A stretch of DNA of 64,000 bases from positions 806,001 to 870,000 of the forward strand of contig NC_092409.1 of NCBI RefSeq assembly GCF_009017415.1, given 5' to 3'. A program made the translations under genes and the position numbers. Position 1 is the stretch's first letter; each line of letters opens with the position of its first letter. The notes below the pieces were generated by a model. That model was not told where the DNA came from, searched no databases, and saw only the letters and a list, made by a program, of their open reading frames with translations. The stretch comes from Aspergillus flavus (Eukaryota > Ascomycota > Eurotiomycetes > Eurotiales > Aspergillaceae). Shown in pieces: positions 1 to 64,000 of the stretch.

Positions 1-905
1 AACGTATGAAGTAGCTATTAAATATTAGCCCAACATTACTGATGTTACGCAGTGTGACGTGCATACATGGGAAATAAGTGGTAAGCCTCCTCCATTGATA
101 TTAACCCTAACTCAACAGGGTCCAGGTCCGGGCTAACATCTCGCGGCGGGCCATCGTCAGGAGGGCGAAAATAATCTGTGCACTTGGGATTACTTGTCGG
201 GGCCGCAAAGAGAGCGTCTAGTCCACTCTGGAGCGATTCTGAGCTCAATTGTAGGCCTAGTGACACGTATGTTGACCGTTCATTTAGATTACCAATACTC
301 GTCAAGTACGGCGTTGGTCCTTCATCTGTCGATTCAACGGTGGATATCGGAGTATTCGATACCGATTCGGACTGGATGGCCCCGGAAGCAGCGACAAGAA
401 GTGCTAGAGGATTACTGACGGGGTCATGACCGACATGCGAGGTGATCCCAGCTTGCTTAATAGTAGTGGACTCTGTCACGACCGGATTGCTAGACGCAGC
501 CTGGACGTTGGCAGCTTTCCCGTTGGTCGGTCGGTGGGACTGCCCCTCATTGCTTTGCATTTTCGAAAGTAAGAGATCGAATACTTCCTTTTCTGCGTTC
601 TGTATATTATTAACGTCCTGTGAACTATTTCCTGAGGCACGTCCCCGTTTTAGATGCTCTTTCATCTGCCGACAGGCCTTTTCGAGCCCCCGATAGCGAC
701 CAACCGCACCTGGCCGGCGCCCCAAAGGTTGGGAAGGAGGAATGCTACAGGTGCGGCCATTCCGTCTGCATCGATCGCATGGCTCGCTAGAGTCTTCTGG
801 TCGACTTGGACGGACGCATCTCATCTTCAGCTTGCGACATGCTTCGCAGGCCACAGTGGAGGGTGACCGGCGAGTCTGCTGTCTCGTCACCGGTCGACTA
901 GCCAT
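1..905 (-). CDS. Zn2Cys6 transcription factor, C-terminus beyond left edge
   Basis: N-terminal part of a fungal-specific transcription factor. The binuclear cluster lies near residues 20-55, with CEACRKLKMRC followed by CDRCRRNGRTC, the six cysteines of a Zn2Cys6 DNA-binding domain. A basic stretch and a Ser/Thr-rich, probably disordered linker follow. The start is taken at the ATG whose first base is 905; the reading frame upstream of it has only a GTG. The frame stops near 45, but a GT...AG intron with a CTAAT branch-like element runs to about 15 on this strand, so the gene very likely continues past the left edge. It is divergent from the FAD oxidoreductase gene and is the natural candidate regulator of the cluster to its right; that role is inferred from position only. 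Confidence 0.85.
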
Positions 906-1421
906 GATCACGTCAGATTAATACAGATCAATAATGATAAAGTGATACTGGAGGGGGTCGCCCAATTGCCATAGTTTAAAGTTTGAAGCGAATGATCTTC
1001 GCAGAACTTGGATAGTTGGTCGGTGGTCTTCGTCGCCGTGAGGATGATTAGAATTTAGAATTCGCAGGGATGATCTGAAATCTTCAATCTCCGTCTGATC
1101 CACTTGGCTTCTTGGCAGGCACTGAACAATGAGGCTCAATCACCTTGTCCTCCATCCCATTGCAGTCCTAGCTGTCCTGCTGCTGGAATAATCGCATAAA
1201 AGTGATATATCGAGTGCACTGAAGTGGTGGCCCCTCAATTGGTTACCCTGCATTAAAAAATCACCGGCTGTGGGTCCTCCGGTCTATTTATTTAGACGCC
1301 GGAGGTATGATTTTATACAGTCTTAAATTCACTCCTGTATTGTTGACTTGCACCGCGCAACTTCTACTTTATTCCCTTTTGTTCGTTTTGAAGACAACGG
1401 AAATAACTATATATTTCAAAT
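906..1421. promoter_or_regulatory. Divergent promoter between the regulator and FAD oxidase genes
   Basis: The 516-bp intergenic stretch separates two divergent genes. It contains an inverted repeat with arms CCTCCGG (1276-1282) and CCGGAGG (1299-1305), extended by TCTA/TAGA inside the arms. Inverted CGG triplets of this kind are the usual target of Zn2Cys6 dimers. The centre lies about 130 bp upstream of the oxidase start. Binding by the neighbouring regulator is an inference. Confidence 0.45.
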
Positions 1422-3187
1422 ATGCAAACAATCTCAGTCGACGTCCTGGTGTGTGGCGGAGGCATGTCGGGCATGGCCTGCGCCGCCTTCGCCGCCGAGT
1501 CCGGGGCTAAAGTCCTAGTGGTAGAGAAGCAAGCAGTTGTTGGCGGTTCGTCAAACTACTCTGCGGGGATGTTGTACGTTTCTAGACTACTTCAAGTACA
1601 AAAGAATCCTACTGACAACGTCTAGTTGGGCACCCAAGAACTACAATAGTTTGCGATCGTGGGTACCAGACGGTGATCCAGAGCTTCAAGCTGCATGGAT
1701 GAAAGACTACTTGCCTGCGGTGCAATGGATGCGAGAGAACAGCATACCCACAGCCAAACGATTCGATGGAATCATGACAATCGGTATTGATTATATACAA
1801 ATTACTATACACAGGAGACTATTTACATCAGAGCTGACAAAGAAACAGGCATCGGCTTTCCCATCAAGATCCCTCAGCTCCACCTACACCACCAACAACG
1901 CATACGGGATAGCACAGGATCCCAGATCTTCACCAATACCGCCGTCGTCAAACTCCTTCAAAAGCAGCCTGGTGTTCCCGGTTCTCCTATCGTCGGCGCG
2001 ATCATTCGACGTGGGCCAGTAGATGGCGCGGGCGCTGTCTATTACGAAGTCAAGGCTCAGCACGTAGTCCTTGCCACCGGGGGGTTCCAGGGGAATGCAG
2101 GACTGACATCTATGCACCTCGGCCAGGGAGGAGACAATATCTTTGTACGCTCGAATCGAGGATCAGTAGGAGATGGATTAACGCTGGCCACTGCGGTAGG
2201 AGCAGGCACGAGTCGGGGGATGAATACGTATTATGGCCATTTATTGGCGGCTCCTTTGCGGTCAGAAGCTGTCGATCCCAAGAACTTTTTGTCGCTGGCA
2301 CAATACCGTATGTACAATTCAGCCGTTGTTCATTATCTGATCATTGACACGTCCTCGCAGAAAGCAAATATTGCCTGCTCATTAACGAGCACGGACGGAG
2401 GTTTGCCGACGAGACGACCGGGGATGAAATCGTGAACCAATATCTTGCGAAACAGGAGAAGCGTCGTGGATTCCTTCTATTCAAGTACACTTCTTCCCCG
2501 TGTCAGCTGCACCACAGCCCAATAACTGACCTTTCATATCCTCAGCGACCGGACAAGAAGACAGCACTGCATTTCGGCTCCGTTCCCCAACGCGGGAGAG
2601 ATCGATCGGCTCGAGAAAGCCCGCGAACACGGATGCAACGTCGCTAGTGCTCCCTCCCTAGACGGGTTAGCAGAGATCCTCAATCAGTGGGGGGTAGATG
2701 GCTCGCAAGCCCTCCGAACAATCGAACAGTACGATCGCTTCATACGGCTGGGCGATAAGACATCTACGCTCGACGCGCCGGTCGGAAAAGCTGGAAAGCC
2801 TCCTGTTTCTTTGGTGGAAGGTGAAGGTCCTTTCTTCGTCATGGAAGTCCAACCATCGTACGTGCCCCCGGATATGATCCATGCTTGGCTAAAGTGTTGA
2901 CTCTTGACAGAATTACGTTCACCTACGGCGGCGTTCTTATCAACGCTGAGGGACGTGCCCTTACTCCCGACAAGACTCCTATCCCAGGTTTACTGATCGC
3001 AGGTGTTGACGGCGGAGGATTTAGCAATCTTGGGTATGCTGGTGGTCTCGCGCTGGCATTTGTCACGGGTCTCTGGGCTGCTAGGACCATCGCGACCGAG
3101 TTGAAGTTGCCAGTGCCGCAGCTGCCGGCGGCGGATTTGCGAGACGCAGGGCCACACGAGGACCCGGTCATCGCCAGTCGGTTGTAG
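1422..3187 (+). CDS. FAD-dependent oxidoreductase (FAD_binding_2 / fumarate reductase-like)
   Basis: Six exons (1422-1573, 1626-1783, 1834-2307, 2361-2484, 2546-2857, 2911-3187) join in frame to about 498 aa. The N-terminus has the dinucleotide-binding fold: DVLVCGGGMSGMACAAFAAE and then VVEK with GGSS, typical of the FAD_binding_2 family that includes fumarate reductases and 3-ketosteroid dehydrogenases. Later family landmarks are VLATGGFQGN near the middle, GRRFADE, and the C-terminal second FAD contact region GLLIAGVDGGGFSNLGYAGG. The second intron (about 1784-1833) is the least certain join. It appears intact. It probably oxidises or desaturates a lipophilic product, and its place between the regulator and the exporters suggests a tailoring step in the terpene cluster. 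The substrate cannot be told from sequence. Confidence 0.85.
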
Positions 3188-4090
3188 CTCGCGACATGCT
3201 CAAGTGGGTTCGTGTAAGTAGTTGTACACGGACTTATTAACAGAACTAATCAAGAAATAAACGCCGGTTATCGTAGAAGATGACGAATGCTTGTGTGTGA
3301 AAGAGTCCGGTAGCAAGACATTGTATAAACTAAGGAAAGAAAAAAAATAGATAAGAATTGACAAGAATAGAAAAAGATACAACAAAACACTTGATTGTCA
3401 ATCTATTGAAAACAGCTACACACCAGCTGGGGCAGTGAGGCTATATATGAAAACTCCTGGACTACACGATGGGCTTCGTGATGCTTCCATATCGTGAAGA
3501 AGCTTCGGATAGCATCATGTTCGGGTCATAGACTCGTGGCGATTCTCCCGATTGGTTTGCCACTCCCTCCACGATTGACTTTGACTGTATGATAAGCGCC
3601 GAGCTTGGGCCAATCTCTCTCCTAGATGGCCAATCTAATGCTGTTCTGAGATCCCATGATCCTATTCACTCGCTCATAAGCCAACGTAAACAGATTCTGC
3701 GTTGGCATGTGGTCTCAATGATCGGTCAACAGGCTCTTGATTATTGATATGGCAGGGTGCAAGTGGCAAGAGCTCTCTGGTCCTGCCAATCAGCATACAT
3801 CGCTCGAGTTCTATTTGCCTCATAGGATATTTCTCTCTATCCTTTAGCTACTGGTCCATCAGACCTGTGCAGTCGCAGCAGTGAGCCCAATGATCTCTGT
3901 TCGAACACCATCCCCAGACTGCTTCGCTAGGTAATACATCGCTTTACATGGATCTAGAGTATGGCTGAAGAAGAGCCAGTCATTCAGACTTCAGTTTAAT
4001 ATCACTATATAAAACCATACGAAATAAAATAAAAATACACAATAGGAGGGTGCCGCCCAGGTGAGTTAGCGGGCGACCTTAGGGCAGGAC
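3188..4090. other. Gene-free stretch
   Basis: No convincing coding frame or RNA was seen. The beginning is AT-rich and probably contains the 3' end of the oxidase transcript. No HxxHC motif that could belong to the UstYa-like relic immediately downstream was found here. Confidence 0.4.
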
Positions 4091-4099
4091 CTTTAGTCT

Positions 4100-4318
4100 T
4101 TGATGTGCTCCGCCGATGACACGATCGAGCCACCTCAAGAACACTATGATGGAGACGGAAATCTAATAGATGTGAACGTTGATGGCATGGGACATATCCA
4201 TCGATGCGGTAATTCACGCCGTATTTGGGAAGTAGTCCAGCGGTCAGAGGAGGATCCGATTGACAAATGGGACTGGAAAATCAGCGATACGGTGAGAAGT
4301 GTCTTCGGTTCTCGTTAG
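4100..4318 (+). pseudogene. Orphan C-terminal fragment of a UstYa/DUF3328-like oxidase
   Basis: The frame begins MMCSADDTIEPPQ, resembling the segment that follows the second HxxHC motif in UstYa-family proteins (CADxTLEP-like). An HIHRC element follows, like the terminal H-x-C-R motif of the family. UstYa proteins are oxidases or cyclases of fungal RiPP and other secondary-metabolite clusters. Neither HxxHC copper-binding motif nor the N-terminal membrane anchor is present upstream, so this is read as a truncated relic. The assignment rests on short motifs. Confidence 0.4.
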
Positions 4319-4941
4319 ATGCTTCGAGGGTTTGGGATGAGACGGTGCATTCCCGGTTGATCCATTATTTGAGTGACAAGTGGTCTAGGTAGGAGACATA
4401 CGGACGTGCAAAGTAGATTGTAGGTGATCTTAGGTATCCAATGAATCGGTATCACATGTCCAAAGACTAGACGAATATTATTATTACAGTAGTATTCTCC
4501 AAATGGTCTTCAGCTATGATCATTATGTTCCGCTATCCAGGCGCCACTGGAGTCCTATGTATATTTGCAGGTCTTTTGTTGGCCCAGTTTCAATGGCTAA
4601 TTCGCACTAAACTTGCGTCAGCGATGTGCGCGCTGGCTAGCTTATGGTCAAAGTACATTACGTCCTGCTACATGCAACTAAGCTCCGTTAGTCCCAAACT
4701 AATGCATGGTCAGGGTCTCAAAAATGCACTGTCAAATCCAAGATAAGAAAGCCACAGCTCGTAGCTAATGCCGCTTACGTACTCATCATCTTGCCCTGGA
4801 CGGAATTGAATCACATCGAGACTCCCCTAGTTCGAAAGGTAGAGTGAGTCGATAGTGTGGAAGTTGCCAGTCTGAAAGATCATAAGCTCTTTTCATATAG
4901 ACAACACTTCAACAGGCCTAACGTTCTACCAACCAGCTGAG
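4319..4941. other. Gene-free stretch between UstYa-like relics
   Basis: Only short frames without family motifs were seen, including one of 76 codons at 4516-4746. It may be remnant sequence between two copies of the same family. Confidence 0.3.
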
Positions 4942-6045
4942 ATGCCCCAGAGTTATTTCGCTCTCCAAGACATTGAGGCAAGGTCCAGTCTTGACAGAAA
5001 TGAATCCACTGATCATGCCGATGATGATAAAAATAGGCTGGATTTATTGGATGTAGCAACAATCTCCGGCATCTCAATCTTGCGAAGGATCGCCGTGTTC
5101 GGCCTCTTCGCTATTTACACTCTTCTCGTATTTCTCATCGGACATACCTCGACGACATCGAGCATTTCGCATACACATTATTCACCAGCATTGTCCTATC
5201 TCCAAGGTAAAGCTCTCAGTGATAAACTGATCAAACATTGACTTGTACGCAGATAAACACCTCAAATCACTCCCACAGATGTACGATAAAGTGATCACAT
5301 TCAACGGGACTTTGGACTACCCATCAGAATTCCGCGGCCTACCCTCTCCAGATGTTGATCGTGCATGGAATCGTTCAATCAATCCTAAGTGCTCTTCTGA
5401 TATGGACTACAGACAAATTTTGTGCACCGCCAATACTCACAGAGGCATATAGTTGGAGCAGTGAATGTTTCTTTCTCCGAGGAGGACATGCGACTACTAG
5501 GTGTCGATCCAGACACGTCAGTCAAACTTCCCCCTGAGGATGGAGGAGTCTACCGACTTCAATTTGAATCCTCGCATCAGATGCATTGCTTGGTAAATTG
5601 TTCTTTACCATTATCTATATGATCTTGTGGATCGGTAAAGGGCTAATGTAGTTCAATGCGTATATATCTCTTGAAGAATTATTTACGAATGCGGACATAT
5701 CGAGAATATTACGAAGGCACCCACGAAGAGTTTTTAGACTCTCCGGCGATGCAACGCATGCACATAGTTGTGTTAGAAAATCCTTCATTTAGAGACCAGC
5801 TTCTCTCTAACTATAAAACTAGATCATTGCATTGAATGCTCAGGCAGTTCCTCATGTGTCATGCGGATACCAATCTCGTTTCTACGAATTGGGTAGCAGG
5901 GCGCCAGAAACCCTACCCCAACTTCAACACTAAACATACCTGTCGAGACTTTAATGCAATTGTCGATTGGGCCTGGAACCATCAGATACCCATTAAACCG
6001 AGCCCCAAGCCAGCAGGGGTGCATGAATTATTATACCCGCCGTAA
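4942..6045 (+). pseudogene. UstYa/DUF3328-family oxidase, frameshifted
   Basis: The product would have a short N-terminal tail, one membrane segment (about residues 48-68), then the family's conserved run: SEFRGLPSPDVDRAW, SEEDMRLLG, HQMHCL (first HxxHC), LLKNYLRMRTYREYY, a second DHC element, LRQFLMCHADTNLVST and HTCRDF near the end. UstYa-family proteins catalyse oxidative cyclisation or hydroxylation in fungal clusters. Introns near 5206-5254 and 5389-5445 join sensibly. Two later joins do not: around 5594-5650 the frame after HQMHCL cannot be reached with the visible GT/AG pair, and around 5835 the frame shifts one base between the DHC element and LRQFLM. The gene is therefore probably inactive, unless unusual splicing or sequence error explains both. 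Confidence 0.7.
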
Positions 6046-6266
6046 GGCAGTGCATTACAATTCTGATCTGTTTGTGAAAGGTATTAGGCGGTTATCTTCA
6101 ATCCACATTCACAGAGATTGGTTTTTAGCTGTTAAATGCTTCAGCCTCATTATGAGGGAGCTTTGCTTAACCATATCCGTGATATATATGTAAAGTCCCT
6201 TGCGATACTACCTAAGTAATACTGAATCTTCATATGATCGCCCACTAAATCTTCTTGCCACCCTAA

Positions 6267-7998
6267 CTATCCAGTACTACAAGCCGTCTGGGAAGGTACT
6301 CTGACCGCAGATATAGCAATCAAAGCGAGCCCGTATAGCCCTGCAGCAAGTAGAAAGGGCAGACCGAGCCAGATAGCACCCATGACCATCCCCTGATGAT
6401 ACACGGCTGCCAGTAAGGGCCCTGATACTAGAGACCCGATTGAGCTCATCACACTCATAAGTGCATAGGTTGTGTTCAAAGATGCTGTGTCAACAAGAGA
6501 AGTCACCAATGTTCTCGCGGTGACAGAAAACGACGCGCCTAATCCAAATATTACAATCCCAATGCTGAGCAAGATCAGGTTTGGCGCGAGGAAAATCAAT
6601 AAACACCCCAGAAGCATCAGTAGCGCATTCACCTGGGTGATGATACTGTCTCTCGAGATAACCTCTAATCCTCGATGCCGGTCCAGAAAATGTGTCCCGG
6701 CGGGAAGCAGAATAAATAAAGATACCAGGTTAGTGCCAGCTCTGAGCGGCAGTACGTATGAAGCCTGCAGTATAAATATAACATTTAGCATTGGCCGCTG
6801 ACCAGGAACTTGTTAATTATCCGAAGTACGCACCTCAGCATATGATATGTGAAACCTTTTAGAGACGTACTGCAGCAATACCCCAAAAGCATGGGTCCCG
6901 AGAAGTGTCACAAAGAAGGAGGCAACAACCAATGCGGCATTTCTGTTCTGTACAAGTTGATTATAGAACTGCCGAATTCTCTCCAAAGCATACCAAGTTC
7001 TGGCCGGCTGCTCCTCGTGAGCTGTGGTAGAAGCTGGCTCAGTCCGATTACGGATTGCTGGGAAAAAAAAGACTGCCCAGATCACTGAGATGGCCGCAAT
7101 CACAGAGGATGCGAGGAATGGTATCCAAGGGTTGATTGTCATGAGTGCGGCACCAATTGGGGGTGCAATCAACTCTGTCGTCAAAATAACTGCGGTCATT
7201 TGAGAGAAGACATTCGTTCTGGTACATGCGCTCTCAGTAACTAACGTTAGACAAGTTCTGTGGGAGTGTGTCTACCTTTTGTTCGCAGGGGTGATAGTGG
7301 CTACAGCTGAAAAGGACAATGAGGTTACGACCTGTGGCCCTCCCCCTAAGATCTGCCACACTGCAGAGAGCCAAAGGGCACGGGTTGGTAAGGTGGGATG
7401 AAGCCAAACTATGAATGGAATCGTTAATGTTCCAAGCTATATGTCACTGCATGGTAGGACTAACAAACTACTCTACTCCAGTTGGAGCTCATGGCATTGC
7501 CCAGGAAGGCCAATAAAGCGACTGGCCTGTAACCAATCTTGTCCGCCAGCATGCCGTAAGGCAAGGCAAGAAGTATGGCTATCCAAAATCAGCTTTGCTG
7601 TCTCGGGGAAGAGAAAAAAGAAGTGGCTCTTGGGCTTGTCAAAAAATTAGCTTACCAGGGATAGTCTCGAAGGTTTCTCGCCAGCCATTGAGCAGAGCAA
7701 TCTCAGTCTGGACAGGGTCTATCTTACATCTTTCTAAACTCGGAAGAATCGGGTTCGCAGTAGTGGTAGCATAATAATCCCGGCATACTATATCTTCTAA
7801 GATCGCAACCTCTGCGACCGAACCCAAATTGTTTGAAAGATCGAACAGGACCGCTCCACCGCACAGCAATATAACTGTAGTGATCCAGTGTGAGTCAGAT
7901 GGGGCTTTCTTGCCTCTATATACCTGATCTGGGCTTCCTGGGGTCTCTTGAAGCAGACTTGTTGCTTCATCGCAAGAGGTGTTCTGCGATGAAGGCAT
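6267..7998 (-). CDS. Major facilitator superfamily transporter
   Basis: Five exons on the minus strand (7998-7656, 7578-7477, 7408-7276, 7230-6834, 6764-6267) join in frame to about 490 aa, the usual length of a 12-helix MFS carrier. Visible landmarks are LPYGMLADKIGYRP at the loop between helices 2 and 3 (G-x-x-x-D-x-x-G), the run TNVFSQMTAVILTTELIAPP, and repeated hydrophobic segments. The fourth intron uses a distal acceptor that restores the run AEASYVLPLRAGTN; a nearer AG would give a very short intron. The gene is divergent from the ABC transporter, sharing 327 bp of promoter. A role in exporting a cluster product or protecting the producer is inferred from context. Confidence 0.88.
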
Positions 7999-8325
7999 GG
8001 TTGGAATCTCAAGTGGATAAAGTAGGTAGAATGAGAGAAGTTCAACAGTGGGACAAAAGAGAAGTTCTTTGAGTTACCTGCTTAATACGGCGGATTAATG
8101 TTAGGGTTGCCTTTAGTATCAGTTAGGGTTGTTATCGTGTCGTGCTCGATGGCGACATCTGTGCAGGGATACAGATAAGACTAGAGCACTCTCGATGCAA
8201 CCCAATACAAAGACCAACTCACGGCAGCCTTACCTCGGGAGATATCTACCCATAGACATCTTTCCTCTTTTTCCTATCGTCTTGGGAATTGGCATCTTCG
8301 TTCTAGTCCACCAAGCTTGCTCTAA
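7999..8325. promoter_or_regulatory. Divergent promoter of the MFS and ABC exporter genes
   Basis: This 327-bp spacer contains two copies of GTTAGGGTTG, at about 8100-8109 and 8122-8131. TTAGGG elements can be bound by telobox (Myb-type) factors in fungi. Whether they act here is unknown. Sharing one spacer would allow both exporters to be induced together. Confidence 0.4.
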
Positions 8326-11300
8326 ATGGCAGATCAGGCATGCGACCGTGCCGACAACGCCTTCGGACCCAAAGTTCGGGGGTGTCGCGATGAGACGGAT
8401 TTCACCCTATTCTTTGAGCAATCTTTCTTCTCATTACTTCCCTCTATATGCTTCTTGGTGTGTTCTCTGTACCGATATTTGAAGCTTGTCAAAAAGGAAA
8501 GGGTACTCAAGTCCTCACTGGACGGACTAATGTTTGCAAAATTGGTACGAACAACCATCTCAATGCCGGGACCATGCACGAAGAATCCCTGAGCTAAACA
8601 GAGACCAGACAGCGATAGCCACTCTCGGATGCCTGCAAGTAGCGTTGATCGTTCTTTATGCCTTACCTGGCGGCGAGTTGACGAGAGTTTCTATCGCATC
8701 CGGTGTGCTCGGCTTCCTGGCCACACTGACCCTGGCTGTTATGTCCTACCAAGAACATCATCGTTCAATTCGTCCATCTATTTTGTTGGGTGTATATCTT
8801 ACCATTAGTACTCTTTTAGATGGCAGTCAAGCGCGGACCTTATGGCTGAGAGGAAATCATCGACCAATCGCGATTGTATTCTTTGCAATGGTTGTTCTTA
8901 AACTGATCACACTAGTAATTGAGTCTATTCAAAAACGCCATCTGCTGAGAGGTCCTTACTCTCATTACCCCTCGGACGCTCTAGGAAGCATGTACAATCG
9001 AGGTGTGTTCTGGTGGTTGAATTCGCTTCTCCTCCAGGGCTCTTCCCACCTTTTTCAGCAAGGGGACCTTCCGCCACTGGATCCAAAATTGGCATCGGAA
9101 ACTGTCGGCTATCAAATGGAATCTGCCTGGCAAGGATGTTCGAAAACTTCAAGGTATAGCCTTGCGTGGGTAGCATTGAGGGTCGCTTGTAGACCTCTAC
9201 TCTGTGTTATATGTCCCCGAATCTGTTTAATTGGCTTCAACATCGCACAGCCACTTCTGATTTACCGGGTGATTTCATTCCTGGACGATCCAACGAATGA
9301 CCAAACCCGCTTCATTGGTCGGGCATTAATAGGTGCTGCTCTTTTGGTATACTCAGGAATTGCACTTTCTACGGCAAGCTACCAGCATCAAATCTATCGA
9401 TACATCACCCTAATTCGTGGGGGCCTTCTTAGCCTGATATACAACCAGACGCTTCGTCTTTCAGCAGGTACGCTGACTGATCACTCCGCAGCTACTCTGA
9501 TGAGTGAGGACTTTGATCGAATTGCAGTAGGCTTTGAACACTCAGACGTAGTATGGGCTTCGCCCATTGAGGTGGCTTTGGCAATCTATATCTTGTACCG
9601 GGAAATCGGGCTCGCTTGCTTTGCGCCTGTGATTATTGTGGTTGGTAAGTGCAAGCAACCCTATCATAACATTTTTGCATTCATGACTAATATTGCTTTT
9701 CCTAGGATGCGCTGGATCTGCCTATAGTTTGTCAAACCGGGCAAAGGTCGCACAACAACACTGGATGAACGCTTTACAGGATAGAATTAGTTCGACATCT
9801 TTTTTTCTCAGCAACATCAAAGGGATTCGCATATCTGGCCTCTCAGAACCATCATCTACCAAAATTGATAATCTGCGTATCCACGAGTTGAACAAATCTA
9901 AAAGGTTTCGGCAGAATGCTACCACCAGAATGACCATCGGTGTCCTTCCGGAGACAATCGGGCCTGCTGCAGCTTTCATTGTCTATGTTCTTATCGCTAG
10001 GCGCTCCGGTCAAGGCATACTCGATCCGGCGAAAGCTTTCTCGGCCTTATCTCTTGTCAGTCTACTCAGCAAGCCTATACTGAATTTCTTGTACGCTTTC
10101 CCCATACTCGTCGCTTCCTTGAGCTCCTATGACCGGATCCAGAATTATCTCTTGATGAACCAGGGGAGGCTGAATTCTGCCTTAGCTTCTTTGGAACAAT
10201 CGAAGCCACGGGAGAGAGATCTGTACCCAGTAAAGGTCCCAGTTTTAGACACTGTGCAGCTCCAGACACTGGACCAGCCAGACCGGCGCAAGCCGTCTAA
10301 TTCTTTAATCAAGATCAACAACGCTTCATTTTCCTTTAAGACAGATGATAAACCCACATTTCAAGGGGTCTCTATAAACATCAAACGAGACAGTGCTTAT
10401 ATTCTCATTGGACCGGTCGGAAGTGGCAAGAGCGCGTTCTTGCTGGCGCTACTTGGAGAGCTCAAGCTGACAGAGGGAACAATGCTCAAGGCACCAGAAT
10501 GCGGAATTGCTTACTGCTCCCAAGAGCCATGGCTACCAAACCTTTCTATCCGCAGTATCATTCAAGGTCCTTCAGACTTCGATGAAATCTGGTATGCAGA
10601 GGTGATCAATGTATGCTGTCTTGAAACGGATATTGCCAGTCTCCCACAGCAAGACATGACTGTGATTGGAATTAAAGGTATGCGTCTAAGTGGAGGTCAA
10701 AGACGACGTATCAGCCTCGCAAGAGCTGTCTACTCACGGAAACAGCTTCTTCTGTTGGATGACATCACCAGTGGGCTTGATACGGTGACAGAGAACCTGG
10801 TCATCCAAAGGCTGTTGGGACAGAAAGGTATATGTCGGAAGTATGGATTAACTGTAGTTCTTGCAACGCACAAAGGTGAGCAGCTTTCTTACTATGCCCA
10901 AAGCTTGTTGGCCAATACTGACATGTGCAGTACATTTCAAACACATGGTTGACACTATTATCGAGGTTAATCCAGACAGCTCCACTGTGAATGTTCAGCG
11001 GTCTTATCAGATCCCCGAAACCCCAGAAATATATGAGGATGATCCCATGATACAGCTCGATGTTTGTCCTGGCAACCCGCAACCCGATATTCCGGAAGAG
11101 CAGGCTACGAGAGTAAGCGAAGCACCCTCCGATGTGTCTCGGAGGATAGGTGATACCAGTCTATATCTCCTCTATGCAAAGGAAATGGGCCTAGCCTCCG
11201 TGATCATGGTCATTTCGACATCGATTGGGTTTTGTTTCTTCAGCAGGTTCCCCAATATCTGGCTTAAGTGGTGGTCCGAGGCGGAAAGTCGGGAGCCTAG

Positions 11301-13029
11301 CAAGCGCAATGTCCGTTATATAGTTGGCTACGCAGCCTTTGGGGTCTCCGCCACAGTCTGCTTCCTTTTACTGTACTGGATCTTTCTGGTTGAATCCATA
11401 CCTCGCACGTCTATTCGTTTACACAGAAGACTGCTGAAAGCTGTCACAGCAGCCCCTCTCTCGTCTCTCATTTTAGTTGATACCGGATTCATATTAAATC
11501 GCTTCAGCCAGGATATGTCTTTACTCGACATGAGGCTCCCGGGTGCGATGATACAGACTCTAGACGGTCTTCTTGATGCAATCGCTGAAGGTGTCCTAAT
11601 CGCGCAATCGTCCCCGTGGACAGCATTGACTTTCTTCCCTCTTTTGGCCATTCTTTACGCTATACAAAAGTTCTACTTGCGTACATCGCGGCAGATTCGA
11701 CACTTGGACCTTGAGGCAAAATCACCCCTTTTCACCAGTATCATCGAAACATGCGACGGTATTACTACGATCCGGGCATTTGCCTGGCAAGAAACTTTCC
11801 GTCAGCTCAACATGTCCCTGATCGACGAATCACAGAAACCATTCTATCTCATGTACTCAATCCAGTGCTGGTTAACCCTTGTTCTCAACTTACTGGTGAT
11901 GGGAATTCTTGTTGTTCTGGTTGCTTTGGCCGTTGAACTGCGCAACACATCTGGCGGCGCTCTTGGTGTTGCGCTCAACAATGTTTCCGCCATTAGCGCG
12001 ACTTTGGCATACGTTATTCAAGCCTGGACCTCGCTCGAAACATCAATAGGGGCTTTGGCAAGACTGAAAAGCTTTCAATCTGAAACACCGTCCGAGCATC
12101 TTCCAAACGAATGCCATGATCCCGGAAGTACGTGGCCATCGACAGGCATGATCCAATTCATTGATGTCACAACACAATACCGGTGGGTTATATTGTCTGC
12201 TCTTTGTGAATTCCCGGTCCTCAAGCTGCACATAGTACTCTAACATAATGCTTAGAGCCGACTTAAAGCCTGTGTTACACGATATCAACATCAAAATACC
12301 CTCGGGGGCCAAAGTAGGCATATGCGGGCGTTCAGGAAGGTAAAGCTGGAATTCCAATTTTCAATAATCCAAGAAAGAGTCTGTACCTAACTATCTTACA
12401 GCGGGAAAAGCTCCCTAATAATGAGTTTGCTGCGGCTAAACGAAATCACAAAAGGAAACATTTTCATCGACGACGTTGACATCACCCAGATCCCTCGAGA
12501 GACCATCCGACGCCAGTTGGCCGTATTACCACAGGACCCATTGATCTTGTCAGGGTCAATACGCTTGAACCTTGATCCGTTGCAAAAGCATACCGACGAG
12601 GCCATTACTTCTGCTCTTTCTCGGGTGGGAATGCTAAAATCATTGTTATCCAAAGGATTTGACCTAGACAGCCTCGTTAGGAAAGACACATTTTCTTCCG
12701 GTCAGCAGCAACTCATTTCCATTGCGCGGACATTGTTGAACCCATCTCCTATCTTGCTGCTCGATGAAGCGACGTCAATGATGGATATGCAGACAGAAGC
12801 GACTATCATGAACTTGGTCCGGGAGCAGTTCGGAAATCGTACTGTGGTTGCAGTGGCCCATCGACTTCATACGATAGTTGACTTTGATCTCGTGTTTGTC
12901 ATGTATCAGGGGACTATTGTTGAGTCTGGGACGCCGGCTGAGCTACTTCAGAATAGAGAGGGGTGGTTTACAAACTTATGGATGAAGCAAGTTCAGGATG
13001 GTGCTCAGCATGTCGATGAGCCTGCATAG
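8326..13029 (+). CDS. ABCC-type (MRP-like) full-length ABC transporter
   Basis: Six exons (8326-8544, 8609-9644, 9706-10875, 10931-12182, 12256-12339, 12402-13029) join in frame to about 1462 aa, the normal size of fungal ABCC multidrug exporters. The start is the ATG before ADQACDRAD; the following run, with FGPKVRGCRDETDF, is the usual N-terminus of this group. Layout is TMD0, TMD1, NBD1, TMD2, NBD2. NBD1 has Walker A GPVGSGKS (about residue 650), signature LSGGQRRR and Walker B LLLLDDITSG, with Asp where the catalytic Glu would be, as usual in ABCC NBD1. NBD2 has Walker A GRSGSGKS, a divergent signature FSSGQQQL and LLLDEATS with the catalytic Glu. It is an ATP-driven membrane exporter, probably for the cluster product or its toxic intermediates (inference). 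Confidence 0.92.
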
Positions 13030-13166
13030 TGCTTACGATGCCTAGATATAGTTGGTCTGGATGACAAAGACTAATCCGTGGTTTCGTCTATACCATTGGC
13101 ACTCCCAGGGTCTTAAAGTAGGGAAACAAAGTAGACAAACTGCAAGCAAGTCGGACTTTTAGACCT

Positions 13167-14302
13167 TCACAAATAAAAGAATAGGAAGATAATGCCTATA
13201 ATAAACAATACTCCACATACTATAGAACTTCTGGGAGCTGAATGAAGGGGCGGTGCTATTGCACTCCCTGGTGCAAGGTACCTATCCGAAGTACTCGTAA
13301 AGAAATGCAAACCCCCTGCTGCCAATCGAAAAGTAATAAGGTATGATTGCATGTCAGGAGACAGCGTTCCGGCATTCATCAGGCGCTCGAGTGCTGAGTT
13401 ATGACTTTCTTCCAGCGCAATGATCTGCCGCTTAATGGACTCAAGAGCTTCCTCCTCCGAAATGCCTTCTACCTGCTGAAGAAAAGCAACCGCATTTGCT
13501 CCTTTCCCTTGTTGAAAGTGCTCTTTGTCTTTGGGCCAACTAAAGTAATCATTACAGAGCGCCATCGCTCTTTCAAGTGGCCGAGTAACCTCTTCAATCA
13601 TAGACATAGACTCATCTGGAGCACGAAAATCCATGGCAAGACCAATAAACTTGGCGAATACGCTGTGCGGCTTTAGCACTGGATGTCTGGAATTTTATGA
13701 TGCTCTACTTACTGGAATCCACTGTAAACAAGTCGCCTCTCCATAAACTCCTCAAATGTAGAAGGAATGGGGCCCGGATCAATTCTCGATGCGTGATATT
13801 CTTGTGCAGAAATAAGCAACGACATCGTACTGGGATGATCAATGTCGAGTGTGTCTTCAACCAACCCCCTTTGGATTCTTTCATATGCAGTTTTAGCGGC
13901 TGACGGACGACAATCCACTTCTTTACCTAATACCCAGGCATCCGGCTCATCCAGTAGATCTGTCCCTTAGCGCAATGGATCAAGTCTAGTGAGTACTACG
14001 GTGTGGGAAAACTAACCATTATCAAGAAAAAGGAATTCAATGAATTTAGTCAGGATAGGAATCATCTGAGGAGGGCATTCTGGGAATACCAGGGATACAC
14101 AGTGCCCAAAGGGGCCTTGTGCACCTATCAATGGCCCACTTGATTGAGGTATGACTTTCTTCCACTCCTTGAGGTACTGTTTTCTTACTGCTTGGATTGT
14201 GGTTTCATCTTTGCGAACTCGAATTGGGAGAGTAGTAAATGAAGGACAATTTTTGAGAATCTCGGGTTTTAGTGGTTCTGAATATTGATAGTCGACCATC
14301 AT
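13167..14302 (-). CDS. Stand-alone class I terpene cyclase with C-terminal membrane tail
   Basis: Similar to the cyclase half of fungal bifunctional terpene synthases: SFTTLPIRVRK near the N-terminus, PFGHCVSLVFPECPP before the metal-binding helix, the metal triad NDYFSWPKD (an NSE-type motif with Asp for the last Glu), and TSTSDRY late in the domain. Such enzymes ionise a prenyl diphosphate and cyclise it. Exon 1 is 14302-14017 and the last exon is 13662-13167. The middle exon ends at 13713, but its acceptor is unresolved: 13917 or about 13888 keep the frame, while the acceptor at 13967 reads DNGTD (a good D(D/N)xxD) and then needs a 29-nt gap or an indel. With 13917 the protein is 328 aa. 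The fused trans-prenyltransferase domain is absent; instead the protein ends in about 19 hydrophobic residues at the extreme C-terminus, like a tail anchor. Confidence 0.85.
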
Positions 14303-14721
14303 GGGTGATATACTTGGGGATGACAAACTGAAGAGACACCGGGGGCTCTATTCAGCACGAACTGCTGGTTCGGAGTCTGATATTCAACGGATATTATAAA
14401 TTGTGTTTGACTGACTACGGGAGTAACCGCATCATAAATCACTTGACAGATAGCAGCAGCTCCGTAAATTGAATGCGAAATATCTATGCAAGGGATGAAA
14501 TATTGCCCCCTACCCCTTTACGTATGGTGGGTCAGCTCAGCCGCAGCTGTCGGATCGCCTCTATGGCGTGGTGATTGCCTGTATAGCGTGGTGACATCTC
14601 ACAAATTACTACGCACGGTCCTCCCCTTGCTTTTTGCTTATCAGTATGCCTTTTCTTCCACGTAGTCATTTAGCAATCGGAATATTCCCAATTTGAACTA
14701 TACTACTTTCTAAGCTTCCTG
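14303..14721. promoter_or_regulatory. Divergent promoter of the cyclase/cis-prenyltransferase pair
   Basis: This 419-bp spacer separates the two core biosynthetic genes. It carries an imperfect direct repeat, GCCTCTATGGCGTGGTGA (14557-14574) and GCCTGTATAGCGTGGTGA (14577-14594), with 16 of 18 matches and a 20-bp period, that is two helical turns. It could be a paired operator for the cluster regulator (inference). Head-to-head placement implies co-expression. Confidence 0.5.
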
Positions 14722-15676
14722 ATGTACTCTCAACTAATAAGAGATGAAGCCATCAATATCATTCGAAGGGGACCTGTCCCCCAGCATATCGCATTTATTA
14801 TGGACGGGAACCGACGGTATGCAAAGGGACACGGGATACCAACGGCAAAAGGGCATTATCTAGGTGCAGAAGCGATGTCAAACGTATGTTTGCCAGCTGG
14901 CTGAACACCACTCTAAACTGATCTAGCCAGCTAATCAAATTCAGGTTGTTGAAGCATGTTTTCTAAGTGGCGTTAAAGGTGTCACTGTGTACGCTTTCAG
15001 CCTTGAAAACTTCAAGCGGCCCAAAGAAGAGATAGTTCAACTTATGAATCTATTCAAGTTCCAGATCTATGAACTATGCAAGCCAGGAGGTCTAGCAGAG
15101 CGCTTCCAAGTTTCTATCAGAGTGTTAGGTCAGTTGGACCTTTTGGACGAGGATTTGAAGGCACTATTGCGTCAAATTATGGTGGACACCCGGAATCGGA
15201 CTGGGGGATTTATAAACTGCTGTGTTGCCTATACCTCCCGTGATGAGATAGTGACTGCCATGAGTAGAGCTGTGCGCTCCTCTCAACTTAAGCATTCGTC
15301 CGCGGATATCACGGATGAGGTTCTGACAAGATATATGTATACGGCTGACGATCCCGCAGTGGACGTATTGGTCCGGACGTCTGGTGTCAGTAGGTTGAGC
15401 GACTTTCTGCTCTGGCAGTGTCACGAAGACACTGATATTCAGATTGTGGACGCCATGTGGCCGGAGTTTGGCATCTATCATCTCTTCCTTGTCATAGTAC
15501 GATGGCAGAGAAAACAGATGAACATTGGCCAAGCCAATATTCAGACGGCGGTTGGTGGAGTGCTGATCTTTTTGGTTTCACTTGTTGCATTCATGGTTAT
15601 GTGCACATGCATATCTCGAGGTACATCACCATGGACCTTCAAATTGCCTCTATCCTGGACCTTGTCACTAGCGTGA
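14722..15676 (+). CDS. cis-Prenyltransferase (Rer2/DHDDS/UPP synthase family)
   Basis: Two exons (14722-14883, 14945-15676) join to 297 aa. All main family regions are visible: HIAFIMDGNRRYAKGHG (diphosphate and Mg binding, about residues 21-37), VTVYAFSLENFKRPKEEI, VRTSGVSRLSDFLLWQ and MWPEFGIYHLFLVIVRWQRK. The family adds isopentenyl diphosphate units with Z geometry and normally makes dolichol precursors. In the RTSG motif a Val occupies the place often held by a metal-binding Glu. I see no C-terminal RxG element, so it resembles the catalytic subunit that pairs with Nus1. After the WQRK run the frame continues about 50 residues, including a hydrophobic segment (TAVGGVLIFLVSLVAFMVMC), so it may be membrane-anchored. 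It is divergent from the terpene cyclase. It could be a cluster-specific substrate supplier or an extra dolichol synthase; position favours the former. Confidence 0.9.
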
Positions 15677-15970
15677 CTGTGGAGAGAATAAACATAATTC
15701 TATGTACTGTTACAATAGCTTACCTTAAGACAAGAAGATTCTATCTGGGATATCGTCTTGGATGCTAAATCTTAAGATCGTGATTCTATCAGCGCATGGC
15801 TGCTATAATAAACTAACTATCTAGCTACTTGGTTTAGTTATTAGTAAACTCATCTTAGTTTCATCATGACAATCGATAGACTCTAACACCCTGGTTGATT
15901 GTTGGATGACCGGCTCGAGGATCTAGGCGCCAGCAGCGCGACCAGGATAAGCTCAAAGAGCACGTGCGAT

Positions 15971-15992
15971 TTAGTCATCAGTATAAGCTAAA

Positions 15993-16023
<31 letters not shown>

Positions 16024-17118
16024 CTTCTTCTTCTTCTTCTTCTTCTTCTTCAGAGGTTTCCTCTGAAGTCTCTCGCACCGTGTCTCCATCGTCGGAAAAG
16101 CCTTCAGAAACTTCCTCGAGTTCCTCATCCGTGACGTCTACCACGCCACTCATGGCGGCGATCAAATTCAAAACCACTGCATTTACAATAGATCAAAGGA
16201 TGGGAGTGGCATAGCCTCCGGATCCCGGGTCGTCATCGTCACGAGTTGGCCGGAGTAGATAGGTTGATCTGTGTCGCAATTCCACAGCTTAGCATTGTAG
16301 GGACTTGCCTTCAGATCTGATGGGAGGGAGGGAGCCACGCACATGTCCATCTCTTTCGAGTAGGCTCGACGAGGTAGCCACCAGAACCGCATTGTAAGTG
16401 ATGTCTTCTCCTCAGACATCTTAACGGGTTCAAAGGCCAGGCGTGCCGAGCCCCAGAGGTCATGCACAACGGTCGAGAGGCACAGTAGGTTTTGAGGTAC
16501 CTCTGTGCCGTTAGGGCCGATGATATCCTTCTTCCACCTATCGACCGTCTCCAAATCCCAGAAAATTTGCAGGATATTCCAAAACTTCTCCTTTTCCCAT
16601 TCGGCTTCAATTCCCAACGCAAACGGGTAGATGTGGCATACCTGGACGGGTTCACCCATCTTTATAATGGCACAGCACCCAATATATCTCTCTTCGGCCA
16701 TGTCCCTGACAGCTAGAGACCACTCCAGCCGCGGACGTTTACTTCGAGATCTAAGCTCCCCCGTTGACTTTCGTTTGCGTGACGTTGTTGGGGACGCCGC
16801 AAGTGCGGATGTGGATTCGGTTGGTTCGACCGGTTGTTCTATGGTTTCTGTAGGCTCGTTTTTTCTCGACGAGCGAGCAAGCCATGCCTTCAATGCATCC
16901 ATACAAAGCCGGGTGTTCATCAAGCTAAGTTTAACTAAAGATTTGAACATAATATCCGACTCCAGGTGTTCTACTCTTCTCCGTAGAGACTCGAGGTCCC
17001 CTAGCCATAGCAGCGCATGTGTTGCAGAATCAACATACTTACGACCGATTGCGTGGCTAAGTCGTTGGATAAGGTGCAACCTCTCCTCCGACAAGAGTTC
17101 GGGAGCAATAGAAGCCAT
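15971..17118 (-). pseudogene. HNH-nuclease domain protein, C-terminus cut by a stop codon
   Basis: The open part (17118-16183, about 311 aa, starting at the ATG of MASIAPELL) has an N-terminal helical region, a basic patch (RKRKST...RSKRPR) and then an HNH_2-type domain: CHIYPF, NLLCLS and HDLWG supply the H, N and H, followed by LTMRFWWLPRR. This is a large fungal family of unknown role. The frame stops at TAA (16185-16183). In the next bases a second frame resumes with LNLIAAMSG and an acidic, Glu-rich tail to 15971, the usual C-terminal continuation in relatives (from memory). A nonsense change plus a 1-nt slip would explain this. The truncated product may still be made, since the HNH core is intact. 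Confidence 0.65.
15994..16051. repeat. (CTT)n microsatellite
   Basis: About nineteen uninterrupted CTT units. On the minus strand it reads GAA and would encode a glutamate run at the former C-terminus of the HNH gene. Length polymorphism is expected. Confidence 0.95.
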
Positions 17119-17468
17119 CGGCAAGACTGTTGTATCGCAGATTAGACGAAGATAGAGGTGCCCAGTACGCTGTCAGAACACAGTGGTGGAGCAGACGAGG
17201 AAGAATATTGGCGAGTCATATCCCTTCCTAGGAGGCGTTGTGGGTCGCGAACAGCACGCTAGTCCACATCAAGATGTACAGGCGATGACCAAATACGTAT
17301 TCAATACATAAAATATATTCATCGTAACTTATATTCATCAACCAAGTCTTGTAGGTCAAGACGTCTGGTTCTTCAACTGGTTCTGTAGAGGAATCACAAA
17401 GATTTTCTCATTCACAGGTTGAACTAGGATGAAGTGAACTATAAATGAGTAGAGTAAAAATGAAAAAT
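17119..17468. other. Gene-free stretch
   Basis: Spacer between the HNH gene start and the 5S rRNA gene. It should hold the HNH promoter. Nothing else recognisable. Confidence 0.4.
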
Positions 17469-17587
17469 ACATACAACAGGAGGGATTCGCTGGTGGTCAC
17501 CCACCCAACTACTAACCTCCCGGCGTGTGGCTTAAGTACGGCTGAGCGGACGGGAAGCCCTGTTCTCCACACCCTATGGTCGTATGT
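17469..17587 (-). rRNA. 5S ribosomal RNA
   Basis: The minus strand reads ACATACGACCATAGGGTGTG at its 5' end, then the conserved internal control region AGCCGTACTTAAGCCAC and GGGTGGGTGACCACCAGCGA, ending CCTGTTGTATGT followed by a T run (ATTTTTC) that can end RNA polymerase III transcription. Length is about 119 nt. The 5' and 3' ends pair (ACATAC/GTATGT). In Eurotiales the 5S genes are scattered singly, which fits this isolated copy. It closely matches the Aspergillus-type 5S sequence as I remember it. Confidence 0.95.
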
Positions 17588-18095
17588 ACTAAACATTTAT
17601 TTGGAGAGGTTTATATACAGCGTTTACTATATAACAGGATTCTTAGGTTTCAATCAGCCTGTCATACTTCAACAGTGGCATAATAATAGCCTTGAAGAAT
17701 AATATTTCTTGAAAGTTGAATATTCTATGAGGTCCCTCGTACGTTAGAGTTTTGGCTGTCCATAAAATTACCAGCGATTGCTGTTCTTGATCCGAGTAAA
17801 AGCGGCTATATATATTTTTGTAATGTCGCAAGTATCATTTGGAAGTCGGGCAAACCTGACAAAATGTCACCATTACATTAGTAATTATCTTCATTATTGC
17901 AATGTTGATGTTTATCATATGTCTAAACTTTATGTTCAGTGTTCTCTTGCAGGATCCTGATGAAAAAACGAGGAAGATAGAAAGAAAAGTAATTTAAGTT
18001 TAGCTTAGTGGTATCAACGTCTACTGCTATAGCTCCATAGCGGACATCTCTCCTCAACATGACCCCGTTCATCGGACTGCCGGTACTGTAGCTTG
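17588..18095. other. Gene-free stretch
   Basis: AT-rich spacer between the 5S gene and the 3' end of the kinase-like gene. No coding frame with recognisable motifs. Confidence 0.4.
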
Positions 18096-18914
18096 CTACA
18101 AGCTGTTCGTGCTTCCGTGGCAAATGTTCCCTTCGGAGACATCAAACGGCTCAGCCAGGGTATGTGACTGAGGTGACTCTCCGTAGGGGTATCGCCAGAT
18201 GTTGAAGGCCTCCACATAGATATTGTCCTCCTCCACCGGAATAGAAGTTTTACTATTTGGATCCGTAAAGCCGATAAAGGTAAGGTCAACTAGATATAGC
18301 TTGTCTGCTGCCTTGTCGTACCGTAGAAAGCTGGGATGCTGCTCCTCCAGTTTGTATCCCTTTTTTCGCATGAACCTATGAAATTGCGTGTTAGAATTAC
18401 CTACTCTCATCACTAGGAAAAATGATATACTGGAAGCTTACTCTAATATACGAGCTAGCTGGCTTCTGATGCTGGCTAGCTGCCTGTCCGACAGTTCATC
18501 GCGGATCTCATCGACATCCTCCCCCGGAACAGTACCCATGACGAGAAAGAAGACAGCACCTCCGTCAAATGGCCATCTGAGACCTTGATACTGTCCCCAG
18601 TGGGCCACATACTTCGGTCCATAGCCGACATTACCAAGACGCTCTGCAGCATCCACCTCACAAGAGAAGTGGTCTATAGCGATCTCCCTTTCTTCCTCGG
18701 GATTGTCAAAGTCGAAGTATTTCGGGTTTAACTCGTAACGAATCTTCACCATATGGGGCTCCGCTGTCTCGGTGTTTTCTGCGAGGGCAAGGACATGTCG
18801 TTGGCCCATTCTATTATCGAGGACCTCTGTTAACTGCTCCTTGATTTTATATTCCTTTCCGTCGAATTGTATGACTGTGCCGGTACAGTCAAAATTCCAG
18901 ATTTCCTCATCCAT
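18096..18914 (-). CDS. Protein kinase-like fold protein of a fungal-specific family
   Basis: Two exons (18914-18442, 18375-18096) join to 250 aa. The N-terminus carries FDCTGTVIQFDGKEY. The middle has VKIRYE (possible ATP-lysine strand), EVDAAERLGNVGYGP and FFLVMGTVPGEDV (hinge-like), and the second exon has HPSFLRYDKAADKLYLVDLT, comparable to a catalytic-loop/metal-loop region. A canonical HRD is missing: the catalytic-loop equivalent reads EQHPSF and the DFG equivalent reads VDLT, so activity is doubtful. Aspergillus genomes have many such short kinase-like proteins of unknown role. A partial relative lies at 21190-21288. Assignment is by recalled family resemblance. Confidence 0.7.
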
Positions 18915-19680
18915 GGTACGAATGTGAAGTGTTGGTAAGGTGGGTATGGCAAACTAGAAGTGGGTTTATAAACAAAATAAAGTGCGAGAAGAGATTTGGT
19001 GGATATCTCGTGGATATTGAATGAATATAGCATGCATGGAATCACCTTGTTCAAATTTCCCTGATGTCGGTAGGCAACAACTACATCATCTTCACATCAG
19101 CATAACCGAATCATTTTTTCTACAGACTGAGGCAAATACAGCAGTAATACCTGGTTAGCTCAACTTGGTTGAACTATTGAATTGCCCTCTATGCACTGCT
19201 TCTCAACGCTATCCAGTCTTTTTCATCAATACCCAAAATCCTCATACTCATAATGACAAGACGTAATTTGGATTGGATGAAGGAGAAACATGCCCAATTG
19301 CATGCACTATTTACTGTTGGCCTTCATTTCTAAGCAATGCCGAGGAATGTAGGTTCCTGCAAGGAAGAAAAGACAGCGAATATACAGCATTACGTTCATC
19401 AGATAGAATTGAATAGATATCCTCCTTTCCCTTCTACCGAAGGCTTTCCAATCGTATATATGGCGAACATTTTCCACTATCTAGATTTCCCAATACAGTA
19501 TCATCTATTACTAGCATCCAGTCCATCATATAACTGCCAAAGTACTCTCGGCCCAGCTCTCAGAATCATAGCGCAGCTTTCTCTTCTCTCCATTTCCTGA
19601 AATTCTTACCGATGTGAACAGAGGGACAAAGTACGCTGTTAATTCTTCATTACTCACCTGATAGCAGTAGAGTTTGACAC
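18915..19680. other. Gene-free stretch with a short repeat
   Basis: Contains the element CGAGAAGAGATTTGGTGGA at 18985-19003, which recurs at 21133-21151 with further similarity on its right side. No gene was recognised. Confidence 0.4.
18985..19003. repeat. Dispersed repeat, copy 1
   Basis: A 19-bp block identical to 21133-21151. Both copies lie next to a kinase-like N-terminus but in opposite relative orientation, suggesting a local rearrangement. Confidence 0.7.
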
Positions 19681-19789
19681 AGTCAAGATGAAGTGGCTGA
19701 ATAGGCTAGAAAAGACAGTGGACTTTGTCGACTTCCCCCTATCCACCAGTGCCGATCAGAACCCCAAGCCCGATTAGAAGGTTTATTTC

Positions 19790-20760
19790 TAGTGTGAAAA
19801 CGGTCTGCGAGGCATTGCGCATCGATTCCACGACAAGGATGCCGAGCTTAACCAGCTGCGTGGTAAGACAAACAGCCTTAGAAGAGGCTGGATAAGGTGG
19901 TTCTTCCGGCGTAAAGAGAAAGTCAAGAAACAAAAGCCCTGACTAGGCCACTACCTGCTCCTGAGGAGCGATGCCCAATCCCTGACTATCCTAGTAAGTT
20001 GTACAAAACCCATACGTTTACAGTATAACTAATATAAACAGGAGCTACACTGTCAGACTGTGATCTAGCGCTCGGGGACTTGATTCAAAATGAAGCACTC
20101 AATCGAGCTCGAGTAGAAATTTGACTTGGATGTCCGCTCGGATGCAGATTGGCTAGATCTCTAAATAGCTATAAGGCGATACGTAGCTAACGAGGTCGGG
20201 CCCTTGAGATGTCTGAGGACAAGACATCCTTTACAATGCGGTTCTGGTGGCTATAAGGCTACGATTCTGAAGGCTAGTGGAACCATCGGCATTGGAATGA
20301 ACTTGCTGTTTAGGCACTGTTTACCCAAAATGTCTGCAACATAATTGGAGAAATCGTACAGGCTTTGGGCTACAGGGTCAATTTTGCCGATTAATACAGC
20401 CACCGTAGAAGCCACGGCAAAAGCAAAGGAAAGCGCACCCCAATTCGCTCAAAGACGGTTCCAGATATTGTCGTGGTACGTAACCCGAATCATGATATCG
20501 GCGTCCTTGGCGAGATCAAAACAGCTTGGACATTTATGTCCAAACAGAAGCAGGCCTGGAAGGAGTTTCTCTGTGGTAAAATGGGAAACTTATCACTAAC
20601 ATCCAGTACAAAATAGGCTTCTGGCGAAACTGGATAAGGGCAAGTGATACGATACATGGATGATTACGACTGTCTGTGTGGTTTCTTCACCACATATGAC
20701 TACATGCGCGTTATAAGAGAACCGACGACTACCACTTCGCATAAAGCATCCTAATATCGG
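19790..20760 (+). pseudogene. Decayed PD-(D/E)XK nuclease-like protein
   Basis: Pieces of one protein family can be read in shifting frames: GDLIQNEALNRAR (about 20078-20115), TQNVCNIIGEIVQALGYRV (about 20323-20380), EATAKAKESAPQFAQ, then after a one-base shift VPDIVVVRNPNHDIGVLGEI with a following Lys (about 20456-20520) and WKEFLCGKMGN, and finally YMDDYDCLCGFFTTYD (about 20655-20700). The PD...E-x-K arrangement is that of PD-(D/E)XK nucleases. Several in-frame stops and at least two shifts show it is dead. An earlier piece, LRGIAHRFHDKDAELNQLRG (about 19800-19860), may belong to it. Family identity is from memory of fungal proteins, so the name is tentative. Confidence 0.55.
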
Positions 20761-21132
20761 TCTCCATACGGGAGTGCTTCATCTCTTTGGCAATTCTGTC
20801 TCCAGAAAGGACTTAAGGTCAAGAATAAACCTTTACCTTGGGTGAGGTTGTAAAAGATCTACAGACATGATTCGGTAACGGACCATACCTTGCTGTCTAA
20901 AGCAATCAACGGCGGCTTTACTCCAAAACTGGACTGTGCATCCTTGATATCACTGAGGAAGCATAGCCCGAATATGAGTGATCATGAAGATGTCTTAGGA
21001 GGGAAGTGTGAACAGCAGCCATTGGGATACCGACTTCATTGTATCGGCGAGGCTGGCAAGGATGAAGCGGCCAGATCGATGAAATGTTACAAGTCGCAGA
21101 GGTATCGCCCTGTTTAAGAACAGAGTATACCA

Positions 21133-21151
21133 CGAGAAGAGATTTGGTGGA
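21133..21151. repeat. Dispersed repeat, copy 2
   Basis: Second copy of the block at 18985-19003, just upstream of the kinase-like fragment. Confidence 0.7.
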
Positions 21152-21189
21152 CGATGGCATCGCGTGCATATTGAATAGATAGAGCATTG

Positions 21190-21288
21190 ATGGGGTTCTC
21201 GAGTTTTGACTGTACCGGTACAGTCATAAAATTCGACGACAAGGAAGTCAAACTCACGGAGCAATTAACAGAGGTCCTTGATAATTGA
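21190..21288 (+). pseudogene. N-terminal fragment of the kinase-like gene family
   Basis: The frame from 21190 reads FDCTGTVIKFDDKEVKLTEQ and then LTEVLDN before TGA, clearly related to the first 35 residues of the gene at 18914 (FDCTGTVIQFDGKEY...LTEVLDN). Nucleotide similarity ends soon after the stop. Only the N-terminus remains. It lies downstream of the nuclease-like relic in the same orientation, so the two may once have formed one gene or pair. Confidence 0.7.
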
Positions 21289-21581
21289 ATGGGTCATTCT
21301 GCTGTGTCATTCACTGTGGCTTGAGAGAGCAAGCCGCGTGTGGCTAGACGCGTTGCCTTGTGTTGTGTTGCTAAGCACACCTTCACTCTCAATATCGTCT
21401 TTCCCTTGTCTTCTTCTCTTCCCTTTCTTTTCTTCTCTTTTCCTCTTCACCCGTCACATCGATCTTTTTCATCGAGGACGATACGAGCTTACTACTCGTC
21501 ATTAAGCAGCAGCTTATTCTCAAGTGTATTTTAAAGACCTTGACTCCCTTTCTTCTCTCCCCTCTTCTTTTTGTGTCTGAA

Positions 21582-22371
21582 ATGGCGGATGTGGTGGATA
21601 ATACTGCGGCTCCTGCCCCTCAGGTTGCCGGTGGAGGTGGTAAGCCCCCCGGTAAGCGTGGAAACGGAGGGCGCAGGAACCCTTCCCCTGATAGACAGCA
21701 GGAACGTGGCGGTAAGAGAAAGCGGCAGGAGAAAGCGTGTCGAACCTGCGGTGAGACCGACCACGAAACGGAGGAGCATTTTGAATGGACGTTGATGAAC
21801 GCCATCAATGCTCTGGTGAGTAACACCTTTGACACATCGCAAAGTTCATGTGAGCCATCTAACATGTCGGTAGACCGGCGCACGTCAGAATCGCCTGCAG
21901 GCTAAATGCGCTGCATCTTCGTCTGCGTCCGCGTCCAACAACCAGGTTGCTCCGGCAGCCCAGGAAGGAAGACAAGGACGTAAAACCAAACGGGGCCGGC
22001 GTCCGTCCCTTCGGGAGCGTAGACGTCGACGAGATGCCCAGCAGCAGCAGCAGGGGGCTGAGCAATCTCTGGTTCTCGCCCAGCGTGCGCACCGGCAGCC
22101 GCACCCACCGCGGGAGGTTGAGCAGCCCATGGCTCTCGCCTTGCAGGCGCATCAGCAGCCGCACCCGCACCTGGAGGTCGAGCAGCATCCAGCTGTCACC
22201 TTGCAGGCGCTACAGCAGCCGCATCCGCATGCTCAACACCAGGGGTGTGAGGGACCCCAGGTCCTGCCCCAGCGAGCCGATGAGCCGCTTCTATCCCCTC
22301 CCGTGGAGGATGAGCCCTCTGATCCTGAGGATTTGCTTGTGTTCTCGGACAGTGCGGACAGCGACCTTTAA
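21582..22371 (+). CDS. Zinc-knuckle-like, QPHP-repeat low-complexity protein
   Basis: Two exons (21582-21815, 21874-22371) join in frame to about 243 aa; the start follows a long pyrimidine-rich leader (21400-21580), a typical fungal promoter feature. The first exon is basic and Gly-rich and contains CRTCGETDHETEEH, a C-x2-C-x4-H-x4-H arrangement like a zinc knuckle with His for the last Cys. After the intron there is an Arg-rich patch (KRGRRPSLRERRRRRD), a short poly-Gln run and three imperfect repeats of about 23 residues centred on QPHP, each with EVEQ or similar. The C-terminus is acidic. It could be a nucleic-acid-binding protein or a Gag-like protein of a retroelement; no polymerase lies nearby. 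Function unknown. Confidence 0.6.
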
Positions 22372-22929
22372 AGGTAACGCGTCCCTTCGCAAATCCCAGG
22401 GACAGAGGGTGCCTGTGTCTTTGGACCGGGTCTCCAGCAAGGAGCTCGCACCTCAACGTGGTGCTGGAGTCTAGTAGCCATATGGCGAAGCCAAGACGAG
22501 CTCAAATTCAGTATGATAAGGCCGTGGTTTTTCTTTGAAACAACGAAAGTGTTTGGACAGAATGATGACATATTTGATGATTCCATAGAACTCCTGTTGT
22601 AGATCATGTGTTGGTATATTCCACCTTGGCGACGAAGAGGATTACCCAGAATGGGGAAGGAAGCCTGCATAGTGAGTGGTGTAAATAATGATCAGTCAAT
22701 CAATCCGTTAATTTACTCGAGGTTTTCATTGATCATCTGGGACGTACCGTAGAATACCCAGCCAAATCGAGAATTATCTTGCCCATATTTGTCAACCACA
22801 ACGTCAACGCTCCGGACATCATCACACGGCGTACTCTGTAGTCTTCTATCTTGGCTGGAAGTAACTGAGGTTGCTACTAATAACTCTTTTATTTATAAAT
22901 TTAGATACGAATTCGTCTAACATCCAATT
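22372..22929. other. Gene-free stretch
   Basis: Spacer between the QPHP-repeat gene and the tRNA gene. Nothing recognised. Confidence 0.4.
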
Positions 22930-23001
22930 GGGGATGTGGTTTAGTGGTATAATACTCCCTTAGCATGGGAGTGGTCCGGGGTTCGATTCCCCGCGTCTCC
23001 A
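22930..23001 (+). tRNA. tRNA-Ala (anticodon AGC)
   Basis: The 72-base cloverleaf has acceptor stem GGGGATG/CGTCTCC with discriminator A. The anticodon stem CTCCC/GGGAG encloses TTAGCAT, giving anticodon AGC at 22962-22964. The T arm is CGGGGTTCGATTCCCCG. The G3:U70 wobble pair, the identity mark of tRNA-Ala, is present. There is no intron. A TTTTTT run follows at once and can end polymerase III transcription. Confidence 0.96.
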
Positions 23002-23002
23002 T

Positions 23003-25918
23003 CTTTTTTGCCTCTTTTTGCCTCTTTTTTGCCTCTATGTCTACGCCGCTCAGAGTAGTCTGAGTTGTGTTTCTTCATCCGTTTTTACTGCTGGCTTTGT
23101 GACATGCGCAGTGTGACTAGATCTTGTCCACCAGTGTACGTGCTAGCTCTACTCCAATCCAGCTAAGTGCTGATGTCGTTCGTCGCATCGGCGCTATTCC
23201 GTATTACCTAGCAGTTTAGGCTTGAAACTAAAGGGTACAAATGGCGGGCAATCAGACCTGATTCTCTTGAACTAAGTAGTACCCAGCTACTCTGTAGATA
23301 TATACTTTAAATGCTCTAATTGGTAAAGCAGCATCTGATGACTTTCACCTTCAAATATTTCATGAATCACAATATTGGATGTGTTATACACCACTTTAAT
23401 GCTAGTTATCCAAAAGAAACGTCACTTAAGTGTATCGGGTGTGAAGCCTTGCTATAACAACTAGCATTCCAGTGCTATACTTTTGATGTGTACGGAGTAT
23501 CACGTGCGGAGTCGCTCGCAGAGCCCGAATCCAATGCAGGAACTTCCGACACATGGTTAAGCTGTCCCTGATCCATTGAAAAGCAGCTGAGCGTGGGGGT
23601 TATTTCCCCGGTAGATGTTCCTTTCCTTTTCTCCCGCCAGTAGCATGCCGCGTAGAGTTTTCCAGTCTTTGGCCATGAGATTCTTAAAAAAATGAGTGGG
23701 TCCATGTAGGATCGTCTTGTGTTTCTCCATCGCAACCGCCTGGGAGCTCTCATTTCTCATTGGCTATGTAACCCACTGGACTCTGCCAGCCAATGAGCGA
23801 TTAAGGATCAGACCGCAAGGAAAATTCAAAACCCGACGATGGATTTTTACTTCACCAAAACATTAGGCCGCGGCTGATTAGCTGACACTAATGACGTTTG
23901 CCATGGCTGATGGCTGCCTTCGAGAGCGCCACCGATGTCGATTGAATGATATCTGTACATGTGAGGGATTATTGTAAGCCAGACAATATTTCTTTTACCT
24001 TGGTATGTGGCTAATATTTCCACAGGAACGACAACGAAGGGAACCTTTCCAGAAGTTTTTGAAAGTTGGCACCTTACATCATAATCTCCACATTCCACAC
24101 AACATAGTCCCGCTTGCATTCTGCCTATTGTCGATGTACCCACTGGCCTCGAAAAAATTGCAGATTTTGCGCGAGATCCCCAGTTCGTTCTTCAAGCACG
24201 GCGAAGTTCTCAAGCGATCAGATCCGCCGATAGCGCAGCTAAGCACACAGTGAAACATAGGGCAAACTAGTATCCCGGAAAACCAACGTCTGGTCACGAG
24301 GACGATTAAGTAACAGAAGGGACTAGGAGCCTTGACTATGCATCCGAGAGTTACTTTAGTCGGCCCGATATGGACTACTAAAAGCTTACAGGGTACCAAG
24401 CATGGCGGCCTATTGGACTCGAAGGATTCAGACTTAGGCGAAGAAGTACTAGCCTCCTGTTAGGAAGGAGAGGGCCAAGAGCGCTTCTCTGTCTCTACTA
24501 CGTCGCGAGACCGTTTCCGCTGAACCGTCCTACGAGTCTGCGGAGCGTATCGAGGAAGGTCAGGGCAGGTGGGAATCATTTCCGCCGCGGTCACCTGGCA
24601 AAACCAACGCCGTTATGCCTCGACAGATCTCGTCAAGCATGTTCGGGTCACGGCCCCCCCAATACCCCGAGGCGAAGGGGATCGTTTGGAAGGTAAGCCG
24701 TGATGACGGTGCCGGCGAATGCCCGAAAACGGTATACCACGTGCCGATGGACTGCCCCGGATATGAAGAAGCCCCGCAGTCAGTTCTGGGGCGCCAGTTT
24801 GACCTGAACGGAAGTGGTGGCGGGACTCGCCGTATGCCAAGAACTCGGCTCTTTGCCAAGAGTCGGCAAAGCTTCCCTTGGCCACTGGCCGGCTTGCCCA
24901 CATGCTCCCGCATCCCCCGCCTATCGACTCTCACAACCTCAGGTCGGGGTTGTATCTCTAGCGCTGGAATCCCCGGATCGAACCACCTTGTGCGCGTATC
25001 GCGGGGAAAACGTGGAGGTAGTACTCAGATGAAATGATGTTTTATCCCTCTTTTTCACACGTCACGAGATTACCGCGCGCTCTTAGATCCTTCGGCCGCT
25101 TTTGCGAACAAGGCATCTTGCAAATTTTATTGTTGGTCTACTATCTGTGGGACATCGGGAAAACAACGTAAAAATGGACCCAGTCGGTAACATTATTCCG
25201 TCGACCACATCGTCATTGTGGGTCGTCAGACCTCCAGATGGAGAGTTAGTAATGGGGTCTATGCGGCCCGGAAAGCGTTCGTTTAGTAACGATTCATGTG
25301 AAGCAAGAGACTAACACATACATACGGCCATACCGAGTGGGTCCCGATACCACCTGCCATTCACTCCTACAGCGTTGGTCGAACGGCCGGCTTGACACAA
25401 ACAGACAGTCGAGCGAGATTGCTTCGGTCCGCATGCCTTGTGCTTCATTCAGAGTAGTTGGGGGTCATTGGTCCGAAATTTCGTAAAGAACCGGGCAAAT
25501 TTTGTTTAGCGCCGACTGAGAAACTTGGCGAGAAGTTGTCGACATCATGTTGGGGCGACAAAGGGCTTGGCGACTCCAGGTACATCCACATGGGTACTGG
25601 AATATCGACCCTGAGGCCTCCAGGAGTCCAGATTAGTCATCCCCACCCTGGTCAGTGGATCCCGCCAAGTTGCCAAGCGCTAAACGCCAAGCGCCAAGGA
25701 AAAAAGTTCCCTTCGCGTCTCTCCGCCTCGCTGGACTTTCCCCGTTTGGGGTCCCACCAAGGTTGCATTAGAACACGTCCGATATATAAGTTGTTATAAG
25801 ACCGACAATCTTCTTCCTCTTCCGATGTACTCTTTTCTTCCTTACTACTTTCCCCCAGCTTTCTTCTCCCCCTTCTCCACAACGACCTGACGGCTCTTAC
25901 TTTGTTCCCACCGTCAAC
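23003..25918. other. Long gene-free stretch
   Basis: Nearly 3 kb between tRNA-Ala and the sugar transporter. It starts with TTTTTT tracts separated by GCCTC. Reading frames up to 140 codons exist (for example 24615-25037) but show no motif and overlap frames on the other strand. The right part probably contains the transporter promoter; the bases before the start (25805-25915) are pyrimidine-rich. Elements matching the CreA consensus SYGGRG occur (CTGGGG near 24787, GTGGGG on the minus strand near 25642), which would suit carbon repression, but they are short and could be chance. Confidence 0.4.
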
Positions 25919-27547
25919 ATGTGGACGACCACTAGCGGCCTGAGTGGTCGGTCGCTCCGATTGAGCATCACCTTTGCCGCTGTCGTGGGTTTCTCGCTTT
26001 TTGGCTACAACCAGGGCATGATGGCTGGCCTCCTCAACGGCGACGAGTTCGTGGACTCTTTTCCAATCCTCAAAATGCCTGACAATCCGACTGCGGGCGA
26101 AAAGCACTACATCGACGTCATCCGTGGTGCTGTCACATCCTGTTACGAGCTTGGCTGTTTCTTCGGCGCGTTATTCTCCATGTTCTTGGGCGACAAACTC
26201 GGCCGTACTCGCCTGATCTTTATGGGTGCCAGTATCCTGATCATTGGGGCCTTGTTGACAACGGTCTGCTTCACTGGTCATTGGGAAGTTGGTCAGTTTG
26301 TCATCGGCCGTGTTGTATCGGGTATTGGAAATGGTATGAACACCGCTACAATCCCAGTTTGGCAATCAGAGTGCTCCGGCGCTCACAATCGTGGTTTTCT
26401 GGTGTGCTTTGAGGGCGCCATGATCGCTGGTGGTACTTTCATTGCCTACTGGGTGGTCTTCGGTATGTCGCACGCCGCCGATTCTGTCCAATGGCGATTC
26501 CCGGTGGCGCTGCAGATCTTTTTCGCGTTGGTTGTGGCTGCTGGTGCCATGATGCTCCCGGATTCTCCGTCTTGGTTTGTCATGAGAGGGCTCGACAAGG
26601 AGGCCTGTGAAGTTCTTGGCAAGCTGAAGGGTACCTCTCCTGATTCTGATCAAGTCCTTCATGACTTCAACTTCTTAAAACAAGACATGGAATCCTCAAA
26701 GAACACACAGTCAAACTGGAAGACGGTTTTCACATTTGGCAAAACCCAGGAATTCCAGCGCCTTCTCATTGGCTGTTCCGGTCAGTTTTTCCAGCAGTTT
26801 ACTGGCTGTAACGCTGCAATCTACTACTCAACATTACTTTTCCAAGAGAACCTAGGTATGGAGAAATACCTATCTCTAATTATGGGAGGTGTATTCGCGA
26901 CTGTTTACGTTTTGGCAACTATCCCGTCATTTTTTATGATTGAAAAAGTCGGCCGTCGTAACCTCTATCTGGTGGGTTTCCTAGGCCAAGGGCTGAGCTT
27001 TGTTATCACATTTGCTTGCTTGATTAAGGAAACTGAGGAGAACTCGAAGGGTGCTGCTGTTGGTATCTTTTTGTTCATTACCTTCTTTGCATTTACTCTG
27101 TTGCCACTGCCCTGGATCTACCCCCCTGAGATCAACCCACTTCGGACACGTACTGTCGGCGCGTCGGCATCGACCTGTACTAATTGGATCTGCAACTTTG
27201 CCGTGGTTATGTTCACACCCCTTTTCGCTGGTCAGAGCCCATGGGGTGTGTATCTCTTCTTCGCGCTCTTCAACTTCCTCGGTCTGATCTTCGGCTTCTT
27301 CTTCTATGTTGAAACAGCCGGCCGTGAGCTTGAAGAGGTCGACATCATCTACGCCAAAGCCCATGTCGAAGGGAAGATGGCATGGAGGGTCGCCAACACC
27401 ATGCCCAAGCTCAGCTTCGAAGAAATCACCCAGCAGTCTCGCGAGCTGGGCCTGGACACCAACGACCATGGCGTGCACGAGAAGACTGAGCTTGGCCTCA
27501 GCAGTGACAGTGGCCAGGAGACTGAAGAGGTCCACGAGAAGCATTAA
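25919..27547 (+). CDS. MFS sugar transporter (sugar porter family)
   Basis: A single exon of 542 aa, the normal length of fungal sugar porters with 12 membrane helices. Family marks are GYNQGMMAGLL in helix 1, GDKLGRTR in the 2-3 loop, GRVVSGIGNGMNTATIPVWQ (helix 4), PDSPSWFVMRG after helix 6, QQFTGCNAAIYYS in helix 7, KVGRRNLYLVG in the 8-9 loop and FYVETAGRELEEVD after helix 12. It imports hexoses or related sugars by proton symport at the plasma membrane; exact substrate cannot be told. The start ATG follows a pyrimidine-rich leader. Confidence 0.95.
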   Translation: MWTTTSGLSGRSLRLSITFAAVVGFSLFGYNQGMMAGLLNGDEFVDSFPILKMPDNPTAGEKHYIDVIRGAVTSCYELGCFFGALFSMFLGDKLGRTRLIFMGASILIIGALLTTVCFTGHWEVGQFVIGRVVSGIGNGMNTATIPVWQSECSGAHNRGFLVCFEGAMIAGGTFIAYWVVFGMSHAADSVQWRFPVALQIFFALVVAAGAMMLPDSPSWFVMRGLDKEACEVLGKLKGTSPDSDQVLHDFNFLKQDMESSKNTQSNWKTVFTFGKTQEFQRLLIGCSGQFFQQFTGCNAAIYYSTLLFQENLGMEKYLSLIMGGVFATVYVLATIPSFFMIEKVGRRNLYLVGFLGQGLSFVITFACLIKETEENSKGAAVGIFLFITFFAFTLLPLPWIYPPEINPLRTRTVGASASTCTNWICNFAVVMFTPLFAGQSPWGVYLFFALFNFLGLIFGFFFYVETAGRELEEVDIIYAKAHVEGKMAWRVANTMPKLSFEEITQQSRELGLDTNDHGVHEKTELGLSSDSGQETEEVHEKH

Positions 27548-28864
27548 ACGCTCTTTGAGTGGACGTGCTGTAGCTGTGGTTGAAAGTGGTGATGACATAT
27601 GAGAGTGGTTGTTTTCTGATTTTTTTTTATATCCCTTTTATTTTCTATACCCTACTCTCGGCATCTGTGCACTTTGTTATGCCCGTTTTTAATACTCCTG
27701 TCTCAGATTCCATGTACAGTATACCCTGCCTCTTGTACATGGACAATTTGGGCATCGAACAGGACTGTCGGGTTATATCCGTTGGCTTTAGAATTTCCCT
27801 TGGGGCAGTTGTATAGGTAATCCTGGTATATATGGTGATAGCAATATCCGGACACCCTGTATATAATAAATGAATAAGGCCCCAAACCATTCTGTTTCAT
27901 AACTTGAACTCGTCAGGAACCTGATCCAAAGTAACTACTAAACTTTCCAACGACCAAGGTAATTAATATAAGATAAAGAAGAAAATAAGAGGAAGAAGAT
28001 GACGCAGAAAAAAATATTAAAAAAAAAACATTCCTACGTTTCCGACAGGCCATTTAAGCCTTTTTATGACATGCGACAATTCCAATAGATGTTTTCTCCA
28101 GCCTGTAAGGAAGACAGGTCAATTAACATACACTCTCACAGTCACCCTCTCCATGATGGAGTTGGCGCTTTCACATCTCTAAATTAAGATAATAAAGCTT
28201 GATGTGGATGTAGAAATGGCGTAGTTAGATCTGTTGTTCGGAGGTCAGTTGACCGTTCGTTAGGTAAATACTGTTGGCATCAATTTGCTACAATGATGAA
28301 GTCGGCCTGTTATGGGGGCAGCTCAGAAAACTGGGAATGACTGTCCCTGAAAATTATAGAGCTTGATCAAGATTAGGTACTAAATTGTATACCAGGTTTT
28401 CAGCTATCCTGCAACAATTGATTAACGGAAGGAAGCTGACCTTATAAGCGCTGCTTGTAGCGAACGTTAAACACGCAGTTGTAACCTGCTTTTTGTTGCC
28501 ATGATGATATCACCACAGCTACTTTGGCCCGCTAGCTGCTGAGAAAGAAATTATTAGACGTTGTACTGCTTGGCCATGGCTTTGAGAGAAATCAAGGTTC
28601 GTGTGGGAATAGGCCGAGCAACTACGGGTCGAAATCGTCGCAACAGGAATTGGCCTGTTGAACATGCGCCCCCAATGCCACTTGGCACATATAACTGCAA
28701 TAGGTCTATACCTTCCAGGATAATGCTCATGCATAGTGCACTAAGATCCCTACTTGATATTTATTATGTATCACCTTGTGTAATTCATCCGTGTTGACTT
28801 GACTGTGTTCTTGAGTAATCCGCACTACCTACGACCAACTATTTGATACCTAACATCACACAAG
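27548..28864. other. Gene-free stretch
   Basis: Transporter 3' region followed by A-rich sequence (about 27965-28030, with runs of seven to nine A). No recognisable gene. Confidence 0.4.
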
Positions 28865-29905
28865 ATGCCAAGTAGCACTGCCCAACCCTCAGGAGTCCTA
28901 CTGATGGGAAGTATCCCCTTCACTACCACCGAAGAGGTCTTAAGCAAAGTGTGTTCAGCCTTACCCGGACGCCTGCGATCCATCCCAGACGGCGAAACCA
29001 ATGTACGGAATAACTACATCGGCTGGCAGCTGGACTGTTTCCCGAAGGAAACTAGAAACTCCATATTAGGTGTTGCCACCGCTGAGGTACCACCTGATCA
29101 TCGTGGCACTTTCAGCCTAGAGTCAGTCAAACCAACGCAATTTGATGCAGCCGCCCTAGAGTCCTACAAGACATTTATAAAGCTGCGTGACAAAGGCGCC
29201 ATTCCTCAGGGCGTGCGGTTCCAAGTCTCACTTCCCTCCCCCTTGAACTCGATCAAGGCACATGTGAAAGCCGATTTTCAACCTCAGCTAGAGCCCCTCT
29301 ACGAACACCGCATTCTTGAATCCTTGGCTACCATTATTGAAGGAATTCCCGCTGAGGACCTCGCAATTCAATGAGACATCTGCTTCGAAATATTTGTACT
29401 GGAACATGAGCGGGGACGTCTACCAGATGCGCTTTTTAAGGCCCACTTTGCCCCCGTGCTAGAGGGAATTGTGACTCGTATGCAGGGTCTCTGCAAGGGT
29501 GTCCCCTCGGGAATCCCACTCGGGTTGCATCTTTGTTACGGGGATTATCGTCATAAACATTTCGTTGACCCGCAAGACTTGTCACTGGTGGTGCAGTTGG
29601 TGAATCATATTACCAAGGCTTTGGATCGGCCTATTAGTTGGATTCACATGCCTGTCCCAAAAGACAGGGATGATTCCGCTTACTTCGAGGCACTGAGCCA
29701 ACTGGACGTTGGAGGTGATGTAGAGCTTTATCTTGGGCTGGTGCATGCGAATGATACTGAGGGGACAAGGCGGAGAATTCGGACTGCTCAGTCTGTTGTG
29801 CGGAGGTTTGGTGTGACTACAGAGTGCGGGATGGGACGCACTCCGACGGATGAGCTCAATAGTATCCTGCAGATATCGAGGGATTTGACGAGCCTTGTTG
29901 TATAG
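28865..29905 (+). pseudogene. UROD/MetE-like protein with one in-frame TGA
   Basis: One continuous frame of about 346 codons except for a single TGA at 29372-29374. The first part has GVLLMGSIPFTTTEEV, RSIPDGET and GWQ; the part after TGA continues DICFEIFVLE and later LHLCYGDYRHKHF, WIHMPVPKDRDD and TECGMGR. This is the cobalamin-independent methionine synthase-like (UROD/MetE barrel) fold found in many uncharacterised fungal proteins. Relatives have Trp at the TGA position as far as I recall (IQWDVCFE-like), so TGG to TGA is the simplest explanation. No other damage was seen. It is a recent pseudogene, a null allele, or a readthrough gene; the base after TGA is G. Confidence 0.75.
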
Positions 29906-30840
29906 GATTTGATAAGTGGATAGACGATATTCTGCATAAGAATACCCGAGTCCTAATTTGTCAAGGTGATGGAAGCGTGACATGGTCAAGAAGAGACGAT
30001 GTTCAATGACTTGATGCACAGTTTCCATGTCCTGCGGTTTCTGCCTGACTCGAACCAATGATAATATTCTGCTTCTGCTGCACCCTGTACCAAGCGGGGT
30101 TCTCGTGCCTTTTTCTCCGGTCCTCTTTCATTTTAGGTGGTGGGAATTGTAGTAGATACTACTCCATCTCCCGGTATAGCTCCACGAATTGCTGTCGGTG
30201 TGCTCTAAACTACTCCTTATCATTTTCCTCTGCTTCCTCCATCTTTTGTTTTGCTCGTATCAGGTTTTTGGCACCTCGATGCTCCGAATCGGGCGACACG
30301 ATCGGCGTCGAATTTCGCGTCGTTGCGCTTCGTCCAGGATTAAAGTAAAAGTTTCATCGCTCATGGGCGAATGTCCGTCCAATCTTAATCAAATGGCTTC
30401 CATTAGTAACATTGTTCTCCCTGGTCTCATATCTATATTTTATTTATTAGTTCGGATGTATATTGTGTTTGTGTATTCACTAGCAAGTATAGAAACAGTT
30501 TCTTGAATCCCTCTTGACAGTGAGACAGAGTTTTCTCCCTTCGGGCGTACTTACTACGCCAAGACGGGCTGCTATACCAGGATGGGACTTATTTACCTGT
30601 CTATATCGGGACGTTATCTGACCTCCTTTTTTTTGATGGTCGGTTACTGTAGACGCCGTTGTTGTTGTGGTTATTGGTATATCATGAATTTTGCCTTAGG
30701 CATCAGTGCCAAAATTGGCCTGTGTCATCACATGACTCTCAACCTCCAATGTTATGCATTGCTTAGTCATATTCGTGTATAACTAGCTAACACTGAATAG
30801 TCTCACTAGAACAACTTCAGATTATATCTACAATAGATCT
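29906..30840. other. Gene-free stretch
   Basis: Spacer of about 0.9 kb between the MetE-like gene and the arginase relic. Frames present are T/C-rich and have no motifs. Confidence 0.4.
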
Positions 30841-31870
30841 TCAACAATTCAGTATTCCTGCATTGGAGAGGCGTTGTGCGATATAAACGCCCTCATCTCG
30901 TGTTAACCCCGGGGCAACGGGGAATACGGTAGATGGGGCCCATTCTGGGTTTAGGGAATCTATATCAAACGAAACGTGCAACGGTGTCTCATCGCCGACG
31001 TATTCCAGGGCTGAGTCCATGACCTTCTGAATACCGTGTCTGGTGGGTTTGTTAGTGGTCGACGACAAGAAGTGATGAAAGGGCGATGATAAGACAGTGA
31101 GACTTACTCTCTAACATCATCAGTATAAAACGCCTCAACACCATGTCTCGCAATGATGTCTTTCTCGGGGTCGCCAACGTCCCGAAGGCCAATATATACG
31201 AACTTTTGTAGGTTGATGAGATTTCTTTCCTTAATCCAATCAAACATACCTTTCTCTGTATCCGACAAGACCACAGAAAAAAGCAACGGCCATTCCATGA
31301 ATCCTACCACTAGAACTCGTCTCCAGTATGTCGATATCAGCGTGCGCATCGATCCACACCTCGCCAATTTCGCGACAGGAATGTCTTTCGCGCATGGCTT
31401 TAGCAACGCCTGAGACAGTACTGATCCCAAATAAATGATCGCCACCTAATATAAGAACAAACTTCCCTTCCCGCTCCTGGTTGTATACGAGCTCGTAGAT
31501 TCGTTTGGTAGCCTTGTTCACAGTGTGGGGCTTCTTCATCCCCTCGAAATCATCATCGAGGATATGATCAGGCCGCGGGAAAGGCTCAGTGTGCTCGCTC
31601 GCTAAAGGTGATATCGATGTTTAGCTTTTCCTGTATCTCTTCGAAGATGCCGAAACCTATTAACGCGCCCGGACCTCCCTGGGGCGCCATTCCTGGGCCA
31701 GACCATCGTTAGAGACGGCGGACATAACAGCAAGTAGGAATACATACCGCACCACAAGATACCTTGGCTGCCACCACAGCTGGGTGAGGGCAAGCCAGAA
31801 ACCTTGGCAACCGAGTCTGTTGAATCATGTGGCGTCCGTGTACCGAAGAATTTAAGAGAAGCCTCTCCGG
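30841..31870 (-). pseudogene. Arginase/ureohydrolase relic
   Basis: Arginase family features are readable on the minus strand: GMAPQGGPGALIGFG, LILGGDHLFGI, VWIDAHADIDI, FVYIGLRDVGDPEKD and HVSFDIDSLNPEWAPS, that is the metal-binding GGDH, DAHAD and SFDID blocks. Two ordinary introns fit (31693-31747 and 31040-31107). Two defects break the frame: a tandem CGCT duplication at about 31595-31602, and one extra base in an A6 run (T6 on the coding strand) just after GRIHGMAVAF. The frame also ends shortly after RLSNAGIL, without the usual last 50-60 residues. The gene is therefore inactive. The 5' end is uncertain. Confidence 0.75.
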
Positions 31871-32533
31871 GTTGCAAACTTGAATATCTACAAAGAATGA
31901 AAAATAAAAGCTTAAATGAGTGTCTGATAAGATCAGAACCCAAGCGCAAGAAAAAGGCGAAATATGTATTTTCATCGCCGACCTATTGGTGTATCACTAC
32001 TCATCATCATGGATATTGGCTACACTCAACTTTAACGGTAGGGCTCGCCCCACTTGCAGGCCCCCTAGTTTGAGCTTCTATCAAAGTTAAGTATATGCGA
32101 CCTGCGCCCTATTGTCACGGATGTTGCAAAAATGCCGACTTCCGTGAACGGATCTTGCAGGTTGGTCCAATCCAGTCTGTTAGAATTGCTGGACCAGCCC
32201 CGAAAAGCACTCCAAGGCTTTGGTGAATTTATAATGGTAAAGCAATGGTTATCTCATGTGGGTCCAGACAACTCCCAGAACCACATGGCCAAGATAAACA
32301 CGAGATAACCGGTTTTATCGCCCAATTAAAAGCTAATAAGCCTCACTTATGCTTCCATTTCTCCTTGCGCGGTCCGTATGGCCGCGATGTAAAGTTGAGG
32401 TTGCGGGGTAACCCCAAATTTGAGACTTGGAGATTGGAGATATAAAGTAACGTACTCCATGGTCAATGTTCTGTGGAAACACCAGGGTGATTGCTCTACC
32501 ATCGTCTACAGCTGTATTTATCACTTTGTCACT
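31871..32533. other. Intergenic region upstream of the amidase
   Basis: Holds the presumed promoters of the amidase and the former arginase gene. GATA-type sites (HGATAR) such as AGATAA near 32292 and CGATAT elsewhere occur and could reflect nitrogen control; these are short and unproven. Confidence 0.3.
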
Positions 32534-34475
32534 ATGCCATCTGCCAGCTGGGAAGATCTCGCTGCCGACAAGAGGGCACGTTTGGAGAAGTCCATCCCCG
32601 ACGAATGGAAATTCAAGTCAGTCCCAATAGAAGGCTCGGTCATCGATCTACCTGAGAAGTCTGGGATTCTGTCGCCTTCTGAAATAAAGATTACAAACTC
32701 GTCTGCCACAGAACTTGTCGCTCAATTAGCCAATGGCACGTTGAAGTCCGTGGATGTGACACTCGCATTCTGTAAAAGAGCTGCACTGGCTCATCAACTT
32801 GTGGGTATAACCTTCGCCTCGATCGGAGATACATGAAACTAATGAGAATAGGTTAATTGCGCACATGACTTCTTCCCAGAGCTAGCACTAGCCCAGGCCA
32901 GGGAACTTGATCGGTATTTCGAGACGCACAAGAAACCCGTGGGACCATTGCATGGATTACCGATTTCTTTGAAAGACCAATTACGAGTCAAGGTAAGACG
33001 AGCTTCCTACACTACTGTGTGCATCTCTTCTAACATAGAACTAGGGAACTGAAACATGCATGGCCTATATCTCTTGGCTGGGTAAGCGCGACACCAGCGA
33101 TTCGATATTGACTGCCCTCTTGAGAAAAGCGGGCGCAGTATTCCTTGTTAAGACGAGTGTACCACAAACATTGATGGTATGTGAGACCGTCAATAATATT
33201 ATCGGTCGGACATCGAACCCAAGGAATCTCAACCTGTCCTGCGGTGGTAGTTCGGGAGGCGAAGGTGCCATGATTGCAATGCGTGGAGGCGCCATCGGTA
33301 TAGGAACTGATATCGGTAGGTATCCATACTTGGTTCATCAGTTATTCTGGCGACTAATGATATCCAGGTGGATCTATTCGTGTCCCAGCCGCATTCAACT
33401 CCTTGTATGGGATTCGTCCAAGTCACGGTCGTCTGCCTTACGGTGGTATGACGAACAGCATGGAAGGTCAGGAAACGATACACAGCGTCGTTGGACCAAT
33501 TGCGCATTCTGCTCAAGGTAGGGATCTGGGATATTTCTTCGCGTCGAGATACTGATGCTTTCTAGATGTCAGACTCTTCCTTCAGTCTGTCCTTAAGGAG
33601 GAACCCTGGAAGTATGATTCGAAAGTCATACCGCTTCCTTGGAGGGAGGCCGAGGAGAACGCCGCCCAAGCAAAAATTGCTGAGAAGAGTCTAAATTTCG
33701 CATTTTACGATTTTGATGGCGTTGTAAGTATTAGTCGCTCCTCCTCCTTCGCAATCATGCCTGACAGTTGGATAAGGTACGTCCTCACCCTCCGATTACT
33801 CGTGGCGTTGAGATCGTCCGGTCTACGCTCGAGAAGGACGGACATACCGTGGCACCCTGGACACCCTACAAGCATGCATTTGCCGTAGATTTAGCCAACA
33901 AAATCTACGCTGCAGATGGAAGCACGGTAAGTAGCCCCCCTAAGAAAATTAGTATACGTACTAACATAATGTAGGATGTTTACAAGCACATCAACGCCTC
34001 AGGAGAACCCGCTATTCCGAACATCAAGGACCTCATGAATCCCAACCTACCCAAGGCAGATTTGAATGAGGTATGGGACGCGCAGCTGCAAAAATGGCGT
34101 TATCAGTGTGAATACCTTGACAAGTGGCGCGAATGGGAGGAACGGACGGGCAAGGAGCTTGACGCTATCATCGCCCCGGTGGCGGCGACAGCTGCAGTCC
34201 GCCACAACCAATTCCGGTACTATGGGTATGCTACTGTCTTTAACGTGTTAGATTACACCAGTGTTGTTGTCCCGGTTACCTATGCAGACAAGGCGGTGGA
34301 TCACAGATTGGCGGATTATCAGCCGGTTAGTGATATGGATAAGGCGGTTTATGCGGAGTATGATCCCGAGGTTTATCATGGCGCACCCGTTGCCGTGCAG
34401 ATTATCGGCAGACGTCTTAGTGAGGAGCGGACCCTGGCTATTGCGGAGTATGTTGGGAAGTTGTTAGGTCACTAG
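32534..34475 (+). CDS. Amidase-signature family hydrolase (acetamidase-like)
   Basis: Seven exons (32534-32800, 32852-32992, 33045-33315, 33368-33517, 33566-33723, 33777-33926, 33975-34475) join in frame to 545 aa, the usual size of fungal amidases. The Ser-Ser-Lys triad is visible: Lys in GLPISLKDQ, the cis-Ser in CGGSSGGEGA and the nucleophile Ser in GTDIGGSIRVPA, which is split by the third intron. IIAPVAATAAV and VAVQIIGRR follow near the C-terminus. It hydrolyses carboxamides to acid and ammonia. All joins keep the frame and no damage is seen. A role in nitrogen acquisition fits its neighbours (arginase relic, nitronate monooxygenase, dehydratase). Confidence 0.93.
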
Positions 34476-35432
34476 CTTTCAAGCTCAGTTTTAGCCACTA
34501 CTTGAAGCGTCTTTGTCGAGTGAGACTACTGTAATTAGCATACCATTTACGAGGCCACGCCGAGTATTTCGCCATTCAAAGCAGCTTATACGTACCTATT
34601 GGTTGTTCTGATATATGTGGTAGCCGGAGAAGCTCCACTCCTCGTATTCCGAAGATACCCAAAAATCCTTTACAATCTGTCTAATGCCTTGCTGAATGGC
34701 GCCACATCCACAAGGTCGGTGTCATCTTTCGAACCGTAATGTTTCTACCAAGGATGTACTAATGACACTCCTTGACAGCTTAGACCTACTACGCACGCCT
34801 CGTTATTTGTGTCAGAGACAAATAAGCACTATCTAGAAATCACTATATCTTCACGTGCATGACGAATATGATCGGAGCCATGAACGCCCTTAGTGTACTA
34901 CTTAGTGGGGTTGCGGCCCGTAGTGCGGACGGACGGAACTTCGCACACCATCCACTGCTGTTCCTTTGCTCCTACTTTTCTTCAAAACTGACCTCCGGTC
35001 TAGCCTTCGTCGATTTTTGTCGGCCGGCGATTATTAGGCGAAAGTTGCCAGGTTATACTCGGTTACTCAATTATATGTGGGGTACTCATCCTATCATGTA
35101 TGATGAACCACGGCGACCATTTTCGAGCTCAGGTTTTCCTAGCATAGATGATAGCTGACCTTCACCTTTGAACTTCACATTCTAACCACACGGTACATAC
35201 TTTCATAGACTGGAGAAGGACCGCAACGAATGAGGGTTCCAGCCAGCATGTGACAGGCGACATGTGACATAACTCCGCAATATCCGCACCCCGCGGAGCT
35301 TAGCTCCGGCCCCGCCCGTTGGCCAAGTCAAGCTACTTGAATCGCATCCAAAGGGTCCTGAAGATCCTCCTCTAAACACTCTATATAATCCAACATCACC
35401 CCCCCGGCCCCTCTCAAGATATCCTAGTAAAT
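34476..35432. other. Gene-free stretch
   Basis: Spacer holding the promoter of the nitronate monooxygenase gene. Frames such as 34859-35158 have no motifs. A C/T-rich leader (35340-35425) precedes the next start. Confidence 0.4.
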
Positions 35433-36512
35433 ATGTCAAAAGCCCTACGCCTCGCCATGAGTTTATCACGTTCATATCCATGGGTAGCCAAGCCCTTCAT
35501 TGTCAGCGCGCCCATGCGCGTGATGTCAGGTCCCGCCCTTGCGGTGGCCGTATCGCGCGCCGGTGGTCTGGGCTTTCTCGGACCAGCCGTTAAAACACAA
35601 GATATGCTCGTCGATCTGGAGAAGGTGTCAACATTAGTCGAGGAGGCCCGTAAATCCTCGTCCGCTTTCTCATCTACCACCAATGTGCTTCCCGTTGGCG
35701 TCGGGTTCCAGCTCTGGAGCGATGACCTCGCCACTGCTGTTTCTGGTATCCAGAAATTCAAACCATGCGCTGCGTGGCTCTTCGCCCCGAAGGGCGGTCA
35801 AGAAGATTACGACCACTGGTCGCGCAGCATCCGCGATGCCTCATCACAGACCCAGATCTGGATCCAGATCGGTACGCTAGCAGAAGCAAAGGGACTCTTG
35901 AAGGGATCCGAGCGACCCGACGTAATTGTTGTCCAGGGCTCAGAAGCTGGCGGTCATGGTCGACACAAGGATGGACTCGGACTAATTACGCTCCTCCCGG
36001 AAGTCGTCGACGCGTTAGCTGGTAGTCAGATCCCGATCTTTGCGGCTGGAGGTATTGCCGACGGACGAGGCGCTGCAGCGGCACTTTGTCTCGGTGCTGA
36101 TGGTGTTGTCATGGGAACGCGGTTTTTAGCCTCTGAGGAGGCGCGTATTAGTCGTGGGTATCAGGGTGAAATTGTCCGAGCTACGGATGGTGCGGCTTCT
36201 ACGACGCGGACGTTACTTTACAATCATCTTCGGGGTACGATGGGTTGGCCGGAGCCGTATATGCCGCGTACTATCATCAACAAGAGTTTCATTGAGCACC
36301 AGGCTGGCCGGTCGTTTGATGAGCTCAAGGTGGAGCATGATCAAGCTTTGAAGGCTGGCGATTCTGGTTGGGGTCCGGAGGGAAGACTGGCTACCTACGC
36401 GGGTGCGTCTATTGGATTGATCCATAATGTCAAGGATGCTGCGACTATTGTGCATGATGTACGGGAGCAGGTACTCGAGCGACTGGGCCCTGAAGGACGA
36501 TCTAAGATTTAG
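35433..36512 (+). CDS. Nitronate monooxygenase (2-nitropropane dioxygenase family)
   Basis: A single exon of 359 aa forming an FMN-binding TIM barrel. Family marks are SAPMRVMSGPALAVAVSRAG and GLGFLG at the N-terminus, VVQGSEAGGHGRH containing the catalytic His region, IPIFAAGGIADGRG, and LGADGVVMGTRFLA near the phosphate-binding end. The enzyme uses FMN and O2 to oxidise alkyl nitronates, releasing nitrite and a carbonyl compound. The cofactor and fold are known for the family; the substrate in this organism is unknown. Confidence 0.94.
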   Translation: MSKALRLAMSLSRSYPWVAKPFIVSAPMRVMSGPALAVAVSRAGGLGFLGPAVKTQDMLVDLEKVSTLVEEARKSSSAFSSTTNVLPVGVGFQLWSDDLATAVSGIQKFKPCAAWLFAPKGGQEDYDHWSRSIRDASSQTQIWIQIGTLAEAKGLLKGSERPDVIVVQGSEAGGHGRHKDGLGLITLLPEVVDALAGSQIPIFAAGGIADGRGAAAALCLGADGVVMGTRFLASEEARISRGYQGEIVRATDGAASTTRTLLYNHLRGTMGWPEPYMPRTIINKSFIEHQAGRSFDELKVEHDQALKAGDSGWGPEGRLATYAGASIGLIHNVKDAATIVHDVREQVLERLGPEGRSKI

Positions 36513-37394
36513 ATCGAGTCTGGTGTAGGTTACGGTTGTACTGTTTAAAAATCTTCATTTAGAAATAATGACTTATTGATGACGACCGGTCATGGATAAT
36601 ATCAAATGTAGCTTAAGATATTATTCAACGAAGATTTCCCTTCTTACTTCTACCTGTGTATTACCAAACGCTCTCCATTGGTGTGTTGGAAAAGGAGTAG
36701 CAAATATGACGTCATGTCGTGTCTAAGAATTGGCCTGACACTATACAGGATACCCTGGCTATCTTCTAATCTCAATATCAAAGGCTGTTTGATATAAATG
36801 TCAAACCAGATTTAGCTCTCCATACGTTTACGCCAGTTAATAGGTAGTCCTTAATTAAGTGGGCATAAGAGTACTGAGAATATTTATAAATTTAGTATTT
36901 ATATTAGTGCTGTACTATCACTCCTCTTACCTGTAGCAAGGACCGAGCATACTTACCTTGACTGATACCAACTCATGCTCATGTTAAGGAAAACATTTAT
37001 CGCTTCCAAGATAACATTTAACTCTCATAGCATCATAGAAATCTGTCTATAAAGAGGCTTACAACTGTCGGACTTCCCTTCTCTTTAGGTATGTGCTTGT
37101 AGAGAGTTACATTTGACATTAGGGCAGTGAATTATTTGGTGAAGATCTTGGCGTCCATAAATGCTGCTATTAAATCGGCCCTTTCTCGGGTAATCTAAGC
37201 CGCTTCAGGTAATACAAGCGTCTGATCCAATCATAACCTCCAATTTAGTGGGACTTCATGGCGATGAGGGGATCTTGACTAATTCGCCAGAAACGCAGAT
37301 TAAAGAGGACAACACACCCCAAGATTGCATTCTTAACCATCACAGCCTTTCACCATCCGCTACCTACCAAACATTCTCCAATAAGAATAAGAAA
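36513..37394. other. Gene-free, partly AT-rich stretch
   Basis: Spacer between the nitronate monooxygenase and the dehydratase. No gene recognised. An in-frame extension of the dehydratase reaches back to about 37248 but lacks family resemblance. Confidence 0.4.
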
Positions 37395-38360
37395 ATGCAG
37401 AACTCAGTCTACGAAACTGCAGCAAGCGCAGTGCAGGCACGGAATCGCATCCGCAGCCACATCTACCAAACGACCCTCATTCCATCCAGAGTGCAAGGAA
37501 AATCCAACAACGCAAGGGTGCTATTCAAAGCAGAAAACTTCCAATTAACGGGATCTTTCAAGATCCGAGGTGCAATGTCCAAGATGTCCGGTCAACCTGC
37601 CAACGGACGATTAATAACCGCCTCATCGGGCAATCATGGAATAGGCGCCGCATGTGCCGCGCAGGCACTCTCTAAAGATCTCACTGTTGTCCTCCCGGAC
37701 TCGGTGGTACCTGCGAAATTGGAGAAAATCAAGTCCTATGGGGTGAATGTTATTCTGCATGGAGCTGAGACGGGCCTTGCTGAACAATATGCTCAGCGGC
37801 TAGCTGCTTCGCAATCGTATACTTATATTTCGCCATACAATGATCCTGATATTGTCGCCGGGCAGGGGACTATTGGTTTAGAAATTCTGGAGCAGTGTGA
37901 AGAGGTGGATAATATCTTCGTCGCCATGGGTGGTGGTGGATTGATTAGCGGTATCGGGGCGGTGGCGAAGGCGTTCAGTCCCCGGACGAAGGTCTATGGT
38001 GTTTCTGCGATTAACTCGAAAGCTCTTGCCGAGTCCATGGCTGCTGGCCATGTAGTTGAAACGGAACATCGAGATACCCTAGCTGATGCCGTTGCTGGCG
38101 GTATTGATACGGATACAATCACTCTCCCGTTGGCTATGTCTGTGGTAGATCACGTCGTTGAATGTGACGAGGACGAGATCAAAGCGGCCATGAAGACTAT
38201 GGCCTTCGATGAAAATATGAATGTCGAAGGCTCTGCCGCTCTTGCTTTGGCTGGTTTCAGTAAAGTTGCAGGACAGCTCGCCAACCAAACTAGCGTCATT
38301 GTCTTGTGCGGTGCGAACTTTGACCAAAATGTCTTTAGGAATGTCGTTTTAGACATTTAA
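37395..38360 (+). CDS. PLP-dependent threonine/serine dehydratase or serine racemase-like enzyme
   Basis: A single exon of 321 aa from the ATG at 37395, chosen because NSVYETAASAVQARNRI is the usual N-terminal helix region of this family; the longer frame upstream adds unlike residues. Fold-type II PLP marks are ENFQLTGSFKIRGA (Lys of the Schiff base), SSGNHGIGAA (substrate loop) and MGGGGLISG (phosphate-binding glycine loop). C-terminal VIVLCGANFD matches the SGGN-like end, where residues contact the pyridine nitrogen. Length fits serine racemase and catabolic threonine dehydratase, with no regulatory ACT domain. It would deaminate Ser/Thr or racemise Ser or Asp. Confidence 0.92.
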   Translation: MQNSVYETAASAVQARNRIRSHIYQTTLIPSRVQGKSNNARVLFKAENFQLTGSFKIRGAMSKMSGQPANGRLITASSGNHGIGAACAAQALSKDLTVVLPDSVVPAKLEKIKSYGVNVILHGAETGLAEQYAQRLAASQSYTYISPYNDPDIVAGQGTIGLEILEQCEEVDNIFVAMGGGGLISGIGAVAKAFSPRTKVYGVSAINSKALAESMAAGHVVETEHRDTLADAVAGGIDTDTITLPLAMSVVDHVVECDEDEIKAAMKTMAFDENMNVEGSAALALAGFSKVAGQLANQTSVIVLCGANFDQNVFRNVVLDI

Positions 38361-38533
38361 TACAATTATAGCTTGAATTATGTTACAAGTACCAAAGTCA
38401 TAGACTATATCCAAAGGTTTATCTACCACAACGCCACTTTTACCAGGTTATGTACTCGAATATCCCATCCAATTTCAAAATACCAAGACCATCTCCAATG
38501 CCCTTACATTGATACGAGTTACATATTGATATT

Positions 38534-39509
38534 CTATGCAAGATTGATCTGCAATCCGAGGGTAGCGTTCATGACAGAGTTGCCATAGAAGAACTCGGTT
38601 CTGTACAAACTGTTAGAGGTCTTTGAGCTAAAATGGGAGAGAAAGCAACATACCCAGCATTACCAACGTTCACATAAGTCGACTCAGTGAAGCGTCCCAG
38701 CTTAGACAAAGCAAGAAGCCAATCCTTCAAATCACCGGTGAAGCTTCCCTCAAATTGTGTCTCGGGCATCAGAGTGCTGACGGTGATTCCAGTATCCTCA
38801 TTGACGTCTTCATACAGCTTCCATGAGGTGCCAAAGAGATCGTCAATAGTGGCAACAGCGCCATTGGTCCAGCCGATAGGAAGCTGTCCACCCTCGTACT
38901 GCAGCCAGAGCATCAACTCCCGGGAGGAAGAAGAGGTGGAATCGCCCTTGACATCGTTGGTCATGAAATCGAAGCAGACATTTCCTGTTGTAAGACCCAT
39001 GAGCTATATACCGCAAAAGCCTCGGTAGGATAGGACTATACCCTTGTAAGCAGTTGTGTTGGTACGAGTCCAGCTGTAAGTACTGGGAATCGAATCGATA
39101 GCGGACAACTTTGTTTCGAGATTCTGAGTGAGACCCACGAAAGAGTAGCCTTTTGGCACATTGTTCCTGTGAATCCATGTTAATTCCATCCTCTAAGTTA
39201 CACTAAAAATACCAAGTAACACTCTTACGTGCTCTCCACATATTCAATGTCTGTCACACTGCTCCATATAACCTCCTTTGTTCCGCTGTTGGATGTGGTC
39301 ACCTGGTCGTAATTGGTGCATTGTGTGCCAACAATCTGGTTCGCATTGTAGAGCATGTTGTAGACGATCCATGGTGTGTCCTGCAGAATAACGTAGTCGT
39401 AGTCCCCACAGTGCTCGCTCGCCGCCTGGGCCCGAGAGGAGAGAGCAGGAAGGGCAAGGGCAGATGCCGAAAAGGAGAGGGCCGCCAGGGCACGGGAGAG
39501 GTGAACCAT
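38534..39509 (-). CDS. Secreted GH12 endoglucanase/xyloglucanase
   Basis: Four exons on the minus strand (39509-39229, 39166-39042, 38984-38654, 38600-38534) join in frame to 267 aa. The start ATG precedes a signal peptide (VHLSRALAALSFSASALALP) and a short pro-region. Glycoside hydrolase family 12 marks are the run with DTPWIVYNMLYN, CFDFMTND, ELMLWLQYEGGQLPIG (nucleophile Glu) and TEFFYGN at the start of the last exon (acid/base Glu), ending NATLGLQINLA. The family cleaves beta-1,4-glucan or xyloglucan with retention. It acts outside the cell on plant cell walls. It appears intact. Confidence 0.92.
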
Positions 39510-41278
39510 GTTGATGAAAAAGAATGTATAAGTGAGAAAAGCAACACGGCTAAATCCTAAACGAGAAAAGAACGAGTGCGTTTTAACGGAACAAGACTTG
39601 AGATGAGTAGACGGTTTAGATATATACGGCAAAGAATATGCTCCTTAAGACTTAACCACGATTGTATACTTGAAACCGCCTGAAACAGAGAGTGGGCCTC
39701 ACCATAATTCATGGCTAATTTTCGGAAATGACCTCGAGAGACCAAACTAAAGCTTAAACTACATATGTTAGAAGAGTCGATCTAACCGGTTCTGATTAAT
39801 GGATCGACTCAACCCCAACCAGGATAATTTATGGTTGACGGGGTACATACTACATGGTATATCTCGCGTTGATGTTCGGCGGCAATAGGGAGTCAGCTGA
39901 TGATGAAAGTCTCAGCCCGGAGATTAAGATTGAATGCCAAGCACTGGGTAATATCCGACCAATCCCGGCAAAGCTCTGGAATTTTACCAGAACAATCCGA
40001 ACTATGGTGAGGGTATCCCAAGGGTACCAACTATAGCACAGATAAATGCACTCAGATAGTCCTCAAACTGGTGTATAGTCGAGTGTTGCCGAAGGCTATG
40101 AATTAGGGAACCACTGGCATTAAGACAAGAAGCCGATCTTCTCGTACCATGTTGGTAGAAAGTACTCTTATACTAGAGTGTACATATTATATATATTTTG
40201 GATCGTTAGATCAGTGCACACTCGTATAAACCTTGCTACCAACAGAAAATTATTGAGCTTCATACAAGACAGCCATCGTTATGTTGTTGTCTAAATATTC
40301 ACATTCCAATAATACCAAGTCTCATATTTGACTCTGTAGCCTATGCTGTATTATAGAAAGCCGGGTGTTGGACCGAAATGACGCTGGATTAGGAAAGTGG
40401 ATACCTCAGACAGCGAGGAGATCATGCTTATCCCGGGCGCGTACACATAAGAAGACTTGCTTAATTCTTGTATGTAAGCATAATGAACTCAATATGTTTT
40501 ATATACCAAACCAAACCTCTGGGCTCTATAACCTCCAGTAGGTCTGTTGGCCTTATAGACATTCCCCACATAATTTTCTAATTTGTGGTAGGGCCTTACA
40601 CGTGACCGTTCGAAAACCGTATTATCGGGAAAGTGCGCCACATCACGTGAGAAATCTGCTCTGCAGAGTCGGCGACTTCTCTTTTTCTGGCATTTGTAGG
40701 CCCCACCTTTCTGCAGCCCAAAGCCAATTATGGACCAGAGATTAGGGCAGATCAACATTTATCAGGATGTTAAGCGCCGTGGTCAGCATTCCGATAATCT
40801 GATCAGCTCGAGCGTCCAGTGGGTAAGCGCTGCCAAGCAGACAAAAGTTTTTGAGGTCGGACTCTCGATGCAACGGTGATAGCGGCTAGTCACCTCTGTC
40901 ATGGCCAGGAAAAATATGGAGATGCTGATAGGTAGCCGCTCTGTAGCGGTTTTCAACATCCAGAGGAATATGCTCATACCTTGGTCATGCCAATGGATCT
41001 TTGTCATGCAAGCCAATTATAGCTTCTGACAACTAAAGAGGCAAAGGATCAGCAATTAGCCCCCAGCACAAGCGTTTCAGCACACTCCACCATGTCAGTT
41101 TGCCGCCCAGAAAGATGCAGCGGTGACAGGTCGATCGCCTAAACTGTCAGATACCCTGGCGGCTAAATCTTAACATCATGCTTGTAAAAGGGGTGAGGAA
41201 TCCTCATAAGTCTGTAGCGTTTGAATAAAAAGCTTAGGAAACGCGAAATCCTCAAGAACCTGATTTCTTTTACGGGGT
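39510..41278. other. Gene-free stretch
   Basis: About 1.8 kb containing the GH12 promoter. Only short frames without motifs were seen on either strand. Confidence 0.4.
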
Positions 41279-43501
41279 ATGTGGTTTCGTTACAAAGCTG
41301 CCAATGCAGCGAATGGAGTTCCTCTGGGTAAATACCCGTCTCAGTCGGAGGCGCCGATCGTAGTACACGACTTAGATGATTCCACGCAGAAACAGGACCA
41401 TATCTGTCAATGGGGTATTGGGTGGAAAACCACGCTCATCCTCTGTGGCAGTTTTTCCTTAGGTACGGACATATTCAGCCCATGCAGTTGAATTGATAGA
41501 AGATACTAACACTTACCCGTAGCCCTCGCACTAGCTATCACTCATACAGTAGTTTTCCACTATCTCGACGGAAAGCTTGAAAATGATCCAAACATCCCAT
41601 CACAAAGCCAGGTCACGGCCGCCTCAACTATTGTGGCCAACATAATCAGCTTCTGTATTCGGATTTGCCTAGCAGCGGCGTTTACACAGTATTTCTGGCA
41701 TCTTGTTCGAGTCTCTCCCATGCGGCTTGAAACCTTGGAGTTTCTCTATACTATGAGAGGAAGCCCAACGTCGTTCTTCTCCTTGACTGTACTTCAAAAG
41801 GGATGGTTATTAGCTATTATTACAATGGTCCTCTGGGCTGTTCCAATCGTGATGAGTTTCCCCTCAAGTTCAATGACAGTCAGGAGTACGACGAGGACGC
41901 ATGAGGTATTCCAGACTCAAATGCCTGGTATGAATCTCTCAGAGGTCAGTACCCTAAACCCATATTGTGAACCGCTCATTTAATCGTGAATCTGTACTCA
42001 ACGTAGACTTGGGGAGGTAACACGACAATCATGAAGGACAAGGAATTAGTCTTGCTCGCTTCGAATAATTGGCGAGAGGAGAATGATACTGACTACGTTG
42101 AGGTAGAGCCCTCCTCTTATCGAATAACTGGGACGAGAATGTTACTGACTACGTCTCAGGTACTCCGTGCTGAACAGGTGACCCTTGCGGGTATGGGGCT
42201 GCAGATCAAACCTGTTATCTACCAGCTGGCTACACAAACTATCGTAAACGGCGAACCACGGGCAATGAGCTCGCCCTGCGGAATGAATTGCTCCTATGAG
42301 TTTTCTTTCGATGGGCCATACCTAAGCTGCAACAATACTGATGTTGAGAAGGTTAGTCCGCCGTTCAACAGGAGTATTGCCTGGTTCTCTGCGCTAGAAA
42401 GCAACTGGACCGTGAGACCGTATGCGAACCCAAAGCTTAACCCCCTTCTGAAAAATTTTCAAATGAAGAATGCAGAGGTATATAATTGGGTTCGGAATGA
42501 TTCCGCAGACACCGTTCAATTTGAATACGTGTCACATATACTGACATGTAGTCCTCGTCGGGCCAAATACCATGTCGTTCAGAGATTCCACAACGGCGAG
42601 CAGTCCTCAACTGTCACCATAGGAGACGTGCATGACTTAGTGTCAATGGATGAGAAATTCTATTTTTCCAAAAATAATATGACACAAGCTGTTGTCGACA
42701 CAATCCGTGATCGAAATATTATGACACTAATTATGGCAATGACCAAAGGCATATCTGGAGATGTATGGGCAATGGTATATGGTGTGAACTCACTCGAACC
42801 AATCTCACAGGAGGCAGTATTTTCAACGCAATGTAAGTGCTAATATTGCCAAGATTGTATTTGCCCGTTCACTAACTGAACAAACAGTAATGAAAGACAA
42901 TGTTCTCGTCCAATCTACCCGTCTATTTAACGGGTTCAGCGATTCATGGGCGGGAACTCTCACCACATGGTACAAGTTATTCACTGTGAACGAGGAAATC
43001 CTTAACTCATTGCTGGCGAACGTCACCCTCAGCGCAATCAACCATTTCCAGCTCTGGCCAACTTCAGTAAATGTGACTCGACAGGATCTACAGACACAAT
43101 ATGTGTGGTCTCGGCCGCTGAACCTTCTTTTGCCATATTTCCTCTCCCTAGGTGTTACTCTGCCACTGGCAGTTTTGGGCTACTGGTCACTACATAAGAA
43201 TGGTGTTCCAGCCACAGATAATGGGTTCCTACAAGTCGCAATGACGACACGGGGAAACTACAAACTCGATCAGCTAGCGAGAGGAGGTTGCTTGGGAGGA
43301 AATCATAACGAGTCCGCTGAACTCAAAAACCTCGAGGTTCAGTTTGGAGAGCTGGTTCAGCCAGATAGGCCCAGGTTGGACATGGGGCCAAACGACCTCG
43401 GATCCCCCATAGCGGATGTGAGATTGGCTGGATTTGCACCTAAAGATGAAGTTGCGCCTCTCCTAGTGGGAAAACGATATGGAAAGCTGCGTGAAGTATA
43501 A
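41279..43501 (+). CDS. Multi-pass membrane protein, DUF3176-like
   Basis: Four exons (41279-41462, 41523-41944, 42007-42832, 42888-43501) join in frame to 681 aa. The N-terminal third has three hydrophobic segments: GWKTTLILCGSFSLALALAI, a run with IVANIISFCIRICLAAAFTQ, and LQKGWLLAIITMVLWAVPIV. A long extracellular-type domain with many N-x-S/T sites and scattered Cys follows, then one more membrane segment (LNLLLPYFLSLGVTLPLAVL) and a cytosolic tail. The motif AFTQYFWHLVR, with LETLEFLYTMRGSP after it, is common to a large fungal family annotated as DUF3176 or wrongly as deformylase-like. Function unknown. Confidence 0.8.
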
Positions 43502-44554
43502 GAATCACCAAAACGCCCTTAATTTGTATATAAACTCTGTATATATAAGGCAGAATTTGGAAATAGATATACCTGTAAAAATGGTTTTCCCCAGCTATAT
43601 ATCTTAAGTGAGAGAACGTGAGAAGGTCACGCGATCTCCGGAATGCGTTGCTTACTATATCAGGTGATGGATGCCTCCGTCGCAGCCCTAGCCATCTTGG
43701 CATACCGGTATGGTTTCCGATCAGATCCACCGTCCAGCTTCAGGAAAATCCTCATCAGCATGAAAAGCTGGCTGAAGGAAGTTGCATAGCTACAAATAAG
43801 TAATTAGTAATCAGCTGACCTAAAATAAGAACTGCATGTTTCTGGCCCCCATCTCCCAGAAGTTCGAGGCGCAGCAGCAGTATGTCTTATTATCCACAAT
43901 TATCTAATGATTGACAATGTAATTAGTAACCTGATCCATACGCCGAATCAGGAATGGCGGAATGGCCTAAATGGATTAAACTCCCGATGGTAGAATTTGC
44001 ACCCGTATCCCGAAAAGCTTGGATACGTGAAGACGACGGACTGCGTTATAAAAGGGCCACAGTAAACTGAAGGCACAACAAGTGGAACAGCGATACTGAA
44101 ATAGATAGGGCCGAGTTCCTATCATTAATAATGTTGATATATTGTGGTACCGTACAAATATAATGTGTAGGCCAGGATCGTCATCCTTCAAGAACGGTGG
44201 ATTCTGGTTGCCACTACTAGGAGCTAATGACCGCTACTCACAGCCTGCGCCAATCACATAGGGCTGGAATCCACTAGCGAGATGGTAAAATTGCGTACAA
44301 TCAGTCTTGTTATCAGCCTCCGGCTTGCGTAGTCTTGGTTAATCCGGGAGCCTACCCCCTGACCATTACCGCAATCGTTCAGTTAAGGCATGTTACTTTT
44401 TATCAAGCTAAAATGGTCGCATTTTCGTTGCTCGCTAGAACACGCTGACGGAAGGCTTTCTACGTAAATTCGTGTATCCTTATATCTCACTGTCAAAATT
44501 TTCACCCGACAGTTTTTGATTTACGTGGACCCGACACGCCGGCTCTCGCGGACC
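43502..44554. other. Gene-free stretch
   Basis: Spacer of about 1 kb with the promoter of the mannosyltransferase gene. Nothing else recognised. Confidence 0.4.
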
Positions 44555-46069
44555 ATGATCTCTCTTCTGGCCCCGCGAGGCCTTCGACCAGCCTGGATTG
44601 GCATCACTGCGGTTGCTGCAGCTGCAGTGCTCACGTTATTCTTTTTATACTCCCCGCGACTGCAGGCTACTACCTCGAGAGTAGTTGTGCCTGAGCCTGT
44701 AAATCATATCGTGACTGACCCAACCTATGTTGCCGATAATACTACCAACATAGATGTTAGCCCCGTCATTACTGACGCCACTTTGATTGAGCACATTGCG
44801 CAATACTTTATTGACTATCCAATCCACCCACCGTATAAAGAGCGCTTCGGCGAATTAGGACAGCGAAGTCGAGTCTTGCGCGACTGGATAACACTGGCTG
44901 ACCGATCCGCAGACCCAACGAGCAAGAACTTGGTATTGAACGCTACAGAGAGAGTGGCCGTCTCTTTATACCCGTTTCTCAAAAGTCCTAAGGGGCAAAA
45001 TGCTGCCCATAAACCCGTAGCGGATCTCCGGGCGTCTTTTGAGCCAGGCTCAGCTGGTGTGGTCATCCCAACCAGCAATCATACTCTCCGCTTCGCTGCC
45101 CACCTCGTTGGTACTTTGCGCTCGGTTCTAAACACGACGCTACCCATTCAAATCGTCTATGCGGGCGATGAGGATCTTAGCCCGGATGATAGGGCCCGTT
45201 TATCGAGCACCGTGGAATCAGGCCCTGCCCTTGAGTTTCTCGACATCCTCACCATTTTCGATGACTCAACACTCCATCTGCAGACGGGTGGTTGGGCCGT
45301 TAAGGCCTTTGCAGCCTTGGGTTCACGTTTCGAACGTATTATCCTAGTCGACGCCGACGCTGTATTCTTCCAACCTCCGGAAGTCTTGCTTGAGCATGAA
45401 GCATTTGTTCGAAGTGGGGCTTTATTATTCCATGACCGACTGCTCTGGAAAGATGTGTTTCCAGAGCGCAACGAGTGGTATAGGAGTCAAATTCGACAGC
45501 CAAGTGCTGCGTTGAACAAGTCACTCGTCTGGACCGAGAATTATGCCGAAGAAGGTGACTCAGGTCTAGTCGTCCTTGACAAGAGCAGAACGGACATCCT
45601 CGTCGCACTGTTCCACATATGCTGGCAGAACTCGTATGATGTGCGCGAAGAGGTTACGTATAAGATGACATATGGGGACAAGGAGACGTGGTGGCTTGGT
45701 CTGGAGCTCACAGGTGCTTCCTATGAGTTCTCAGCCCACTACGGTGGTATTGTTGGCTGGGAACAAGTGGATAGTAGGGGCAGGCACAAGGTGTGCAGTT
45801 TCGTCATCGCTCATGTTGATGCAAAGGATAGACTCCTGTGGTATAATGGGAGTATGCTGAAGAACAAAGGAAAGAGCAGCATGACGAACGAGTATGAAGT
45901 TCATACAAACTGGATGATTGACGCCGAATGGGAAAAGGGTGCTCGCAAGGAGGATATGAGCTGTATGAAGGGAGGTGAAGCGAGGAATTTGACTCAGTAT
46001 GAGTTCGACATCATGGAACGATCGATCAAGCTGGCTAAAAACCTCGATGCAATGATGTATTCCGTGTGA
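44555..46069 (+). CDS. Alpha-1,3-mannosyltransferase, MNN1/GT71 family
   Basis: A single exon of about 504 aa. The first in-frame ATG is at 44555; upstream there is only a TTG. It is a type II membrane protein: a short cytosolic tail, a signal anchor (WIGITAVAAAAVLTLFFLYS, about residues 14-33), then a lumenal catalytic domain. GT71 marks are GAGVVIPTSNHT-like entry (GVVIPTSNHTLRFAAHLV), IQIVYAGDEDL, GGWAVKAFAAL and ILVDADAVFFQPPE with the DxD metal motif, and EEGDSGLVVLDKSR. It adds alpha-1,3-linked mannose to glycans in the Golgi using GDP-mannose. No damage seen. Confidence 0.9.
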   Translation: MISLLAPRGLRPAWIGITAVAAAAVLTLFFLYSPRLQATTSRVVVPEPVNHIVTDPTYVADNTTNIDVSPVITDATLIEHIAQYFIDYPIHPPYKERFGELGQRSRVLRDWITLADRSADPTSKNLVLNATERVAVSLYPFLKSPKGQNAAHKPVADLRASFEPGSAGVVIPTSNHTLRFAAHLVGTLRSVLNTTLPIQIVYAGDEDLSPDDRARLSSTVESGPALEFLDILTIFDDSTLHLQTGGWAVKAFAALGSRFERIILVDADAVFFQPPEVLLEHEAFVRSGALLFHDRLLWKDVFPERNEWYRSQIRQPSAALNKSLVWTENYAEEGDSGLVVLDKSRTDILVALFHICWQNSYDVREEVTYKMTYGDKETWWLGLELTGASYEFSAHYGGIVGWEQVDSRGRHKVCSFVIAHVDAKDRLLWYNGSMLKNKGKSSMTNEYEVHTNWMIDAEWEKGARKEDMSCMKGGEARNLTQYEFDIMERSIKLAKNLDAMMYSV

Positions 46070-48951
46070 AAAGAAACCGTAAACACATGAGTCTTATATA
46101 CCTCGACCATACCTCAGCCCGCTTCGAATCACGGACAGATATCCGAGTCAAGAACATATGCCAGGCTTCCAGAACATCCGACCAGAATTTGCTTGGATAT
46201 CAGTCGGGCGAGACATCTACAACGCAAACAACCCTTTGTCAATCCAGTCTTTAACGGACAATGGTGACTCCAGTTTCATCAACAAAATCAAGTCCCTTCT
46301 GGGGTCGCTCATATATTAATCTAACCAATGGTGTTTATCAGATCAATCCTCGCTCAAGTGCATCTTATTGCTTTGAACATGTACGCATACCTGTTATATA
46401 AAAATCACCCGCACAGCTCACAAAGCCAAAAAAATTTAGACAGTTAAGATACATTACTGTGACAAGCCTTGACCCTCCATGTTCCCTTTTCTACCCGTAT
46501 AAACATCGAGATATTCATACGTTTCAACAATGCACTGTCTAGTTCCTCCGATTTTCGAGGTCATGTTGCTACGGACACTTTCGTCAACTCTACTCTCCGG
46601 AACAGGAAAGGAAGGACAATACGAATACTGATGCAAATCCAGCTCAACAAGTCTTCGATCGATAGCGTCTCCGGACACAAGACTAACTATTTCCGGTGCG
46701 TTTGCACGGAATTTGGGTAGGAATAGAAATCGTGCCGCCCAACACCGGTACCAGGCTAAACAAGCATAGCTTATGTGGGGGACGAATATCATAAGAGTTT
46801 GAAATCAACTTACAGCGGAAAATAACAGTATGATTGAGCCCAAGAAGCTAATGACGTATTCGGCATGTCGACTGATAGACAGCTACAAACAGTGACTTAT
46901 GGATGTTGTAACCCAGAGCGACAGGAATGAGCACCTGTAATCCTTTCACTTTTGCCTCCAATACACAGAGAAACACCTTTTGCGGTGACACGGACTGTAA
47001 TATCCGAGAGTTTGAGAAGACCTATCAGGTTTGAGCAAACGCGACTGGAAAGTCTTCGTAAGCGCCCATGGCTTAACTTGACTTCTATTGGTTCTTTCGG
47101 CTTTTGCGTTATTATGCCAAGAATTAGCTACCAGCATCATAGAACGCCGAGAGAACAAAGAAAGGACCCATCGTGAGTCTCCAAGCGGACCCGGTCCCAA
47201 GCTCTCGGTCCTCCGTCGAGGCCGTCCTCCTGGAACTCTAAACTGGGCGGCTATAGAAAGGTTAATTTCGATACATTTTGGAATCGTACGGGGGTACCAC
47301 GTGGTCCAATCCTAGATTGGTTCTATGAAGGTGCTCGGCCGTTGAAACCCGCTATGACCCCTGCTGGCAAGTAAACTCCTGATAGGCCTGTGCGCTAGGT
47401 TTCTATGCGGCTCTCAGCCGTGGAAACGTATCAACAAGATCCTAACCCTCCACTAGTGAGCATTTTTCCTAGATGGATAAAGTACAGGGCACGCTAGCTA
47501 TGCCATAGACGATCCAGTCTGGCCATGACTAGCAAGCCTATAATCGATTATCTATTATGATTCAGAACATTATGTGAAACAGAACAAAGGTATTCCTGCT
47601 TACGGCGTCAAGCGAAAGAGACAAATAAATCAACAATAATGAAGATGCACGTCAGAATATAGATAGACCCGACGTCCGAATCTGTAGCTCCTATGAAATA
47701 TCCATGACGACTCATTTATCTGTCCCTCATGGGTTTCCTCTTTTCTTCCTTCTTTCTTTTACTCATTACTGATTATGGAGGTTATATTCACCTGCTTAGC
47801 AACTTGCCCAAGTTGCCCTTCACCGAGGAAGTTGAGAATAGCATGATGATGTCAAAGCTCGGCTACGTGGCCACGATTCTACCAATGAACTCTGATTAGC
47901 AAGGGTTAGTGGAGGTAGTAATGGCACTAACCCATGCTAATGTAGGTGTGAAGTCTAAAAGGCAGCTAAAGAGGTCAAAACACACATCAAAACAAAAACA
48001 TCGTTGGTTTGTTGTTGTCCTTCGAACCGCGACCTAATCCGTACGGTCAGACTTGGGGTAAGTTTTCGGTCCAGTAATCGAGTATACACGGAGCAATGAA
48101 TGTCATAGGTTCTTAGCCTTGCTCTCTTAAATCCCTTCCACTCCACATGGATCCCACACCAAGCGTCCCACCTGGCTCTCTACATGCACCATTGTTATTG
48201 TTCGATCGTCGGCTGCTCACCGCTGCATTACGAGTCATGCGTAGAAAGGATTCAACTTGTAACTTTCAATACCGTATCGATTCCGGAGTTGCTAGAGCCA
48301 GATCAATTGTTGAGTTGTCAGTAAAGTCATAAATCAAAGCATGCTTAGACGTTCCATGTTGTCACCTAAAATCATATGAGTGATCGTAATAGAAACCGAA
48401 ATTGTATGAAGTTCGGAAGCTATGTAGCCTAAGCTGTCATTAAAGTGGAAATAAAACTAGATGTATTTTCTTACACTAGATCAGGCTCAACATTAAAGTT
48501 TCGATGCCTCGTATCAGCGACAGAACCTGTGTGACCTGCCGATGCATACCACAATTTGACAATAAACATAGACAGTAATCAGGAACCATGACGTTGGCAC
48601 ATGCCAAGCGCACACGACGACTGTATGCATGTAACACGTCGGAAAGGGGTTGACCAATATGGCTCTGAGAAAGACGGAGAGTCTCTACATTATGAAACAT
48701 AAAGGATGGAATGAACGACGCATTGAGTTGATGAATACTTACAGCGAGGTTATTTGAGCCACTAGCAGTCAAGCAGGCCTTCAAGCTGATCTGTTAATCC
48801 TGCACAAGCGTCTACTATCCATAGAGGAGGTCCCCCTACCATATCTTTATTTGTTGGCTGTGGGCTTTCGAAATAAGTTTGTGATAAGGATTTCGAAAGC
48901 AGTGTAGGTTCCTGTACCTCATTTCTTATTCTTCCCCCCGCTTTGTCAGGA
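46070..48951. other. Long gene-free stretch
   Basis: Nearly 2.9 kb without a confident gene. A frame on the minus strand at 46454-46792 (112 codons) has no motif I recognise. Other frames are short. An A/T-rich, low-complexity feel suggests ordinary intergenic sequence or old decay. Confidence 0.4.
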
Positions 48952-48959
48952 TATAAAAG
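48952..48959 (+). promoter_or_regulatory. TATA box of the small secreted peptide gene
   Basis: TATAAAAG lies 113 bp upstream of the ATG at 49072, after a pyrimidine-rich stretch. It supports transcription of the short gene that follows. Confidence 0.6.
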
Positions 48960-49071
48960 AGGCAGCCTGCATCCGTATACAACACGTTCACACTTACCTT
49001 CGTATCAGCCCCTGACCCCGGCCTGCAACCCACTAAGCGCTATTCCATTCAAACCTCAGGCTATCGCTACT

Positions 49072-49276
49072 ATGCAGCATATTCTGTTTATTCTGGTTGC
49101 GGCAGTTGGGGCAGCTATTGCTGCTCCAGCCTCTTTATCACACAGCTCCGAGGGGGTTGCTGCCGAAAATGTTGCATCTTTCGCGGATATGCTAAGGTAA
49201 TAATGCTGGCAGATATCCATTACATATATTAATGTGACAACTGACTTGTAGCAGCGAACCTCCCCTTCCACAGTAA
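49072..49276 (+). CDS. Small secreted peptide, 49 aa
   Basis: Two exons (49072-49196, 49252-49276) join to 49 residues. The first 20 residues (MQHILFILVAAVGAAIAAPA) are a clear signal peptide. The mature part of about 29 residues is acidic, Ser/Ala-rich, has no cysteine and ends in SEPPLPQ. The intron has GTAATA...TTGTAG. A TATAAAAG box stands upstream. No dibasic Kex2 site and no repeats are present, so it does not look like a pheromone or a repeat-type RiPP precursor. The product is not recognised; it could be a small secreted effector-like peptide or a short cell-wall-associated peptide. Coding status is inferred from structure only. Confidence 0.55.
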
Positions 49277-50944
49277 ACAACATCTCGAAGACCAACCCAC
49301 TTGTCTAGAAGCTCATGAGTTTGCTTCGTTCGAGGAAACTGGGGTTTGAGAAACGGGTATTTGCTGTTCCTACGTTAGTCGAGCCTACGTGAAAGGGTTT
49401 ATCACTGGCCCTTCTGTTGCAAAGGCTGATGTGCTAGCACATGGTCCAATGGCGTGCATCAATTTGTATAGAAAATCGCTGTGCTGGTCATAGCGTACTG
49501 CTGCAAGGCCAGAAGCTCCTTGGACTACGGAGAAAAGGCTGAACTGCATTTTGTATCTAGCTATTCGTACTTGCTATATGATTGTCAAGCTTTCTTTCTA
49601 TTCTCTTCAATACTATCTTATTTGAGCCACTTGGGTCGTTAACCCCTTTCGGTTTAACAGACCATAAAAGCCCAGTGGTTTAAAATGGTCTGAAGGTAAG
49701 CGTACTGGTCATAATCCCTTTCATGCCCAGACTCCAATGGCTACATCAGCACTTTGACGGTTCAAAGACTGGACCGGCTTGTGATATATGCCACGACGGC
49801 TAACTGGAATTATATATTCAGAAAGCATGCTAATAACGTGCGAGTTGTTTTCCTTCGGGTTTACATCCCACTGGTATAAAAGAACATTTTGTGCGGATAA
49901 AAAACAATTCTTCCACAGCCCGATTCAGGGTGAGAGGAGTTTAAATCTCTTAACGACCAACCTTTACTGGAATTTGGAAAAATGGTGGGGCTATTGGTGC
50001 GCATCTCGGGCTTCCTGTGCTCCGTGGGATAACTGGACAGGAAAGTGTATAAACTTATGCATGTGAACAACTTTTGGCGAATCACAGCCGGGCTGGAAGG
50101 TTCGGTCTTAGTAGCCTCTTAATAAGCCTTCAATTACATCTTAGTTAATATGTTGACCCCCGAGGCTATTGGAAGTCAGCTCTAAAGCACGTGGGGCGTT
50201 CGTCTAGGTACAGAGATGTTATAGGTGCTCCAGAACAATCAAGCTCAAGGAGTTTGACCTCACTGTCGTCCTAATAAAGCTTCACCGAAAAGCCCCCACA
50301 GGTCCTTTACCTAGACTACGCATTATAAACCTTAGATCATTTCGTCAGAAATACACAGACCCATTCCCAACAGAACCTCATCCCCGAGCCTCAGGATTCC
50401 TATACCTTGGGGCTTATGAGCTGAGTACCTACGAGGAAACCCTAATATTCTTCAATAGATGGAAAGATGGCAAATGGAAAATGAGACTCAGACTTCAGCC
50501 TTATCCAGGTCCAGTCATCCGGCCAGATGTATCCCGATTCCCCAGTGATATCCAAAACATCTTTACTTCAAGAGGGTCGGCATTGCGTGCGTAACTTGCC
50601 TCCCACACTGGTATCACCAAGCTCACTTAGTTGTTTCGGGCTAAAACAAGCTTGTTTTTATGCCGAAGCTTAGCCCTAAAGAGCAAGAATTACGGTAACG
50701 GGCCATATAGGTAAAACGGGCTCCACCTTGCCCCTGGCTTAATATGCCGACAAATCATCCGGCAATCAAGTTATCCTCATAGGGTGCTCAGCCTTGAAAG
50801 TATTTACATAGCGTCTGTCCTTTCCCAGTTCAGTATCCCAACTTATCGTTCACTATTTTCCTCTGCCACTCTTCATTCATTTCTTTGCGCGACCGGTTTG
50901 CCATATCGTAAGCAAATTTCCCTTGTTACTTAACTGTTGACAAA
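49277..50944. other. Gene-free stretch
   Basis: About 1.7 kb with no recognised gene; the right end should hold the promoter of the next secreted-protein gene. Confidence 0.4.
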
Positions 50945-51974
50945 ATGCGCTCTGCTTACGCCGCCGTTCCTTTGGCTCTTGCCCTGCGCGCTGCCGCCAC
51001 TACCAAGGACTCCTGGGCCTTCGGTAACGGGTTCTACTCCGGTCCCGCAACCAACGCCCACATTACCAAGGCGACCTGGTCTCTCGTGCCGCCTACCGTT
51101 CCCCAGGGTGTTGAGGTGCAGGACTCCAGCGACCAGGTCTGGGTGTCTCTTTGGATCGGTCTTCAACACACCAATGGTGATGACAGCTCCTACTTGTATC
51201 AGCCTTTGCTGAATTGGTCTCCTGACCAGGAGTCTCAGTGTGTACTTCCTTACGTACATAAATATACGGAATGTAGATGACGAGGGCTGACAATGGAATT
51301 AGGGGCTGCCCTGCTACCGCTGAGGAATGGTGTGTTGCTGCTAGCACTTATACTCCTAGTCAGTATCTCCCCAATGTGCTATTTGGGTGACGAGGCTGAC
51401 ATGAAATGATAGACGGCCAGAACGGTCAGGCCTATGTGACTATCCCTACCGGAGCACAGGTTGACTTTGAGGGTGAGCACCACATCCTCGATAATCATCG
51501 AGACATCTTTGTGCAAATACTAACGTCACAAGTCACCGTTGAGAACAGCAAAGTCTACCAGACGGTCACCATGGACGGCAAGGTCATCTCCAAGGAAACT
51601 GACGGTGAGCCTCAACCTGGCCACATTGATGTCTCACGCATCCAGTATCTGACATATACAATTATAGACCTTGATGCCGAGCTCCTTTACCTCTACTCCG
51701 GCGACGAATGCTACACTGGCTCCGGCAACTGTGGAACTCTCGAAGCCTACAGTAAGTCCTTCCAGAATATGTTTCAAGCGAGGTCCACATTAAATTGACC
51801 TAAACAGGCTGGAATAACATCACCATCCACCTCAGCGCTGAGGACGAGAAGTTCGGCGACACTCTCTTCCTCTACAAGGGCTCTAACTCCAGCGGCTTCA
51901 CTACCTCCGACGGTGGTAAGACCTGGCATGCCGAGTCCATCAACATTGAGCAGGACTCTTGGACCGGTGCTTAG
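50945..51974 (+). CDS. Secreted beta-sandwich protein, concanavalin A-like (peptidase G1-like?)
   Basis: Six exons (50945-51237, 51303-51358, 51413-51472, 51533-51604, 51668-51751, 51808-51974) join in frame to 243 aa. A short hydrophobic N-terminus (RSAYAAVPLALALRAAATT) may be a signal peptide. The chain then alternates short beta-strand-like runs: ITKATWSLVPPTVP, VWVSLWIGLQHTNG, LLNWSPDQES, EEWCVAAS, GQAYVTIPTGAQVDFE, YQTVTMDGKVISKE. The plan resembles the beta-sandwich of eqolisin (glutamic) peptidases, but I cannot place the catalytic Gln/Glu pair. It probably is a secreted lectin-like or glucanase-like fold protein of unknown activity. Intron density is unusual for so small a gene: five introns of 54-65 bp. 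Confidence 0.7.
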
Positions 51975-52905
51975 AGTTCTTTTAATTAGGCGTCACATCA
52001 GGGGATAACGCTTGGAGGATCCTGCTCTGCGCAGACCCTTCGTTTATAAGCTATACTCATTTGATGATTTTGGAATCATGTACATTATTATTTTTATATT
52101 ATGGTGACAGCCTATTGGGCTATTAGAGGGTATTATATTCTCTTCGACCGTCGGTCCCCTTAATAGATCGCCTGCTACCATCTTTAATTGCTACTATAAT
52201 AGTAGCCTAGTCAAAGATAGGAATACCTATGTATATGGGGGACAATCGAAGAGCAAGTATGAAGGATGCGAAAAGTACTCAGCTCAAGACTTTACTTTGC
52301 TTACGTTGATATCAAGGTCTTCTGATGTATGTACAACAGCTATGAGATTATGATAATCCTATGGTCTGTGCGCTCCCTGAATATACCGTGATATTCCAAA
52401 CATTCGTGGACATTATTCAAAAAGGCGCGCGGTGTCTATACCGATGGTTTGTTTTTCTAGTAGCGTCATACTAAGTTATGCTTATTTCCTTATTTGGCCG
52501 ATGGCTGATAAGATCAATCAACATAATGCGGAACCTGTTGTCCTGGAAGATTTCCTGTTTCAGTCGATGACCTACTATGAGAACCACTGATGTAAGTGAA
52601 AGTTCACATAAGACATGGATCGCATGCAACAGTAACCCTAGGTAAATTGTGTTATAGTGCTTGGATATTTACTAGTTAAGTAATGTTCTCGAATAGAATG
52701 TATCACCCTGAATCTAGTTTCGCCCGACATCGCCGATCAGAGAAGCGTGAGACATCTTAAAACGTCTCAAAAATGGACGCTTTCGCTGCTCACTGAAATT
52801 TTTAGAAGAATTATAAGCAGCATCTTCCAGCTTACAGGTTGCCGGCGTATAATGTCTTTCTTGTTCCTATCCAGTGCATGGTTGAATGCGATTTAGTAAT
52901 TCAAA
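51975..52905. other. Gene-free stretch
   Basis: About 0.9 kb. Contains a perfect 8-bp hairpin, GCTACTAT-A-ATAGTAGC at 52190-52206, AT-rich and probably without function. Confidence 0.4.
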
Positions 52906-53714
52906 ATGCATCACAATAACTTCCTCCTCTCATTAACCACCACCAGCCTCACCACAGCAAACACACTCAAACAACGCGCAGTATTCGTAGAATGTGACAC
53001 CTCCGAAAGCCAAATGGCCCAAGCAGCCGTAACCAGCGCAGGTGAAATGGCCGCCAAAGCCGCTGCCAGTATCCGCGCCAACAACGTGACATCTCTTTTC
53101 CAGACATTCTTCAAAACAACCGACTCAACATCTACAAATCATGTCGCTGAGATCCTTGAAGAAATCGCCCAGGAGGCGTCCCAACAAGGAGGTGGGCTCG
53201 CTACCTACTCCTGCCAGCCTGATAGCATTACTTGTCAGTCGGGTTCATTTACGCAGACGGGATACGCCAGTAAGGACGGGTATCGCGGTCAAATGAGCAC
53301 TTGTCCTGCATATTTCCAGCTGCCGCAGGCGTCCGATGATTGCTCTGTTCTGGATCAGCGGATGTCGAGTTTACACGAGTTATGTCATACTAAGGGTGTT
53401 CTGGGGTATGAGGTGTATGGGTATTCGAATATGTTAGGTCTGGATTCGCAGACGCCTTTGAAGAATGCGGAGAGTTATGCTTTTTTCTCGAAATGTAGGT
53501 GTTTTTCTTTTATGTGCCATTCTTCCTATGAGTACATGTCCTTTGTGTGTTAGGAGGAAGCTGACTAGGAGATATAGCTGTTTACCTTGGCTGTAATGGC
53601 CAGTCCGGGTCATCTGGGTCAAGCTGGGGAAGCCTGGGTGGTACCGGTAGCACAGGCAATACAGGAAATTCGAGAAGCTCGTGGTGGGATCCGTTTGCGA
53701 CCTTCGGGCTCTAG
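52906..53714 (+). CDS. Secreted M35-like (deuterolysin/Lys-endopeptidase) zinc metallopeptidase
   Basis: Two exons (52906-53494, 53578-53714) join to 241 aa. The N-terminus (HHNNFLLSLTTTSLTTANTL) may be a weak signal peptide. The zinc site HELCH (HExxH) is followed after a short gap by GYEVYGY, comparable to the GTxDxxYG that gives the third ligand in aspzincins but with Glu for Asp, and then NAESYAFF, like the NADSYxxF run of the family. Cys residues around ECDTSE, YSCQPDSITCQSG and STCP could form disulfides. The second exon encodes a Gly/Ser/Thr-rich tail ending WWDPFATFGL. Family is known to be secreted; activity of the Glu variant is untested. Confidence 0.75.
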
Positions 53715-54121
53715 TGATACATGCCCTTATATTATGCGAGAGACTACTTATGGTAGAGCCAATGGGATGAGAACTTGATCATGCTCATACGGAGAAGTGT
53801 GCTTGGTAGTCGCGTGAACTTCCTAGTTCTCTTCCGCATGATTAACCGTAGAGACATACAGGTGGGAGTGACATTTCCGCAACTATATGTACGCGCTAAT
53901 TTGGCCTTATATATAAGGAGCATATATACAATGGACGTCTTCCTATCTTCCCCATATCAACAATTTCCAACGTCGTCAAAGGCCAATGTTCGGCTCTGGA
54001 GATGATGTCTGATCCCATTGACTACGAAGCACTGAATCCAGAAAACCAGTAGTTGCATTTGCGCGCTAGTTAGTTGGATGGCCGGCTGTGTGCTTGGTTG
54101 TAACAATCCTCCCCAAAACCT
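53715..54121. other. Convergent intergenic spacer
   Basis: 3' regions of the metallopeptidase and the NLR gene face each other here. Nothing else recognised. Confidence 0.4.
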
Positions 54122-57100
54122 TTACTTATTCCTGCCTCTTTTCTGTTCCAGATCCTCGATGCTTCTCATGGTTACTCTTGTCTCCTCGTGATCCATGCCT
54201 AATACCCGCTGGCTACCCTGTAATGCCAAATTGAACCACTTCATCGCTTCATCATATTGACCGAGAGCTTTATAACTCTCTCCAATATTGTGAGAGCTGG
54301 CCAGGGTATCTTCATGGTCAGGGCCCAATGTTTTGTTTCTCCCTACCCATGCAATCTGATGCCATTCCAATGCCTCACCATAGCGATGCAGTGGGAGAAG
54401 GATCTCACCAATATTAAGGGCGCTTTGTAGTGTGTCTTGGTGGTCTGGGCCTAATGTTTTATTTCTCCCTCTCCATGCAAGCTGACTCCATTCCAGTGCC
54501 TCACTATATCGGCCCATAACGAAAAGAACATAACCAATATCATGGGCACTTTGTAATGTGTCTTCATGGTCTGGGCCCAAGGTCTTGTTTCTTCCTTTCC
54601 ATGAAATCTGGTCCCATTCCAATGCCTCACTGTGTCGATCCATCAGGAATAAACTTTGACCAACGTTTTGGGCACTTTGTAATGTGTCTTCATGATCAGG
54701 GCCCAATGTTCTGTGTCTCTCCTTCCATGCAACCTGACTCCATGCCAGTGCCTCACTATATCGATCCAGTAGGGAAAGAATATACCCAATATCATGGGCA
54801 CTTTGTAATGTGTCTTCATGGTCAGGACCTAATGTCTTGTTTCTTTCTTTCCATGCAATCTGGTCCCATTCTAATGCTTCGCTGTGTCGATCCAGTAGGA
54901 CAAGACTGTGACTAATATGACAGGCACTTCTTAATGTGTCTGCATGGTCAGGGCCCAATGTTGTATTTCTTGCATAAAAAACGAGCTGAAACCATTTGAC
55001 TGCATCCTCATACTTCCCTTCATTGGAAAGCTGCTGCCCAATAGCATAGGCTGAATTAAGAGACAAAGAATTTTCTATACCCAAGCTAGCCGCTCGGCCT
55101 TCATATGCCATGATCCTTAGTTGTAGAGCTTCATCATGGGATCCATCTTTGTCCAGTATCGTAGCTATACCCATAACAGCACCAAGGGTTGCATAATGTT
55201 GTTCGCCTTGGACCCTTTGTCTGGATGTTAGGACCCATTCATACCACTTTCTTGACTCCTGGATGCGACCCTGGAGTAGTACTATCCACGCAATATCCCC
55301 GGCGATATATAACGCACGCGGATGTTTGGGGTGTAGTACTCTTCTTGCCTCTGCAAATTGCCAGCGAAATAGTTGTTCTGTATTTTTATGCAGGGTGTGG
55401 CTTCTTAAAACGATGGTCAGCTTGTATGCAAGCCACCATATGTCGTTTTCGGCCTGTTCTTCCTCGTAAAGCATTGATAGGAAAAATAACTTGATATCGA
55501 GGATAGCCGCCCACATCCAAAGAAACCACCCTTCTGTAATTGCGTACACCACTGAGAGTGTATGTGGAAGAGAAATATCACTGGGTGGATCGTAGGAGTT
55601 TCCAGGTTCCAAGGACCCCGACAGATTCTGAACATTCTTGAGGGCGGCGTGAAGATGAGATGAAACTCGACTTTCAAACAAGGCATACTTTTGCGCTGAA
55701 TAGCTCTGTTCTGTTAGACGTAGAGCGCGAGCAATTAGGCGAAGGGCTTCTTCTGAGAGCCGGCGTTTCCGTTCCAGTGGCAAGCGCTGTTGAGCCCAGT
55801 AATGTATCAAGGGGTGAATCGTGATGGCATCCATTGTTGCCGAAAAGCGGGCGAGCGAGTAGGATGAGAGAACATGCATTAGATCCTGGAGTGGTATATC
55901 TGGGCGATGAGTATAGTCACGTGGCTGAGCAGGTGTCGAGGCTGCACTTACTGTATTGCTGAAATCGACTATACGTGAATAGTTCTTCGAAGATATCATT
56001 ATTCGACAGAAATCCACACAGAAGAAGTAGCTCAGAAGCCTCTGGAATATCCATTTCAATTCTCCGCAGTGAGACTTCCCAAGTAGTAAGTATTGTGTCA
56101 TTTCGATAGTCCCATACTGACTGTGGCCGCTTGTGCTTCAGGAGCCTCTCTGCATTCAAATGATATTCATGAATATAACGCTGGAGCGCCTGAGAGTAGA
56201 GGCCAGACTCATGCGGCAGAAATTTGTGCTGAACAGAAATGTAGGCGCCAGCCTGTTCTATGGCAAGCGGAAAATGTCCTAGTAACTGAAGCAGCTCTAG
56301 GGAGACCTCTTCTAGAATCAAAGTCAACAAGTCAAACGGCATTGAGAAGGTAATAACTCAAACAAACCATTCATATCCCCGGAGAATCCAGAGCTTTTTG
56401 CCAATAAGGATTTAACTTCTTTATCACTCATTTTCTCCACTTCTACACTCCTCCAATAACCAGAGACGTCCGCCCGCCGACTCGTGATGAGGATATTCCC
56501 GTGTAGAGAGCTGGGCATATAAGACCGGATATCAAATGAGTCCAGGTCATCTATATTGTCAAAGATCAAGAGCCAATCATTGTTTTCGAGTTGAGAAAGC
56601 CAGTCAATTACTCCCTTGACAGCTTGGTCGGCAGTTGGGGTACTGGAAGTCTTTGAATCCTCAACACCAAAGTCTTTGGCGAATATCTGATAGGCTGTCT
56701 CATTATGATTCAATCTGCGCCAGCTTTTCAAGATTTGTCCGGCAGCAACAGAGAAGCTTTGTCTGATAGTATGTTCACTAGCCCCATCAATCCAAAACAC
56801 CGAGGTATAACACCGCTGATAATGATAGGCGTATTCTGCCGCAGTTTGTGTCTTTCCAATACCACCAGGACCATAAAGTGCGACGATGCATTGCTGCATA
56901 TCTTGGCAATCTTCCTGTAAATAATAATGTATCTGTTGTAAGAGACGTTCTCTGCCAGTAAATCTGTCGTTCCTAACCATTGGTAGTTGGAGTGGGATCG
57001 ACAGTTCCGCCTGTTTGTTCAGGGCCTGACGCGGCCTTTTAGGAGATTTCGCACTCATTGTATTGATCAGGACAGCCAAGATAGTCTGGTAGCTGGAGTC

Positions 57101-58178
57101 CCGAGATCCAAACTTGTTCAATCCAGAGTGGTCGACAGGGAGGCCAATATTTCTCACTTTAACCCCTCCATATTTTGCTGACTGCTCGCGGACACACTAC
57201 AGCCATTATCAGTATGACTAGTTAGATATGATAGCACTCGCAACATACAAATTCTCTCCATCTGAGGAACCAAACACTCAGGATCAAAGTCGGACGCTGT
57301 TCAAAGATATTGAAGACCTGAACTCTGTCGCCAACGGCTGCCTCAAATGAAGTATGCAGGTCTAATAGAAAGGTTGAATCGTACTCGACCTCAGCCAGCA
57401 TAGATGGACTTGAACCAATCAGCCAAAGAGCACGGGCAGCTATGCGACCCCATTTGCTGAAGCTCGATCCACGATGTGGAGTACCCAGGAAAAGGATCGC
57501 TTTCGTATACGTGGAAATACTTGCAAAGTTTTGATTCCCATTAGCCTGGACAAGGGCGTGTTTGACAACCAATCCCCCATAACTATAGCCCACAAAGATC
57601 AGGTCCCGCTGCTGCTCCTTGAGTGCACGTTAGTGACTGCAGTTTTAAAATACGCGGTCTTCGATCCAAACCTACTGCTTCCGATCGACGCATGGTGTTG
57701 GTGATGTGCTCGAGTAGGTCATTACCAATATTTGCGAGGCGTGTCTGGACCGCGTCCCTCTTCCAATATGAGTCGAAGTTGAAGAAGAAAATCCGCACAT
57801 CTTGATGGTCTGGCAAACTGAGATCATCTGGAAGAAAGTCACTAATCCATGACGGGTATTCTGTTGATGCACCTGTCGTTTGTGTCGATGTTCTAGCCCT
57901 CCATGTCGTATCAGGATTCGACCCGAGGCCATGAACGAAGACGATACTACGATATATTAGCTGTAGTCTATTCGTAGGTGTGGAGTTACAAGGGAAAGCT
58001 ACTCAGTTCCACGTTTATGGACCAGGGAAGAATAATTTCGAGCGGGGACGATCCCCAATCCTGCTTTATGAGCTTGATCTGGATTAACTGGCGATGGGAT
58101 GTTCTTGATAAGTTCGTTGTAAGTCAGCAACCCTAGGAATGGCAGGAGCAATACGAATGTGTAAAGCCGGCCCCACAT
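54122..58178 (-). CDS. NLR-type STAND protein: membrane anchor, lipase-like, NB-ARC, TPR repeats
   Basis: Six exons on the minus strand (58178-58003, 57946-57676, 57617-57249, 57196-56368, 56311-55952, 55899-54122) join in frame to 1260 aa. It starts with a membrane segment (RLYTFVLLLPFLGLLTY), then an alpha/beta-hydrolase domain with VFVHGLGSNP (oxyanion region) and GYSYGGLVVKHAL (nucleophile Ser). The NB-ARC part has P-loop ALYGPGGIGKTQ (about residue 380), Walker B-like WLLIFDNIDD, NILITSRR and FPLAIEQAGAYI (the GLPL-like motif). The C-terminus has a run of 42-residue tetratricopeptide repeats, several nearly identical around LGPDHEDTLQSAHDIG. This is the standard layout of fungal NLR-like receptors tied to non-self recognition and programmed cell death. 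The ligand is unknown. Confidence 0.9.
54150..55000 (-). repeat. Near-identical TPR-coding tandem repeats
   Basis: About six units of 126 bp (42 codons) inside the NLR gene. The core LGPDHEDTLQSAHDIGY is shared almost unchanged by several units, with differences clustered in a few places such as YILSLLDRYSEALAW against YVLFVMGRYSEALEW. Such high internal identity marks recent duplication or unequal crossing-over. Confidence 0.85.
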
Positions 58179-58366
58179 TGTCGTTGCACAGTCCGACACT
58201 GGAGATTACTTAAGTACCTTGTGCTTGAAAGCCCTTTGGAGTGCTATAAAGACAGCATAGGAATAGTAATCTTAATCATGTGGTCGTGTTCGTGTTCATT
58301 GCAAGGCTGATAACCCCACCGCTCATTAGGTTTGCATGGTGTTTTCTGCCCTATCACATCCCGTAC

Positions 58367-59413
58367 CTAAGCGCTGAGTAGACGATCACCCTTTTCGCGC
58401 TCTCTCTTTCTGAACCCCCATGACAATTGCCATGCCAACGCACCCAAAGGAACCCCCAAAAGTAACACCCAGATTAACGCCGATAGCAAGAGGATCGAGA
58501 TAGAGAACGCCCAGAATGTAAGTTCCATCTGCGGTAGTCCAGCGTCTTCTAGCCGCTGGAGAAACCCTTTGTCCGATGGCACTGACAAAGCCACCTGCAT
58601 AGCTGAGAGAACGACCGAGACACTAGCGAAAATGAACAGAAGTGGGACAGTAGCCTGGGAGAGATACGAGGTGATTGACCAATGAGGGAGATGGTAAAAC
58701 CATAGTGTGTTGGCGTGCTGCGGGCGACCGATGCGAACCGCCCAATTAAGTCGTGAGAGGCGCAGCTGGCCGTAGTGGTATCGTTGTGCGACCTGTTCGT
58801 CGCCTAATTCCCGAAATTTATGGATGAATTTGGACCAGGCAATCCAGTCAATATCGTCGGGGATCAAGTGGGATTCTTTTGCTAGGATAAAGTCCAAGCG
58901 ATGCGGCGTGAGAAAGGCATACGATCTCAAAAATCCCATGGCGATAGAGGGGTCGAAGGTCGAAGATGTCGGAGAATTATTATCCTTTGTTGGACCTAGA
59001 TAAATATCCCAAAAGGTGTAGTTGAATAGACACACTGGGATAGGTTTGATGTAAATCTGGTTGCGATGCCAGATGAGATGAAGGCTGGGATCTTCGGTGG
59101 GAACGACGCTCCGGCCTTTGAGTCTTTGTGCATGGAGGGCGTCGATACTCCGGCCGGAGCGTCTCCCAACAAGCCACAGATGGTCATAAAGCTCATCCAG
59201 AAGATATGTTTTCAGTTCTTTAGAAAGATAATCATTAACCGTGGTTTCCTCCAGGCCGATAGAAGGTTCTCCTGGGAGGTAACTGATGGCTTTCGGGTCT
59301 ATTGGCTGGTCTGATATATTAGGGTTTTTGCACTCGAATCTTGGTCTCAGCTGCTGTTTATCAAGTGCATGTGAAGGCAAGAAAGGAACTTGGGAAGCTG
59401 TTGAAACATTCAT
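58367..59413 (-). CDS. Two-TM fungal hypothetical protein (DUF6601-like)
   Basis: A single exon of 348 aa. The N-terminal 230 residues are soluble, with the run LDELYDHLWLVGRRSGRSID and IYIKPIPVCLFNYTFW, LTPHRLDFILAKESHLIP and WSKFIHKFRELGDEQVAQRY (HYGQLRLSRLN follows). Near residue 250 and again near residue 310 are membrane segments (TVPLLFIFASVSVVLSAMQV and ISILLLSALIWVLLLGVPLG), and the tail is basic (RKREREKGDR). I recall this pattern as fungal DUF6601, function unknown. The gene is head-to-tail with the NLR gene, start upstream of it by about 190 bp, and could be a membrane partner; this is a guess from position. Confidence 0.75.
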   Translation of the reverse strand: MNVSTASQVPFLPSHALDKQQLRPRFECKNPNISDQPIDPKAISYLPGEPSIGLEETTVNDYLSKELKTYLLDELYDHLWLVGRRSGRSIDALHAQRLKGRSVVPTEDPSLHLIWHRNQIYIKPIPVCLFNYTFWDIYLGPTKDNNSPTSSTFDPSIAMGFLRSYAFLTPHRLDFILAKESHLIPDDIDWIAWSKFIHKFRELGDEQVAQRYHYGQLRLSRLNWAVRIGRPQHANTLWFYHLPHWSITSYLSQATVPLLFIFASVSVVLSAMQVALSVPSDKGFLQRLEDAGLPQMELTFWAFSISILLLSALIWVLLLGVPLGALAWQLSWGFRKREREKGDRLLSA

Positions 59414-60468
59414 GATGGCAGATTTACCTACCCACTCTACAATTCAAACCTGTATCGTCATATATAGGGTGTTATACTGACACCCCATTCTCCACGTGAC
59501 TTTTTGATCGCGCTGATGGGAAGACACCTCTTCTGGTGCTGGGGATCAGTACTTTGGCAGCTCCCCTCTCCTGCTGCCAAGGGAACATGAAAGCTTTGGC
59601 CTCAGTTATTACATGAAGGGTAGCGATCTGCGCACAGCCCGGCTCTCCGTGCGCGCACAGCCTGCTATTCCGGGCATACAGCCTAACCTTCCTATTTAGT
59701 TTAGTTGGTCAGACTAATGTCTATGGGAAAAGGCCCCCTCGTATAGAAAGAACTTGATAAAATTCCATAGCCTTCACAGTGAATGCCATTATGCAAGACT
59801 TTTCAACTGGTTGTAACACGGTGCCTTCGGTTTACGTGCCCATGAACTCGTCGTCAAACCTTGAGGGCAGCAAAACCGAGTTAAACAGCAATTTTAGAAT
59901 CAATGCCAGGCGTCCAAATGTAGCAGGCACGACACTTTCTTGTAGCCAGTGTATGATAACAACAACCGAGATAGCTCGGCATTGTGGCTTGGCTGTGGCG
60001 TTATGTGTGGCTGGAGACCAACGCGCGCTAACCTCAAACGGGATCTGTTTCGATTCCTAGAGCCCTGTGCCCTCTGGCGATCGTGTTTCGCGTCGATCAT
60101 CTTTTATCTCATTTCTACGGTTCTTAAGGGTGCATGAGGTACTGGATACTCAACATTCATGGGGACATTCAAGAACTTTCATCTTTATTTCGTGGAGGAG
60201 AAGTTGAAGCTTGTTCTCCCCGGAGGCATGCTCCGCTTCCCAAAATATATATCTCCGGTTTATTTGCCTGCTATGTTATAGAATCTGGATTTACACTTCG
60301 TGCACTTGAAGTATAGGTTGTTTGGGACTAGTTCCAGCAAGATAGTGTAGTCACGTAGCAAATTCCAGTTCGTTTCTGATTATGTCTCAGCATGAATCAG
60401 CTGGTATATACATACATTCTCTCAAATGATAACTTACGTGTATATCGACACAATATGATATAGTGCGA
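59414..60468. other. Gene-free stretch
   Basis: About 1 kb including the promoter of the two-TM protein gene. The frame at 59779-60060 (93 codons) has no motif and was not accepted. Confidence 0.4.
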
Positions 60469-61980
60469 TCACGCAGTATGATCATCACTGCTCAGGATAT
60501 GCATCTTCAACGACGCAATTAACCCCTGCTGATAATTCCATATCCTTCGTCGGTTCCACAGGCCTCTCAATTTACTCCAATGCCGCTTAACATCCGTATA
60601 CAAGAGAAACCAATTCGTTCGACGAGGTGCAGGTATCGGCATTGTCCATTTGGCCAAATGCTCATCAACATTTATTGTATGTGTCATGATCTTCTCCTCG
60701 CCAAACTCAATCCTTGTCTCCCCTTTATTCTGCTGTATATCCCCCTCAGTGACCGTCGCCCAGAAGTAGGGCTTCTCATCTGACCAAACCTCCCATAACC
60801 AAGGCATGTCCTCTTGAATAAGGCGATACCAGAGTGAGACATGGAGCTGGTAGAATTTCCGTGAGACGAGGCGCAGGGATGCAATGTCTTTCGTAGAGAG
60901 GTTGTCTATAATCATATCTAGTATTTCTTGGGGCAATCGAGCGAACGGGTCACTCGTATTCTTGTCCATGGAGATAAGGGGTTCAAACGCGCCATCCTGG
61001 GGGCTGAATGAGGGTCCAGTATCCATTGCTCGCCCCAAGATTTCCCGAAGCTTGGGCACGTAGAACGGATTCGCAGCGAGCCATTCATCACCGCTTATAT
61101 GGACCCAGTTTTCATCAGCGGCTTTCTGGACGGCTGGATCGGGCTCCTCGCGGTACTGGAGCGGGTAGTTTTCGATATTGTCAAAGTAGTCCACAAGCTT
61201 GTTGATTTCAACATGGCCAAGTCGTAGCTTGCAGAGTTTCATGTACACCCCGAAACACCATGGATGGAACGGCACCGCCATATAGGGTTCAAACCACTAA
61301 CACAGACCGTTAGCATGACCAGAAACAGTAATTATCCAGAGGGACCGTACATCATCAAAGGGGTCCGCCGGTTCAATCCAATCATACTGATGTCTTGCGG
61401 GCGACACTCCCGCACCCCCGACTTCAGGAAACGGCATACAGTCCACAAGCCCCGAAAGGAAATAATCGCTGTTAATTTCACATTCCAGGTCGTCCGGCGA
61501 GGGCTCTTCGTCTCCGCTATCGTTGTGGACCAGACCCTGCCCAGTCTGGCAGCCTCGCATCTCCTCCAGAGAGATGTCGGCCCCGGAATATCCCAGTGTA
61601 GAACAACATCCTGGACCAGCGATATGTTCAAGATGTACTCTTCTTACACCAAATCGGCCTGCCTTTTCCTCCAATGGTTCACCCATCGGCACCGCTTGTC
61701 CGACCGTGGGGAGTTGGCCGTCAACCATATCAAAAAACAGGTATCTGTACTCGGGCGCGTCCTGCTCATCAGTTCCCGTACGGATATCCTCACATTTGCG
61801 AATAGCCCAGACACAGCCTGTCTCTGCAGTGGAACAGTCCCCATATTTCTTTTCGTCGTCCTCGTCGAGGGCGGACACAAAATGTTGTGGATCTTCATTG
61901 GACCACGCCGCTGAACAGGGCTCATTGATGGTCCGGATACGTGCGATGTTGAAGCTGGTACCACATAGTGCACACCGGAA
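60469..61980 (-). CDS. F-box domain protein, 5' end unresolved
   Basis: Two clear exons (61980-61351, 61296-60469) join in frame to about 486 codons. The exon starting at 61980 opens with CALCGTSFNIARIRT, a Cys pair typical of the N-terminus of this group, and NEPCSAAW. Later come GYSGADISLEE, DYFLSGLVDCMPFPEVG and HQYDWIEPADPFDD, then after the intron WFEPYMAVPFHPWCF and the F-box itself, FARLPQEILDMIIDNLSTKD and SLRLVSRKFYQL. The C-terminus, with DMPWLWEVW, is conserved in Aspergillus F-box proteins (from memory). It is probably an SCF ubiquitin-ligase adaptor. An acceptor lies just upstream of 61980, so a short first exon with the ATG must lie further right; I could not fix it. Confidence 0.8.
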
Positions 61981-62128
61981 CTGGGCAATGATGTTAGTGA
62001 GAACATGCTATTCGCGATGGATAACAGACCTCGGACTCTCCTATTACGCTATTAGCCAGGCTCTATGGCAGCATTTAGATCTGGTTCGTACCCATGCTTT
62101 ATTCTATAAATCCAGATATCGATTTTGA

Positions 62129-62555
62129 TGATTTAATAGTAAGTTATCGTCAAGTCACCTGCTAAAGTAGGATCACGGTGCCTCCTCGGCTTGATAGAAT
62201 AACGCTTTGGCGAGAAGCCTGCGGAGATAAATTATCCGGTTTTGAGTACATCAGAATGCAGATCAATGGCGGTCTGCCTAGTCTGTGCCTGGTCATTAGT
62301 CATAGTCAGCTGGGATTGTCACAATTTAATTTGATACGAGCATAATCCACCGTTTCGTCATTTTTCATTTGCTTGGGTCCACATAAATCGATTGAGTTAC
62401 ACATTATACCGTATTCTTCCTAGCTGTGTGGGACTTGGAGCAGGTATAAAGCAGCTTCATGCCTCTGGAGTAATACCACAAGCTTGGTGTTGGTGAAGCA
62501 TGGAGACAGGAACTCAATCGGTGATTCTGTTACATTAACTGGCATAGAAACTTGA
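62129..62555. other. Intergenic spacer
   Basis: Between the F-box gene and the 3' end of the MYND gene. May contain the missing first exon of the F-box gene just to its left. Confidence 0.3.
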
Positions 62556-64000
62556 TTAACCTACAGTGTCTCTAACTAAGAGACAGCAGCTCGTACTGTC
62601 CAGTATATCATCCCCCTTTCCATAGTAGAGACCTGGTGGACCCAAGACATCGTGCACCCTACAATGACAAGGGAGACGAGAACTTTCCTCCGCACCTTGA
62701 ATAGTCACACTACTCCCAGAATTAAAATTCGGGAATAGAATAGACCTTGCTCGATCCATATCAAAAATCCTTCGTCTCATATCTGGAACCAAAGTATCAA
62801 TATACCGCTCAAGAGCTCCGCGTTGAGGGCTCTCCTTTGCTGCTGCCATAGCCCTGGGATCGAACTCTGGCAAGTTGAACAAATGCCGGTAGAAGTTCAG
62901 AAGCTGCCACCTCTCCCAGCTATTAGTTAGGTAGAAGCCATAGGCTACGTCACACTCAGAATCGAAATGTGTCTCGAAATCGCCGTGACATGGTCGATCT
63001 GGTTGCATTCGAAAGCAGCTGCAAAACCTGCCAGAGAGAGCATGGCTTACTCCGATCATGAGCCGGAAGACAGAGTACACCATCCCGGAAGGTCTTTGGA
63101 GTCTAACTCCCTTTTGGGAGAGGTCTGACAGGTCGATCCCATGTTTTGTCATCAATTCTGCCATCGTGGAGGTTTCGTATGCGGAGACTATGTCGTCAAA
63201 GCTCGCGTTGGACGAGGCCAACAACGAATATTTGAGAGAGAGTTCCTGGCGTTGTTGGAAGGAAGTGCAGTAGCAGAATCCAAAGTTGATCCACGTTGAA
63301 GAGTTAGTGTCCGGAATTTGATAAATAGAGCCCCTTATTGTTACAAACAGTTTGAATACTTCAGCCTGCGCGGTATTCAATCTGCACCCATCATTGAATC
63401 TGTCGTATAAATCAAGAGAATTCAATGCTTCGTCATGGGCTGTCTCCCAGATGCTGTATACCTCCCCCTCTAGGTTGGGAATCGGAAACGGCCCTATTTT
63501 CCGACGTTCTAGATACCACGCTATGCACTCGCATTCGAGCTGACCACCCGTTTGCTCGATATGTAATCGACAGAAGAAGAGTAAAACTTCACCAAGTAGT
63601 CCATCCTTTAGGTAATTATTGAGGACTCTGGCAGGGAAGCGGCATGCTGCTATCATAGTATCGTATAGACAGACGAGACAGAGAGCCTCCCTCGTACTCG
63701 TGCAATTGTTGAAACCAAACGTGCGGCAGCTGTAATCATCAGCAAACAGGTCGAGAAGTGATTTACGAATCGTCTCTGGGTTTTCGCTCATCATTGCCCT
63801 CTTCACATGTCTGACAATTAGCCTGAAAAAGTCGATGTCGTTGGGGCGTTTCGGTGTGCGGCAAGTGAAAACATGCCTCTTCCAATCTCGTCGTTGACAG
63901 GCGTGTGAGCAGTACCATGTCCAACATGCTGAACATCTTGATCCTGCTGATCTACGGCAATGTCGACACAGTCTGCTATTCGTAGCCTCCGGTGATTGCA
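62556..64000 (-). CDS. MYND-type zinc-finger protein, N-terminus beyond right edge
   Basis: One open frame runs from the right edge to 62556. At its visible start it reads CRHCRRSAGSRCSACWTWYC, with SHACQRRDWKRHVFTC after it: a MYND zinc finger (C-x2-C, C-x2-C, YC-x3-C, H-x3-C). A long helical region of about 420 residues follows with no second domain recognised; it includes WINFGFCYCTS, SGMVYSVFRLM and SNAS runs and ends in a Cys-containing tail (CHCRVHDVLGPPG). Fungal MYND-finger proteins of this shape are frequent and of unknown function, probably protein-protein interaction. The true start lies outside the window. Confidence 0.85.
   Translation of the reverse strand, partial: QSPEATNSRLCRHCRRSAGSRCSACWTWYCSHACQRRDWKRHVFTCRTPKRPNDIDFFRLIVRHVKRAMMSENPETIRKSLLDLFADDYSCRTFGFNNCTSTREALCLVCLYDTMIAACRFPARVLNNYLKDGLLGEVLLFFCRLHIEQTGGQLECECIAWYLERRKIGPFPIPNLEGEVYSIWETAHDEALNSLDLYDRFNDGCRLNTAQAEVFKLFVTIRGSIYQIPDTNSSTWINFGFCYCTSFQQRQELSLKYSLLASSNASFDDIVSAYETSTMAELMTKHGIDLSDLSQKGVRLQRPSGMVYSVFRLMIGVSHALSGRFCSCFRMQPDRPCHGDFETHFDSECDVAYGFYLTNSWERWQLLNFYRHLFNLPEFDPRAMAAAKESPQRGALERYIDTLVPDMRRRIFDMDRARSILFPNFNSGSSVTIQGAEESSRLPCHCRVHDVLGPPGLYYGKGDDILDSTSCCLLVRDTVG

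Follow-up and report, generated by a model that had tools for sequence, protein, structure and literature searches.

A predicted accessory cis-prenyltransferase gene divergent from a stand-alone class I terpene cyclase gene in Aspergillus flavus: a possible route to Z-configured terpenoids

Background

The closest described arrangement comes from a plant. The tomato chromosome 8 cluster brings together CPT2 (a nerylneryl diphosphate synthase), TPS21 and CYP71BN1, and co-expression yielded a diterpene from the CPT2 product (PMC4364678). Among cis-prenyltransferases at large, heteromeric enzymes generally make chains beyond C70 and homodimeric ones chains of C10 to C55, according to PMC7839719, and a Methanosarcina cis-prenyltransferase is reported to perform C- and O-prenylation (PMC8131916). 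A related gene arrangement was analysed here in Aspergillus flavus, in a stretch of 64,000 nucleotides (hereafter the window) that corresponds to positions 806001-870000 of contig C2 in a genome of 37.7 Mb and eight contigs. An earlier note on this DNA had proposed that a cis-prenyltransferase provides a Z-configured prenyl diphosphate to the divergent terpene cyclase, and knew of no characterised fungal pathway of the kind. Its interpretation was partly supported by our data; as for the pathway, no fungal counterpart was found among open full-text papers judged by titles and the starts of abstracts, a corpus that leaves most subscription papers and all preprints outside.

As in the tomato cluster (PMC4364678), a cis-prenyltransferase gene adjoins terpene cyclase and oxidase genes at the A. 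flavus locus. The tomato cluster may be taken as a working analogue, offering a precedent that pairs of a cis-prenyltransferase and a terpene synthase can work. The resemblance is limited: the Aspergillus cis-enzyme is nearest to human DHDDS in the PDB and carries a hydrophobic tail, whereas the tomato system relies on plant short-chain cis-enzymes and on a terpene synthase family unrelated to the fungal cyclase.

Gene content of the locus

The cyclase and cis-prenyltransferase genes lie on opposite strands and are read away from a short spacer, as the earlier note had described (Table 1). Splice sites were read from the DNA and the gene models have no transcript basis; the three introns of the two genes are of the GT/AG type, measure 50-61 bp and leave both reading frames open. 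The neighbouring genes named in that note (ABC and MFS exporters, an FAD oxidase and a Zn2Cys6 regulator) were recovered with unequal clarity. The ABC match is clear, the PF00172 and PF00890 matches barely exceed their cut-offs, and the MFS frames stay under the PF07690 cut-off, the call being backed by a homologous stretch in A. arachidicola P0122 with a precomputed PF07690 match. Absent from the list had been a UstYa-family gene, which is flanked by the FAD gene on one side and the MFS gene on the other.

Table 1. Positions (window numbering) and supporting matches of the cluster features
Feature	Position	Strand	Evidence
Zn2Cys6 regulator, N-terminal part	48..917	-	PF00172 E 4.4e-5
FAD_binding_2 oxidoreductase gene (approximate)	1419..3187	+	PF00890 E 9.2e-5, one exon; GGGMSG N-terminus
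UstYa-family (DUF3328) oxidase-like gene, several exons, start approximate	4942..6045	+	PF11807 E 4.3e-20, last exon
MFS transporter gene (approximate)	6270..7998	-	PF07690 under cut-off, two exons, E 6.1e-4 and 1.3e-6
ABC exporter gene (start approximate, by eye)	8326..13029	+	PF00005 E 2.1e-17; PF00664 E 1.2e-24
Stand-alone class I terpene cyclase (predicted)	13167..14302	-	PF19086 E 3.8e-16; 8yla E 4.9e-22; tail mean Kyte-Doolittle 2.79
Divergent intergenic spacer, 419 bp, presumed shared promoter	14303..14721		start codons ATG 14302 (-) and ATG 14722 (+)
Accessory cis-prenyltransferase (predicted)	14722..15676	+	PF01255 E 5.9e-65; tree; tail mean Kyte-Doolittle 2.71

To the right of the cis-prenyltransferase gene lies an HNH-domain frame, and a long CTT repeat tract (15987-16050) was observed between the two. 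Farther along, an NLR-like gene (54125-57629, minus strand) made of NB-ARC and TPR-repeat frames adjoins a frame with a sub-cut-off match to a DUF676 esterase. In the left flank (C2:786001-806000), no cluster genes were found by Pfam in the 7 of 27 frames scanned, which comprised a rhodopsin-like gene, a ribonuclease, two NACHT-type genes and three frames without match. One copy of a CCG-N7-CGG regulator motif was seen in the spacer and was dropped, because its count over the window (10 matches against 7.66 expected) was not above chance.

According to the earlier note, the window lacks a trans-prenyl diphosphate synthase; this holds, and it extends to the whole of contig C2, where a genome profile search with PF00348 (25 candidates scored) gave no match. 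All 21 PF00348 matches that this search listed fall on contigs C1, C3, C4, C5, C6 and C7.

The stand-alone cyclase

The cyclase gene comprises three exons (14302-14017, 13959-13713 and 13662-13167) separated by introns of 57 and 50 bp, and its product of 342 aa, closed by a stop codon at 13167-13169, has no fused trans-prenyltransferase domain (PF00348). This agrees with its earlier description as a stand-alone member of a class I type that is usually fused. NCBIfam offered no model for it. By sequence, its nearest PDB relatives are the cyclase domains of the fungal bifunctional synthases 8yla, 8yl9 and 7vta, the best being sesterfisherol synthase 8yla over residues 5-307 of 342. Ten PF19086 matches were found in the genome, and the next best cyclase matches, at C5:1.80 Mb and C7:0.18 Mb, both come with PF00348 matches.

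The first of the two predicted metal-binding motifs departs from the class I pattern. Within the Asp-rich stretch DNDLLD, the residues NDLLD align with DDGYE of 8yla instead of the canonical DDxx(D/E), and the P. canescens ortholog P0124 (46% identity) reads ENDLLE, with Asn likewise at the first Asp of DDxxD. At both C5:1.80 Mb and C7:0.18 Mb the codon for the second Asp in DDxxD is interrupted by an intron, as is the matching codon of the window cyclase. The first Asp is read as Asn because the 8yla alignment and the intron position agree. As judged from these alignments, an Asn-for-Asp variant of the first metal motif is common to the window cyclase and its P. canescens ortholog across 46% identity; the motif is visible in these two sequences only, since the other ortholog models begin downstream of it. 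The second motif, NDYFSWPKD, ends in D where P0123 and P0124 have E, as in the class I consensus NDxxSxxxE. Compared with PTTS (8yla), the window cyclase thus shares a homologous domain and, with the two PF00348-bearing loci, an intron that falls inside codon two of the Asp-rich motif, but it differs in the lack of a trans-prenyltransferase domain, in NDLLD replacing DDxxD, in a hydrophobic C-terminal tail and in having a cis- rather than a trans-enzyme as its neighbour.

Orthologs were sought by a protein search based on shared 5-residue words, restricted to 0.55-1.75x the query length (which excludes full PTTS) and to one representative per 90% cluster. Six of the 19 matches were orthologs: A. 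novoparasiticus P0121, A. arachidicola P0122, A. bertholletiae P0123, P. canescens P0124, A. sergii P0125 and P0126. The 13 others were short pieces (93-169 aa), mostly retrieved through the 8yla row. The end of A. sergii P0125 departs from the other orthologs as a frame change would make it do, and the A. arachidicola P0122 model is fused to an MFS protein; decay or annotation error is possible in both cases. A structure model of the cyclase (P0124, 8 rows) was set aside, with a pLDDT of 57.4 and values mostly below 50 over the first 115 residues.

The cis-prenyltransferase and its clade

Two exons (14722-14883 and 14945-15676) encode a protein of 297 aa that covers the PF01255 profile completely (1-219 of 219), in agreement with the clear cis-prenyltransferase announced earlier. 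The catalytic motifs HIAFIMDGNRR, RTSG..RLSDFLLWQ and WPEF are all there; we take the RTSG..RLSDFLLWQ stretch to bind IPP. The best PDB relative is human DHDDS (E 3.4e-52), MM_0014 scoring E 9.3e-17, and the NCBIfam models recovered (n=16) are exclusively of the polyprenyl/undecaprenyl diphosphate synthase type, TIGR00055 being over its cut-off.

A profile search of the genome with E up to 10 identified two PF01255 loci, that of the window and another from C2:5096361 onward. The latter (C2:5.09 Mb), 4.3 Mb away, reads as a 403-aa Rer2, and branch lengths put it very near A. nomiae P0105. In a maximum-likelihood tree of 60 rows (58 of the best 120 of 4016 cis-enzyme matches and two from this genome), the window protein fell in a clade of 24 rows separated from 36 Rer2-type rows by a split supported at 100/100. 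In a second tree of 37 rows (33 of those 120 and four more), in which human DHDDS and an enzyme of bacterial origin served as outgroups, the clade (16 rows) was recovered at 99/97. The inner order and the rooting of both trees are unsure because the program flags long branches. The phylogenetic comparison with the housekeeping Rer2 suggested in the earlier note therefore places the window protein outside the Rer2 group, in a genome that has a second copy. On this tree evidence, the window cis-prenyltransferase is an accessory enzyme belonging to a separate, fast-evolving clade.

This clade includes members from section Flavi, A. aurantiobrunneus, Penicillium species, Arthroderma and a series of section Fumigati species (A. 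udagawae, A. felis, A. lentulus, A. viridinutans, A. pseudoviridinutans, A. novofumigatus, A. hiratsukae and A. turcosus). In both A. novofumigatus and A. aurantiobrunneus, one protein belongs to the accessory clade and another to the Rer2 group. The closest named relatives among the matches listed are from A. transmontanensis (94%), A. minisclerotigenes (88%), A. arachidicola (86%) and A. bertholletiae (69%).

Hydrophobic tails

A hydrophobic C-terminal tail was found in 16 of 24 accessory cis-enzymes versus none of 32 Rer2-type rows, a count drawn from 55 of the 120 listed rows plus the window protein, with related species among them, so that the rows are not independent. The tail was scored as a 19-residue stretch past the WQR motif, whose mean Kyte-Doolittle value is at least 1.77 in the 16. 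No Rer2-type tail reaches 1.2 (n=32, seven of which yielded no motif and were measured over their last 60 residues), and one tail among them, that of P0037, was too short to measure. Eight accessory rows have no such stretch (P0001, P0003, P0005, P0014, P0016, P0018, P0021 and P0098); the tails of P0018, P0021 and P0098 are shorter than 19 residues, and P0001 and P0003 are close relatives with annotated ends unlike the open frame of the window. Beyond named members of section Flavi, the tail is borne by P0006, P0007, P0010, P0012, P0015, P0022, P0067 and P0090, which include Penicillium, section Fumigati and Arthroderma. In the predicted structure of P0002 (32 rows, pLDDT 82.9), which as annotated begins at the catalytic MDGNRR, the last helix (233-252) spans the hydrophobic tail. 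This accessory, mostly tail-bearing clade is the firmest new element of our analysis.

The cyclases of the window, of A. novoparasiticus (P0121, mean 2.68) and of P0126 (2.79) also end in a hydrophobic tail; that of P. canescens (P0124), as annotated, has none by eye. Because both proteins of the pair end in such tails, we infer that both would be tail-anchored on a membrane.

Compared with Rer2, the window cis-enzyme is thus set apart by its separate clade, its tail and its location in a putative biosynthetic cluster. It also lacks, by eye, an insert of about 100 residues present in the 403-aa Rer2 of the same genome; some Rer2-type rows, among them a 296-aa model from A. niger, are likewise without this insert.

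Chain length of the predicted cis-product

The window enzyme shares with Rer2 and DHDDS, besides the full PF01255 domain, the features expected to bear on product length. It aligns without gap to human DHDDS in the helix before the IRVLG strand, as does P0005, which is three residues longer there than the bacterial 1f75. The Ala of YAFS is retained (YALS in P0005); we take this position to be that of A69 in E. coli UPPS, a chain-length gate at which small Ala goes with long chains. The equivalent position is bulky in the short-chain enzyme Rv1086. No RXG motif was seen by eye at the C-terminus, again as in Rer2 and DHDDS. These features suggest a cis-product of medium to long size rather than C15-C20. 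With a DHDDS-like helix and the Ala kept, products would therefore be long, beyond the normal cyclase pocket, and these putative long-chain determinants are the strongest argument against a plain copy of the tomato scheme.

Distribution of the gene pair

The search for conserved adjacency suggested in the earlier note had a mixed outcome: the head-to-head order may be deduced for A. transmontanensis and linkage for A. bertholletiae, but the matches listed contain no pairing from beyond section Flavi. Of 22 residues annotated at the N-terminus of P0001 from A. transmontanensis (MGDIFGDDKLKRHRGLYSARTA), 21 agree with the plus strand of the window read from position 14301, where the start codon of the cyclase lies; this points to the same order there. 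In A. bertholletiae, the cyclase P0123 (58%) and the cis-enzyme P0005 (69%) are on contigs of identical size (193673), which argues for linkage. The cyclase model P0122 of A. arachidicola continues into MFS sequence, suggesting that the MFS gene is tied to the cluster and that the ABC gene is apparently not between the two in this species.

No cis-enzyme was found on a contig of the same size as that of P. canescens P0124 (5016415) among the best 120 of 4016 matches. Likewise, non-Flavi accessory cis-enzymes (those of Fumigati and Penicillium among them) had no cyclase ortholog on same-sized contigs among the matches listed. The section Flavi cyclases P0121, P0122 and P0125 were also without a cis-enzyme on a same-sized contig among the matches listed, which indicates that lists limited to representatives hide much; owing to this and to the bounds of the search, the absence of pairing outside section Flavi is weak evidence. 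One further coincidence, P0045 and P0134 (both on contigs of 3268), was taken as chance among short contigs because P0045 resembles Rer2 (it aligns to Paraphoma P0073 with a score of 1318, against 549 for the protein of the window) and P0134 is a cyclase fragment similar to 8yla.

Interpretation of the pair

The reading that we favour, tentatively and at somewhat less than even odds, is that of a terpenoid cluster in which the accessory cis-prenyltransferase and the stand-alone class I cyclase function together, the former feeding a Z-prenyl diphosphate to the latter at a membrane. In its favour are the divergent arrangement over a shared spacer, the status of the cis-enzyme as a non-housekeeping second copy, the tails on both proteins, the order or linkage suggested for two other species and the lack of a PF00348 match on contig C2. 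The cis-enzyme would take FPP or GGPP supplied by primary metabolism and elongate it in cis with IPP, giving a Z-polyprenyl diphosphate. That hydrophobic molecule would remain at the surface of the ER or of lipid droplets, where both tail-anchored proteins would be sited, and would be ionised and cyclised there by the cyclase. The FAD and UstYa-type oxidases might then tailor the cyclised product, and the MFS and/or ABC pumps might export it. What we infer from the gene content and protein features is that the cyclase takes the cis-product as its substrate, that it does so at a membrane, and in which sequence the tailoring steps follow. Several observations weigh against this pair model: the altered first metal motif of the cyclase and the D that ends its second, the dolichol-like length determinants, the P. 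canescens cyclase without a listed cis-enzyme, the trans-prenyl synthase loci elsewhere that could feed the cyclase, the apparently damaged or fused P0125 and P0122, and the lack of a tail, as annotated, on P0124 and 8 of 24 accessory cis-enzymes.

Another possible explanation, somewhat unlikely in our estimation, is that the cyclase takes all-trans FPP, GGPP or GFPP supplied from other loci of the genome, the cis-enzyme having another role in the pathway, for example prenylating the cyclised product or making for it a carrier or lipid with a long polyprenyl chain. A sesterfisherol synthase, 8yla, is the nearest relative in the PDB and, to our knowledge, such cyclase domains from fungi act on all-trans substrates. 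This explanation comes close behind the preferred reading because several trans-prenyl synthase loci do exist elsewhere in the genome, and it also accommodates the unaccompanied cyclase of P. canescens (among the matches listed) and the DHDDS-like helix length kept by the cis-enzyme family. A C- and O-prenylating precedent is reported from Methanosarcina (PMC8131916); however, the window cis-enzyme is far closer to DHDDS than to MM_0014 and keeps RTSG..RLSDFLLWQ, and no PF00348 match occurs on contig C2. It is improbable that the pair is a decaying remnant or that functionally unrelated genes adjoin by accident. The aberrant end of A. sergii P0125, the fused A. arachidicola gene model and the altered Asp motif of the cyclase would fit such a view, but in the window the frames are open and the splice sites are of the GT/AG type, and the Asn variant recurs in P. 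canescens at 46% identity. Moreover, the chance that the accessory cis-enzyme gene directly adjoins a PF19086 gene is estimated at about 0.002, assuming 12,000 genes, and order or linkage is suggested for two other species. Least likely of all, and quite improbable, is a self-protection copy, insensitive to a cluster product that would inhibit dolichol synthesis. A second copy of an essential-pathway enzyme in a cluster with exporters is what this would predict; yet the cis-enzyme is not a recent Rer2 duplicate but part of a separate fast-evolving clade with a tail on most rows, and this clade is also found in Penicillium and Fumigati species without a cyclase ortholog among the matches listed.

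Returning to the paired cis-prenyltransferase and cyclase, the gene pair itself is real, specific and unusual, and its interpretation is plausible but unproven. It is possible, though a little less probable than the pairing, that it represents the first case in fungi of a class I cyclase receiving its Z- or mixed Z,E-polyprenyl diphosphate from a cis-prenyltransferase, both enzymes being tail-anchored side by side and a long, lipid-like substrate being cyclised at the membrane, and that it is part of a wider, unrecognised clade of tail-anchored secondary-metabolism cis-prenyltransferases in Eurotiomycetes.

Implications

Independently of the cyclase, the accessory clade (24 tree rows, with Aspergillus, Penicillium and Arthroderma named) offers a set of testable enzymes that the tree and, for the most part, their anatomy set apart from the housekeeping dolichol copies. 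Genome mining for fungal terpenoids targets trans-prenyl synthases and cyclases. If cis-prenyltransferases feed cyclases, existing fungal clusters may have been misread and a Z-series of terpene skeletons would be untapped.
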